Shown: one piece after another, positions 1 to 46,968 of the stretch | Layout of the letters: the number at the start of each line of letters is the position of its first letter | Numbering within the stretch: the first letter of the stretch is position 1 | From: a virus | Virus record (IMG/VR): IMGVR_UViG_3300030117_003126 | Coordinates: 1,209 to 48,176 of that record | Direction: 5' to 3' (one strand) | Length of the DNA: 46,968 bases | Program-made: the position numbers and the translations under genes | Notes under the pieces: model-generated | Told to the model about the DNA's origin: nothing | Database searches by the model: none | Seen by the model: only the letters and a program-made list of their open reading frames with translations

Positions 1-51
1 TTATTATTAACAGATGCTACAACTGAAAGTAGCTTAAATAAACCAGATTAA
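1..51 (+). CDS. C-terminal end of a truncated gene
   Basis: An open frame enters from the left edge in frame 1 and codes for 16 residues ending in NKPD before a TAA stop. The next gene starts 3 bases later, as expected in a tightly packed late operon. Too little is left to assign a product. If the window is an opened circle, this would be the end of a gene next to the fibre that is cut at the right edge. A direct join does not keep that fibre frame open, however: it would stop at a TGA about 22 bases in. Confidence 0.45.
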   Translation, partial: LLLTDATTESSLNKPD

Positions 52-53
52 TT

Positions 54-485
54 ATGGCAAGTAATATAAAATACCCAGAAAATCAAGCAATGTATTTCAT
101 AGAGGGCGATAAACTCGCTTTAGTAACAAAGGTGGATTCATCTGGAAGCAATAGAACATCAAGTAGGAAACAATGGAAAGCTATATCTGAAGCTGTTACA
201 GATGGAATATTAATACATTACTACGCTGAACCTAATAGTGTATCAGCAATAACGGATAGTTTAGATATAGATAATACTTTAGAGTTAGCTGTTGTTGATT
301 ATGTTAAAAAATGTTTATATATGGATAAAGCCGGAACAGCACCAGACCCAAATACTGCTCAAATATCTATGTCTATGGGTATGAATCACGAAAGAAAATT
401 TAAAGAAGCTGTACAGAGGTATGGCGTAAGAAAGAAAGACAAGACAGGCGGTAGCCGTGTTGTGCAGGTACCAAATTTAATTTAA
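54..485 (+). CDS. Hypothetical virion-associated protein
   Basis: This 143-residue soluble protein has no signal peptide or membrane segment. The first 45 residues have beta-rich spacing, the middle is helical (LELAVVDYVKKCLYMDKAG), and a basic C-terminal part contains KEAVQRYGVRKKDKTGG. I do not recognise a named family. It sits among late structural genes, directly after a gene that ends 3 bases upstream, and is followed by a small beta protein and a fibre, so a role in the virion (connector or fibre attachment) is likely but inferred. No strong Shine-Dalgarno sequence precedes the ATG, which suggests translation coupled to the upstream gene. Confidence 0.75.
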   Translation: MASNIKYPENQAMYFIEGDKLALVTKVDSSGSNRTSSRKQWKAISEAVTDGILIHYYAEPNSVSAITDSLDIDNTLELAVVDYVKKCLYMDKAGTAPDPNTAQISMSMGMNHERKFKEAVQRYGVRKKDKTGGSRVVQVPNLI

Positions 486-488
486 ATA

Positions 489-528
489 ATCTCAGATAAG
501 GAGACATTCTCGCCTCGCAAGCTGAGAT
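489..528 (+). repeat. Inverted repeat in the intergenic gap
   Basis: ATCTCAG (489-495) is matched exactly by CTGAGAT (522-528), giving a 7-bp stem with a 26-base loop in the 61-base gap. No T-run follows, so it is not a typical terminator. It may stabilise or separate the mRNA segments upstream of the AGGAG site of the next gene. Confidence 0.4.
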
Positions 529-546
529 ACATAATAGGAGAATACT

Positions 547-882
547 ATGGCAAATATACAAAAATTTAGAGCACACGAATCGTTGGCAATAGAGTCAGCT
601 GGAGACTGGCAAGTACAGTCTGCCGTTACTGCTGATGCAGATGGTGTAGCTGTTAATTGCACTGGATACCACCAAGTTCACTTAATGTCTGATAATGATT
701 TTTATTTTACATTTAATACAACAGGAACAGACTCAGATGTTAACACATCTAATGATTTATACCTAAAAGGTGGCGATACAATATACACATTAAAAGTTCC
801 TAATGGTTTAGGTAATGGCGTTTACTTGATAATGGAAAGAAAGGGTAGTTCTGACGCAACAGTTAGAGTTATCTTAGCTTAG
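547..882 (+). CDS. Small beta-rich structural protein preceding the S74 fibre
   Basis: A 111-residue protein with alternating beta-type residues and no membrane segment. It starts at an ATG with a clear AGGAGA site. It lies 8 bases before a large fibre gene. A protein of nearly the same length (112 residues), with a similar start (MANIxK) and also followed by a fibre gene, lies at 45796-46134, so the two small-protein-plus-fibre pairs look like copies of one module. A virion decoration or fibre-anchor role is inferred from this pairing; no named family is recognised. Confidence 0.75.
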   Translation: MANIQKFRAHESLAIESAGDWQVQSAVTADADGVAVNCTGYHQVHLMSDNDFYFTFNTTGTDSDVNTSNDLYLKGGDTIYTLKVPNGLGNGVYLIMERKGSSDATVRVILA

Positions 883-890
883 GGGGATAT

Positions 891-3800
891 ATGGCTTTTA
901 TTACAACAACAGCAAATTCAATATCTTCTGGTGGTACAATTAATGGAGACATTACTATTGAAGGAGATTTGACAGTAAATGGCGATGGTGCTGGTGCATA
1001 TGATGAAATAGTAAATGGTAATCTCAGGCTTGATACACCCGGTTCAGTAGCAACTACATTAGAATTTGTTCCAACTGCAAGTCAATCTTCTCAAATTAAA
1101 TTTTATCAAGATGATGGCTCAACTCAAGATGCAAGAATTTTTGCACCAGAGGGAGCAACAAAATTAGCATTTGAAGCTGGTACAACTGAAATGATGCGAA
1201 TGACTACAACGGGCATTGGAATTGGCACAACCTCACCGCAAAAAAAAGTAGACATTGTAGACATTTACAGTACAGGTGGTTCATCAAATGAAGATTTACA
1301 ATTATTAATTAGAGGTGGTAATGCAGACCTTGACCCAACAGGAGACTCTATCGGTCTTGGATTCGGTTATGGCTCTGCTGATAATTATGTAAAATCTGGA
1401 ATAGTACACGAATTTACAAGTGCAAATGGAAGTGGAACATTGCATTTTTGCACCAGCTCTGTATCGGGAACAGATACAATTAATAAAGGCGATTCAAGAA
1501 TGTCTATTAGCAGTTCTGGTAAAGTACAAATAGGAACTGCAAGTAATACAACTGATGTTCCATTAATGGTCAATGATAAAATTTTAATTCACCAAGATAG
1601 TGGTGGTGCTGGAGATTCTGAACTAACATTTGACAGGAGACATGATGGGGCAGTTGCAAGAATACAAGCAAAAGCTGGTGCAAGTGGAGCGATGGGAACT
1701 GAACTTCACTTTGTTACAAAACTTGCTGGCGGCTCAGAAGGAACTGCATTAGTCTTGGATGACAACCAAAAGGCTGGTATAGGAACAGAAACTCCAGACA
1801 CTTTATTGCACATTTTTAAAGCAGATGCAAGTCAAACTGCTCATTCTGATTCTCTTTTGACACTTGAAAATAGTGGTCATACTTACATGACTATTTTAAG
1901 TGGTACTTCAAGTCACGGACAAATACACTTTGGGGATAGTGGGCAAAATGATGATGGGGTAGTTGGATATGACCAAGCTACTTCTAAATTTTATGTATTA
2001 ACAAACCATAGTACCACTAAAAAATTAGTCGTAGATGCGAATGGGAACGTAGGAATTGGGACTTCTTCACCATCAAGTGCCGCTGGAGCAAACGCTCTAG
2101 ATATAGTGGATACAAATACAAGTTCATCCTCACAAGGTGCATCTTTAAGACTAGGTTCTAATGATGGTGGAGCAATGGGAGATGACCACAGATTAGGTGT
2201 AATTAGCTTTAGAGGTTCAGAAGATGGTGCTGGTACAATGACTGAGGGTGCTAGAATTGATGCTATTTGCGATGCTGGTTGGAGTGCCACAGAAAATGGA
2301 GCATCTTTAAGGTTTTTTACCACAGATGGAAATGCTGTTGAAACTGAAAGAATGATAATTACAAGCGGTGGAAATATTGGTTTCGGTGTTCAGCCAAGTT
2401 ACAAATTAGACGTTTCTGGTGATATGAGAGTTGAACAAACAGCAGATGCTACTATTGCAACATTTATAGGCTCAGATGGAAACAATGCTACAATAGAAAT
2501 TCATGCAGATGATGGTGATGATAATGCTGACAAATGGAGAATGACTGCGAATACAGCAGGTGCTTTAGCCATAGGAAGCTACAGCACAGGAAGTTGGGTA
2601 AATCATTTAAAATTAGATGCTAATTCTAGATTTTCACTTAGTAATAATGACTCAGGTGGCTCGGGTGGCTCAGATAGTACGACAGGGAATACTTTATTTG
2701 GTGCATACGCTGGTTTAGCAATAGCAGATGGGGGTGTAGATAATAATTTTTTTGGACACGCTGCTGGAAATAAACTTACAACAGGCGACTATAATGTAGG
2801 CGTAGGAAACTTTGCTGGTTTTTACAATGTAACAGGCAGTCGTAATACTTATGTTGGATATGGAGCTGGATGGGGCAATTCTCTTAATCAAAGCAATAGT
2901 GATAATACTTCAGTTGGGTTTTCAGCTTTAAAATTAGTTGCGACAGGCATAGATAATGTGGCAATAGGGGCGTATGCGGGTATAAATACGACTACGGGCT
3001 CAAGCAATGTACACATTGGGAAGTCGGCAGGAAACGCCTTTAATAGTTCTCAAGTAACAGCGATTGGTGCGTTGGCGTGTGGTTCAATTAATAGCAGTAA
3101 TGGAGATGGTACTACGGCTGTTGGATACTACGCTTTAAAATCACAGACAAGTGGACAACAAAATACTGCCGTAGGGTCATTCAGTTCTGATGATATTACT
3201 ACAGGCTCATATAACACAGCAGTTGGTAGGTCTTCACTTGCAAGTTTGACAACAGGAAGTTCTAATGTAGCAATCGGAAGAACGGCTTTAAGTTCTGTGG
3301 CTGGTGAAGAAAGTTACAATATTGCGATTGGTAATCAAGCAATGGGTTCAATGGATGAAGGTACTGCTGGGGGAGATATTGATTACAATATAGCGATAGG
3401 AGAAAATGCTTTAATAGGTGGTGATTTAGGAAGTAACAATAGACAAGTCCAAAAGAATATAGCCATTGGGCATAATGCTTTGGATGCCACATCTAATGGA
3501 GAAATAATAGGAGCAGTTGCCATTGGGCATAACGCTTTAAGTGCATCTCAAGCTGTTATAGGAACTGGATTAGGTTACTTAGCACTTGAAGATATGACAA
3601 CAGGAGTTGGGAATACGGCTTTAGGTTATAGAGCTTGTGAGCAAGTTACAGTTTCTGGCTATAATACAGTAGTTGGACATCAAGCATTAAATTCTGAAAT
3701 ACAGGGAAGTCATAATGTAGCTTTGGGATACCAAGCATTATATTCTCAAAACAAAGGAAGTGCCGTAGTAACAGCAAATATTGGAATCGGAGTAGAAGCT

Positions 3801-4568
3801 GGTTACCACAATGATACTGGAGTTTATAATGTATGGTTAGGGTATAAAGCTGGGACTGGAGTTGATGGAAATAGCAATAACAACAATGTTGGAATTGGTT
3901 TTGAAGCGGCTAAGGGAATTACCACTGCTAATGGTAGTGTTTGCATAGGGTATCAAGCTGGTACCGCAATCACTTCAGGTATTCATAATATTTGTATAGG
4001 TTATCAAGCTGGAAACATTATTACCGAGGGACAGGGTAATGTTCTAATTGGAACTGGGGCTGTACCTTCACACGCAGTAAATATAGATGATTCAATCGTT
4101 ATAAGTGCGGGAACAGACGCTCTTCAAGGAGGCGTAACTGAGTCAATAAGAATAGGTGTCGATTCTGATTATATTGAAAATGTTTTTGGAACAAATGCTT
4201 CTTGGGCTCATTCATCAGATGAACGTATTAAAAAAGACATAAAAGACAACACATTAGGTCTTGATTTTATCAACGATTTACGAACTGTAACTTTTAAGAA
4301 AAAAGCACCAAGCGAATATCCAAAAGAATTTGATACCCATAATGAAACAAAAACAAAAAGAAAAAATCCAGATAAAGTTAGCTATGGTTTTATTGCTCAA
4401 GAAGTGAAAGAAGCTATGGATAAAGCTGGGCATTCAGATTTTACAGCATGGAGTGAGGGTGAAGATACAATGCAGATGTTGGCAGAATCAGAATTAATCA
4501 CTCCATTAGTAAAAGCAATACAAGAATTAACAGCAAAAGTGAAAGAATTAGAAGCAAAACTTAAATAA
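891..4568 (+). CDS. Tail fibre/spike with YadA-like repeats and C-terminal S74 chaperone
   Basis: A 1225-residue receptor-binding type protein. Residues 14-32 (GGTINGDITIEGDLTVNG) form a beta anchor shared with the fibre at 46145. The middle holds many repeats of the type NVAIGxxAG and TTGxxN, roughly residues 600-1050, resembling the left-handed beta-roll of trimeric YadA-like heads. The last 120 or so residues match the intramolecular chaperone of endosialidase (peptidase S74): SSDERIKKDI carries the catalytic Ser and Lys positions, followed by YGFIAQEV and a terminal coiled coil with ITPLVKAIQELTAKVKELE. In this family the chaperone trimerises the fibre and then cleaves itself off. The fibre probably determines host adsorption. 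The start has an AGGGGG site 7 bases upstream. Confidence 0.93.
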   Translation: MAFITTTANSISSGGTINGDITIEGDLTVNGDGAGAYDEIVNGNLRLDTPGSVATTLEFVPTASQSSQIKFYQDDGSTQDARIFAPEGATKLAFEAGTTEMMRMTTTGIGIGTTSPQKKVDIVDIYSTGGSSNEDLQLLIRGGNADLDPTGDSIGLGFGYGSADNYVKSGIVHEFTSANGSGTLHFCTSSVSGTDTINKGDSRMSISSSGKVQIGTASNTTDVPLMVNDKILIHQDSGGAGDSELTFDRRHDGAVARIQAKAGASGAMGTELHFVTKLAGGSEGTALVLDDNQKAGIGTETPDTLLHIFKADASQTAHSDSLLTLENSGHTYMTILSGTSSHGQIHFGDSGQNDDGVVGYDQATSKFYVLTNHSTTKKLVVDANGNVGIGTSSPSSAAGANALDIVDTNTSSSSQGASLRLGSNDGGAMGDDHRLGVISFRGSEDGAGTMTEGARIDAICDAGWSATENGASLRFFTTDGNAVETERMIITSGGNIGFGVQPSYKLDVSGDMRVEQTADATIATFIGSDGNNATIEIHADDGDDNADKWRMTANTAGALAIGSYSTGSWVNHLKLDANSRFSLSNNDSGGSGGSDSTTGNTLFGAYAGLAIADGGVDNNFFGHAAGNKLTTGDYNVGVGNFAGFYNVTGSRNTYVGYGAGWGNSLNQSNSDNTSVGFSALKLVATGIDNVAIGAYAGINTTTGSSNVHIGKSAGNAFNSSQVTAIGALACGSINSSNGDGTTAVGYYALKSQTSGQQNTAVGSFSSDDITTGSYNTAVGRSSLASLTTGSSNVAIGRTALSSVAGEESYNIAIGNQAMGSMDEGTAGGDIDYNIAIGENALIGGDLGSNNRQVQKNIAIGHNALDATSNGEIIGAVAIGHNALSASQAVIGTGLGYLALEDMTTGVGNTALGYRACEQVTVSGYNTVVGHQALNSEIQGSHNVALGYQALYSQNKGSAVVTANIGIGVEAGYHNDTGVYNVWLGYKAGTGVDGNSNNNNVGIGFEAAKGITTANGSVCIGYQAGTAITSGIHNICIGYQAGNIITEGQGNVLIGTGAVPSHAVNIDDSIVISAGTDALQGGVTESIRIGVDSDYIENVFGTNASWAHSSDERIKKDIKDNTLGLDFINDLRTVTFKKKAPSEYPKEFDTHNETKTKRKNPDKVSYGFIAQEVKEAMDKAGHSDFTAWSEGEDTMQMLAESELITPLVKAIQELTAKVKELEAKLK

Positions 4569-4585
4569 CAAACAAGGAGTCAATA

Positions 4586-4813
4586 ATGGCAAAAAAAGAA
4601 AAAGAAAAGCCAGTCTTGAATCTTGATGATAAAGAGTATGTTATCGAGGATATGACTGACGAACAAAAAATAATGGTTCAACACATTAATGATTTGCAGA
4701 ATAAGCAAAACACAAATGCTTTTATATCTGACCAATTACAAGTTGGTAAAGAAGCGTTTATTAATATGCTTCGCAAATCATTGGAAGAAAAACCTGAAGA
4801 AGTTGAAGCATGA
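4586..4813 (+). CDS. Small charged coiled-coil protein after the fibre
   Basis: A 75-residue, highly charged, mostly helical protein (start MAKKEKEKP, end EEKPEEVEA) with no membrane segment. It begins 17 bases after the fibre stop behind a good AGGAG site, and its stop overlaps the next start by 4 bases (ATGA). I do not recognise a family. Its position directly behind an S74 fibre would suit an assembly helper or a minor virion part, which is inference only. Confidence 0.75.
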   Translation: MAKKEKEKPVLNLDDKEYVIEDMTDEQKIMVQHINDLQNKQNTNAFISDQLQVGKEAFINMLRKSLEEKPEEVEA

Positions 4814-4941
4814 AAAAATACAAGGCTACATATATAGTGCCATCTGGTAAATATGAATCTGATTCATTAATTGGATTAATAGCTGAAGTATTAAAGCATA
4901 GATTTTTTCATCTTTTAAATCATAAAAGGTGGATGGATTAA
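4810..4941 (+). CDS. Short hypothetical protein (43 aa)
   Basis: A short frame opens with an ATGA overlap at 4810 and ends with a TAA whose last A is the first base of the next likely ATG (TAATG at 4939-4943). The product is basic (MKKYKATYIVPSGKYESDS, then a helix ending HLLNHKRWMD). No domain is recognised. The two coupled overlaps and the lack of any other gene in the gap are the evidence that it is translated. Confidence 0.6.
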   Translation: MKKYKATYIVPSGKYESDSLIGLIAEVLKHRFFHLLNHKRWMD

Positions 4942-5384
4942 TGATTATAAGAAGGAGTAGTCAGGGTTATCGAATTAGAATTCATAGAAATACAACACCT
5001 GGTGCAACCAGAGTAAAAACATATCCAGATGGAACTAAGGAAACTCTGACTTACCCTTCGTCTTATGATTATTTCGTAGATGTTGATGGTTCAATAAAAA
5101 AGAAAACAAATAGTTTTAAAGTTGCTGAAGAATTTTATGTATCAGAATGTGCTAAGAAATATGATAATGGGCATGGTAGATTGATTATTGGAACGCATAA
5201 TCTTGTAAATGGAGTGGCAACAACACAAGAAGAATACCCAACAGACTCTAATACAAAGAATGAAATAAAAGATTTCTATGATAAGCGTGGTATTGTTTAT
5301 AATAATAGTGAAACAAAAGATGAATTATTATCAAAAATAAGTATTAATAACGAAGCTAGTAAAACAAAACATATTAAATTATGA
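4941..5384 (+). CDS. Hypothetical protein with C-terminal SAP/HeH-like helices
   Basis: A 147-residue protein if translation starts at ATG 4941, which has AAGGTGG about 8 bases upstream and couples to the previous stop; an in-frame ATG at 4929 would add four residues but crowds the ribosome site. The body (RIRIHRNTTPGATRVKTYP) is basic and beta-rich. The region KNEIKDFYDKRGI followed by TKDELLSKI looks like a helix-extended-loop-helix of the SAP/HeH/Rho-N type, often found at protein ends in phages. The stop overlaps the next start (ATGA at 5381). Function unknown. Confidence 0.72.
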   Translation: MIIRRSSQGYRIRIHRNTTPGATRVKTYPDGTKETLTYPSSYDYFVDVDGSIKKKTNSFKVAEEFYVSECAKKYDNGHGRLIIGTHNLVNGVATTQEEYPTDSNTKNEIKDFYDKRGIVYNNSETKDELLSKISINNEASKTKHIKL

Positions 5385-5674
5385 AAAATCCTTTAGCAAC
5401 TTTAGTATCTTGGCAATTAAGAACAGGGCAATTAGATGGTTGGACTGCTTATCATTTAGCGGCAGGAGCTTTCTTATGTAAAATATTTCAATGGTTGCAT
5501 TGGAGTGATTTTTGGTGTGTTATGGGAGTATTCATTATTGGTGTTCTTTGGGAAGTATTTGAATGGTTTGTTGAGGGAGATGAGGAAACCTATGGCTCAA
5601 AAAAAAGATGGGCGTATAACACGGCTTCTGATTTAATAGTAGAAACGGCAATTGCATGGTGGATGGTGATTTAA
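5381..5674 (+). CDS. Small multi-pass membrane protein, possible holin
   Basis: A 97-residue protein with about three hydrophobic stretches: around residues 22-40 (AYHLAAGAFLCKIFQWL), 44-63 (FWCVMGVFIIGVLWEVFEWF) and 82-97 (IVETAIAWWMVI). Conserved-looking polar spots (YHL, WEVFEW, SDLIVE) recall small VanZ/DUF2238-like membrane proteins, but I cannot assign a family. It begins a run of three membrane proteins that ends at a lysozyme-like gene, so a holin or lysis-accessory role is a reasonable inference. Confidence 0.75.
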   Translation: MKNPLATLVSWQLRTGQLDGWTAYHLAAGAFLCKIFQWLHWSDFWCVMGVFIIGVLWEVFEWFVEGDEETYGSKKRWAYNTASDLIVETAIAWWMVI

Positions 5675-5992
5675 ATGGATTTTATGGCGGTTTATGGCGA
5701 AGCTGGCATGATAGGTGTTGTTGGGGCAATGTTTGTTTATTTAGTAATTTCTTTGTCAAATAAATCTGCAAAACAACAAGAAACTCTTGAAAATTTAAAG
5801 GTAGAAAATAAAGGTCAAAGTGAAACTTTAGAGAACATGGAAGGAATGATTATAAAATTAATTGGAAGATGGAATCAATCTGATGATAAATTAGATAGAA
5901 AGTTTGATAATATTACTAAAGAAATCAACGACTTAGACAATCAAGTATCGGAATTAAAAGGCTCTATGAGTCGTATAAATGGAAGGCATTGA
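5675..5992 (+). CDS. Membrane-anchored coiled-coil protein, possible holin or spanin-like
   Basis: A 105-residue protein with one N-terminal membrane segment (about residues 9-27, GEAGMIGVVGAMFVYLVISL) followed by a long charged coiled coil to the end. This matches the plan of BhlA-type holins and of inner-membrane spanin subunits. It starts directly after the previous stop (TAA then ATG) and lies in the probable lysis cluster. No lipoprotein partner overlaps it, so a spanin assignment is weaker than a holin-type one. An internal ATG at residue 4 is an alternative start. Confidence 0.72.
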   Translation: MDFMAVYGEAGMIGVVGAMFVYLVISLSNKSAKQQETLENLKVENKGQSETLENMEGMIIKLIGRWNQSDDKLDRKFDNITKEINDLDNQVSELKGSMSRINGRH

Positions 5993-5993
5993 T

Positions 5994-6131
5994 ATGGATA
6001 CATTTAAAATAGCTGCAATAAGTTTTAGTAATTATTTTATAGGCTTAACTGAAATTCACGAAGCTATGCAAATAGTTGTTGCATTGCTTTCTATCGTATT
6101 ACTTGTAATGAATATAAAAAAAGGAAAATAA
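5994..6131 (+). CDS. Mini membrane protein (45 aa), lysis cluster
   Basis: A 45-residue frame begins one base after the previous stop and ends one base before the next start. It has a C-terminal membrane segment (VVALLSIVLLVMNI) and a basic tail (KKGK). Size, topology and position between a membrane coiled-coil gene and the lysozyme-like gene would fit a small holin or antiholin, but there is no family match to support this. Confidence 0.6.
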   Translation: MDTFKIAAISFSNYFIGLTEIHEAMQIVVALLSIVLLVMNIKKGK

Positions 6132-6132
6132 A

Positions 6133-6363
6133 ATGGCATTAGATATTAAATCAATGTTGGTAAAACTTGCTGAAGAGCAAGCTGAAAAAATGCAAGAAGA
6201 AGCAATAAATCATTTAGGTTCAGATGAAATGGCTGAAAAAATCGCTACTGCAATTAATAAACGTATTGACATTCCATTTGTTTCTGAAGATAAAGAACAA
6301 ATATTTTTTGAAAAAGTTGTTGATGTTATTACAGATGTTTTAGAGGGTGTATTTAAAAAATAA
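6133..6363 (+). CDS. Hypothetical helical protein
   Basis: A 76-residue soluble protein, mainly amphipathic helix (KSMLVKLAEEQAEKMQEEA) with a hydrophobic C-terminal half ending in GVFKK. It lies 1 base after the previous stop and 2 bases before the lysozyme-like gene, within the same operon. No family is recognised. Small helical proteins in this place often accompany endolysins, but nothing in the sequence shows a function. Confidence 0.68.
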   Translation: MALDIKSMLVKLAEEQAEKMQEEAINHLGSDEMAEKIATAINKRIDIPFVSEDKEQIFFEKVVDVITDVLEGVFKK

Positions 6364-6365
6364 TT

Positions 6366-6848
6366 ATGAATCATAAACAAATATACAAACTAATTGATGA
6401 TGTTTTATGGAAAATGGGTATGCACTCTGACGATGCAGTTGAACTTGTGTTTCTTACTGGTCTTGTTGAGTCTGGGTATAAATATATATCACAAATAGGT
6501 TCTGGAATTGCAAGGAGTTTTTGGCAAGTAGAATCAGCCACAGCAAAAGATTGTATTGATAATTATCTTGTTTATAGAGATAAAACATTTGATAAATGTG
6601 CAAGTGCAATGCAACGCAAAACAGATACAATTTTAGATATGAGCCAGGAAGAGTTACAAGAATTGTTATGGCATGATATGTCTGCTGGTGTTGTATTTTG
6701 TCGCTTAAAATATAGAAGAGACCCAAATCCGATTCCAAAAGATATTGATGGTCTTGCAAAATATTGGAAGCGTGTATATAATACAGAACTTGGCGCAGGT
6801 ACATTAGAACATTTCCATTCAATGGCAGCCAAAAGGAAAGATAAATGA
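6366..6848 (+). CDS. Lysozyme/transglycosylase-like endolysin
   Basis: A 160-residue protein likely to cut peptidoglycan. Residues 29-60 hold the pattern of the lysozyme superfamily: a helix ending in the candidate catalytic Glu (VES, residues 34-36), then Q-x-GSGIARSFWQVES, where the Gly/Ser-rich strand and the Trp-Gln match the substrate strand of soluble transglycosylases. The C-terminal part has DIDGLAKYWKRVYNT and GAGTLEHF. There is no signal peptide, so release would depend on one of the membrane proteins encoded just upstream. The stop overlaps the next start by 4 bases. The fold call is fairly strong; calling it the endolysin rather than a virion lysin rests on context. Confidence 0.7.
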   Translation: MNHKQIYKLIDDVLWKMGMHSDDAVELVFLTGLVESGYKYISQIGSGIARSFWQVESATAKDCIDNYLVYRDKTFDKCASAMQRKTDTILDMSQEELQELLWHDMSAGVVFCRLKYRRDPNPIPKDIDGLAKYWKRVYNTELGAGTLEHFHSMAAKRKDK

Positions 6849-7180
6849 AAGTAGGATTATTAGATTTAGAGACCGTACCACACGCACCTACATCTAAGTT
6901 TTTAACTAAAGAAGAAATGCAGAAAATAGACTCTGAATGGATATGGAATCGTCAAAGTTTTATTTTCAAACATAATATTCCATTGATGGTAGAGAGGAAA
7001 ATGGCAGATGTTCTTGTTGAAAAATATGAATCTGTAAAATACCACGATAAAAAAGAAGACCTTAGTAAAATGGCTTATAATGATTTAAAGAAATTGGCTA
7101 AGGCTAAGGGAATGTCACATAAAGATACATTTGTAAAAAAAGAATTATTAATACAAGCAATTGAAAAATTAGATGGCTAA
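6845..7180 (+). CDS. Hypothetical virion protein with C-terminal SAP/Rho-N-like motif
   Basis: A 111-residue protein. The first 70 residues include KFLTKEEMQKIDSEWIWNRQS and carry no known motif. The end (MAYNDLKKLAKAKGM, then VKKELLIQAIEKL) forms the two-helix pattern of SAP/HeH/Rho-N domains, similar to the end of the protein at 4941-5384. It starts inside the end of the endolysin gene (ATGA overlap) and overlaps the next gene by 8 bases, so it belongs to the connector operon. A head or connector role is inferred from location. Confidence 0.72.
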   Translation: MKVGLLDLETVPHAPTSKFLTKEEMQKIDSEWIWNRQSFIFKHNIPLMVERKMADVLVEKYESVKYHDKKEDLSKMAYNDLKKLAKAKGMSHKDTFVKKELLIQAIEKLDG

Positions 7181-7769
7181 TAAAACATTGACATATTACA
7201 ATGTTGTGCAAGAAATACTTGAAAGAGTAAATGATGCAGATGGTGATATTTATCTTAATCGTGCTAAGGAATTGGTATTTGAAGGCATATCTTCTCTTGC
7301 TTTAGCAGATGGTGTATCTTTAGATGATATAAGAGGAATATTGCAATCTGAGACTGTTGATGTATCTACTCTTTCCAGTCCTTATCGAATTAGAGTAAAG
7401 GGCAGTGGAAGAGAATTGAGTCATAATCCATCTAAAATAATCAACATTACAGATTCTGGGGTAACTGAACATCGTTATATAGAATTATCTTTAACAGAGG
7501 TTAATCGTTTAAATGACCCAGACTATCGACCATTTAATGATGAAATTTTTTATTACAACAGAGGGGATTATATTTATTTCTACCCTGATGAAGAAATGAA
7601 TGCACAGAAAATACTTATCACTTACATTACAGAACCAGAAAGTTATGATTATGGTGTGGATAATGGTGAAGGTTCTACATCTTTGCAAGAACAATTTTCT
7701 TTAAATTTTTTATACAAGACTATTGATTATGGTGTTGGTAGAATTAGAGAACAACAAAGCGGAGAATAA
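7173..7769 (+). CDS. Putative head-tail adaptor protein (copy 1)
   Basis: A 198-residue protein. An N-terminal helical part (YYNVVQEILERVND, residues 8-21) leads to a beta-rich core with DEIFYYNRGDYIYFYPDEE, a pattern seen in short-tail phage adaptors of the P22 gp4/tail-tubular-A kind. The following gene has the equivalent EEVFYFRRGNNIYFVSG, so the two are probably paralogues. Three adaptor-like genes in a row without gaps indicate that they form stacked rings below the portal. The family call is by pattern only. Confidence 0.68.
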   Translation: MANKTLTYYNVVQEILERVNDADGDIYLNRAKELVFEGISSLALADGVSLDDIRGILQSETVDVSTLSSPYRIRVKGSGRELSHNPSKIINITDSGVTEHRYIELSLTEVNRLNDPDYRPFNDEIFYYNRGDYIYFYPDEEMNAQKILITYITEPESYDYGVDNGEGSTSLQEQFSLNFLYKTIDYGVGRIREQQSGE

Positions 7770-8393
7770 ATGGTTTATAGAGATATACAACGAGAAATTG
7801 GTAAAAGGCTTGGAGACCCAGACTTAAAAAGATTTCGTGGGCTTATAAGTCAATGTTTTGTTGATAGTATGTGCAGTGTTCTTGCTAAAGAAGAGGGTTA
7901 TAATTTAGTTGAGATACCTGATTTGATACAGGAAGTTGAACATACACTCGAATTGGAAAACTCACAATATACTGTTTCATTACCATCTTTAGCGTCTTCT
8001 GGTAGTGTTATAAGACTTTTAGATGTATTTCAAAGACCAGATACAAACTTTACTTCTGCGTTAACTTTGAAAGAAATACCAAAAGAAGAATACAAACGTA
8101 TGGCTCTTGAAGTTGCTTTTAGACCGACATCTGAAGAGGTGTTTTATTTTAGGCGTGGTAATAATATTTATTTTGTTTCTGGTCAAATAGCGGATGATTC
8201 TGTTGGTATCGCTGTTACTTTTCAATTTATTGAAAATCCAGACCCAAGTGTTTGGGTTGATAATGTTGATTTAATATCACATTTAAATTATTCAAGAAAT
8301 TTTATTTACAGAATTATATCTGAAACAGTACAAAACATTTCAAATCTTCCAGCATTTACAGGTCAACCAGCACAAGAAGGGGCGTATAGCTAA
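7770..8393 (+). CDS. Putative head-tail adaptor protein (copy 2)
   Basis: A 207-residue protein starting directly at the previous stop. It shares with its upstream neighbour an N-terminal helix (YRDIQREIGKRLGD) and the core EEVFYFRRGNNIYFVSG, followed by a strand-rich segment. This indicates duplication and divergence of one adaptor gene. It ends with a TAATG junction to the third adaptor-like gene. A role in connecting portal and tail is inferred. Confidence 0.65.
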   Translation: MVYRDIQREIGKRLGDPDLKRFRGLISQCFVDSMCSVLAKEEGYNLVEIPDLIQEVEHTLELENSQYTVSLPSLASSGSVIRLLDVFQRPDTNFTSALTLKEIPKEEYKRMALEVAFRPTSEEVFYFRRGNNIYFVSGQIADDSVGIAVTFQFIENPDPSVWVDNVDLISHLNYSRNFIYRIISETVQNISNLPAFTGQPAQEGAYS

Positions 8394-9214
8394 TGGGTGT
8401 TAGTAATTCATTATTTCCAGAAAATCCATTACCAGATGATGGTGTTATTATAGATTCCCCTGTTTTAACCAGTAAAATAAAAGAAGGTTCAGCAACTCAA
8501 ACTAATCCGTTATTATTTTATGATGTTTACCAGGATATAGCACTTGAGCTTCCTGAACAACCAAATATATCAATAGTAAAAGCTGAAGTCAATAAAGTAA
8601 TAAGAAGAGTGAATCACGAAATAGGATTATGGAGACAAATTGTTACTGTATCTCCTTCTACATTTACAACGACAATTGACGGTATGTCGTCTACTGTTAT
8701 AGAATTAGAAACAACAGATGAAATAGAAGATTATGGTCGTTTTAAATTTGGATGGGATTGGGTTGCTGACGAAAAAAGATTACGATTGGATGATAATGTT
8801 GTTGAGGTTGAAGAAGTTTATTTAGAGGATGAAGAATGGACACAAGTTACTTATGAAAAAGTAAAAGACAGTAATAATGCTACTGAAAAATATTGGTCAC
8901 AAGTTGGTCGTTTTATTTATTTTCCAAAAGACTTATCTACATCATCAGAAATTCTTAAGTTAAGATGTAAAAAATCGTATTCTTTTCTTGATAATGTTGT
9001 AGATAAGAAAGCGATAATAGATTTACCAGAAAGTTATAGGCAGTTATTAATCTCTGGAGTTTTATATGCTTTAACATCAAGACCAAAGTATAAAGACCCA
9101 GATATTTTTTCGGTAAATAAAGAAATTTTTGATATGCAACTATTTTCACTAAAGGAACAATATGCAAATCTGGAATCAACATATATGTCAAGAGACATGA
9201 CATACAAATATTAG
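8393..9214 (+). CDS. Putative head-tail adaptor/tail protein (third of the set)
   Basis: A 273-residue protein coupled by TAATG to the upstream gene. A helix (IVKAEVNKVIRRVNHEIGLW) is followed by beta segments with WSQVGRFIYFPKDL, the same adaptor-type signature as the two preceding genes. The C-terminal helices (LPESYRQLLISGVLYALTS) resemble the portal- or ring-contacting helices of such proteins. It is longer than the other two and may be the outermost ring. No catalytic motif is present. Confidence 0.66.
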   Translation: MGVSNSLFPENPLPDDGVIIDSPVLTSKIKEGSATQTNPLLFYDVYQDIALELPEQPNISIVKAEVNKVIRRVNHEIGLWRQIVTVSPSTFTTTIDGMSSTVIELETTDEIEDYGRFKFGWDWVADEKRLRLDDNVVEVEEVYLEDEEWTQVTYEKVKDSNNATEKYWSQVGRFIYFPKDLSTSSEILKLRCKKSYSFLDNVVDKKAIIDLPESYRQLLISGVLYALTSRPKYKDPDIFSVNKEIFDMQLFSLKEQYANLESTYMSRDMTYKY

Positions 9215-9226
9215 TAGGGGTTCACA

Positions 9227-11887
9227 ATGACTGATTTTTTAAAAGGTAACACACCAGCCACAATATACAAACGATTATTAAGTGTAGGGGGTGCTGCCGA
9301 CCACGCAGGACTAACTTCATCTTTAAAAGCTATTTTTACAGACGATGGAGCAGGGAGTAGTAATGCTTCTTCATTTAAATTGTCTACAACAGCTTTAAGA
9401 ATGGAATCATCGAATCAGTTAAGGTTTCGTGACGATGCAATATATATATATAGTTCTGGTGACACCATATTAAATCTTGTTGCAGATGGTGAAATTGATT
9501 TAGCGACAGCAACAATCGATATTAATGCTACTACTACTTGTACTATAGATAATACGAATACCAGTAATGGTGTTGCGATTAATACAGCAACAAGTGGAAG
9601 TCCTGTATCAATTGGTCACTCTACATCAGAGACAACCGTAAATGATAATTTAACGGTAACTGGTACAACGGCACATACTGGTGTAGTAACGATGGCGAGT
9701 GGTGTTAAATTACAGTTTGTTGATGGAAATGAATATTTATCTGGTGATAGTACAAATTTAACTCTTGGTTCTTCTGCCGATATTAATTTAACTGCAACAT
9801 CTGATGTTAATGTTCCTGCTAATGTAGGTCTTACTTTTGGTGACGATGGTGAGAAGATTGAAGGTGATGGAACAAATTTAGCAGTTGTAAGTAGTGGTGC
9901 ATTAAACCTTACTGGTGCGGCTGCATCAACATGGAAAACAACAGCAGGAACTATATTAATTGATTCTGAGGCGGCTGCGGTAACTGTAGATGGTCATGGT
10001 GGTGTAAATATTGCTGGAACAAATGGTTCAGAAGTAGACATTACAACGACAGGTGCAGTAGACATTAATTCTGGTTCATTCACATTAGATGGAGCAGACT
10101 TATCTATAGATGGTACGGATGATTCAAATGTGACCGTTACTGGTTCAGGAAAAGATTTAACATTATCTGTAGCTGGTGGTGGTACACAGCAATTAATTAT
10201 GTCTTCTGCTGGGACAGCTTCAAATGCAGTTGTTATTGAATCAACAGCTGGTGGAATAGACATATTAGCTTCTGGAGCTGCTGGTGGTGAAGATATTGAT
10301 ATTGTAGCAACTGGTTCATCTGTAAATATTTCATCATCTGAAGATGTTGCGAATGCGATTGTATTGAATGCGAGTGCTGGTGGTATTGATATTACTGCTG
10401 GAAGTGCTGAAGATATAGATATAACTGGTGGTGGTGGTGTAAATATTACATCTACAGAAAATGCAGCTGGTTCTATTACCCTTCATGCTAATGGTGGTAC
10501 AAGTGAAACAATCAAAATTCACGCTGACCAAAGTACATCTGCTAATTCAATTAGAATATTATCTGATTTGGGTGGTATAAGCCTTCAGTGTGGTAAGACT
10601 GGTGCAATTACAAACATGGCTTCTGATAGTTCTTCGGATGTTGCGGCTGCTTCTGTAAGGTTAGCGACAGAAACTGCTGATGTTGACATTGTTATTGGTC
10701 ATACAACTTCAGATGTTTTAATTCAAGATAATTTAAAAGTTGGTGGAGACCTTCATGTCGTTGGTTCACAGGCTTATGGTGCATTAACTATCTCACACGC
10801 TTCTGATACAGTTCTAACTCTGGATAATCAAGAACAAAGTGATGCGGATGGTGCAAGACATAATACAATAAAATTTACTGGTGAAAAAGGGAGTGGTGTT
10901 AGTGTCGATGATATGGCACAGATTGTTGTTGCACACGATGGTTCTTCTGCTGATGAAAAAGGATATATTGATTTTAGAACAAATGAGGGTTCTCAGGGTA
11001 CTTCACCATCTTCTGCCTTAAAACTTTCTGCTGACAATACAGCAACATTTTCTGGTGCATTAACAGTTGGTTCTAATACGATTACTTGTGGTAGGGTAGA
11101 TGCAGATAATATAAGACTTGATGCTACTACAATTTATACAACGAGTTCTAATGCTGACCTTGGAATATCTCCAAATGGTACTGGTGGAATAATGGCATTA
11201 AATACAAATGCCCCTGGTGATTATTCAATTGGTCTTGGTAATGGGGCTAATGCAAGTGGAAGTTATGCTTTTGCAGTTGGTAGAAGTGCTGTTGCAAGTG
11301 GAACTGATAGTGTATCTATTGGTGATTCAAACACGGCTTCGGCTGCGAATGCGATAGCAATTGGGGATGGTTGTACTTCAAACGCTGCCAATGCAATAGC
11401 GATTGGGAAAGGAAATACTGCATCAAATACTAACTCTGTGGCTTTAGGGATAAATAATGCATCAGATAGGAAAGCTGAAATTTCATTTGCCGCAGGTAGT
11501 AATGTTTCTGCTGGAGATACAAGGGCTTCATTTTTCCACGACTTTGACCGTCATGCAATTTCGAGTTCTTGGCAAAATATTGACGCTAAACAAGGTGGAA
11601 TTACACTTCCATCAGATGGTGTTGCTTGTGGCACAACTTGGATTGTTGGTAGTTCTACTGGGGCGGCATTAACTATAGGTTTTAAAATTGATTGGTTAGC
11701 AGAAAACGATGGTGGAACATACGCTATAGTTCAACAAACTTTAACATCGTTAGATAGTGAAGATACTTCTATAAATGCCCAAATGGCGATTAGTAGTGAT
11801 AAAATTGTCGCTCAAGTTACTGATGCGGCTATAACAACAACTATGGCATGGTCGGTTAGCACTCATTTAGTTCAACATAACTACTAA
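9227..11887 (+). CDS. Second large beta-repeat fibre protein
   Basis: An 886-residue Gly/Ser/Thr-rich fibre. Residues 110-470 contain short beta repeats around VDIN, ITAG and TGSG units. The segment near residues 670-760 holds YadA-head style repeats such as SVSIGDSN, AIAIGDGC, AIAIGKGN and SVALG. The last 90 residues form a distinct end domain (TWIVGSSTGAALTIGFKIDW) without the S74 signature, so this fibre does not self-cleave. The start has an AGGGG site. It lies between connector and large tail genes and is probably a tail fibre or tail-side adhesin. Confidence 0.85.
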   Translation: MTDFLKGNTPATIYKRLLSVGGAADHAGLTSSLKAIFTDDGAGSSNASSFKLSTTALRMESSNQLRFRDDAIYIYSSGDTILNLVADGEIDLATATIDINATTTCTIDNTNTSNGVAINTATSGSPVSIGHSTSETTVNDNLTVTGTTAHTGVVTMASGVKLQFVDGNEYLSGDSTNLTLGSSADINLTATSDVNVPANVGLTFGDDGEKIEGDGTNLAVVSSGALNLTGAAASTWKTTAGTILIDSEAAAVTVDGHGGVNIAGTNGSEVDITTTGAVDINSGSFTLDGADLSIDGTDDSNVTVTGSGKDLTLSVAGGGTQQLIMSSAGTASNAVVIESTAGGIDILASGAAGGEDIDIVATGSSVNISSSEDVANAIVLNASAGGIDITAGSAEDIDITGGGGVNITSTENAAGSITLHANGGTSETIKIHADQSTSANSIRILSDLGGISLQCGKTGAITNMASDSSSDVAAASVRLATETADVDIVIGHTTSDVLIQDNLKVGGDLHVVGSQAYGALTISHASDTVLTLDNQEQSDADGARHNTIKFTGEKGSGVSVDDMAQIVVAHDGSSADEKGYIDFRTNEGSQGTSPSSALKLSADNTATFSGALTVGSNTITCGRVDADNIRLDATTIYTTSSNADLGISPNGTGGIMALNTNAPGDYSIGLGNGANASGSYAFAVGRSAVASGTDSVSIGDSNTASAANAIAIGDGCTSNAANAIAIGKGNTASNTNSVALGINNASDRKAEISFAAGSNVSAGDTRASFFHDFDRHAISSSWQNIDAKQGGITLPSDGVACGTTWIVGSSTGAALTIGFKIDWLAENDGGTYAIVQQTLTSLDSEDTSINAQMAISSDKIVAQVTDAAITTTMAWSVSTHLVQHNY

Positions 11888-11900
11888 GATAGGAGAGTAA

Positions 11901-14900
11901 ATGGCTAAAAGGGCATTACCTCTCCTTACGGGTGGGCTAAACGATGTAGCCAGACCTGATATGATTGACAGTTCTCAACTTCAAGAATGTTTAAATTATG
12001 AGATTACTGGTGATGGGATATTAAAACGAAGAACAGACCAAGGTGAATTTGATGTAGATTTAAACACAAGATTAGGTGAATTATTTAGCGAAGTTTTATC
12101 TATATCTGAACCATATTATTTTGTAACAGATATTGACCTTGTTAATTCAAATGATTACACACTAAATACCGACTATATAATACTTGCATTTGGCATTACA
12201 TCAGAAAATGTATACGAAATGCATACACTTTATAAGGTAAAATTGTCCGATGGTAGTGATTATTGGACAAATATAGCGCAGTTCAATTCTGATGAAGAAG
12301 TTACATTAAATACTTTATTATTAAATTCAGAAATAGTATATACATCTGAATCAGATGTTAAATTTACCATTGCAGATGATAGAATTATAATTACAGATAA
12401 TGTTAATAATGCACACTTTGTAACCATCGATATAGATGGTTTTTTTCAAGCATCTAAGTTAGGCATACCAGCCCCTAAAAATAAACCACGAATTTCAAAT
12501 TTGACTGTATGGGATGCTTCTTTATTTGAAGAAGTTTCTACAAATGCAAGGTTATCTCAAGTTGGTTTATTTCAATGTGTTTATACTGCTGTTACCGAAG
12601 CCGGAGATGAAAGTAATCCTTCTCCATTGTCGGACACATTAGATATGCAGTTTTTTAAATTAGATGCAAATGGAGCTGAGGAAAGGTGGATTGATAATGT
12701 TGAGATTACAGATTTATCTATACCAGATATTTCAGAAAATGATTTAAAAAGTTTAAAATATTTTAAAGTTTATATGCGTGTAATAAGATATTCCGCTGGT
12801 AAAGAGCTTCAAACATTAGACCTTACAGAACGATTTGAAATAATTGATAAAAAAAATAAAAGTGGGGCAACTGGTAATAAATATAAATTAACAGTTGAAG
12901 TTTCACCTGGTGATACTGCAAGTTATGAAAATGATATTGCACCTGTTTCTAAAACGGCTGCATCTCTCGGTGGTGTTACTATGGTTGGTAATGTTCAAAC
13001 AAAAATATCTTTTCCATTTGATTTTAAATATTTCCATAAAATAACAATAGACAATAAAGATAATAATAATTATGTAGATGGGATTGTTAAAATAAGATTG
13101 TACGATAAAGATTCTGTTGATTCCAATGCAATAGAAAATTTTACTGTAGGTGATTTTTTTACAGATACGGGAAGTACAAAAAATACAAATCATATTCGTT
13201 TTTATGATACAGATTTAACCACTCCATTAATGGTTTGTTTTGGTAAAACTATTCAAGGCTCGCTAGATGTTAATAATTATGTAGATTTATTTATAAAAAT
13301 TCCTTTGTTAGTGGCTTCTACTCCTCATATAATTTATCTTTGTTGGACTAATCAAGATGAAATGGATAATTATAATGGTGTTTTAGACTCCTATAATGAT
13401 TTAGTTCATGCTGACGATAGTTGGGAAGGTAATGTTGGTATTCATTACGGAAGATTTCATCAAACTGGAAGTGACCTTTTTTCAAGGCAACAAGTTTGGA
13501 ATAATAGTCGTGTTATGGATTCTTCTTGTAAGGTTGTTAGCCCTCAAGAATTTGCAATTTCAGGTCAGGGTGCATTAAATAAAGCGAATAGTAATATATA
13601 TGGAGACCTTTCTAATGTTGGTTCTTCAAGTTCTCTTGGCTCATCTTTGCCACAATTTGAAAATTTTCCAAATTTAAAAATAGGAAATCAAAGTTATAAG
13701 ACATCACAATATACTGGTGAGATAAAATACACTTTTAACTACACAGATTCTCAAAGTCAAACCGCTCCAAAAATAAACTTTAGAAAAGGATATTTTTCAT
13801 TTACATTAAGTTTTATACCAAGTGAGGTGTACGATAATCAAAGAGTTGCTGTGTTTAGTAGGTTGGAAGATAGTATTAATTTTTTTGGGATTGGATTAAG
13901 TAACCAGCGTACTGATTCACAACTTGATTGGGTGTTTCATGTTAATACTTCTACTATTGATTTTAATACTGATTTAAGTTCAATAATACTTTCTTCCAGT
14001 GGAAATCATAATTCTAATATACCTACTTATGAAATAGATGATGAATTACGTTATTCATATAATGTTTTTTTATCATGGGAAATTGGTTCTGGAAATAATG
14101 ATGAAGTTAAAGTGAGATTTTTTTTATATGATGTTTCTAAAGATTTTTCAAAAGACACTACTAATGCTGGAATAACTTTTATGGAAACAGATGATATGTT
14201 TTCTGAATTCAATACGAATCCAATGAGTGGTGTTTTTGATGAGTGCAGTGTGTTTGAAGCGATTAGTCAACCTACACATTCAGATGTTTATATAGATAAT
14301 ATATTGTTAGTTAACGATGAGTTTGTCGATGATGAAAACAGAGTATATCAATTATGGAACTTTCAACCAATGTATGAAAATATTATAGGGTATAAATGGA
14401 CAGATAACTCTGTAAATAATAATATTGATTTTGATGAAACAGAAGAATCTAAATATAAATCAAATAGGAATATGGTCAAATGGACAGATGTAAATGGCAA
14501 GTCATTTCCTGATTTATTTTTTAAAAAAGTAAGAGAGCCAGTTGTGAAAATAATGCCAGCACCATCATTCTTGCAATTTGAGTATCAGAACACATTTATT
14601 ATTTTTACTCGTAATAGTATAAATAGATTTGTACTGCAAGGTTCTGCAAGTGGTTGGAGTGGTTCATCTAATTCGTTGATTGAAGAAAAACAACAATATG
14701 GTCTTTTATCTGAAAAATCATTAGTAAGGGCTGGGGATGCACTATTTTGGTTAAGTGAAGTTGGTGTTGTTAAATGGGATGGAAATCAAGGGTTACAGCT
14801 TATAACCAAGAATATACTCAATGTTCCAATAAAGTCCTCGTTATTCGGCTATTATGTGCCTTTAAACAACCAATATGTACTGCATGATACATCTGATAGT

Positions 14901-15347
14901 ATTAGTTATGTATATCACATTGATAGAAATGCCTGGACTAAGTTTAGTGGATTAGATGTAAAACAATCTATTACTCTTACTGGTGGCAGTCAATTGGAGA
15001 ATATTAATTTATATTTGAAAGAAAATTCACCTTCGATAGATTCTTACCCAACAGACACATATACAACAAGTAATTCAAATATCAAAACAAAAAATATGTT
15101 TTTTGAAAAAGGAACATTGAAACGAATGAAATCTGATTATACTGGTTCTGATAAAGAACTTCAATCTATAGTAGAAAATATGAATGGAACAGAAAAAATA
15201 CATTCTGTTAATTCTGATTCAGATGATTGGAGAGGTGTACCATTAGGAAAAAATAGAGGGAAATCAGTTTCATTTAGAATTAATAACGCAGATACTATTT
15301 CATCAATTATGTATGATTTAGATATAGAATCAGAGGTTAAAGTATAA
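11901..15347 (+). CDS. Large tail hub protein (tail-tubular-B / P22 gp10-like)
   Basis: A 1148-residue protein that begins like the gp10/tail-tubular-B group (MAKRALPLLTGGLNDVARP). An insertion from about residue 370 to 800 contains FKYFHKITIDNKDNNN and later strands that resemble DUF2341/lectin-like beta sandwiches. The C-terminal third returns to the hub pattern, with QFEYQNTFIIFTRNSI, EEKQQYGLLSEKSLV and DALFWLSEVGVVKWDG. In this family the protein plugs the connector and anchors fibres. The insertion makes it much longer than the usual 470-800 residues and may bind carbohydrate. It has a strong AGGAGAG site and ends with a TAATG junction. Confidence 0.72.
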   Translation: MAKRALPLLTGGLNDVARPDMIDSSQLQECLNYEITGDGILKRRTDQGEFDVDLNTRLGELFSEVLSISEPYYFVTDIDLVNSNDYTLNTDYIILAFGITSENVYEMHTLYKVKLSDGSDYWTNIAQFNSDEEVTLNTLLLNSEIVYTSESDVKFTIADDRIIITDNVNNAHFVTIDIDGFFQASKLGIPAPKNKPRISNLTVWDASLFEEVSTNARLSQVGLFQCVYTAVTEAGDESNPSPLSDTLDMQFFKLDANGAEERWIDNVEITDLSIPDISENDLKSLKYFKVYMRVIRYSAGKELQTLDLTERFEIIDKKNKSGATGNKYKLTVEVSPGDTASYENDIAPVSKTAASLGGVTMVGNVQTKISFPFDFKYFHKITIDNKDNNNYVDGIVKIRLYDKDSVDSNAIENFTVGDFFTDTGSTKNTNHIRFYDTDLTTPLMVCFGKTIQGSLDVNNYVDLFIKIPLLVASTPHIIYLCWTNQDEMDNYNGVLDSYNDLVHADDSWEGNVGIHYGRFHQTGSDLFSRQQVWNNSRVMDSSCKVVSPQEFAISGQGALNKANSNIYGDLSNVGSSSSLGSSLPQFENFPNLKIGNQSYKTSQYTGEIKYTFNYTDSQSQTAPKINFRKGYFSFTLSFIPSEVYDNQRVAVFSRLEDSINFFGIGLSNQRTDSQLDWVFHVNTSTIDFNTDLSSIILSSSGNHNSNIPTYEIDDELRYSYNVFLSWEIGSGNNDEVKVRFFLYDVSKDFSKDTTNAGITFMETDDMFSEFNTNPMSGVFDECSVFEAISQPTHSDVYIDNILLVNDEFVDDENRVYQLWNFQPMYENIIGYKWTDNSVNNNIDFDETEESKYKSNRNMVKWTDVNGKSFPDLFFKKVREPVVKIMPAPSFLQFEYQNTFIIFTRNSINRFVLQGSASGWSGSSNSLIEEKQQYGLLSEKSLVRAGDALFWLSEVGVVKWDGNQGLQLITKNILNVPIKSSLFGYYVPLNNQYVLHDTSDSISYVYHIDRNAWTKFSGLDVKQSITLTGGSQLENINLYLKENSPSIDSYPTDTYTTSNSNIKTKNMFFEKGTLKRMKSDYTGSDKELQSIVENMNGTEKIHSVNSDSDDWRGVPLGKNRGKSVSFRINNADTISSIMYDLDIESEVKV

Positions 15348-17224
15348 TGGCTTGGCAATTATTAGCGGCAGCATTACCAGCCGCAGCAAAAGTAGCAGGA
15401 ACTGCACTATCAAAACCAAAAGAAGAAGATTTTAAACCACAGACAGATTACATGAAAAAATATCTATCTTATTTACGAGGTAGAACCGCAGATAGAGAAG
15501 TGGCTCACATGGCAATGCAACCAGCATTAAGAGTTGCTGGGAGACAAGGTAGACAAGCACAGCGTCAAGTTGGATATGATGTCGCTCAATCTGGTCTTGA
15601 AGGAAGTGGAATAGAAGCTCAAATGAGATTATCAGCTGGTCAACAAACACAAGATGCATTGGCGACTGCAACTGATAAAGCTGTTGCGGCTCAAACGGCT
15701 GAAACGGCAAGGGTTGGTGAAAAGGCTGCTGGTATAACTGCACAAATACAAGCAGAGGAAGCGAGAGCAGACCAGGCATTCAAAACAGCTACATCAAATT
15801 GGAAAAAACAAATGGCTTCAGATATTATTGGTGGGGTGGCTTCGGTTGCATCTGCTGGTATGACTCAATATGGACAAAATATTGAAGGGTTTAATCAAGC
15901 GAAAATGGCTGGTGCAATTGGGTCTGATGTAACATACGACCAATTTAAACAACAAGCAAAAACTGGTGTTGTTAAAGGTGTAGAAGAATTAGGTTTATCT
16001 GATAGGCAATTAGAAAATGTAAGTCCAGCAACTTACGCACAATATCTTGGTGCAAATGAACAATTAGTAAATGATTTAAGACTTAGTTCACGATATTTAG
16101 GTGGAGATGCAGGTGTTAAAAAGTTAATGGAACAAGGATATAAACCTGAACAAATTGCAAGAATAGGTAAAGAATCTCATGAAATATATGTAAATAATAT
16201 TGGAAAAGTTGATGATGCAACAATAAGTCGTGCAGTTGGTTTTCCAGTTCAAACTAATCCTGGTTTAGATGATGTAATAACTTCGATGAGTCAAGACAAT
16301 AGCGCTACTGTAACACCTCCAACTACAACTAACGTAACACCTTCAACTACAAATAACGTAACAACAGTAGACCCAAGTAAAACAACAAAAGAAGTAATAG
16401 ATAAGGTAGTAACAGACCCAGTAGTAACAGACCCAGTAGTAACAGACCCAGCAACAACAACTACAGTAACAACAGAACCAGTAGAAACAGAATCAGCAAA
16501 ACTAGCAAAAAAAGGTAAAGAAGCTGGAGATTTTGCAAGAGAAGAAATGAAAAAGAAAGGAAAAGGAAAAATTATTGAAACATGGGAAGATAGAGAAATA
16601 GCAAAAATTCAAAGTTTGATTGCTGAAGGTGAAGAAAAAGAAAAAAGAAAAGAAACAACAGAAAAAGTATTAGCTAGGGGGGCTAAAAGAGCTGAACAAA
16701 AAGCGTTAAAAGGTCGTGTAATGGACATTAATCGCAAGGGTAAAGATTATAAAGTTGTTGTTGATGACGTAGACCTTGAAAATGATAAAATAACCTTTAC
16801 GCATACTGGTGGTAAATTTACAAATAAAAAAAGAACGGTAAGTCTTGACAAATTTGATGAGTATCGTGGTGTTACTAATATGGCAAATAAAAAAATAGAC
16901 CCAATATTTTCAACGGTACAAAAATTTGAACAAGGAGATAGGTCTAAAAGGCATAATAATATAGGTGCTGTAGTTTGGACTGAAAACTTACAAAAAAAAC
17001 ATCCTAAAATGGAAAAAGGTGATTCTTTTGTAGATAGAGATGGAGTGACAAGATATACTGCAAAATTTCCAGATAAAGAAACTGGTGACAGGATAAATAG
17101 ACAAATTATGCAAGAGATGCTTGAATCAGTTGGTGGAGATACTGCAAAGTTTTATGCACGATGGTCTGGTTTACCTGAAAATAGCGAAACAGTCCAAAAC
17201 TTTGTTAAAGAAGTAGGGGGCTAA
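15347..17224 (+). CDS. Internal virion (ejection) protein with lysozyme-like C-terminus
   Basis: A 625-residue protein. It opens with a hydrophobic Ala-rich helix (AWQLLAAALPAAAKVAGTAL) and an Ala/Gln-rich helical region (about 40-160), typical of proteins packed in the head and ejected with DNA. Residues 320-385 are a low-complexity Thr/Pro/Val linker with tandem repeats. The region 390-470 is very Lys/Glu-rich. The last 100 residues include KFEQGDRSKRHNNIGAVVW, similar to muramidase-like E...NNPG signatures, and could open peptidoglycan during entry. The start forms TAATG with the upstream gene. Confidence 0.7.
   Translation: MAWQLLAAALPAAAKVAGTALSKPKEEDFKPQTDYMKKYLSYLRGRTADREVAHMAMQPALRVAGRQGRQAQRQVGYDVAQSGLEGSGIEAQMRLSAGQQTQDALATATDKAVAAQTAETARVGEKAAGITAQIQAEEARADQAFKTATSNWKKQMASDIIGGVASVASAGMTQYGQNIEGFNQAKMAGAIGSDVTYDQFKQQAKTGVVKGVEELGLSDRQLENVSPATYAQYLGANEQLVNDLRLSSRYLGGDAGVKKLMEQGYKPEQIARIGKESHEIYVNNIGKVDDATISRAVGFPVQTNPGLDDVITSMSQDNSATVTPPTTTNVTPSTTNNVTTVDPSKTTKEVIDKVVTDPVVTDPVVTDPATTTTVTTEPVETESAKLAKKGKEAGDFAREEMKKKGKGKIIETWEDREIAKIQSLIAEGEEKEKRKETTEKVLARGAKRAEQKALKGRVMDINRKGKDYKVVVDDVDLENDKITFTHTGGKFTNKKRTVSLDKFDEYRGVTNMANKKIDPIFSTVQKFEQGDRSKRHNNIGAVVWTENLQKKHPKMEKGDSFVDRDGVTRYTAKFPDKETGDRINRQIMQEMLESVGGDTAKFYARWSGLPENSETVQNFVKEVGG
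16406..16450 (+). repeat. Tandem 15-bp repeat, three perfect copies
   Basis: GTAGTAACAGACCCA occurs three times head to tail (16406-16420, 16421-16435, 16436-16450) inside the internal virion gene. Each copy codes for VVTDP, so gain or loss of copies keeps the frame. It makes a flexible linker whose length may vary between strains. Confidence 0.9.
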
Positions 17225-17226
17225 TT

Positions 17227-18375
17227 ATGGCTAACGGACAACAACAACAATCTGTAGTTACTAATCAACAACAAGGGGTAACTCAACAACAACAAGGGGC
17301 AACTCAACAACAACCAAACCTATATCAGACCATAACATCAATGAACCCACAGCAAATGTTGGAATTAAAGGGTAAGATAAAAACAATACAAAACACAGAT
17401 GAAATTAGGCGAAACATTGGTGACGTTAGGGCTTTGCAAATGTTTAAAAATATTAAGGCTGGTAAAGAGACTATGGAATCTGCAATTGAGAAATCAAAAA
17501 CAATGATGTCTCCTATAAGTAGAGAAATAGATAATACATATTTTCAAGAGGGTATGACGGCAGATAGATTTTCAGAATTAAGAATAAAACATGAAGCAGG
17601 TTGGAGTAATACTGATAGAAATAGATTTATGACATTATGGAATAGTTTAAGAAGCAGAGAAGATGCCGAATTAAGGGCTGAAATTGCAAGTAGTAAAGCC
17701 ACATCAAAAAGACAAAAAGCAATTAATGACGTACAACAAGCAAATACAAAGTATCAATTATTAGGTCAAAATGATTATGTAAATATGATAGGCAATATTG
17801 ATGAAATTGTAAATTTTACTCCTGAAGAAACAGAAGAAGAAGTAATTGAAATGGTGGAAGGTGTTGCAACAGTTACTGGTACAAGAAAGGTTGGTGGTAA
17901 ACCTGGAAAAGTAAAAGATGTAGAACAATACAATTTAGCCCTTGAGTCACTTCAACAACTTATAACTCAAGATTTAAAAGGGAATGCTAAAGATATAACT
18001 AGTCAAATGAAAATGAATGAATATTTAAACATTATTGCAATGAATGTTCCAGATGAATTTATAAATGATATGGATGGTTACATTATAGATGGTCAATTTC
18101 TTCCAATCCCTGAAAAAGAGATGTCACCAGCAAAGAAAAGATGGTATCTTGCTCAACAATTCCAAAACACATTAGTACAAGCAAGAAATCATACCGCTTA
18201 TATACTAAATGAAGAACAAATGAATGAATTAGTGGCTGTTCCAGCAAGTGGGTATTCAGAACCAGATAATCAAGAAGGTGGTGTTACTGAGGTACAAAGA
18301 AAAATGTCTGATGGTAAAATTGCAATATTTGATGCAGACACTAAACAGTTTATAAGATATCAAGAAGATGAGTAA
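17227..18375 (+). CDS. Internal virion protein with Gln-rich N-terminus
   Basis: A 382-residue protein whose first 35 residues are Gln-rich repeats (QQQQ, TNQQQGV, TQQQQGA). The rest is helical and charged, with ITSMNPQQMLELKGKIKTI and later PAKKRWYLAQQFQN. No enzymatic motif is visible. It sits between two ejection-type genes, 2 bases after one and overlapping the other by 8 bases, so it is probably the middle member of a set of three ejected proteins, as in T7 or P22. The repeat-rich DNA at the start could expand or contract. Confidence 0.68.
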   Translation: MANGQQQQSVVTNQQQGVTQQQQGATQQQPNLYQTITSMNPQQMLELKGKIKTIQNTDEIRRNIGDVRALQMFKNIKAGKETMESAIEKSKTMMSPISREIDNTYFQEGMTADRFSELRIKHEAGWSNTDRNRFMTLWNSLRSREDAELRAEIASSKATSKRQKAINDVQQANTKYQLLGQNDYVNMIGNIDEIVNFTPEETEEEVIEMVEGVATVTGTRKVGGKPGKVKDVEQYNLALESLQQLITQDLKGNAKDITSQMKMNEYLNIIAMNVPDEFINDMDGYIIDGQFLPIPEKEMSPAKKRWYLAQQFQNTLVQARNHTAYILNEEQMNELVAVPASGYSEPDNQEGGVTEVQRKMSDGKIAIFDADTKQFIRYQEDE

Positions 18376-21300
18376 TGGAAATCAAGTAATACCTAAATGG
18401 GAAGAGACAACGGAAGTCGTACCATCTTGGGATGAAACTACACCATTAACTGACGAAACAGAAGAACAAGAAAATATTTTTGGTTCTTTTGGTAAAAGTA
18501 AGATACAATATACAGACCAAAATCTTAGTGAAGTTAGCGATACTTTATCAAGTAATCTCCAAAGTCAAAAAGAAGAATTATCTGCAAATCAAGATAGAGT
18601 AGTTGCTGAAACAGAAACAATTGAAGCACCTAAGCAAGAACCAAAAGATAGAGGACTTTTTTCAAAATTAGGTGAAAAAGTGACTCGTAATATGCAAAAC
18701 AGTAAGCTCAATCAATTGGCTTATTTGGCTTATACAAATTTCCCTGGCGCACCTTCTGTAGAAGAAATTAAAGAATTAAAGAAAGAATACAATGAAAGGG
18801 CTCAGAAAGACCCTATAAAAGCAGATAATTGGTTTGAAGATATATTACTTGCATCGGCTGGTTTTGTAGGTTCATTTGCGACTGGTGCAACAGAAGGTGG
18901 TGTCCCAGGTGCGGCTGCAGGAATGACAGGGGCTGCAATCGCAGGGACACTTAGCCCATTAGCTCCTCTTGCAGAAGAGGTTTTTACCATACCCGCCGCA
19001 GGTGCTGTTGGGTTTCAAACTGGTGCAAGTATATTTTGGGCTCAACAAGGGGCTGGTGAAGTAATGACGAATATGATTGACAGAGGAGTTGACTCAAAAC
19101 TTTCAGCCTACATGGGAACTCTCGCGGGTGTCCCTTATGCATTATTAGAAAAATTACAAGTAGGTAAATTAATTCCAAAATCTTTACAAAAAGAAGCGAA
19201 TGCCGTTGTGACGAAATCTGTTGCAAACACAATAAGTAAATGGACACAAAAATATGGTGAGTCGTATGTTACTAATATTGTTCAAGAAGATTTGCAATTA
19301 GCGACTACCGCACTCGCTGAAGAACTTGGTATTTTTTTAAAAAACAAAGTTGATGATGGCGATATTGAACAAAGAACATTGGTTGGGTTTTTTGATGAAT
19401 TAACACAAACAACAATTGAAGCCGCAAAAGGATTAATTCCTTTAACGGTTGGTCAAATTACAGTAGACGCTGGAGTTGGAAGTTTAAAACCACAAGACGT
19501 AATGAGTGGAATAATAGATACTAAGGATAAAATTGAAGAACAACCCTTAGTTGAAGAAAAACAGCCAAAAACAGAGGTTTCGCCAAAAACCGAGCCTGTA
19601 GAAGCACCCATAGAAGCCGAAACTCAAGTTGAGCCAGACCAAGTATCACCTGAAATTGAGCCTAAAGTAGAAAGTGAAGTAGACCTCGATAGGGATGCAC
19701 CAACACCTCAAGATGTAGAAACAGCACCTGAAGTAACAGATGAGGTAACTCCAGAAATAACTGAAGAAACAATTGCCGAAGAAACAGAAGAAAGTATTTC
19801 TGATAGATTCAACGAAGGTAATGTAGACCAAAAAATATTTACTGAAAAAGTAGATGAAGATGCATTGTCTGATAGAAGGCTTCCTGGTGGTTCGGTAAGA
19901 AATGTTTATAATATTGATGGTAAAGTAATTAAAGTTGCTAAGAGCCCAAGAGGATTAGAACAGAATGTATCTATGGGGTTTGGTGATTATGATATTTTAG
20001 ATGGAAAAGTTCCAGAATTATTTGAGGTAGGTAAAGATTATATAGTAACTGAAAATGTCCCAAGAAATGATTCGGCTACAAGAGAGTTTTTAAAACCATT
20101 GCAAAAATTTACTGCACAAGATTGGGATAATAAAACATCAGAATTGCAAGAAGTTCTTAGGGAACTTGGTTTAGAAAGTTTTATGGATTATAATGTGTTA
20201 TGGAATGATTTTAAAGCATATAGAAATTGGGGGCAAAGAGAAAACGGTGAATTTGTATTACTTGATGAAGGTGCATTGAACAAAGAAGTTACTGCTACTT
20301 CAGAAATACCAAGTTGGGCAAGTCAAGAGTGGGAAGAAGTAAAGAGTATGCGCCGTCAACAACGCTCAATTTTAAGGCAACGTCAACAAGAACAAGAAAT
20401 TGCTGAACAACAAGAAGTTGAAGCCCCAGTAGAAACTGAAACCCAAGTAGAAGTTGAAAAACCAACAACAACGGGAAGAAAGGCTGAACAAAAAAATGTA
20501 TTAAATGAAAAGTATCAAAACGCATTAGACGCTCAAAATGCAGCACAAGCTATGTTATTACGCGATGATTTAGCTGGACAACAAAGAGTTCAAGCGCAGC
20601 AAAGTTTTGATAGAGCGACAAAATTATTAGAAGATTTAGAGTTAGAGGGTCAAACAAATAATATTGAAATCGATAACCAAATGACAGAAACGGATGCAAT
20701 AAAAGAAGTTGTTTCATTTTTCGAGGAAACAGACCCAGATGTAGACTATCAAGTTACATTAGATGAAACAAGGACAATTTATGATGCCGTAGAAGACCCT
20801 AAAAGCCCAGAAACATTAGAAAGTGCATTGTTAGCAGTTGAGAGTGCGGGTAAAGAATTAGAAGGTGTACCTTTAAGTGAAATAGAGTTGACTGGTGAAA
20901 ATTATCGTGAAGCTCGTGATGGTGGTTTAGTTGATGTTATAAAGATAAATAAAGGGGCTGATGTAGGGACTGTTGTAGAAGAAAGAAGTGAAGTGTGGTA
21001 TAGTAATCAAGAAGACACAGTAGAAGGTTTTGATGATAAAATAGGAGAATTAAGGGAAGAATATTATAAAGCAACAAAAGAAACAGATGATACAACCCAA
21101 AGTAATAAAGAATGGTTTAGTGATAGAGTTAAAGATTATGTTTTTTCTAAAAAAACAAGAAAGAACCTACCAAGTCGTTTAGTTAGGATTTTAGATAAGT
21201 TTAAAAAATACGCGAAAGAATTAACCAGAAAAGCTAAGAAATTTGGTGATTATGTAAAAAAGAATAAAGTTTCTTCAGAGTTGCAAGATATGTTACAGAG

Positions 21301-23761
21301 AAGTGTGACTGAGGGTATTCAAGTTCAACCAACAAAACAAAAAGCCCCAGGTTATGAAATGCGAAGAAGTAATAAGACTTCAAGAGAAAGGGCAAGAAGA
21401 GATGAACAAACACGAAGACGTACGCTAAAACAAAACTACGAAGATTTAAAGGCTGGCAATACCGCATTATACGATGCAGAAGTCGCAGAACAAATAGAAC
21501 GAGAAGAAAGGACTGGAGTTAAATCACCTATATATGCTGGTTCTATTAATGTTGATAAACAAAAGATTGATGATGTATTAAAATCATTTCAAATATCTTT
21601 AAGTAAACTGCAACCAAAGAAAAAAGTAAGCTGGGATGAAACAGGAAGGATTAGAGATGAAATCTTAAAAGACTTTGATAAAAGTGCAAGACTATTATTA
21701 AAAGCAAAAAGACAAGGCATATTAAAAACTGAAGAATTAGATGCATTGAGACAAATTCACGCTAATTGTCTTTATAGATTAAAAGAAATGGCAGAAACTT
21801 CTCCAGACCAAGCTGCATTTAGAGCAGTAGAAAATTTTTACAATGATATTTTTACAGTATTAAGTGATGTTAGTTCTGAGGCTGGTAGAACATTAAATAT
21901 TTTAAAAAGAGATGTGGCAGAACGAAGGTTGGGTGAAGCTATTGCAAAATTGGAAAATGGTATGAGTGAATATCAAAAAGAACAATTTGCAAATATAAAT
22001 GTAGAAAACCCTTTAGAAGTAATAAGATTTGCCGAAAGTCTTAAAAAACCAACACTTATGGATTATGTATATGAATTTTGGTATAATTCAATTTTATCAG
22101 GAATACCGACACATCTTGTTAACATAGGAAGTAATACGTTATGGATGTCGTTTCAAGTGCCACAAAGGGTACTGTCTGGTAGTGTAGATGCTTTGATTAC
22201 AAGGTTTAATGGTAAAAAAAGGTCAAGATACGTTAACGAAATAATTCCAATGATGGCTGGAATGAAAGAAGGATTTAAAAAAGGTAAAAAACGAGCTAAA
22301 GAGGTAATGAAAACTGGACAAATACCTATTGAACTTGACACAAAATGGGATTTGGAATTGGGTTCAAGTCAAGGTGCTTGGGCAAGGTCTCCAAGTGAAT
22401 TTATGAGAAATTTAGCACCTTATGTTTCTGTAGTTGGTCGGGCATTAAGGGCTATGGATGTATGGGCAAATAGTATTGCTTTTGACGCCGATATAAACGC
22501 ACAGGCAAAAAGAATCGCGAATCAAGAAGGATTAAAGGGTAAGGCTGCACAAGATAGAGAAACAGAATTAAGAAGAGAACCGAGTAATGATATGGTGGAA
22601 AATGCAAAAAGTTTCGCTAAGTACACGACCTTTATGGATAATCCTGGGAAATTAGCTCAAGGTGTAAGTGATTTAAGAAGTAAAACTCCTGGTGGTAGAT
22701 TTTTTGTGCCATTTGTAAATACACTTGCCAATATAACAAAAAGAGGTTACGAGTTTGTCCCAGGAATTGGTTTAATTAAAACAAAAAGTTTACAAGGAAA
22801 GGGTCAGTATCAAGATTCTGCAAGTGACATTATCGCTAAACAAGTTGTTGGTTCTGTACTCGCACTTGCATTACTTAGTAAATATGAAGATGAAGAGGTT
22901 ACTGGTGCAGTACCAGAAAATAAGGCTGAAAGAGAAGCGTTTTATAGGCAAGGTAAATTGCCTTGGTCAATAAAATTTGGTGATAAGTGGATAACTTATA
23001 GAAGAATAGAACCATTTAATACTGTACTTGCATCTGTTACCATTGCAGCAGAAACAATGAAGAAATATTCTGAAAATGAAATTGATAATGCAACTGAAAC
23101 TTTTTTTGAACTTGTAATGGGTTTAAAACAAAATTTTATAGATTCAACTATGTTAAAAGGAATTAGTGAACTTTTTGACGATAAAAGAGATAAGAATTTT
23201 TTTGAAAGATTACCAGGCACATTTATTCCATATTCTTCATTTTGGCGTTCAATAAATAGAAGTCTTGAGGTCACAATGGAAGGAGACGCAAATGCCCGTG
23301 AAGTTCAGAATATCGCGGATGGTTTTACACAAAATATTCCATTTGGAACTGTAAAATTAAAACCAAAAATGAATGTATGGGGAGAAGAAATAGTATTAGA
23401 AGGTGGTGTGTTAAGGCAATGGTTACCCTTCAAATATAGAACAGAAAAACCAGATGCATTAGAAAAAGAGTTAGAAAGAATTGGTGTTTATCCATCTATA
23501 CCAGAGCAAAAAATTGGGATATTTGATGAAAAAACATTAGGTACTGTAATGGTAGATGTGCCAGATGATATATATGAAAAATCAAGATTACGTTATGGAA
23601 GTGATTTACAAAAACAATTGACCGCCATATTATCAAAAACAAGAAAACAACGACCAGAAGTTGCTGCAAAAATAATGAATGACATCATTGTTTCCGCGAG
23701 AAAAAAACATAATGATATAGTTAGAGCAAAAGTTAGGGCTAGATTACCTAAAATTAAATAA
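18368..23761 (+). CDS. Giant internal virion/ejection protein with kinase-like domain
   Basis: A 1797-residue multi-domain protein. Residues 160-262 are a Gly/Ala-rich hydrophobic region (VPGAAAGMTGAAIAG) suited to membrane insertion. Residues 385-475 are an acidic Glu/Pro/Thr linker. Residues 500-635 read like a protein kinase fold: a glycine-loop-like GGSVRNVY, a beta-3-like KVIKVAKS, the hinge-like YIVTENVPRN, a catalytic-loop-like NDFKAYRNWG and a DFG-like LLDEGAL. Residues 680-1130 are coiled coil and basic. The C-terminal part (SILSGIPTHLVNIGSN near 1241) resembles the large polyvalent-protein domains of ejected phage proteins. It ends the late operon at a terminator. The ejection role is well supported by size and place; the kinase domain is inferred and may be inactive. 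Confidence 0.75.
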   Translation: MSNGNQVIPKWEETTEVVPSWDETTPLTDETEEQENIFGSFGKSKIQYTDQNLSEVSDTLSSNLQSQKEELSANQDRVVAETETIEAPKQEPKDRGLFSKLGEKVTRNMQNSKLNQLAYLAYTNFPGAPSVEEIKELKKEYNERAQKDPIKADNWFEDILLASAGFVGSFATGATEGGVPGAAAGMTGAAIAGTLSPLAPLAEEVFTIPAAGAVGFQTGASIFWAQQGAGEVMTNMIDRGVDSKLSAYMGTLAGVPYALLEKLQVGKLIPKSLQKEANAVVTKSVANTISKWTQKYGESYVTNIVQEDLQLATTALAEELGIFLKNKVDDGDIEQRTLVGFFDELTQTTIEAAKGLIPLTVGQITVDAGVGSLKPQDVMSGIIDTKDKIEEQPLVEEKQPKTEVSPKTEPVEAPIEAETQVEPDQVSPEIEPKVESEVDLDRDAPTPQDVETAPEVTDEVTPEITEETIAEETEESISDRFNEGNVDQKIFTEKVDEDALSDRRLPGGSVRNVYNIDGKVIKVAKSPRGLEQNVSMGFGDYDILDGKVPELFEVGKDYIVTENVPRNDSATREFLKPLQKFTAQDWDNKTSELQEVLRELGLESFMDYNVLWNDFKAYRNWGQRENGEFVLLDEGALNKEVTATSEIPSWASQEWEEVKSMRRQQRSILRQRQQEQEIAEQQEVEAPVETETQVEVEKPTTTGRKAEQKNVLNEKYQNALDAQNAAQAMLLRDDLAGQQRVQAQQSFDRATKLLEDLELEGQTNNIEIDNQMTETDAIKEVVSFFEETDPDVDYQVTLDETRTIYDAVEDPKSPETLESALLAVESAGKELEGVPLSEIELTGENYREARDGGLVDVIKINKGADVGTVVEERSEVWYSNQEDTVEGFDDKIGELREEYYKATKETDDTTQSNKEWFSDRVKDYVFSKKTRKNLPSRLVRILDKFKKYAKELTRKAKKFGDYVKKNKVSSELQDMLQRSVTEGIQVQPTKQKAPGYEMRRSNKTSRERARRDEQTRRRTLKQNYEDLKAGNTALYDAEVAEQIEREERTGVKSPIYAGSINVDKQKIDDVLKSFQISLSKLQPKKKVSWDETGRIRDEILKDFDKSARLLLKAKRQGILKTEELDALRQIHANCLYRLKEMAETSPDQAAFRAVENFYNDIFTVLSDVSSEAGRTLNILKRDVAERRLGEAIAKLENGMSEYQKEQFANINVENPLEVIRFAESLKKPTLMDYVYEFWYNSILSGIPTHLVNIGSNTLWMSFQVPQRVLSGSVDALITRFNGKKRSRYVNEIIPMMAGMKEGFKKGKKRAKEVMKTGQIPIELDTKWDLELGSSQGAWARSPSEFMRNLAPYVSVVGRALRAMDVWANSIAFDADINAQAKRIANQEGLKGKAAQDRETELRREPSNDMVENAKSFAKYTTFMDNPGKLAQGVSDLRSKTPGGRFFVPFVNTLANITKRGYEFVPGIGLIKTKSLQGKGQYQDSASDIIAKQVVGSVLALALLSKYEDEEVTGAVPENKAEREAFYRQGKLPWSIKFGDKWITYRRIEPFNTVLASVTIAAETMKKYSENEIDNATETFFELVMGLKQNFIDSTMLKGISELFDDKRDKNFFERLPGTFIPYSSFWRSINRSLEVTMEGDANAREVQNIADGFTQNIPFGTVKLKPKMNVWGEEIVLEGGVLRQWLPFKYRTEKPDALEKELERIGVYPSIPEQKIGIFDEKTLGTVMVDVPDDIYEKSRLRYGSDLQKQLTAILSKTRKQRPEVAAKIMNDIIVSARKKHNDIVRAKVRARLPKIK

Positions 23762-23764
23762 TTT

Positions 23765-23824
23765 GTAAGGCTCGTTCTTACGTCTTCGGGGAAAAGGGGG
23801 GTTATTGATTTAATCCCCTTTTTT
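23765..23824. terminator. Bidirectional terminator between convergent operons
   Basis: Two hairpins follow the late operon. GTAAG (23765-23769) pairs with CTTAC (23777-23781). AAAAGGGG (23792-23799) pairs with CCCCTTTT (23815-23822), which is followed by more T residues. The opposite strand also ends in a T-rich run (CCCCTTTT 3' of the stem), so the element can stop both converging transcripts. The 3' arm codes for the last residues of the leftward gene at 23810. Confidence 0.75.
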
Positions 23825-24049
23825 ATTTTCGCATAATTTACATTTTTTTCTTATTAACCCGTAAGTTGGTAGGTGGTCGTAAGAGTGAATAACACTACCA
23901 AATCCAATTTCCCAAGATTTTTCACAAATATAACAATATTTTAATTTTTTTGTTTCTCTTGTATGTTCATTTCTGGTTCTTTTTTTTGGTTTTTTACTAT
24001 TTTGTAAGAACTTATTTATGACCCATTCAATACTTACATTATCTCTCAT
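23810..24049 (-). CDS. Small zinc-ribbon protein
   Basis: A 79-residue basic protein with two Cys pairs, CYIC near residue 39 and CKLC near residue 71, and His residues between them, which fits a small zinc-binding fold as in HNH-like or zinc-finger miniproteins. No HNH catalytic signature is complete. It is the last gene of the leftward replication operon, and its end lies inside the terminator stem. The start overlaps the upstream mini membrane gene by 11 bases. Confidence 0.65.
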   Translation of the reverse strand: MRDNVSIEWVINKFLQNSKKPKKRTRNEHTRETKKLKYCYICEKSWEIGFGSVIHSYDHLPTYGLIRKKCKLCENKKGD

Positions 24050-24179
24050 CTAATTTTCTTTCAATTCTCGCTAATCTAATTATAATACTGATAAACATAA
24101 ACAGCATAAAGAAAACAAATAATTCCCAGGCTAACACCATAGGTTCTTGTTCAAAAAAAACTTCATACCAATATCTCAT
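24039..24179 (-). CDS. Mini membrane protein (46 aa)
   Basis: A 46-residue frame with one clear membrane helix (LFVFFMLFMFISIIIRL) and a charged C-terminal tail (RIERKLDER). Its ATG overlaps the upstream stop by 4 bases (ATGA), and its own stop overlaps the downstream start by 11 bases. The two couplings support translation. The function is unknown; early-operon mini membrane proteins of phages often act against host targets or superinfecting phages. Confidence 0.6.
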   Translation of the reverse strand: MRYWYEVFFEQEPMVLAWELFVFFMLFMFISIIIRLARIERKLDER

Positions 24180-24313
24180 TTTTTTCCTCTCCTTGTTTCA
24201 AGCCTTGAGACAAACCATAACCATAAGTGTGCAATAACTACTACTCCTAAGTTAATAAAAACAAACCATAATGTGTATATCATCCAATTTGGAATATCTA
24301 AAAACATCATCAT
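24176..24313 (-). CDS. Mini membrane protein (45 aa)
   Basis: A 45-residue frame starting at a run of three ATG codons that overlaps the upstream nuclease-like gene by 4 bases. It has one membrane helix (MIYTLWFVFINLGVVVIAHL) and a basic end (RLETRRGKK), giving an N-out, C-in prediction by the positive-inside rule. It is coupled to a second mini membrane gene downstream, so the two may work as a pair. No family is recognised. Confidence 0.6.
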   Translation of the reverse strand: MMMFLDIPNWMIYTLWFVFINLGVVVIAHLWLWFVSRLETRRGKK

Positions 24314-24696
24314 TTTTGTGGAAACTCCATAAACTCATAAAACCATAATCTATTTTTTGTTTGTCCGTTTTTTGCTCTTTTTAATGCAAGATTAATAAAA
24401 CTTTCTCCTAAAAATGGAACATAAGCAATTATATTTTGTGGTTCAAAATAAACTGCTAATATGTCAAAATCTCCTTTACTATATTTTCTAAGTCTAACTT
24501 CTATGGATGTATCTTTATTATAACCTGTTACTGTTTTAATTTGGACTTTAAAAAATCTATCTCCTCTGTCAACAATTAAATCAACACCTTTATCGTCAAC
24601 GACTGGGGTGTAAAGTTGGTATTCATAATTTTTAACAATATCATGTACGACTGCCGTTTCACCTATAGTTCCAAGCCTTACAGTTGAATGTCCCAT
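24310..24696 (-). CDS. PD-(D/E)XK nuclease-like protein
   Basis: A 128-residue protein with the core of small PD-(D/E)XK endonucleases: a helix with GETAV (Glu near residue 13), the strand KGVDLIVD carrying the acidic Asp (near 39), and FKVQIKT with the Gln-x-Lys pair (near 52-54), as in the PF11645-like group. Such proteins cut DNA, often as resolvases, repair or homing-type nucleases. It lies 12 bases downstream of the helicase loader in the replication operon. Specificity cannot be told from the sequence. Confidence 0.7.
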   Translation of the reverse strand: MGHSTVRLGTIGETAVVHDIVKNYEYQLYTPVVDDKGVDLIVDRGDRFFKVQIKTVTGYNKDTSIEVRLRKYSKGDFDILAVYFEPQNIIAYVPFLGESFINLALKRAKNGQTKNRLWFYEFMEFPQK

Positions 24697-24708
24697 CTCT
24701 GTAATGTA

Positions 24709-25287
24709 TTATTCTTCAACGATTCTTTCCTTTTTTTCACGAAAACTTACTCGTTTGAACTTACAAATTACAAAGTGTTCAATCAATCTATCTAATACCC
24801 TCGACCCATAAGTCTCGCGTATCATTTCCGCATTTAGATTAGTCGTTATTATGGTTCTTGATGTTGGATTACGTTTAATATAAGAATGTCTTTTTTCAAT
24901 GAGACCACCAAAATAATCATGTGAGGCTGGTGTAGATGGTTTTTCATCGCCTAAATCATCAATCATTAGACATTGGTTAATAAATTTATTATCATTCTTT
25001 CTATCTGCTTCCATCTTATCTATATACTCTGAACCAATAATTCTAATATGGTCTTTATAATGTTCCATTGCACTAATTAAAGACCATTTCATTGATTCTA
25101 TAGATGATGTTACAATCTGCTGCCCTAAATATGTTTTACCACTACCAACCATCCCAGTAAATAAATAATGAAATGGATTTCCATTGAATAAATCTTTTTT
25201 TACAAGTTTAATAATATTGGGATTAACAATTTCATAATTATTCCCAAGTTTTAAGTCACAACCATCAAAATTCTCTAATCTTCCCAA
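24709..25287 (-). CDS. DnaC/IstB-like AAA+ helicase loader
   Basis: A 192-residue ATPase with Walker A GMVGSGKT (residues 45-52), Walker B CLMIDDLGDEK (106-116), sensor-1 IITTNLN and a box VII-type GSRVLDRL that supplies the arginine finger. This is the layout of DnaC-type loaders, which place the replicative helicase on DNA. No phage helicase is visible, so it probably recruits the host DnaB together with the replication organiser at 37668. It overlaps the RusA gene by 13 bases. The short N-terminus (about 30 residues) may be a reduced helicase-binding part. Confidence 0.85.
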   Translation of the reverse strand: MGRLENFDGCDLKLGNNYEIVNPNIIKLVKKDLFNGNPFHYLFTGMVGSGKTYLGQQIVTSSIESMKWSLISAMEHYKDHIRIIGSEYIDKMEADRKNDNKFINQCLMIDDLGDEKPSTPASHDYFGGLIEKRHSYIKRNPTSRTIITTNLNAEMIRETYGSRVLDRLIEHFVICKFKRVSFREKKERIVEE

Positions 25288-25697
25288 TCATCCTCCACAA
25301 TTGTTATTCTTGTTCCTGGTTTTACCGCATATACCTTCTCCATTTGCACTCTGTATATTTGAGAATCGTCATTCCAAAAAACCTTATTACCAGCATCCAT
25401 TAAAAATTTTAACATATTATCGATGTCAGGTTTAATCTTATATGCAATAGGTGGATTAGGTTTTAATTCTTTTGAAAATTTACCAGTTCTATAATGTTTT
25501 TTTACATAAGGCATAGAAAACCTTATATATAAACTAATTGCCCCATTAAACGGCTCTTTAGGGGCTTCTGAACGCATTAACATTAATAGGTCTTCCTTGT
25601 CTTTCTTTGAAGGGTCGTAAACAAACCCCTTTTTAGTGTGCCTATGTCGTTGTTGTGCCTTTGGTTTACCCTCTATATTTATTTCAATTTGATTCAT
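25275..25697 (-). CDS. rusA: RusA-family Holliday junction resolvase
   Basis: A 140-residue protein matching RusA in length and motif: an N-terminal strand with GKPKAQQRHRHTKKG (residues 10-24), and the acidic active-site stretch KPDIDNMLKFLMDAGNKVFW followed by NDDSQI. In this family a dimer cuts four-way DNA junctions symmetrically using these Asp residues. Next to exonuclease, annealase and SSB-like genes, it would resolve recombination intermediates and debranch DNA before packaging. It overlaps both neighbours by 13-14 bases. Confidence 0.88.
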   Translation of the reverse strand: MNQIEINIEGKPKAQQRHRHTKKGFVYDPSKKDKEDLLMLMRSEAPKEPFNGAISLYIRFSMPYVKKHYRTGKFSKELKPNPPIAYKIKPDIDNMLKFLMDAGNKVFWNDDSQIYRVQMEKVYAVKPGTRITIVEDDWED

Positions 25698-25863
25698 GTT
25701 TCTTTGCAGTTACCCGAATATCAAGTATTTCAAGAATTTTAACAAGTTTTTTAACATTTTTTTGATATTCTAAATCATCCATATTCTTTGGTTTAGGAAT
25801 TATTAATTTAACATTTTCTCTTTCTTTCATATCCAACTCTAAAATAAAGGGTGCATTTGTCAT
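25684..25863 (-). CDS. Hypothetical 59-aa protein
   Basis: A 59-residue frame (start MTNAPFILELDMKERE) whose end overlaps the RusA start by 14 bases. The product is charged and probably helical (DDLEYQKNVKKLVKILEILD), with no known motif. The sequence AAAGAGG lies directly against the ATG, closer than usual, so the internal ATG at codon 12 may be the true start. Operon position and overlap are the main support. Confidence 0.55.
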   Translation of the reverse strand: MTNAPFILELDMKERENVKLIIPKPKNMDDLEYQKNVKKLVKILEILDIRVTAKKHESN

Positions 25864-25957
25864 CCTCTTTCAATAACCACAACTTTTTTAATTAAAAAAA
25901 CTGATAAAAAGGTTTGGTAGCCAACCATATTTACAACGAATACACCCTTATATTTAA

Positions 25958-26209
25958 TTAAAACGGTAAATCATCCTCTTCATTACCATTACTATCATTA
26001 TTGGGTTTATATTCATTTACTTTCGCGTAATGAGTTGCACCCTTATCACTTTTTTCCCTACGTTTACAAATTGTAACATTCAACCACCCATCTTCATTTG
26101 CGTGTTCTTTAAATTCATCTCCATGTATTGCCATATTTAAAATGGTATCCCCATTGTCAAACTGATGTTCTTTAATTGAACATTTGTTTATATATACAGT
26201 TTCACTCAT
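25958..26209 (-). CDS. Small ssDNA-binding-like protein with SSB-type tail
   Basis: An 83-residue protein that ends in EEDDLPF, almost identical to the acidic tip (DDDIPF) by which bacterial SSB recruits repair and replication proteins. The body (YINKCSIKEHQFDNG, then LNMAIHGDEF and LNVTICKRRE) alternates strands as in an OB fold but is shorter than ordinary SSB (about 110 before the tail). It lies in the recombination operon close to RecT and RusA. The tail is seen directly; the ssDNA-binding role is inferred. Its start overlaps the upstream gene by 8 bases. Confidence 0.62.
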   Translation of the reverse strand: MSETVYINKCSIKEHQFDNGDTILNMAIHGDEFKEHANEDGWLNVTICKRREKSDKGATHYAKVNEYKPNNDSNGNEEDDLPF

Positions 26210-26396
26210 TGTTTTTCCTTTTATCGATTAGTTTTACGATTGCAATTGCAGTATAGACCATTCCATCTAATATTTCTTCCAATGCTTCTTGTTGCCAATC
26301 CCTTCCATCATTAGGGTCTATTTCTTCATTGTATTCTCGTTTGCCTTTTTCAATTCTATCTGCAATTAAGTCTATAATTCTTTTATTCATACTCAT
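26202..26396 (-). CDS. Small helical protein, weakly MazG-like
   Basis: A 64-residue helical protein with RDWQQEALEEILDGMVYTAIAI. Glu residues spaced on one helix and an Asp on the next recall half of a MazG-type nucleotide pyrophosphatase, but it is too short for a full domain and lacks clear metal-site pairs. It may simply be a structural helper. It is coupled by ATGA to the AT-hook miniprotein upstream and overlaps the SSB-like gene by 8 bases. Confidence 0.6.
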   Translation of the reverse strand: MSMNKRIIDLIADRIEKGKREYNEEIDPNDGRDWQQEALEEILDGMVYTAIAIVKLIDKRKNNE

Positions 26397-26518
26397 TTGA
26401 ATGGTGACTCTAAAAATTTTTTTAATCCATCTCTTACTTTTTTGAAAAACAAATCTTCTTTCCCTCTAAAATTATTAGGAATGTTTTTCTTTTTTTTAGG
26501 TCTTCCTACTTTCCCCAT
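26393..26518 (-). CDS. AT-hook-like miniprotein (41 aa)
   Basis: A 41-residue, very basic protein starting MGKVGRPKKKKN. Gly-Arg-Pro flanked by basic residues is the core of an AT-hook, which binds the minor groove of AT-rich DNA, fitting this AT-rich genome. It has a strong AAGGAGAG site and is the first gene after a probable promoter. It ends with an ATGA overlap. A DNA-binding or nucleoid role is inferred from the motif and charge. Confidence 0.6.
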   Translation of the reverse strand: MGKVGRPKKKKNIPNNFRGKEDLFFKKVRDGLKKFLESPFK

Positions 26519-26605
26519 TTTCTCTCCTTATTTTTGGCGTGTGGGGGGAAGGAAAGTGGAGCTAACCCTCCCCCCTCTCTTACTCAGGGTAAGAAATTGA
26601 ACCTT

Positions 26606-26639
26606 ACTATATTTATTGTAGTGTAGTTGTGAGTGTAAA
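26606..26639 (-). promoter_or_regulatory. Predicted sigma70-type promoter for the replication operon
   Basis: On the minus strand TTTACA (26639-26634) is followed after 17 bases by ATAAAT (26616-26611), continuing into a second possible -10, TATAGT. It lies 90 bases upstream of the AT-hook gene. The leader between them is purine/pyrimidine biased (runs of G and C around 26550-26580) and could fold. Confidence 0.45.
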
Positions 26640-26661
26640 GTCCAATTATGATGGATAAATC

Positions 26662-27525
26662 TTAGTTTTCTACAACATTTGAGTTTACATCATTTACATT
26701 ATTAATACTACTATTTTCTGAAGAAAATTCAGGTGTTAATGTTGTTGAAACAGAATCGTGTTCTAATTCTACTTTTTGCATCGTTATATGACGTTCATCT
26801 TCAACAAAATCATCAATATGTGCAGCCTCCCTCATTAAAACACTTTGTTCTGTTGTTGATTTTGGAAGTTTTTTATCACACAATTGCCTAATAACAGTTT
26901 TATATGCCATTGCATCAAAGTCTGTTTGCCAAGGTGAGGACTTATGTGAAAATCCTTTAGAAAACTGTTGTGCGTGTTTAATAATGTCTTCTTTTGACAT
27001 TACTTGAAATGCAACACCACCACTTTTTAGTTCTGCAATCGCATAATATGCATAGGCATCTCCTCGACTTCCACGAAGGTTAGGAGTGTGTGAAAATGTG
27101 ATTCCATTGTGAGTTTTTTTATATTCAAATTCATCACTATCACATACTTTATCAAAATCAAGTGATTTTAATAACCCAGTATTCCATGCCAGTTTCATCA
27201 TTCCTCTGTATTCGATAAGAAAGTTTACTTCTTGACCGAAAGGTATTAATGCCGCCTCACTTAATGGTGAGTTTGGTTCAAGACCATACCTTGCACTCTC
27301 CATCATCGCTTTAAGAACAGATGCTGGTTTGCATTGTAATAATTTTGGTTGAACCGCGAGTGCAGTTAAACAAGAAGAAATGTATCTTTTAGCCGTTAAG
27401 TTACCTTCGGGCAATGCATTACTTATTTGTTCGTAAAAGTCTACACCTTTGATTGTTTCTTTTAAATCTGATTGTTTACCTGTTAAAGCCACAGATTTTT
27501 TCTTTGCTTCTTTTATATTGGTCAT
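26662..27525 (-). CDS. recT: RecT-family ssDNA annealing protein
   Basis: A 287-residue protein that anneals complementary single strands in phage recombination. It shows typical RecT features: NLTAKRYISSCLTALAVQPKLLQC, then SVLKAMMESARYGLEPN, EYRGMMKLAWNTG and YYAIAELKSGGVAF, ending in a low-complexity acidic tail. The gene starts on the last base of the YqaJ exonuclease gene, the standard partner: the nuclease makes 3' tails on which RecT assembles. Length and order fit other RecET-like systems. Confidence 0.93.
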   Translation of the reverse strand: MTNIKEAKKKSVALTGKQSDLKETIKGVDFYEQISNALPEGNLTAKRYISSCLTALAVQPKLLQCKPASVLKAMMESARYGLEPNSPLSEAALIPFGQEVNFLIEYRGMMKLAWNTGLLKSLDFDKVCDSDEFEYKKTHNGITFSHTPNLRGSRGDAYAYYAIAELKSGGVAFQVMSKEDIIKHAQQFSKGFSHKSSPWQTDFDAMAYKTVIRQLCDKKLPKSTTEQSVLMREAAHIDDFVEDERHITMQKVELEHDSVSTTLTPEFSSENSSINNVNDVNSNVVEN

Positions 27526-28451
27526 TATAACTCCATCTTTTTTAATGTAAATCTACGAGAACCTTCTCTCTTTGATGTATATTTTAAATATTCTTCGGGA
27601 TTATCCTTTTTAAATTTATTTTTGTCAAAATATTCGCGTGGTTTAGTCTTCTTCCAGGTTACTAAGGTTGTCCCATTATAGTGTAATTCTTGTTTATTTT
27701 CCAAAACAGTCATTAATTGTAGTTTAGATTTAGAGATATTATCATCCAATCTCTTTTTTTCATTCTCATAATGTTGTAAAGTTTTCGCTATCTTATACAC
27801 TTCATCATCAGCATTTAAGACGGAATCAAGTTCTTCATTAAAATATAATTTTCTCGCATCCTCAACAGAAACTAATGGTGGTGGTTCTTTTGTTTCCACA
27901 TATTCTTCCCAAAATCTAACTAATTCTGATACCATACTATCAATAAAATCGTTATCCCTTTCGTACTTCTGAACAATAAGTTCTTTTTTAAACCCCAAAC
28001 ATAATATAGCAAAATAACAATGTTGTGTTTGTGTAACATACATTTGATGTTGTAACTGAACAAAATATTGGTCTGGAATCTCGCCATCCCAACCCATTGC
28101 AGTTGTTTTATATTCAACTGGCACTCTTTCACCAGTTACAAAACCATCTAAGTTAGTGGTAATGTAGGGATAGGCACTACTTATCCTAATCTTATTATCA
28201 TTTATTACCTTTAAACCAGTTTCTTCCATAAACAATGTACGAATAATAGGTTCTAATTCTCTTCCTAATCTAAATGTAAGATTTTCTTCCTTTGGCTCAA
28301 ATCCGTTAACAAGTTCGTGCCAAACGTCAAATGGTGTTGCCCAAGGACTTAATCCCAAGATTGCAGCCGACTGACTTGCCCCTATAGATGGGTTTTCTTT
28401 TCTGTCCTCTAACCATTCTTTATAATTTTTTGGTGCTTTTCTATATTTCAT
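27525..28451 (-). CDS. YqaJ-like viral alkaline exonuclease
   Basis: A 308-residue nuclease of the PD-(D/E)XK class. IGASQSAAILGLSPWATPFD (residues 23-42) is the YqaJ N-terminal signature; Glu at FRLGRELEP, Asp in LDG (101-103), EYK (113-115) and QLQHQM (132-137) give the active site of lambda-exonuclease-like enzymes. It resects double-stranded DNA ends for RecT, encoded immediately downstream with a one-base overlap. GGAG lies 7 bases before the ATG. It is the first gene of this operon. Confidence 0.92.
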   Translation of the reverse strand: MKYRKAPKNYKEWLEDRKENPSIGASQSAAILGLSPWATPFDVWHELVNGFEPKEENLTFRLGRELEPIIRTLFMEETGLKVINDNKIRISSAYPYITTNLDGFVTGERVPVEYKTTAMGWDGEIPDQYFVQLQHQMYVTQTQHCYFAILCLGFKKELIVQKYERDNDFIDSMVSELVRFWEEYVETKEPPPLVSVEDARKLYFNEELDSVLNADDEVYKIAKTLQHYENEKKRLDDNISKSKLQLMTVLENKQELHYNGTTLVTWKKTKPREYFDKNKFKKDNPEEYLKYTSKREGSRRFTLKKMEL

Positions 28452-28599
28452 TGGTTTCTCCGTTTACCAAAGTTACAATTATTTACTATAATATTCAAGG
28501 TTGTATATCGATTTTAAGGGTATACTTCATTAGGGTGTAAAAAAACTATAATTGTGTCATATTTATTCAAACCTATTTAAATGTTAATTAGATTGTTTA

Positions 28600-28725
28600 A
28601 AATCATCGCGTACTTTTTCTGGGAAAATAACTGTTGTTACTTTTTTTATCATTTTTAATAAATAATTACGGATTATTCCGTTTTTTCGGAAGAATTTGTT
28701 GGAATTTTAACCAAATCATCGCGTA
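28600..28725 (+). repeat. Two direct repeats of AAATCATCGCGTA
   Basis: AAATCATCGCGTA is found at 28600-28612 and again at 28713-28725, 113 bases apart, in the gene-free region. The inner TCGCGTA is unusual in AT-rich DNA. The second copy continues as TCGCGTAAC, and similar TCGCnTAAC sites occur near 35.3 kb. Confidence 0.75.
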
Positions 28726-28861
28726 ACTAGCCTGTTTTACCTGATTTAAACCGGTTGCTGCACCCGCTGCGATTGGTTATCAGACTGGTGAAGAGTTAAC
28801 AATAGGTGTAGAAAACATAGAGGGTAAAATAGGGTATGACCCACTTTGCCCCTATGTTAAT

Positions 28862-28987
28862 TGTGAGGTGTGTGAAGTGTGTGAAGTGTGGGACACGGAG
28901 TCACAACCGTACCCATCGTACTCAGAGTACGGTGAGTACGATAAGTTCTGTGAGTTCGGTGAGTTCGGTGAGTTCGGTGAGTTTTGG
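28862..28987 (+). repeat. Iteron-like 9-bp repeat array with 15-bp palindrome
   Basis: Three units of the type TGTGAAGTG occupy 28862-28888. After a gap, seven contiguous 9-bp units run from 28925 to 28987: GAGTACGGT, GAGTACGAT, AAGTTCTGT, three exact GAGTTCGGT and GAGTTTTGG. The array starts within a perfect palindrome, CGTACTC-A-GAGTACG (28917-28931). It lies next to the 3' end of a DNA-binding-type gene. Such arrays commonly bind an initiator, partition or terminase protein. Confidence 0.85.
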
Positions 28988-28989
28988 TC

Positions 28990-29589
28990 TTATTCGTCTG
29001 GTAACACCAATTCAACTGCGTGTTGGTGTGCGACATTACTCGTTGATTGGTTGTTCATTAAGCGAAATTTGTTTATTAATGTGTTAAATAAACTTATAAA
29101 ATTGTGCATATCTTGAGGTTTACCATTGAGTAATTCACGATAGTCGAGTGTTGCCATTGCCTGGGTCATTCTCATCATTTCAACCATCATTGCAGTAGAT
29201 ATATAATTAAGTCCTTGTGTTAATGTCGTTGTTCTTTGTGCCATAATCTCATCTTTCTTTTTCCACCAACCAATTAAGGTTGATTTCGGAATGCCAATCA
29301 TTTCCTCAACTCGCGTAAATAAGGGTTTTAATTCACCTGAAACTTTGTCTTCATTTTGAAATGCCTCAAGAAACATTAATGCAAGATGTTGTTCGTCTAT
29401 TCTATACTTACCATTTTTTCTTTCAAGTAATGGAGTTCCCTCAAAAACAGGTTCATCGAGGGAGGTTGGTTTCATTTTATCTAAGGCAAGACCGAATGTC
29501 TTGCCTTGTTCTTTTATAGTTTCAATTTCTTTTTCGTCTTTTGCAATTGCGATTTTCTTTTTTATTTCTTCTGATTTTTTCTTGTCCAA
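28990..29589 (-). CDS. HTH protein, possible terminase small subunit
   Basis: A 199-residue protein starting at TTG (29589), chosen because a perfect AGGAGG lies 5 bases upstream, within the end of the recombinase gene. A helix-turn-helix is visible near residues 92-112 (RVEEMIGIPKSTLIGWWKKK), followed by a helical C-terminal region (SLFNTLINKFRLMNN) suited to multimerisation. This layout fits terminase small subunits, and no other candidate stands next to TerL. Its stop abuts the 9-bp repeat array, a possible binding site. A transcription or replication regulator is the main alternative. Confidence 0.6.
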   Translation of the reverse strand: MDKKKSEEIKKKIAIAKDEKEIETIKEQGKTFGLALDKMKPTSLDEPVFEGTPLLERKNGKYRIDEQHLALMFLEAFQNEDKVSGELKPLFTRVEEMIGIPKSTLIGWWKKKDEIMAQRTTTLTQGLNYISTAMMVEMMRMTQAMATLDYRELLNGKPQDMHNFISLFNTLINKFRLMNNQSTSNVAHQHAVELVLPDE

Positions 29590-29590
29590 C

Positions 29591-30178
29591 TTATCCTCCT
29601 ATGCCATATCTTTCGTATGCAGTATCTAAATCGTGTTGAACAACACCAATATATCGCAAAGTATGGTCTGGGTCATTGTGATTAAGTAACCTCATTACTA
29701 ATGCAAGGTCTTTTGTTTTGTTATAAACATTATATGCAAGTGTTTTTCTCATAGAATGAGTCCCAAATTTAGCGATTCCAGCCCTTTTTGCCGCATCTTT
29801 CAATATTGTCCAGGCACGCACCCTATCAAGGGGATTCATTGGGTCTCTTAAAGAAAAGAATATCCAATCATCTAGTCCAAGTCCGTAATATCTCACATAA
29901 GAAATTAATTCGGGTCTTATCACACTATTAAGTTTTATTTGTTTTAACTTTCTATTCCTTCTTTTAATAGTCTTACTTTCAAATAGGTCTAAATACTCGT
30001 TTAAATTACCACTAGAATCAAAAAGATGTTTAACCTTAAGTCTTAGTATGTCATTAATACGAAGTCCCGTATTAAGTCCAAATTTTAACAATAGGGCATC
30101 CCTCTTGTTTCCCTTCATCTCTAAAAACTCTAACATTCTTTTTAGTTTATTGCGGTCTTTTACTGGTTGAACGCTCAT
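29591..30178 (-). CDS. Minimal tyrosine recombinase
   Basis: A 195-residue protein that is almost only the catalytic domain of the phage integrase family: Arg40 in NTGLRINDIL, a Lys in the beta-hairpin (SKTIKRRN), His141-x-x-Arg144 (GTHSMRKT), His167 (LLNHND) and the nucleophile Tyr176 (TLRYIGV). The usual N-terminal arm and core-binding domains are missing. It may therefore resolve multimers or act at simple sites rather than integrate like lambda Int. It is linked to the SEC-C gene by TAATG with AGGAG upstream. No CI-like repressor is visible in the window. Confidence 0.85.
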   Translation of the reverse strand: MSVQPVKDRNKLKRMLEFLEMKGNKRDALLLKFGLNTGLRINDILRLKVKHLFDSSGNLNEYLDLFESKTIKRRNRKLKQIKLNSVIRPELISYVRYYGLGLDDWIFFSLRDPMNPLDRVRAWTILKDAAKRAGIAKFGTHSMRKTLAYNVYNKTKDLALVMRLLNHNDPDHTLRYIGVVQHDLDTAYERYGIGG

Positions 30179-30378
30179 TATACTCTCCTTTTATTAATAC
30201 AACATTTTTTATATTTCTTTTTACTACCACAAGGACAAGGTTGATTCCTACCAACTTTTACAATAGGATTCTCCTTTAACCATTGATAATATTTTCCCCA
30301 TCCACCAATAGAACGAATAAATTCCCCCAAAGAATTATAATTTTGGGGGAATCTTTTTGTTTGTGATTGTTTTATCAT
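30178..30378 (-). CDS. SEC-C motif zinc-binding miniprotein
   Basis: A 66-residue protein whose C-terminus is a textbook SEC-C motif: [16 protein letters not shown], the zinc-binding end also found in SecA. In SecA this motif binds zinc and SecB; stand-alone copies are common in phages and bacteria with unknown partners. The N-terminal half is helical ([17 protein letters not shown]). It lies between the cyclotransferase-like gene and the recombinase and is coupled to the latter by a one-base overlap. Confidence 0.85.
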
Positions 30379-30382
30379 TTGA

Positions 30383-30988
30383 TTACACTACTTTTTCAGT
30401 AAGTTCTTCCACAAGTCCATCAATAATCAAGTCCGTAAGAAAAATCTCTTCGACATCTGTGTTAATCGGCAAGTGCAATCTCTTCTCTACCATTTTCATA
30501 TATGATTCGTTTGTTGGGGTTCTATCTCCATCAAAAAACCTCATATCAAAAACAATCTTCTGTGCAATGTTCTCATATTCTTTATCGTGAATCTTTACTC
30601 TCATTAATTTCGAGTATTTCTTAGTCGTCTGCCAATATCCATAAGGTATCTCTACACTTTCTGAATCAAAATGAGATAGTTTACTAACATAAATATATGT
30701 TGGTTCTTTTATTGTTGGGAAATCGTCTTGAATATCTAAACGAGAATACAACCCACTATCAACACTTTCTAATCGGTCTAATACTTTTAAGACCTTATCA
30801 TCTACCTCGTATAATTCTCCATAGATAATGTCTGTCTCCCCACCTTTAACAATAAAGGGAAATCCGTACCCACTATCATACATCTTGAATCCAACCACCT
30901 TTAAAGGTTGGATATACTTTTGTCCTCTTAGGTACGAAGAGAAACGACCACCTTTTTTTAATGTACCATATACTATTATTTTTGTCAT
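30383..30988 (-). CDS. Gamma-glutamylcyclotransferase-like (AIG2/GGCT) protein
   Basis: A 201-residue protein with the GGCT/AIG2 fold signature: [11 protein letters not shown] (residues 4-14, the glycine-rich loop), YGELYEV (56-62) and [15 protein letters not shown], where Glu74 is the likely catalytic acid. Members release 5-oxoproline from gamma-glutamyl amines. The C-terminal 75 residues are extra and unassigned. The ATG at 30988 is preferred over an upstream in-frame ATG (31045) because AGGAGAG lies 7-8 bases before it. The gene ends the accessory block that begins with the amidoligase, and such enzymes are known neighbours of amidoligases. Confidence 0.82.
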
Positions 30989-30992
30989 TTTA

Positions 30993-31160
30993 TTACTCTC
31001 CTTCCGAATGTATTTCGGGATTATTTTTAATAGAATCGCGGACATAATTCATCCAAAACTTTGGAATGTACTGAACCTCTAATCTTCCAAGTTCTAACCT
31101 ACGAATCATATCTCCTAAATCTTCGTGTAACCATTTTAAATGTTTTATGATTATTGTCAT
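30993..31160 (-). CDS. Hypothetical 55-aa protein
   Basis: A short helical protein (MTIIIKHLKWLHEDLGDMIR) starting at ATG 31160, behind a GAGGAG site formed by the end of the upstream gene; a start at 31178 is possible but lacks a site. Its own end (the codons for EGE and stop) supplies the GGAGAG site for the cyclotransferase-like gene. No family is recognised. The interlocked signals show it is part of the operon. Confidence 0.62.
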   Translation of the reverse strand: MTIIIKHLKWLHEDLGDMIRRLELGRLEVQYIPKFWMNYVRDSIKNNPEIHSEGE

Positions 31161-31161
31161 T

Positions 31162-31602
31162 TTAAAACTCCTCTTCATTATACTCTAATCGACTTTCCAT
31201 TTGGAAATGTTCACAACTATCAATACTACTTGCCAATTCCTTACTCCAATTATTCCATTTATCATAATAATCATCAATATCATCCCACTCATCTACATTT
31301 CTGTAAAAACCCCACTTATAATCAACTACCTCAATACACTCATCTTTACCTATGAAATGAGATTCGTCATACCAAATTGCCTCTGAATCTAAATGATATA
31401 TATACCCATCATCAGTTTGAATTATAAAATGATAACATCCACCACCAGAATAGGAACTAATTGCATCTTTAATCTCGCGACCTTTATTAATAATTATTGT
31501 CCCCATTTCAATTATCATTTGATTCCATTGTTCTTTCCATAATCCAGACGTATGAATATTTTGGTATTTGTCTCCTATGAGTTCATTTGGTTTTATTGTC
31601 AT
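31162..31602 (-). CDS. Hypothetical acidic protein (146 aa)
   Basis: A 146-residue acidic protein rich in Asp, Glu, Tyr and Trp (for example YRNVDEWDDIDDYYDKWNNW). It has a beta-rich middle (GGGCYHFIIQTDDGYIYHLD) and no membrane segment. I do not recognise a family; the low pI and aromatic clusters are seen in DNA-mimic and inhibitor proteins, but this is only a resemblance. It carries the shared AAAAGTGGAGAATAACAATG leader of the block. Confidence 0.7.
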   Translation of the reverse strand: MTIKPNELIGDKYQNIHTSGLWKEQWNQMIIEMGTIIINKGREIKDAISSYSGGGCYHFIIQTDDGYIYHLDSEAIWYDESHFIGKDECIEVVDYKWGFYRNVDEWDDIDDYYDKWNNWSKELASSIDSCEHFQMESRLEYNEEEF

Positions 31603-31604
31603 TG

Positions 31605-31835
31605 TTATTCTCCACTTTTATTTTCATTTTCACATTCTTTACAACAGAAATGTTTATCTTCATCTCCATCTTGGTTTACTATCCAATCTTCAGAATGTAG
31701 ATTACTGACCACAGAATCTTTATGGTCATAATATCCTCGTTTACCCGAATAATCTTGGTAAACAAAATCCATTTCTATTTCAATTGTGTCTCCACAATTA
31801 TCACACTCTATTATTAATGTTGGGTCGTATTGCAT
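31605..31835 (-). CDS. Small zinc-ribbon protein
   Basis: A 76-residue acidic protein with CDNC (residues 11-14) and CCKEC (about 64-68), spaced as a zinc ribbon around a beta-rich core (TIEIEMDFVYQDY). No enzymatic motif is present. Its last codons, KSGE and stop, are themselves the ribosome-binding leader of the next gene. The same leader precedes its own ATG. It could bind RNA, DNA or a partner of the neighbouring enzymes; there is no direct evidence. Confidence 0.68.
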   Translation of the reverse strand: MQYDPTLIIECDNCGDTIEIEMDFVYQDYSGKRGYYDHKDSVVSNLHSEDWIVNQDGDEDKHFCCKECENENKSGE

Positions 31836-31847
31836 TGTTATTCTCCA

Positions 31848-32426
31848 CTATTTTGTGCAATAGGTTCTAAAAAGACCCATTGCCTTGTTGTTTGTTATAT
31901 CATTTAAGATGGTGCATCCATCATACCTATCTTTTATAATGTCGCGAAAGGTTACACCACTTACTCCATTGTGACGATATTTCTTGTCTAAAAAATGTGG
32001 TTTATTGTTTTTCACAAAACTAAAAACCTTATTCTTATGTAAGACTTGAATCTTCTTCATTGCCTTTTTAAAGTCTTTTACAATAAGATACTCATCAACC
32101 AACACATTCCACATCTCTTCTTCATCGAATTTAGATTTTGTAGGTTTATCTTTCCCATCCCATTCCCAAGTATATTTGGGTAGTGTAGATAAAAACTTAT
32201 CCACATCAGTATTTTTACTCATCCATTTATTTCCAATATAGTATTCTATATCAAGACATCCACCATTTCCACTATCAATAATGTGACCAATCTTTTTATT
32301 TTTAAAATACATATTGGCATTTATTCCAACACCTTCCCTACCCATAAAGGTCTTAACTGATTTTACTGAAAAGTCAGATTCAATAATCTTTTTCTTTCCA
32401 ATCTTATGTTCTTTTGAATATTTCAT
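31848..32426 (-). CDS. Hypothetical protein (192 aa)
   Basis: A 192-residue basic protein, first gene after a predicted promoter, with the block leader (AAAAAGTGGAGAATAAC) before its ATG. The N-terminal half is beta-rich (GVGINANMYFKNKKIGHIID, then CLDIEYYIG), and the C-terminal half is helical and Lys-rich. I recognise no family or catalytic motif. It lies in the middle of the amidoligase block and may belong to that pathway, either as a substrate carrier or an unrelated accessory protein. Confidence 0.7.
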   Translation of the reverse strand: MKYSKEHKIGKKKIIESDFSVKSVKTFMGREGVGINANMYFKNKKIGHIIDSGNGGCLDIEYYIGNKWMSKNTDVDKFLSTLPKYTWEWDGKDKPTKSKFDEEEMWNVLVDEYLIVKDFKKAMKKIQVLHKNKVFSFVKNNKPHFLDKKYRHNGVSGVTFRDIIKDRYDGCTILNDITNNKAMGLFRTYCTK

Positions 32427-32454
32427 TTGTTATTCTCCACTTTTTGGTTGACAT

Positions 32455-32483
32455 AGATTACGATAGTAATTTAAACAATGCAA
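32455..32483 (-). promoter_or_regulatory. Predicted promoter inside the accessory block
   Basis: On the minus strand TTGCAT (32483-32478), then 17 bases, then TAATCT (32460-32455) match a sigma70-type promoter. Transcription would start about 20 bases before the ATG at 32426. Just downstream lies a sequence (32447-32462) nearly repeated at 35668-35683. Confidence 0.45.
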
Positions 32484-32526
32484 CCTTTTTATTAAAAAAT
32501 GTTATTTTATTTTTATTCAAAAATTA

Positions 32527-32586
32527 GGCGACCTGCCCTGGAAGATTCGCTGAATAGTTCCGCGAGATTCTCCCAGGTTGCCGCCC
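32527..32586. other. GC-rich structured element
   Basis: A 60-base GC-rich island in AT-rich DNA. On the + strand GGCGACCTG (32527-32535) pairs with CAGGTTGCC (32574-32582) with one wobble. On the minus strand an inner stem forms from CCTGGGAGA and TCTTCCAGG plus TCGC/GCGA, closed by GGCG/CGCC and followed by TAATTTTTGAAT. In the leftward direction it would act as a terminator or structured RNA between two transcription units. It is not a tRNA: it is too short and has no T-arm consensus. Confidence 0.5.
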
Positions 32587-32598
32587 ATTTTATTCTTC

Positions 32599-32712
32599 TT
32601 AACTGAATAAGAATCTTACGATTAATGTAAATCCGAATAGGTATACTGCATACCAATGCAAGACTCTTACGAAATAAAATGGTATTCTTACTTTTGTTTT
32701 TTTCATTTTCAT
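32599..32712 (-). CDS. Mini membrane protein (37 aa)
   Basis: A 37-residue basic and hydrophobic frame (MKMKKTKVRIPFYFVRVLHW, then YAVYLFGFTLIVRFLF) with one membrane segment. AAGGA precedes the ATG at 32712; a second ATG two codons later is equally possible. It follows another mini membrane gene by 5 bases. No family is recognised. The existence call rests on the ribosome site, membrane pattern and tight spacing. Confidence 0.5.
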   Translation of the reverse strand: MKMKKTKVRIPFYFVRVLHWYAVYLFGFTLIVRFLFS

Positions 32713-32717
32713 TTTCC

Positions 32718-32828
32718 TTAAATGATTGAGATTAAAATCCATAGACACACAACTATCATAAATACATAACAGATAGTTTGTATCTCATCATCGTAATGAC
32801 CTAATCCCCATTTATTTAGTTTATCCAT
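32718..32828 (-). CDS. Mini membrane protein (36 aa)
   Basis: A 36-residue frame starting MDKLNKWGLGHYDDEIQ with a C-terminal membrane segment (ICYVFMIVVCLWILISII). It has a GGGAGAATAAAA leader like the other genes of this block. It lies 20 bases after the zinc-ribbon gene and 5 bases before another mini membrane gene. Function unknown. Confidence 0.55.
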   Translation of the reverse strand: MDKLNKWGLGHYDDEIQTICYVFMIVVCLWILISII

Positions 32829-32848
32829 TTTTATTCTCCCTTTATTTA

Positions 32849-33115
32849 TTAGTAACAAAAATTGCACAAGATTTTTTCACTATAACTGAATCTTCTTTCA
32901 TCTGTCGATGAACACCCACATTTATCACAAACAATTTTCTCTTCATATCCATTTTCATCCAAACTTTCTAAAACACTTAGATTATCATCTTGTTTTTTTA
33001 TTAAATCAATAAGGTTATGTGTTAATCTTTTTTTAACTGAACCACCTTGACTTGGAACAAGTCTTAAACCTTCTAACAATATTTGTTTTTTTGTATGTTT
33101 TTTATATTTCTTCAT
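32849..33115 (-). CDS. Small zinc-ribbon protein after the GATase gene
   Basis: An 88-residue basic protein. The N-terminal half is helical (HTKKQILLEGLRLVPSQGG), and the end has CDKCGC and CNFC, a compact zinc ribbon. The GTGGAG leader of its ATG can be trapped in a hairpin with the 3' arm of the upstream terminator-like stem (33125-33140). It follows the amidoligase and glutamine amidotransferase genes on the same strand and might carry or recognise their substrate; that is inference. Confidence 0.65.
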   Translation of the reverse strand: MKKYKKHTKKQILLEGLRLVPSQGGSVKKRLTHNLIDLIKKQDDNLSVLESLDENGYEEKIVCDKCGCSSTDERRFSYSEKILCNFCY

Positions 33116-33124
33116 TTTTATTCT

Positions 33125-33166
33125 CCACTTTTGAAAGTGGCGACCTTTTTAAAAAAGGTCACCACT
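33125..33166 (-). promoter_or_regulatory. Mutually exclusive hairpins (possible attenuator)
   Basis: In the minus-strand transcript AGTGGTGACC with a T-run pairs with an A-run plus GGTCGCCACT (33166-33136), giving a long stem with one mismatch. The 3' end of this stem, CCACTTT (33140-33134), can instead pair with AAAGTGG (33131-33125), which overlaps the ribosome site of the 88-residue gene. The two folds exclude each other, so they could couple termination or folding to translation of the downstream gene. Confidence 0.5.
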
Positions 33167-33177
33167 CTCGGTTATTG

Positions 33178-34143
33178 TTATTTTACTTTTTTGATTGTTG
33201 AACCATCACTTGCAACTACATCCTTACGATTGAAATCCAACCTCTGTTGAGGAACATCTCTCTCAAGAATGTCATCAAGTCTATCACGATAACTATATCG
33301 AGGTATGAATCTCGTATGAGTTTTCTTCTTAGGTTTACAAGTCTTCGGTTTTACTCTCACACTTGCACCAATCTTAGAATCAAATCTAAAGTAACTATTT
33401 GTACCCTCTTTGATTCGTGCATCGGTCTTCATCATCTTTAAAGTATCGGTATTCACTCTGACCAAGGTATTAGGATTGATGTTTATCCATCGTAATTCCT
33501 CTGAGAATCCACTTTCTACGATTTCCTTGGTACTACCATAGGCAAGAGATTTTAACGATGGCACATAGGCAATTTCCAATGGATTATTCCCTTTGAATAG
33601 ATATACATATTCTGGAAATTCCAAATCTTGCCAAACCATCGAAACTCTACCTTTGACCAATTTCAGTTTATCGATGAAATCCTTAAAATTTTCAGAGTAT
33701 TCGTAGAGTCTGAATAATACCTCAGAGTCTACCTCTGCAAATCTCTCAAGACCGAATTTCTCGAATAGTTCGTCATCATTCCATACCGAACCATTATGAG
33801 TACCGATAGTATTGTTTGCCCTTATTGGATGATTATTCTCATTATTCTTTGGTGACCCTTGGGTAGAATATCGAGTATGTCCAATGATTGCACTTGTCTC
33901 GTTATGGTCGATAAAATCCAATGCATTTAATACAGATTTCTGTAAGAAGAAATTGTATGCATTTTTATCTCGTTTGCATAAGAGGTAATCTCCATCTCTC
34001 TGAATGATTGCAAAACCAGTTGAATGTCCACCACGAGTATTTGCAGTTTTCGTCATTTTGATAAATGAATCTCTTATCTTACGACCCTCGAACATAGTCC
34101 GAGAATCGTCTCTTTTATTGATTATTCCTACTAATCCACACAT
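33178..34143 (-). CDS. Class II (Ntn) glutamine amidotransferase
   Basis: A 321-residue enzyme that should release ammonia from glutamine. It has all key class II marks: nucleophile Cys2 (MCGLVGI), GHTRYSTQG (residues 88-96), NNHPI (103-107), GTHNG (114-118) and DSEVL (139-143). The normally acidic position in RGxDSxG is His here (RGGHSTG, 37-43). There is no synthase domain as in GlmS, PurF or AsnB; instead a basic tail of about 90 residues (KPKTCKPKKKTHTRF). Its ATG overlaps the amidoligase stop by one base (TAATG), so the two are made together and probably channel ammonia. Confidence 0.9.
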   Translation of the reverse strand: MCGLVGIINKRDDSRTMFEGRKIRDSFIKMTKTANTRGGHSTGFAIIQRDGDYLLCKRDKNAYNFFLQKSVLNALDFIDHNETSAIIGHTRYSTQGSPKNNENNHPIRANNTIGTHNGSVWNDDELFEKFGLERFAEVDSEVLFRLYEYSENFKDFIDKLKLVKGRVSMVWQDLEFPEYVYLFKGNNPLEIAYVPSLKSLAYGSTKEIVESGFSEELRWININPNTLVRVNTDTLKMMKTDARIKEGTNSYFRFDSKIGASVRVKPKTCKPKKKTHTRFIPRYSYRDRLDDILERDVPQQRLDFNRKDVVASDGSTIKKVK

Positions 34144-35144
34144 TATTGACCCCTATTATTATTGTTTTGAAATGTACCATCTTTGACATATCGATAATCG
34201 GAATGTCTCTCATATCTTTCCTCATTCCGATTCAATTCTCTATATCTTCTTTGGATGAATAGATTTGCATCTTTGGTTAGTTGGTCGTTTGTATATGGTG
34301 TACCATCTTGATTACCACTACGACCAACAAAACCAATTGCCCCTCTGAAACTTGCCAAACCTCTTGAACCATTAGGAACATAACATAATTTGACAAAATT
34401 CGTTTCATTTACAGAATTGATAATTGCATTTGTCACGACTATCCAAGACTTGATTTTATCGAAATTCAATGTACCATTATGATACCTAAATTCGACAGAA
34501 CCTCTATCCCATATTTTATACAGATTTAATCCACAAGTACGACCCCTTTGTAATTCTCTCATTCCATTAGAGGTACTTTTTAACCTAACTCCATCTTTTA
34601 TCTTATTTTCCATATAGTTTTTAACGATACTTGGATTACTTGTATGACCTTGAAAATACATACTACGACAAGGAACAGAATATCGTCTATTATCTAGTCT
34701 AGATGGGGCAACTAATTTGTATATGATATGTTCATATTTTGCCACAAATCCGACAAGGTTTTTAATGAATCGTTTTGCATTTGCATCGGATTCATTTACG
34801 ATATTGGTCACGTCTTGATGAATATGTAATCCACAACTTTTATTGACTTGGCAATCCATCATATTTAATACTTGGCAAACTTTTTCAAGTTCATCAAGTC
34901 CACTTTGTCCACTTAATCGAGGGGAAACAAGTTCATTCCCACCATGATGGGTACGATTACCATTTACTGACACATCTCCAACTATTTTCCAATGGTTTCT
35001 AGTCGTATGATTGTAACCCTCTACTCTTGTTCTTACTCCTAATGAGGATAATGCATTTGCCACATCTTGTTGAGTCTTGTCATTTGGAATTAAAAACTCT
35101 ATCTCTATTCCAAAGTCTCTCTGACTATTAAAATGTCCTTTCAT
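34143..35144 (-). CDS. Amidoligase (glutamine synthetase-like carboxylate-amine ligase)
   Basis: A 333-residue enzyme of the amidoligase_2 type (PF12224-like). Motifs in order: FGIEIEF (11-17), HWKIVGDVSV (51-60), GGNELVSPRLSG (68-79), CGLHIHQD (104-111) and SVEFRYHNGTLN (216-227). These acidic, His and Arg residues form the ATP-metal site of the COOH-NH2 ligase fold. The family uses ATP to join a carboxylate to an amine, often making gamma-glutamyl or isopeptide bonds. It is first in the block, behind a GTGGAG leader and an operator-like promoter, and is fused by overlap to a glutamine amidotransferase. The substrate is unknown. Confidence 0.9.
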   Translation of the reverse strand: MKGHFNSQRDFGIEIEFLIPNDKTQQDVANALSSLGVRTRVEGYNHTTRNHWKIVGDVSVNGNRTHHGGNELVSPRLSGQSGLDELEKVCQVLNMMDCQVNKSCGLHIHQDVTNIVNESDANAKRFIKNLVGFVAKYEHIIYKLVAPSRLDNRRYSVPCRSMYFQGHTSNPSIVKNYMENKIKDGVRLKSTSNGMRELQRGRTCGLNLYKIWDRGSVEFRYHNGTLNFDKIKSWIVVTNAIINSVNETNFVKLCYVPNGSRGLASFRGAIGFVGRSGNQDGTPYTNDQLTKDANLFIQRRYRELNRNEERYERHSDYRYVKDGTFQNNNNRGQ

Positions 35145-35173
35145 TTTATTTCTCCACTTTTTATTATTGATTT

Positions 35174-35223
35174 GTACCCCTTGTGAGTACCCCTTAGTTT
35201 ACAAAGGTTTACATAATATACAA
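35174..35223 (-). promoter_or_regulatory. Promoter with tandem operator-like repeats for the amidoligase block
   Basis: On the minus strand TTGTAT (35223-35218), 16 bases and TAAACT (35201-35196) form a plausible promoter. Two copies of GTTTACA (+ strand 35197-35203 and 35207-35213, 10 bases apart) lie over the spacer and -10. Two copies of GTACCCCTT (35174-35182 and 35187-35195, 13 bases apart) lie just downstream. Repeats spaced by about one helix turn suggest a repressor or activator site. Confidence 0.5.
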
Positions 35224-35517
35224 GGACTTTTTTATAATAAATACGTTATGATAGGTAATTATTTAAAAAAATGTCGCCTAACTCTCGATAAATGGGTAAT
35301 TATTACTATTAATTGTTATAGGATTTATAGAGAATAATGACATTATTATAAAACATCGCATAACGAGGGATTAAATGATTTGTGTTTATAGAGTTATGCC
35401 GACTTATATATATAGACCAAGGGAGGGGGGGTATTTTTTTGCACATCAATTTACGTTTCCCTTCGAGAAATAAGATAACCTATTCCCTATTATGTTATGC
35501 AAATACCCTCTATAATA

Positions 35518-35543
35518 CATCGTTTTACCCTCTGAAAACGATG
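35518..35543. repeat. Perfect 9-bp inverted repeat
   Basis: CATCGTTTT (35518-35526) and AAAACGATG (35535-35543) are exact reverse complements around an 8-base loop (ACCCTCTG). No T-run follows on either strand, so a protein-binding site or RNA hairpin is more likely than a terminator. Confidence 0.7.
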
Positions 35544-35590
35544 CCAATATATAAAGGTTCGCGGATGCCTGGGATTTAATCTGAGTCGCT

Positions 35591-35619
35591 GACCACCCTC
35601 GCTAAGGGGTGGGTGGGTC
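35591..35619. repeat. GC-rich hairpin
   Basis: CCACCC (35593-35598) pairs with GGGTGG (35607-35612) around TCGCTAAG, with further G-tracts (GGGTGGGTC) that allow slipped pairing. It is the most GC-rich stretch of the gap and could be a terminator-like or origin structure. Confidence 0.45.
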
Positions 35620-35668
35620 ACCCTCGTATTTGTACCACATTGTTATATTTTAGGTATTTATAAATCAG

Positions 35669-35695
35669 TTGACATAAGTTACGCATTAGTATTAG
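35669..35695 (+). promoter_or_regulatory. Possible promoter for the rightward genes
   Basis: A consensus TTGACA (35669-35674) lies upstream of the first rightward gene. The best -10 is TATTAG (35690-35695) with a short 15-base spacer, so strength is uncertain. The surrounding 16 bases (35668-35683) are nearly repeated at 32447-32462. Confidence 0.4.
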
Positions 35696-35703
35696 ACTTC
35701 GTT

Positions 35704-35829
35704 ATGTTAAAAATTACTTTAGTATTGTTTTCCCTCTTAATAATTACGATTGTTTCTTATAGTTTAAAGCTAATAATCGAAGATGAGAGGAGAATAAGAG
35801 AGTTAAAAATAAAGGCAAAAGAGAGATGA
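35704..35829 (+). CDS. Mini membrane protein (41 aa) before the methyltransferase
   Basis: A 41-residue frame with an N-terminal membrane segment (ITLVLFSLLIITIVSYSL) and a charged helical tail (IEDERRIRELKIKAKER). It ends one base before the methyltransferase ATG, which it may help to translate. No clear ribosome site precedes it, and it would have a nearly leaderless message if the TTGACA element is its promoter. Function unknown. Confidence 0.5.
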   Translation: MLKITLVLFSLLIITIVSYSLKLIIEDERRIRELKIKAKER

Positions 35830-35830
35830 T

Positions 35831-36937
35831 ATGCAAATGTTGGACTTATTTAGTGGAATCGGTGGATTCCATAGAGGGTTTGAAGAAGCTGGATGGGAAT
35901 TTGATTGGATTGGTTTTAGTGAAATTGATAAACACGCCAGTTCAGTTTATAGATATAGATACCCAAAGGCGGTAGAACTTGGAGACATTACAACTATTCA
36001 ACCAGAAAGAGATTTACCAGATAAACTTACAGTCCTTTGTGGAGGGTTTCCGTGCCAAAGCTTTTCCATTGCAGGGGCTAGGGGTTCATTTTCCGACACA
36101 AGAGGAACTTTATTTTTTGAAATCGCACGGATTTTATCCTATTACAAGGACAAAGGAGACCCAGTCCCCTATTTTCTACTCGAAAATGTTAAAGGCTTAT
36201 ATAGCGCAGGAGATTACACAGCATTTGCTACAATCTATGGAATTCTTACCGAGCTTGATTATAATGTTGAATGCTCATTGGAAAATACTAAGTATTACCT
36301 CCCACAGAACAGAGAGCGAGTATACATTGCGGGATATATTGGAGACAGAAGTAGAGGACAAATATTTCCTCTCGGAGAAGGCAGTAAAGAGATTGACAAA
36401 CGAGAAGAATCCAGAGGGTTACAGAAGCAATATAGTTCCACTATCTTCGCAGGACAACATAAAATATCCAGAGGAATGACATTGATAGCAGACTACAGAA
36501 CAGATGAGGGATTAAGGATAAGAAAGGATAACGTAAGTCCTTGTTTAAATAGTGTTAAGGCAAGTGAGACAGAACCTTCTTGGATGCCACCATTAGCTAT
36601 AGAAGAAACAAGAATAAGAAGATTAACTCCAAATGAATGTGAAAGACTTCAGGGTTTTAGTGCCAGGAATAAGGATGGAATATGGGAAGATGGTTGGACA
36701 AGTAAGGGTATGGTAGATGATAAAGTTGTAAATATAAGTGACACCCAGAGGTATCGAATGTGTGGTAATGCAGTAACGGTAAATGTGGTAAAAGCTATTG
36801 CAGCAAAGATGTTAAGTACGGTAGAAATAGATTGTGACCATGAGAATTTGGAACAAGGTGAAGATAGGTATGGTAGAGAAGAACATCAATATACTACTTA
36901 TTGGTTTTGTCTTGATTGTGGAGAGGAGATAGAATAG
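35831..36937 (+). CDS. Cytosine-C5 DNA methyltransferase
   Basis: A 368-residue enzyme that transfers a methyl group from S-adenosylmethionine to cytosine C5. Motif I is DLFSGIGGFHRGFEEAGW (residues 5-22), motif IV GGFPCQSFSIAG with catalytic Cys75, motif VI LLENVKGL, motif VIII QNRERVYIAGY, and motifs IX-X RRLTPNECERLQGF and GNAVTVNVVKAIA. The target-recognition region (about 195-275) is short. The end holds WFCLDCGEE, half of a zinc ribbon. It probably protects phage DNA from host restriction. A nuclease-type gene follows without a gap. The target sequence cannot be read from the protein. Confidence 0.93.
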   Translation: MQMLDLFSGIGGFHRGFEEAGWEFDWIGFSEIDKHASSVYRYRYPKAVELGDITTIQPERDLPDKLTVLCGGFPCQSFSIAGARGSFSDTRGTLFFEIARILSYYKDKGDPVPYFLLENVKGLYSAGDYTAFATIYGILTELDYNVECSLENTKYYLPQNRERVYIAGYIGDRSRGQIFPLGEGSKEIDKREESRGLQKQYSSTIFAGQHKISRGMTLIADYRTDEGLRIRKDNVSPCLNSVKASETEPSWMPPLAIEETRIRRLTPNECERLQGFSARNKDGIWEDGWTSKGMVDDKVVNISDTQRYRMCGNAVTVNVVKAIAAKMLSTVEIDCDHENLEQGEDRYGREEHQYTTYWFCLDCGEEIE

Positions 36938-37333
36938 GTGGGTCAAAAGAACTCTGACTTCGATTTAGATTTACAATATGGTCAAATCTATGAAGAGGGT
37001 TTAAAAGTTCTATTGGAATCAAAAGGAAAGGTAGAGGTAAAGACAGAAAGAGATAAATGGTATGATACTGGTAATATGGCTATTGAAGTAAAATGTAATG
37101 GTAAGAAGTCAGGTCTTGCAGTAACAAAGGCAGATTGGTGGTTTCATATTTTTGCAAAGGATGGTCAAGTAAAGGGAATGTTGTGCCTACCAGTAAGTGA
37201 ATTAAAGAATATATGTAGAGGTTTTAAAAGGAATAATAAATTAAGAAAAGTGATGGGTGGTGATGGAGATAGGTCAGAATTATTGTTACTTCCAATAAAG
37301 GAAGTTGCTGATTCTATAGGAAAATATTTTTAA
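36938..37333 (+). CDS. PD-(D/E)XK-type nuclease-like protein
   Basis: A 131-residue protein starting at GTG directly after the methyltransferase stop. The core KVEVKTERDKWYDTGNMAIE, then VKCNGKKSGL, shows an acidic residue and an E-x-K pair (Glu50, Lys52), with TKADWWFH after it, as in PD-(D/E)XK nucleases of resolvase and restriction types. It may be a junction resolvase, a debranching nuclease or a restriction partner of the methyltransferase. The small size and RusA elsewhere argue for a specialised role. Confidence 0.65.
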   Translation: MGQKNSDFDLDLQYGQIYEEGLKVLLESKGKVEVKTERDKWYDTGNMAIEVKCNGKKSGLAVTKADWWFHIFAKDGQVKGMLCLPVSELKNICRGFKRNNKLRKVMGGDGDRSELLLLPIKEVADSIGKYF

Positions 37334-37350
37334 TGCAAAAGGAGTTCTTA

Positions 37351-37563
37351 ATGAACAAATTACTAAAAACAAGTGAATTATGTTCTTTACTTGGTGTTAC
37401 AAGGCAATGTGTCTATAAGTGGCGTCATTTGGAGAATCCGATTCCTGTGGCAATCAATAACACAAAAAATGGTGGTAAAACGATTCGGTATAATTATGAA
37501 TCAGTAATGGAATGGTTGAATAATAATGGCAAAGAAAAAGTTTTACGCACAGAAACGAACTAA
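37351..37563 (+). CDS. Excisionase/MerR-like helix-turn-helix protein
   Basis: A 70-residue DNA-binding protein: LLKTSELCSLLGVTRQCVYK is a winged-helix HTH_17 start, and KTIRYNYESVMEWLNN a typical end. The ATG at 37351 is chosen because AAGGAG lies 7 bases before it; an upstream ATG at 37333 would place that site inside the gene. Such proteins act as excisionases or small regulators. With a tyrosine recombinase in the window, an excisionase role is possible, but the gene sits with replication and packaging genes. Confidence 0.7.
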   Translation: MNKLLKTSELCSLLGVTRQCVYKWRHLENPIPVAINNTKNGGKTIRYNYESVMEWLNNNGKEKVLRTETN

Positions 37564-37687
37564 ATCTGGTAGATATATAACGATTGCAGAAGGGAATACC
37601 AGGCAAGAGTTAATAGAGAATATAAAATCAGATAGTAATACATACAATAAAAGAGAGAGGAAGCCTAATGGCAAAGAGATATATTGA
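37526..37687 (+). CDS. Hypothetical basic protein (53 aa)
   Basis: A 53-residue basic protein (MAKKKFYAQKRTKSGRYITI, end KRERKPNGKEIY) encoded in a frame that overlaps the HTH gene by 38 bases and the next gene by 20. The middle (AEGNTRQELIENIKS) is helical. Long overlaps are unusual elsewhere in this genome, but the frame fills the only gap between two real genes. No family is recognised. Confidence 0.5.
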   Translation: MAKKKFYAQKRTKSGRYITIAEGNTRQELIENIKSDSNTYNKRERKPNGKEIY

Positions 37688-38405
37688 CACAGAAATGTGG
37701 AAAAAGAAGTGGTTTCGTAAATTATCACCTAAAATGAAAAATGCTTGGTATTATTTGATAACGATGTGTAATCATGCTGGATTATATGAAGTTGACATAG
37801 ACCTAATGAGTGTATTCATAGGAGAAAAGATAACAGAAGATGAGATATTTCGTTCTGGTTTGTCTACGCAGATAGAAATTTTAGATGATGATAAGTGGTA
37901 TTTGCCAAAATTTATTAAATTTCAGTACAATGTTAGTAGTCCAATGGAATTAAATGCAAATAATAGGGTTCATAAAAGTGTGATTGATATTTTAAACTCA
38001 TATAGTTTATTAGACGAGGCTAGAAAGCCTCATACTAGACCCTTAAATTCTGAAATAAGGGGCTTACAAGGGGCTTCCACAGAAAAAGAAGGGGCTATAT
38101 ACAAAGATAAAGATAAAAATAAAGATAAAGATTCTAATAAGGGTTCTAATAAAATAAAAAGAAAGGTGTTTAAAAAACCAACTGAGCAAGAAGTGAAGGA
38201 TTATTGTGATGAAAGAAAGAATAATGTTGACCCAGCACGATTTCTTGCACACTATGAATCTAAAGGATGGATGATTGGAAAAAATAAGATGGTAGATTGG
38301 AAGGCAGCCGTAAGGACTTGGGAGAAAAATAACTATGGTCAAGATAATAAACAAAGTAGAGTTTTTGTTGAACCAGAACACAGAGTAAAAAATCGTGGCT
38401 GGTAA
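37668..38405 (+). CDS. Phage replication organiser (DnaD/O-like)
   Basis: A 245-residue protein. The N-terminal 90 residues look like the winged helix of phage replisome organisers (WFRKLSPKMKNAWYYLITMC, then AGLYEVDIDLMSVFIG). After a charged linker, the end carries the motif common in this group (FLAHYESKGWMIGKNKMVDW, then KAAVRTWEKNNYG). It should bind the origin and call in the DnaC-like loader encoded at 24709. Its location next to terminase, on the opposite strand to the other replication genes, is unusual. It has GAGAGAGGA before the ATG. Confidence 0.72.
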   Translation: MAKRYIDTEMWKKKWFRKLSPKMKNAWYYLITMCNHAGLYEVDIDLMSVFIGEKITEDEIFRSGLSTQIEILDDDKWYLPKFIKFQYNVSSPMELNANNRVHKSVIDILNSYSLLDEARKPHTRPLNSEIRGLQGASTEKEGAIYKDKDKNKDKDSNKGSNKIKRKVFKKPTEQEVKDYCDERKNNVDPARFLAHYESKGWMIGKNKMVDWKAAVRTWEKNNYGQDNKQSRVFVEPEHRVKNRGW

Positions 38406-39954
38406 TTATAAATTTCGACCGCATGGCGGTAAGCAGACGGAATTTCTTAAGTCTACTGCTAACTGGATATTCTATGGTGGTGCAAGAGGTGGAGGAAAAT
38501 CTTTAATGTTGGCATGGAAAGCGGCATTGATACCAAGGGCATACCATTATGAAAGATTTAAAAGAAAAATAGAACCAGAAGATGCAAAGAAATTAAAAGC
38601 AGAAGGGAAAGCAGTTAAAATAGTAGTAGATGCAGTATCTATTGATTTTCCTGATTACATTGGTATTTTAATGAGGAGAACATTCCCTCAACTTGAAAGA
38701 AACTTAAAACCAGAATGTGACAAATTATATAGACTATATGGGGCAAAGTGGCAAGAAAGAAATAAATGTTACTTATTTCCAAGTGGTGCAAAAGTATATT
38801 TAGTTCATTGCCAAGATAGAAGGGCATTAGATAACTATATTGGTGGTAACTACAATTTTATTGGTGTAGATGAAGCAAATCAGTTTCCAGAACAATGGAT
38901 TGAAGAACTTTCTACCTCAGCTCGTACAGATAATCAATTACTGCAGCCACAAATATGTTTAACATCAAATCCTGGCAACATTGGACATATATGGCTTAAG
39001 AAAAAATTTATTGATAGATGTCCACCAGAAGTAATTGGTGAAAAAATATATAATCAAGAATTTGATGTATATCATAGTAGACTGAAATCTGGCAAACCTT
39101 ATATAGATGAAGAAGGTATTAGTTATCATTTTATACCCGCTACAGTATTTGATAATCCAACTCTCTTAAAAAATGACCCAAATTATGTAAGAAAACTTAA
39201 AAATTTAAACCCAGTTTTAAAAGCGATGTGGTTAGAAGGAAGATGGGATGTGTTTGCTGGTACGTTTTTTGATAATTGGAATCCAATGCACCATGTGTTA
39301 CCTAAATCAAATTTTCAATATGGTGTTCATTTTAAAAAGAATACACACACACTTTATAGGTTTTACGATTATGGCACAAAAGCACCATTTGTTTGTTTAT
39401 TTGCCGCTGTTGATAGAGACCAAAATATGATTGTTTTTGATGAAATAACAGAAACTGGATTATCTGCATCTAAACAAGCAAAACTTGTAAATCAATACAC
39501 TTGGGAAAATTATAAATTAAAACCAAATGATTTTGATGACGATATAGCAGACCCTGCGTATTGGACTAAACATTCAGAAAAAGAAGGGGCATTATATTCT
39601 CCAGCTGATTTTTATGGAGATGAAGGAATCTTTTTATCGAGAGGAAACAATGACCGTAAAGCGGGTGCAAAACTTGTGTATGAAGGTCTTGAAGTACCTA
39701 ATGAGGGAGACCCTAGAGTTAGATTTACAGAAAATTGTTTACAATGTATAGAAACTTTCCCTAATTTACCATCGGCAGAAAACGACCCCGAAGACATTGA
39801 TACTAAAGCAGATGACCATCATTATGATGCTTTACGCTATGGTTCATTGAAAGTTTTGCCAAGCCTTGCTATTTATCAAAAGAGAAAAAAAGGATGGCGT
39901 TATCGCATCGGACAAAACAATTCAACTGGTAGTACAAGCTGGAAAACTGCATAA
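38395..39954 (+). CDS. terL: Terminase large subunit
   Basis: A 519-residue packaging motor. Walker A is GGARGGGKS (residues 28-36), Walker B FIGVDEAN with its catalytic Glu, and the coupling motif LTSNPGN. The C-terminal RNase H-like nuclease has YDYGTKAPF, FDEITETG and DDHHYDALRYG with the metal-binding Asp residues. It translocates DNA into the head and cuts it. It starts at GTG and overlaps the replication gene by 11 bases; TAATG couples it to the portal. No small subunit gene is adjacent; the HTH protein at 28990 is the best candidate. Confidence 0.95.
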   Translation: MAGNYKFRPHGGKQTEFLKSTANWIFYGGARGGGKSLMLAWKAALIPRAYHYERFKRKIEPEDAKKLKAEGKAVKIVVDAVSIDFPDYIGILMRRTFPQLERNLKPECDKLYRLYGAKWQERNKCYLFPSGAKVYLVHCQDRRALDNYIGGNYNFIGVDEANQFPEQWIEELSTSARTDNQLLQPQICLTSNPGNIGHIWLKKKFIDRCPPEVIGEKIYNQEFDVYHSRLKSGKPYIDEEGISYHFIPATVFDNPTLLKNDPNYVRKLKNLNPVLKAMWLEGRWDVFAGTFFDNWNPMHHVLPKSNFQYGVHFKKNTHTLYRFYDYGTKAPFVCLFAAVDRDQNMIVFDEITETGLSASKQAKLVNQYTWENYKLKPNDFDDDIADPAYWTKHSEKEGALYSPADFYGDEGIFLSRGNNDRKAGAKLVYEGLEVPNEGDPRVRFTENCLQCIETFPNLPSAENDPEDIDTKADDHHYDALRYGSLKVLPSLAIYQKRKKGWRYRIGQNNSTGSTSWKTA

Positions 39955-41888
39955 TGGCTAAAGATTCATATAGTAACGACACTTCATCTGGTTCGCAATA
40001 TGCGGCTGGAATATTATCCAAACAAGCGGATAAGGTTTTAAAGTGTTGGAAATATAGTCGTGATTCATTTGAAAATGCAAGAGAAGAATCAGAAAAGGCA
40101 GTTAGGTATTTAAACGGTGATACTTTTACATCAGATGAAAGAACAAACGCGAAAAAATATAAAAAGCCGCTACTTAAATACAACATAATTACACCTATAA
40201 TTAGCACTCTTGTCGGGAATGAACAGTTAAATCGTAAAACAGCAAAGTTTAAACCAACAACAGTTGAGTCGGTTGCGGCAAGCGACATTTTACAAGGTAG
40301 GTGGAATGCAATTATAGATGAACAAGACCTAGAAGATAAGTTACAAATAGCATTTATTGATGCATTAACTACTAAACTTGGTGGTTGGATTCAACGTAGT
40401 TGGGAAATGAACGAAGAAGGTTACCTTGATTTTAAATACGATGTATTAAATAATTTTAGAGTATATGTAGACCCTGAGACTAGGGCAAATGATTACGATT
40501 TAAAACATTGCCGATGGCTTGTAAAAGAAGGGTGGGAATCTCTTGATGTTTTAAGTGAAAAATATAGTATCGACCCGTATGATATGAAAGTAGAAAGGTC
40601 GAAGGCGTGGTATCAAACATTATCTGAAACAATACGAAGAATGACAGATAAGACGTATTCATCTAATCTTGAGAATTATGATAAGGTTAATGACCGTTAT
40701 AGAGTTCTCGAAATGCAAGAAAGAGTTACAACAAAAATGGTTAATGTGTTTGATGGTAATGATTATATGATATTACCAAGAAATGAATACAGAAAATTAA
40801 GAAAAGAAAACCCAGCCTTAATGATGGTTAATGAGTTTAATCAAGACCAGATTCATGTGACGACAATTATTCCTTATTTTAAGAATTTAATTGTAAAAGA
40901 TGAAGACATGGAACAACCTACGGCAAATTTTGATTGTTTTCCCGTATGGAGTTATAACTATAATGTTCAAATAAATGAACAGACATCACTTGTAGACCAT
41001 TTATTAGATATTCAAGACGATGTTAATAAGGCAAAATCACAAGTAAGAGATTATGTTACACAAATATTATCTGGTGGTGTTTTCGTTGATAAGCGTGAAA
41101 AAGAAACTATAAAAGCTTTAAAAGAGAAAGGTAATCAACCAAATATGGTTTATGAATTAAATAACCCTTCTATCATACCTCAGAGACTTTCTCCTGGTTC
41201 TTTGCCACCAGATATAATGTTAAATGCGGAAAACAGTGTTGCATTTGCACAAAGAGTTTCTCTTGTATCTGAAGCAATGAAAGGGGAAACAGCCAGAAGT
41301 GGTGAGTCTGGTGTTTTATTTGAGCAAAAAGTTCAAAGGGCTGCGGCTGCAATTAATCCATATTTTAAAAATTTAAGTCGTTTAAGAAAAGCGCTTGCAA
41401 AAGATTTTGTAGATAACTTTAATTATGTGTATTCAGAATCTGATAGAGTTATAAGAGTAAAAGAAGAGGGTGTTTTTAATGAACTTATAATGAATCTTAA
41501 TGTGGGTGTGCAAATGTTCAACGATGTTAGAAATCCATCTTTATATGTTGAGTTAGATGAAGGTGAAAGTAACATCACACAAAAAGAAGAAAATTTCAAT
41601 CGAATGGTTGCACTTGCAAATCTCATTGGAACAATAAACCCGCAACTTGTTGATATTAGGACACTTGTGGAAAATGCACCTATTGTTGGTTCAGAAAAAT
41701 TTGTTGAATATATTGACCAGACCATGCAAATGCAGTCCGAAGCTGCACAACGTCAATCTGAGTTAGACACGACAAAACAAACATTGGATAACATGAAGAC
41801 CGAAAGAGGTATGGTTACTGATGAAGAAAAATTAAGATTAGAAGCTCAAAAACTTGGGCAAGACAGGGCAAAACAAGGAGCTGAGTAA
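39954..41888 (+). CDS. Portal protein (P22-like)
   Basis: A 644-residue portal. The pattern NEQLNRKTAKFKPTT, then the helical wing ILQGRWNAIIDEQDLEDKL and NNFRVYVDPETRANDYDLKH matches the P22 type, and the C-terminal part is a long Gln/Glu-rich helix (barrel region). Twelve copies form the ring through which TerL pumps DNA. It is slightly shorter than P22 gp1 (725), with a reduced barrel. It begins and ends with TAATG junctions, as expected in a packaging operon. Confidence 0.9.
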   Translation: MAKDSYSNDTSSGSQYAAGILSKQADKVLKCWKYSRDSFENAREESEKAVRYLNGDTFTSDERTNAKKYKKPLLKYNIITPIISTLVGNEQLNRKTAKFKPTTVESVAASDILQGRWNAIIDEQDLEDKLQIAFIDALTTKLGGWIQRSWEMNEEGYLDFKYDVLNNFRVYVDPETRANDYDLKHCRWLVKEGWESLDVLSEKYSIDPYDMKVERSKAWYQTLSETIRRMTDKTYSSNLENYDKVNDRYRVLEMQERVTTKMVNVFDGNDYMILPRNEYRKLRKENPALMMVNEFNQDQIHVTTIIPYFKNLIVKDEDMEQPTANFDCFPVWSYNYNVQINEQTSLVDHLLDIQDDVNKAKSQVRDYVTQILSGGVFVDKREKETIKALKEKGNQPNMVYELNNPSIIPQRLSPGSLPPDIMLNAENSVAFAQRVSLVSEAMKGETARSGESGVLFEQKVQRAAAAINPYFKNLSRLRKALAKDFVDNFNYVYSESDRVIRVKEEGVFNELIMNLNVGVQMFNDVRNPSLYVELDEGESNITQKEENFNRMVALANLIGTINPQLVDIRTLVENAPIVGSEKFVEYIDQTMQMQSEAAQRQSELDTTKQTLDNMKTERGMVTDEEKLRLEAQKLGQDRAKQGAE

Positions 41889-42091
41889 TGGCTGGGAAAT
41901 ATAAAAGAAAAACTCAAAAATCCGATACATCTTCAATAGAAGAACAAAAAAGAGTACGTTATGATATGGCGGCTTCTCATGGTAGTGTATCTCACCCGAT
42001 AAAAGGGAAGGGGAAAAAAATAAAAAAAGGTGTTAGAAGAAATAGTTCGACAAAAAAAACAACCTATATGAAAGCGTATAAAAAAAAATAA
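41888..42091 (+). CDS. Small basic protein after the portal
   Basis: A 67-residue, very basic protein (KGKGKKIKKGVRRNSS, end MKAYKKK) with no hydrophobic core, coupled to the portal by TAATG. The charge indicates nucleic-acid binding, possibly DNA in the head or the nascent capsid. No family is recognised. Confidence 0.68.
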   Translation: MAGKYKRKTQKSDTSSIEEQKRVRYDMAASHGSVSHPIKGKGKKIKKGVRRNSSTKKTTYMKAYKKK

Positions 42092-42097
42092 AGTAAA

Positions 42098-42226
42098 ATG
42101 AAATATCTGCCGCCAGTTAAACAAATGTTGACCGCCTATGGTCTTTTTTTATTATTCATATTTATGGTTACTATTGTAAGTGGCTGTGATTCAGGTTGGT
42201 CAATTGTTGGCTGGGAAGTTAAGTGA
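42098..42226 (+). CDS. Mini lipoprotein (42 aa), possible outer spanin or lysis protein
   Basis: A 42-residue protein with a basic start (MKYLPPVKQM), a hydrophobic stretch (LFLLFIFMVTI) and the lipobox VSGC at residues 27-30, leaving a 12-residue mature part (DSGWSIVGWEVK). It would be lipidated and attached to a membrane. Its stop overlaps the next start (GTGA), and that gene makes a membrane-anchored coiled coil, so the pair resembles a two-part spanin, but the mature part is far shorter than normal. A superinfection-exclusion lipoprotein is an alternative. Confidence 0.6.
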   Translation: MKYLPPVKQMLTAYGLFLLFIFMVTIVSGCDSGWSIVGWEVK

Positions 42227-42546
42227 GTGGTAAGCCAGAAACAGCTCGCAGTTATAGAGGGACTATTATTGATGATAATGCTGTCATTTCCCTTAATATT
42301 AAATGGTTGGGACAAATCCTCTTTCTTGCTGGTGCAATTGTATATGGTTATTGGCGTATTGAGTCTCGATTGGCAGACTTGGAAGATAAAGTTTCTTTTG
42401 CTGATGAACAAATTGGGGATTTACTTAGCAAACATATCGTGGAAGAAAGGGCTGAACGAGAAGAGTTGGCAGAAAAAGTAGCGTTTTATGAAAAAGAATT
42501 TAATATTAATCCATTGAGTTGGGGTAAAAAGAAAAAAAAGAAATGA
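42223..42546 (+). CDS. Membrane-anchored coiled-coil protein, possible inner spanin
   Basis: A 107-residue protein starting at GTG (42223) with a 4-base overlap to the lipoprotein gene. It has one membrane segment (WLGQILFLAGAIVYGYW, about residues 28-44), a long coiled coil (RLADLEDKVSFADEQIGD and onward) and a Lys-rich end. The N-terminal 27 residues are polar, so it fits an inner-membrane spanin subunit or a holin of the coiled-coil type. The pairing with a lipoprotein supports the first option; the head-gene setting does not. Confidence 0.62.
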   Translation: MSGKPETARSYRGTIIDDNAVISLNIKWLGQILFLAGAIVYGYWRIESRLADLEDKVSFADEQIGDLLSKHIVEERAEREELAEKVAFYEKEFNINPLSWGKKKKKK

Positions 42547-42668
42547 GTGAACAGCAAGAAGCTTCAATTAGAAATCAAGCTGTTCTTATGTTAATGAGAA
42601 GTTTGGGAAAGAAAACTGAAACAAAAAGAATTTTAAATAAATTTTTAAAATGTATTAAATTAGGATAG
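42543..42668 (+). CDS. Hypothetical 41-aa protein
   Basis: A 41-residue helical, basic protein (start MSEQQEASIRNQAVLMLMRS) coupled by ATGA to the upstream gene. It has no known motif. Support is the coupling and its fit between two other genes of the operon. Confidence 0.52.
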   Translation: MSEQQEASIRNQAVLMLMRSLGKKTETKRILNKFLKCIKLG

Positions 42669-42676
42669 TATAAAAT

Positions 42677-42850
42677 ATGCCTTTTAATGATATTATAGAT
42701 ATACCTATTATTAAACCTGAAAAAGTTGTTGAAAACGAATATGAAGGTAGAATACCATATACAAAACAAGATGCTTTGAGAAATGTTTACAGAGCAAAGA
42801 GAAATAATATAATCAACAAAGGAAAAACAAATGGCAGAAAACCAAAATAG
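42677..42850 (+). CDS. Hypothetical 57-aa protein
   Basis: A 57-residue protein starting at ATG 42677, 8 bases after the previous stop, and overlapping the scaffold gene by 20 bases. It is mixed acidic then basic (MPFNDIIDIPIIKPEKVVEN, end KTNGRKPK). No family is recognised. The scaffold's own AAAGGA site lies within this frame, so the two may be translated independently. Confidence 0.5.
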   Translation: MPFNDIIDIPIIKPEKVVENEYEGRIPYTKQDALRNVYRAKRNNIINKGKTNGRKPK

Positions 42851-43802
42851 TGAAGTGCAGACAGACCCTGCTCTTACTAAAGAGCTTCAACAACTTGAAG
42901 ATAAAATTCAACCGAAGACCGAAGAACAGGAATCACCAGAGCCTTCAGTAAATCTTATTGAAAAAGACGGTGAGCTGTATATAAGCAGCGAATCGGATGA
43001 TGCGGCTACTGATGCAGACCCAAACCAGGGAGAATCTAATCAGGAAACTGTAGAATCAGATGAGTACAGCACCGATGGGAATGAACCATCACCGTTCCAT
43101 GACAAATCAAAAGAAGACCTCGTTAATCTGGTCGTTGACGCCCAAAAAATGATTGGGCAACAATCAAACGAAATTGGCGAACTTCGTAAGTTAACATCTA
43201 AAGACGAAGATTTGTCTGAGGGTGAACTTTTGGAACGGCTTTCTGCTGACGATGTTCAGGAAGCAATTTCTACGGAAAAAGCTAAATTGGATGAAATTGA
43301 CCCTTATGATGTTGATGCTGTTGGAAAACAGCGTGAACTTATTAGGGAAATGGAAAACGACCTGATTAATAAACGTACGCAGGAACATCTCGAATCGCGA
43401 TTAAATAGTCGTGATAATGAAGTATTTGTTTCTAAAATGAAACAACGCTTTAGCGATGATGGGATAGAAATATCCAATGATGAGTTCACTGCTGTCAGTG
43501 AGCGTGCGAAGGGATACACTGAAAATGGGCTGTTAACCGAGAATGCATACCACAAAGCGATGATAGATGAATTTGGGGTAAGCAAGGTAGCTAAACACTA
43601 TCAAATGTCAGGAGAGCGTAAAGCCAGACAAGACATTCAAAATGCTTCAGCCAAGCAGGTTGAAAAGGTCGATGTTCGTGGTACGGGCAAAAACGCTAAA
43701 TTGGTTCGGGTCGCTGATATGAGCCAAAAAGAACTCCGTAATACTCTCGATAATCTTTCAGTGGATGAACTTCAAAAGCTCTATGGACGGCTTAATAGTT
43801 AA
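42831..43802 (+). CDS. Capsid scaffolding protein
   Basis: A 323-residue acidic, helical protein placed between the portal and the major capsid gene, the usual place and style of scaffolds. Residues 1-90 are acidic and disordered (TDPALTKELQQLEDKIQ), the middle is coiled coil (MIGQQSNEIGELRKLTSKDE), and the C-terminal part (RKARQDIQNASAKQVEKVD) is basic and would bind the capsid protein. It guides shell assembly and leaves before or during packaging. Codon and base use are less AT-rich than in the upstream genes. Confidence 0.82.
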   Translation: MAENQNSEVQTDPALTKELQQLEDKIQPKTEEQESPEPSVNLIEKDGELYISSESDDAATDADPNQGESNQETVESDEYSTDGNEPSPFHDKSKEDLVNLVVDAQKMIGQQSNEIGELRKLTSKDEDLSEGELLERLSADDVQEAISTEKAKLDEIDPYDVDAVGKQRELIREMENDLINKRTQEHLESRLNSRDNEVFVSKMKQRFSDDGIEISNDEFTAVSERAKGYTENGLLTENAYHKAMIDEFGVSKVAKHYQMSGERKARQDIQNASAKQVEKVDVRGTGKNAKLVRVADMSQKELRNTLDNLSVDELQKLYGRLNS

Positions 43803-43825
43803 CTGAAAACACAGGAGATTAACAA

Positions 43826-45100
43826 ATGGAATCCTCACAATCATGGATTGCAAATGTTGAAATTCTAAACTCTCTGCTCCGCAAAGAAAGTTGGTATAAT
43901 ACTTTCTGGGCAAAGTTCTCAGGTAATGTGGACATCTCGCAGGATGACAACGGTAACCCCGTATATACTCCTTCTGGGAATCCCATTGAGGTTCTGAACG
44001 ACTATGTCGCTCAGGGTCGTGATAATATGCTCATTCCTTTCCTAAGTGACTTATCTGGTTCACCAGTATATGGTGATACCACGCTAAAAGGCACTGGTGA
44101 AGACCAAGCTATGAAGTGGCTGCGTGCGTACTGTAATCAGTATCGTAAAGCTGTTATGAAAAAGTCTGGTTCTATGAGTGAACAACGCCAGAAAGTGTTT
44201 AAGCTAATGGATGAAGCAAGACCACAACTTGCAAGATGGTTTACTAAATGGGAAAACCAGGCTGTATTTCAAACCTTCTATGAAGGTGTATCGCCTAACC
44301 TTTCTGTTGGTACTTCATCTGACGGTCTTGGACTTGCTCGTAGATACCACCCGAATTGGTACATGAATGATGGTGCTGTATTAACAACTGTCGGTACGGA
44401 AAAATACACGAAGACCAATGCAAACTTAGATACTGCACTTGGTTTAACTGCTTCCGCTGACGCACTTTGTGATACGGCTATGTCTGCTGATATTTTAAGA
44501 GAACTGCGTGTTAAATGTATGTCTCTTAAAATTCCTCAAATGGAAACCGCTGATGGTCACAGATTCTGGTGTATTGTAATGCACCCAGCTCAGCTTGCTT
44601 CATTGCAAACTGATTCTGATTACGAAACTGCACAGCGTTTCGGTTTTATGGGTTCAGGTGGTGCTAAAATGCCTCAACTTACTGGAATGGCTGGATACTA
44701 TGCTGGTTTCTGTATTTTTGAAGATATTGTTGGTATTCGTGAATGGGATGAATCTGGTTACTTTTTTGGTTCAACCGTTTCTGCTCGTTTTGACGATTCA
44801 GCCGTAACATTGGCTGGTGGTACTGCAAGAGTTCGTAATGCAGTTGTATTTGGTAAAAATGCAATTGGTAAAGCTGTCGCTGAAGATTTACACTTCACTT
44901 CTGAAGTGGATGACCATGCGAACACTATCGAACTTGGTGGTGCTGTAATCAACGGTTACAATCGTGCAGACTTTTTTGCTGAAGCTGATGCGCTTGAGTC
45001 AAGTGGTGATGCGTTCTATAAGAGCCAATCTGCTGCTCACGACTCTGCTGCATTGTCTTGTGTTAATCAAAGTTCGCTTATTTTAGCGACAAAAGATTAA
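43826..45100 (+). CDS. Major capsid protein (N4-gp56/DUF4043-like)
   Basis: A 424-residue protein behind a strong AGGAGA site, 23 bases after the scaffold. Features of the N4-gp56/DUF4043 capsid group are DTTLKGTGEDQAMKWLRAYC, QYRKAVMKKSGSMSEQR, the later helix SADILRELRVKCMSLKIPQM and HRFWCIVMHPAQLASLQTD. This group has an HK97-type fold, the same as other tailed-phage shells. The gene has the least AT-biased codon use in the window, as expected for the most abundant protein. Confidence 0.9.
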   Translation: MESSQSWIANVEILNSLLRKESWYNTFWAKFSGNVDISQDDNGNPVYTPSGNPIEVLNDYVAQGRDNMLIPFLSDLSGSPVYGDTTLKGTGEDQAMKWLRAYCNQYRKAVMKKSGSMSEQRQKVFKLMDEARPQLARWFTKWENQAVFQTFYEGVSPNLSVGTSSDGLGLARRYHPNWYMNDGAVLTTVGTEKYTKTNANLDTALGLTASADALCDTAMSADILRELRVKCMSLKIPQMETADGHRFWCIVMHPAQLASLQTDSDYETAQRFGFMGSGGAKMPQLTGMAGYYAGFCIFEDIVGIREWDESGYFFGSTVSARFDDSAVTLAGGTARVRNAVVFGKNAIGKAVAEDLHFTSEVDDHANTIELGGAVINGYNRADFFAEADALESSGDAFYKSQSAAHDSAALSCVNQSSLILATKD

Positions 45101-45113
45101 TAGGAGATAAGTA

Positions 45114-45638
45114 ATGGCTAAAAGTTCACATATGTATGCAAACGCTTATGGTGATGAAACTATCTATATTGATTCATCAGCAGATTATGACTACAGTGGA
45201 GAATCTTGGAGAGGTGGAGATAAGACCATCTTAGTGAATGTTGCGATGGCAAGTGGAAAATATATTCGACTTCCAGAAGCAACTGCATCTAATAAAGGTC
45301 TTCATATTCGTATTATATACGGATTAGCTCCATCAGCTGCCACATATGTTGGTTTTGTTACCAGTAAAATTGTGGGTGGCGCACATACTGTAGGTGCTGC
45401 AACTGAAGGAAACGCTCCAACAGATGCTGCTATGGTATCGAGTGCTGTAGGTACTTCAAACCTGAGAGTTGAATTAGATGTTGATGCTGCTGCCAAAGCT
45501 GGTGGTCACCCTGGTACTATACTTGATTTTTGGTACACAGGTGAATCAAATGTTGTATTTTATGTTGGTTCTTTACACGCTGACGTAGACGATGCGACAT
45601 TAGCAACTCACTTTTCAACTACTGCTGTTAATGCATAA
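45114..45638 (+). CDS. Putative capsid decoration protein
   Basis: A 174-residue beta-rich, Ala/Gly-rich protein (YIDSSADYDYSGESW, then YIRLPEATASNKGLHIRII) with no membrane segment. It follows the capsid gene by 13 bases behind a good AGGAGA site and is closed by a terminator-like hairpin, so it is probably made at a high level with the capsid. Head decoration or cement is the natural inference; no family is recognised. Confidence 0.68.
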   Translation: MAKSSHMYANAYGDETIYIDSSADYDYSGESWRGGDKTILVNVAMASGKYIRLPEATASNKGLHIRIIYGLAPSAATYVGFVTSKIVGGAHTVGAATEGNAPTDAAMVSSAVGTSNLRVELDVDAAAKAGGHPGTILDFWYTGESNVVFYVGSLHADVDDATLATHFSTTAVNA

Positions 45639-45710
45639 TACTGCAAATCTTAAATTGGGGAGGTAATAGCCCCATATAAGGATTGACTTAAATAGCGATG
45701 TTTAAGTATG

Positions 45711-45736
45711 TTAAGGGGGCTTTTTAGCCCCCTTAA
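45711..45736 (+). terminator. Perfect 11-bp hairpin after the capsid genes
   Basis: TTAAGGGGGCT (45711-45721) and AGCCCCCTTAA (45726-45736) are exact reverse complements around TTTT. Only a weak T-run follows (TAATTT), so it may be a partial terminator or an mRNA stabiliser that sets the level of the fibre genes relative to the capsid genes. A small GGTCT/AGACC stem (45757-45769) lies downstream. Confidence 0.65.
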
Positions 45737-45795
45737 TAATTTAACGGAGTGTTCACGGTCTACCAGACCTTTAAACTCGACTCAAGGAGTGATAA

Positions 45796-46134
45796 ATGGC
45801 AAATATAAATAAATCCAACCAACTGCATAATTATTCTGTTCAAGAAAATTTATCACCAAGTTTTATGGTGGAATATGAAATTAGTAATGCTGTCGTATCA
45901 AATGGTGGTGCTTTTACTACAAGTACCTATGGAACACCAAGAGGTGTTGTTGTGGGGGCTGAAATTGGTGGTAGTGGAAACCTTACAATAACATTTGCAG
46001 ATGATTCTACTGTAACTTTAGCAAATGCTGAGGCAAAAGCCGTGTTTTTAAAAGGTGTTATTCTTCCATTGGCTATTAAATCCTGGGCTTTTAGTAGTTC
46101 AGAAACTGCCTTTGCTTTAATGGCAATGTATTAA
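45796..46134 (+). CDS. Small beta-rich structural protein preceding a fibre
   Basis: A 112-residue protein with beta-type segments (TPRGVVVGAEIGGSGNLTIT, then DDSTVTLANAEAKAVFLKGV), starting MANINK behind AAGGAG. The partner gene at 547-882 has the same length, a similar start and also precedes a fibre. It is probably a virion part that attaches or supports the fibre. No named family is recognised. Confidence 0.72.
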   Translation: MANINKSNQLHNYSVQENLSPSFMVEYEISNAVVSNGGAFTTSTYGTPRGVVVGAEIGGSGNLTITFADDSTVTLANAEAKAVFLKGVILPLAIKSWAFSSSETAFALMAMY

Positions 46135-46144
46135 GGAGTAGATT

Positions 46145-46968
46145 ATGAAATTTATAAGTTCAGCGCATTTAACTGGTGGTGGTACAATATCTGGTGATGT
46201 TACCATTGCAGGAGATTTAACTGTAGAAGGTGGAGGAGGATTTTCATATTCAGAAGTATTAACTGGTGATATGGCAATTACCAATACAGCCGCAACTGTC
46301 GGTTTGACAGTAAATCAAAGCGGTGCGGCTTATGCTATTTCAATAAACCAAGATGCTAATAGCCCAGCCATATATGTTGATACAGAGGCTACTTCACAGC
46401 ACGGGATTCATATAGCCTCTCCTGCAATCACTTCTGGAACTTGTTTAAATGTTTCAAGTGCAAACTCTTTAAATGATGGTAGATGTGCGTATTTTCATTC
46501 TAATTCATCAAGTACAAATAATCGTGACCTTGTAATGATTTATAATGAACACGCAAGTGCAACTGGTACTACTGGGTTAAAGGTTCAAAATGATAGTACA
46601 GGTCTTGGAATTGAATCATTAGGAAGAGTTAGAATAAAATCTGATGGTTCGGACGAAATGGGTGGCACATTAGCATATTCAGTTTTAGCGGTTCATAAAG
46701 CAGATGGAACGAAGGGTGGACATATAGGATATGACAATGACGAGACTATGCTTTCTATTGGTAGTAATAATTCGACAAGTGGAATAAACTTTTTTACCCA
46801 TAATGGTTCTTCTTGGGGTGAGCGACTCAGGATTCATACAGATGGGAATATTGGAATTGGAGTTACCGCTCCAGAAGCTCAATTAAATATTGCAAAAGCT
46901 GGTTCTTCAGATAATGCAACATTTAACATTGATACATTTTCAAGTGGTATAAATAATCAATCTGTTAT
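46145..46968 (+). CDS. Fibre protein, cut by the window end
   Basis: An open frame of 274 codons runs off the right edge. The N-terminus GGGTISGDVTIAGDLTVEGG is clearly related to residues 13-33 of the S74 fibre at 891, so both use the same anchor. Downstream repeats such as GERLRIHTDGNIGIGVTAP, typical of fibre shafts, suggest a similar beta fold. The end, including any S74 domain, is missing. It has an AAGGAG site 6 bases before the ATG. Confidence 0.85.
   Translation, partial: MKFISSAHLTGGGTISGDVTIAGDLTVEGGGGFSYSEVLTGDMAITNTAATVGLTVNQSGAAYAISINQDANSPAIYVDTEATSQHGIHIASPAITSGTCLNVSSANSLNDGRCAYFHSNSSSTNNRDLVMIYNEHASATGTTGLKVQNDSTGLGIESLGRVRIKSDGSDEMGGTLAYSVLAVHKADGTKGGHIGYDNDETMLSIGSNNSTSGINFFTHNGSSWGERLRIHTDGNIGIGVTAPEAQLNIAKAGSSDNATFNIDTFSSGINNQSV

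Follow-up and report, generated by a model that had tools for sequence, protein, structure and literature searches.

The leftward gene block at positions 30383–35144 of the window, that is, of the whole 46,968-nucleotide stretch of DNA from a marine phage that was analysed (IMG/VR record IMGVR_UViG_3300030117_003126), encodes an amidoligase, a class II glutamine amidotransferase (GAT) and a two-domain GGCT/GGACT-fold protein (GGCT). We interpret it as a compact three-enzyme amidoligase cassette, in which ligase, GAT and GGCT act together, the C-terminal domain of GGCT serves for docking, and a peptide of the host envelope is the target; the probability of this reading is, in our estimation, about one half. 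Blocks of this kind are already known, from RIO-1, HP1, the LUZ24-like group, OM43 phages and others. What is newly observed here is a dedicated small protein located right beside PF12224 ligases, termed small partner protein (SPP), to which the C-terminal domain of GGCT is homologous.

An ORF check of the sequence recovered the genes of the block, small ORFs included, at the positions originally given, and all three enzymes are real, GGCT with its catalytic Glu. The amidoligase (34143–35144, minus strand, 333 aa) matches Pfam family Amidoligase_2 (PF12224) with an E-value of 6.4e-30 and 105 bits, the gathering score being 22, and keeps the GxExE, HxH and ExR residues of this GS/GCS superfamily member. 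Residues E14, E16, E71, H107, E218, R220 and H222 are invariant among 28 homologues, and H109 is present in at least 90% of them, which bears out the complete motif set that the initial annotation had described. Foldseek searches with an AF2 model of the enzyme (pLDDT 89) returned almost exclusively glutamine synthetase, YbdK, PafA, GmaS and GCL; the best 49 PDB matches all belong to the GS/GCS superfamily, with TM-scores by query length of 0.28–0.46, and are thus remote. Such an enzyme would use ATP to activate a carboxylate as an acyl phosphate, and then join it to an amine.

The amidoligase gene overlaps that of the stand-alone GAT, an Ntn enzyme of 321 aa (33178–34143, minus strand), by the single base that had been reported, visible as TAATG at position 34143. 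GAT matches GATase_6 (PF13522) with an E-value of 1.6e-13, and has the N-terminal Cys after Met together with the Arg, Asn-Gly and Asp of the glutamine site. These residues (C2, R91, N117, G118 and D139) are invariant among 24 homologues and align with the glutaminase site of GlmS; the enzyme is a complete class II glutaminase. Its C-terminal tail, PRFSY...DGSTIRKVK, is also conserved. By hydrolysing glutamine, GAT may supply ammonia or release gamma-glutamyl groups; it is plausible that glutamine-derived ammonia feeds the amidoligase.

GGCT, which closes the block (30383–30988, minus strand, 201 aa), was correctly recognized as an enzyme, but its start lies at 30988 rather than at 31045: this start is preceded by a strong Shine-Dalgarno sequence, AAGGAGAG, and relatives begin at the same place. 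The wrongly extended start overlaps a 55-aa gene that the initial annotation had missed (30993–31160, minus strand; Shine-Dalgarno GAGGAG), 75% identical to positions 11013–11177 of a relative, L002. The N-terminal domain of GGCT matches PF06094 (GGACT) with an E-value of 3.1e-17, and the AF2 model of GGCT (pLDDT 87) has structural matches to 1v30, 1xhs, 3jud and 3juc. The YGTL motif and E74 are invariant among 16 sequences. This domain shares fold and sequence with human GGACT, whose catalytic Glu, E82, aligns with E74, and with E. coli YtfP, where the Glu is missing at the equivalent position of the alignment. The enzyme would remove gamma-glutamyl groups as 5-oxoproline.

Unlike GGACT and YtfP, this GGCT has an additional C-terminal domain (approximately residues 122–201; 30386–30625, minus strand), which went unnoticed in the initial annotation. 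An HMM of these last 80 or so residues matches small ORFs adjoining amidoligases, whose product, an unnamed stand-alone protein of about 80 aa, is our SPP; hhalign relates the two at 96.7% (E-value 3.2e-10), and viral proteins of 80–86 aa are among the structural matches of the domain. Stand-alone SPP adjoins an amidoligase in 85 of the 85 loci in which it was found, nearly always directly downstream. In the reverse test, on 195 independently searched genomes, there were ten SPP matches, and in each case the gene immediately upstream was a PF12224 gene. The fusions of GGCT with SPP form one clade (local support 99). SPP is absent from Pfam, PHROGs and NCBIfam, PDB and family searches with it gave no identity, and its alignment is too divergent to define patterns. 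Through this fusion, GGCT is tied to the ligase by more than position, and among possible accessory components of the block its C-terminal domain is the strongest candidate. From position and fusion, its most probable role would be in docking or substrate recognition, bringing GGCT and substrate to the ligase.

The initial annotation had staked its proposal on the catalytic residues being kept in homologues and on the three enzymes occurring together, and the neighbourhood comparison, like the alignments, went in its favour. Amidoligase and GAT are encoded on one strand in 80 of 81 non-identical pairs, which correspond to 26 GAT clusters, and lie within 200 bp of each other in 76 of them. Conversely, 78 of 79 GAT-seeded loci have an amidoligase, at 200 bp or less in 75 cases, and the distance matrices of both enzymes correlate with r = 0.63, compared with a maximum of 0.11 after shuffling. 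The trio is present in 20 of 22 relatives, the sequence of the other two ending inside GAT, and the three genes are contiguous in most of these roughly 20 relatives.

The interval between GAT and GGCT, on the other hand, is mostly private to this phage, as judged by tblastn against the 22 relatives. Besides the 55-aa gene it holds, all on the minus strand, p146 (31162–31602, 146 aa), the zinc-ribbon-like CxxC protein p76 (31605–31835, 76 aa), p192 (31848–32426, 192 aa; phrog_17767), two overlapping ORFs for hydrophobic miniproteins of 49 aa (32599–32867) and the CxxC protein p88 (32849–33115, 88 aa), the character of the CxxC and hydrophobic products being read from sequence; the SEC-C protein that had been counted with the block (30178–30378) falls just outside it. 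Only p192 and the 55-aa gene are kept in a relative, L002 in both cases, whereas in none of the 22 did tblastn find a match to p88, p76, p146 or either membrane miniprotein. For p146, a pairwise comparison with a 155-aa ORF of L002 gave a weak match, and no family was found for it. The 192-, 146-, 88- and 76-residue genes do not generally travel with the enzymes, and the zinc-ribbon, SEC-C and membrane small genes were discarded as conserved parts, nearly all trio-bearing relatives lacking them. p192, without an assigned function, is accessory and was ruled out as a partner, since outside the closest relatives it also occurs in Pamexvirus-like phages, in stretches that have genes for thymidylate synthase and dCMP deaminase but none for an amidoligase. 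Given that the trio is contiguous in most relatives, these genes represent a local insertion and are poor candidates for the substrates or regulators that the initial annotation had sought among them. A promoter scan found sites no more numerous than in shuffled sequence. PADLOC models had no match to known anti-phage defence systems among six proteins of the region, and a known system of this type was therefore ruled out as the identity of the block.

Amidoligase_2, class II GAT and GGCT also occur in one block in RIO-1-like podoviruses (RIO-1 and HP1; also phiEco32, LUZ24, PaP3 and CW02), where the literature describes these enzymes as a cassette predicted to modify peptidoglycan. This target is reportedly a prediction going back to Iyer in 2009 and Hardies in 2013. 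RIO-1 and HP1 are the only phage records with a GGCT matching ours by tblastn, although their GGCTs, of 136 aa, are too short for the C-terminal domain, and the gene order of their cassette differs. They additionally encode a second COOH-NH2 ligase and an ATP-grasp enzyme. A search for the former (PF14395) gave nothing above the cut-off in this record and 22 IMG/VR relatives, records that may be fragments, while the Alcaligenes control was positive; a match of 15 bits, below the cut-off, inside a virion protein of 1797 aa was treated as chance. The ATP-grasp enzyme, with the RIO-1 query, was detected in none of 16 records of this phage family, and was found in RIO-1, HP1 and the Alcaligenes phage. 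On these searches, the family appears to carry a reduced form of the cassette; that the two further ligases of the published version were not found here counts against a three-enzyme model. The genes of HP1 predicted to modify peptidoglycan are expressed immediately upon infection (PMC7082346). The likeliest target here would be a host envelope peptide, which the enzymes would modify at an early stage of infection.

Cluster AL and related Arthrobacter phages (Ottawa, Salgado) share the order amidoligase then GAT, with GGCT nearby, at about 30% identity, GGCT being upstream of the amidoligase in Ottawa. The OM43 phages MEP401/402 and their relatives pair amidoligase with GAT, and phage ZRK32 has all three enzymes plus a glutathione synthase-like gene; both are annotated only as auxiliary metabolic genes in the available parts of their descriptions, which for MEP401/402 do not mention GGCT. 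Bacteroidota prophages (Runella, Bacteroides, Pontibacter) have the same short type of amidoligase with a stand-alone SPP, but usually neither GAT nor GGCT nearby. Indeed, numerous phages and prophages combine amidoligase and SPP in this way, which also speaks against the three-enzyme model and implies that ammonia supply by GAT is not essential to the amidoligase family. In the published accounts of these enzymes we found no biochemistry, and the blocks, noted for more than a decade, have been labelled wall-modifying or metabolic with no test found.

Other interpretations of the block have to be weighed against this background. It is possible, albeit unlikely, that the enzymes modify a host or phage protein, or a ribosomal peptide, instead of the wall, with the SPP domain as acceptor, carrier or peptide-recognition element, comparable to Pup/PafA or LysW-type carriers. 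The GS-fold PafA among the structural matches of the amidoligase, and the adjacency of SPP and ligase in all 85 loci and all ten places of the reverse test, speak for this. Nevertheless, the C-terminus of SPP is not conserved and has no terminal Glu or Gln as in a Pup- or LysW-like tag, no precursor peptide was seen, and the trio is kept without other conserved small genes. Quite unlikely, in our view, is a role as auxiliary metabolic genes that serve the metabolism of glutamate and nitrogen. This has been proposed for ZRK32, a phage with the same enzymes, and adding that phage increased growth on nitrate or ammonium; the available part of that account gives no enzyme assay or gene removal (PMC10945688), and the tight pairing with SPP and its fusion to GGCT indicate a dedicated pathway.

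GAT could be an amidase or peptidase that undoes the product of the ligase, rather than an ammonia donor, the two forming a make-and-remove pair. GAT has no fused synthase domain, and GAT and GGCT have been listed as degradation genes (PMC5498523), yet the invariant Arg, Asn-Gly and Asp, in register with GlmS, favour glutamine as the substrate, and we consider such a pair very unlikely. Hypermodification of phage DNA, finally, is brought to mind by a divergent C5-methyltransferase gene adjoining the block (35831–36937), but is hardly credible: genes for the synthesis of modified bases were not seen nearby, and a homologue of the methyltransferase is close to the module in just four of 22 relatives.

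For the amidoligase family, SPP represents a concrete missing component, and its natural fusion to GGCT adds to gene order a further line of evidence for a common pathway of ligase and cyclotransferase. It is tempting to speculate, although we hold this to be doubtful, that the short Amidoligase_2 proteins of phages and prophages are not lone ligases but parts of an SPP-dependent ligation system, with SPP as carrier, acceptor or recognition subunit; the marine clade, by fusing SPP to a deconjugating GGCT, would have placed the making and cleaving enzymes on one handle. Among natural sets with which substrate and chemistry can be tested, the marine form, with its three genes, may be the smallest.

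The amidoligase-GAT-GGCT trio of the window (an amidoligase, a class II glutamine amidotransferase and a gamma-glutamyl cyclotransferase-family protein) is nothing unusual among phage genes of this class; the new part of the finding is a conserved small partner of the amidoligase and its fusion to the GGCT, of which the papers surveyed gave no description, the two founding papers lying outside that coverage. The same enzymes, in varied combinations, have been described in LUZ24-like phages (PMC3890496), Arthrobacter phages (PMC5513430), Clostridium prophages (PMC11318856), OM43 phages (PMC10580990) and phage ZRK32 (PMC10945688). They make up predicted peptidoglycan-modification cassettes in HP1 and RIO-1 (PMC5498523) and in a LUZ24-like phage (PMC11945000), and the predicted wall-modification genes of HP1 are expressed immediately upon infection (PMC7082346). 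RIO-1 and HP1 gave the only matches to the window's GGCT in the phage collection; these phages additionally encode a COOH-NH2 ligase and an ATP-grasp enzyme. With positive controls found, though among records that may be fragments, no COOH-NH2 ligase scored over the cut-off in the window's record or 22 relatives, and no ATP-grasp enzyme was found in 16 records of its family.

The window, positions 1209-48176 of a 48,176-base IMG/VR virus record, has podovirus-like gene content (internal virion proteins, portal, terminase, RecE/RecT, RusA and tyrosine integrase). Its virion region includes an 886-aa protein (9227-11887) with YadA head repeats, so that this phage carries a motif of the adhesin type. 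Tandem repeats with a short, 9-bp unit (TGTGAAGTG; GAGTTCGGT, 6.6 copies) lie at 28862-28983, between RecE and a 199-aa gene, and are possibly iterons or a recombination site. A 195-aa tyrosine recombinase (29591-30178) aligned with the PHROG integrase profile only from profile position 51 onwards and has no obvious N-terminal domain.

The leftward block begins at 35144 with the PF12224 amidoligase (34143-35144), which overlaps the GAT (33178-34143) by one base (TAATG), and continues with a run of small ORFs and the GGCT. The initial annotation had placed a GGCT here correctly, but a start at 31045 is over-extended: the true start is 30988, where the ATG has a strong Shine-Dalgarno sequence and matches the relatives' start, and a conserved 55-aa gene (30993-31160) lies beneath the start of the longer frame. 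A divergent intergenic region of about 690 bp (35144-35831), with inverted repeats at 35230-35249/35334-35353, separates the block from a C5-methyltransferase (35831-36937), whose length differs among close relatives as if through a variable insertion (368 aa here versus a 460-column alignment to L005:3122-4492, in a relative's locus).

The complete motif set previously described for the amidoligase was borne out across 28 homologues, E14, E16, E71, H107, E218, R220 and H222 being invariant and H109 nearly so; these residues we take to be counterparts of the metal and substrate ligands of glutamine synthetase (GS). Its AF2 model (pLDDT 89, pTM 0.90) matched in the PDB almost exclusively the GS/glutamate-cysteine ligase superfamily (GS, YbdK, GmaS, PafA, plant GCL), with TM-scores by query length of 0.28-0.46, and its kinship to that superfamily is therefore remote. 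C2, R91, N117, G118 and D139, aligned with the GlmS glutaminase site, are invariant in 24 GATs, as are YGTL and E74, the latter aligned with E82 of human GGACT, in 16 GGCTs. GATs of the window's clade also carry, beyond the Ntn domain, a conserved tail (PRFSY...DGSTIRKVK; window 33181-33300), a possible docking motif.

An amidoligase was present at 78 of 79 GAT-seeded viral loci, no more than 200 bp from the GAT at 75, and among 81 non-identical pairs, representing 26 GAT clusters at 50% identity, the two genes shared a strand in 80 and lay within 200 bp in 76. Their pairwise distances were correlated (r 0.63; shuffled maximum 0.11), which shows co-inheritance of amidoligase and GAT, a pattern that genome linkage alone could also give. 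All 22 relatives of the window's module have both genes and 20 the GGCT, the remaining two loci stopping inside the GAT, so that the proposed co-occurrence of the three enzymes stands. The 192-, 146-, 88- and 76-residue genes do not generally travel with them: tblastn matched p88, p76, p146 and the membrane miniproteins in none of the 22, and p192 and the 55-aa gene in L002 only. Since the trio is contiguous in most relatives, with nothing in between, the window's small genes are an insertion. p192 is also found in Pamexvirus-like phages without a nearby amidoligase.

GGCTs of the window's family bear a conserved C-terminal domain of about 80 residues, for which a PDB search gave no match. A profile built solely from these domains (first-round threshold E <= 0.01) matched 27 stand-alone ORFs in other loci, and 85 after iteration, one per locus. 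Without exception they lie beside, or overlap, the point where the amidoligase frame ends downstream: 66 are no more than 300 bp away and five are at 300-1500 bp, and in the other 14 the stop-to-stop reading frame extends back into the amidoligase gene. HHalign related these proteins, for which no entry was found in Pfam, PHROGs or NCBIfam, to the GGCT domain at 96.7% (E 3.2e-10). Among viral proteins, the structural matches of the GGCT model included one full-length 202-aa protein (TM 0.86) and proteins of 80-86 aa (target-normalised TM 0.74 and 0.65); the latter likely correspond to the C-terminal domain.

The reverse search covered 195 whole genomes from one bacterial order, that of Runella; the order was picked since a Runella locus had the small protein, the genomes were sampled regardless of it. 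Ten matches appeared in nine genomes, all downstream of a PF12224 match, on the same strand and 114-208 bp from its end. The partner stood beside 10 of the 11 short-type amidoligases and was absent from all five of the long type, in which the Amidoligase_2 match is about 830 bp.

Among amidoligase-seeded loci having at least 1.5 kb downstream, 70 had the stand-alone small protein only, 11 the GAT only, two both and 19 neither; the two are thus rarely together (Fisher p 1.6e-5, ignoring kinship of loci). The window's clade is the exception, as it has the GAT and carries the small protein fused to the GGCT. In a FastTree phylogeny, unrooted and with several rows outside the fused group on long branches, this group forms one clade of 18 (local support 99).

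The initial annotation regarded the inserted genes as candidate substrates or regulators; the working that we consider most likely is built on the enzymes and the fused domain, whose families, residues, folds, linkage and fusion the analysis established. At a carboxylate, presumably of an envelope target, the ligase would create an amide or gamma-glutamyl bond, with ammonia provided by the GAT; gamma-glutamyl groups would be taken off by the GGCT, and the small domain may dock the GGCT or the substrate to the ligase.
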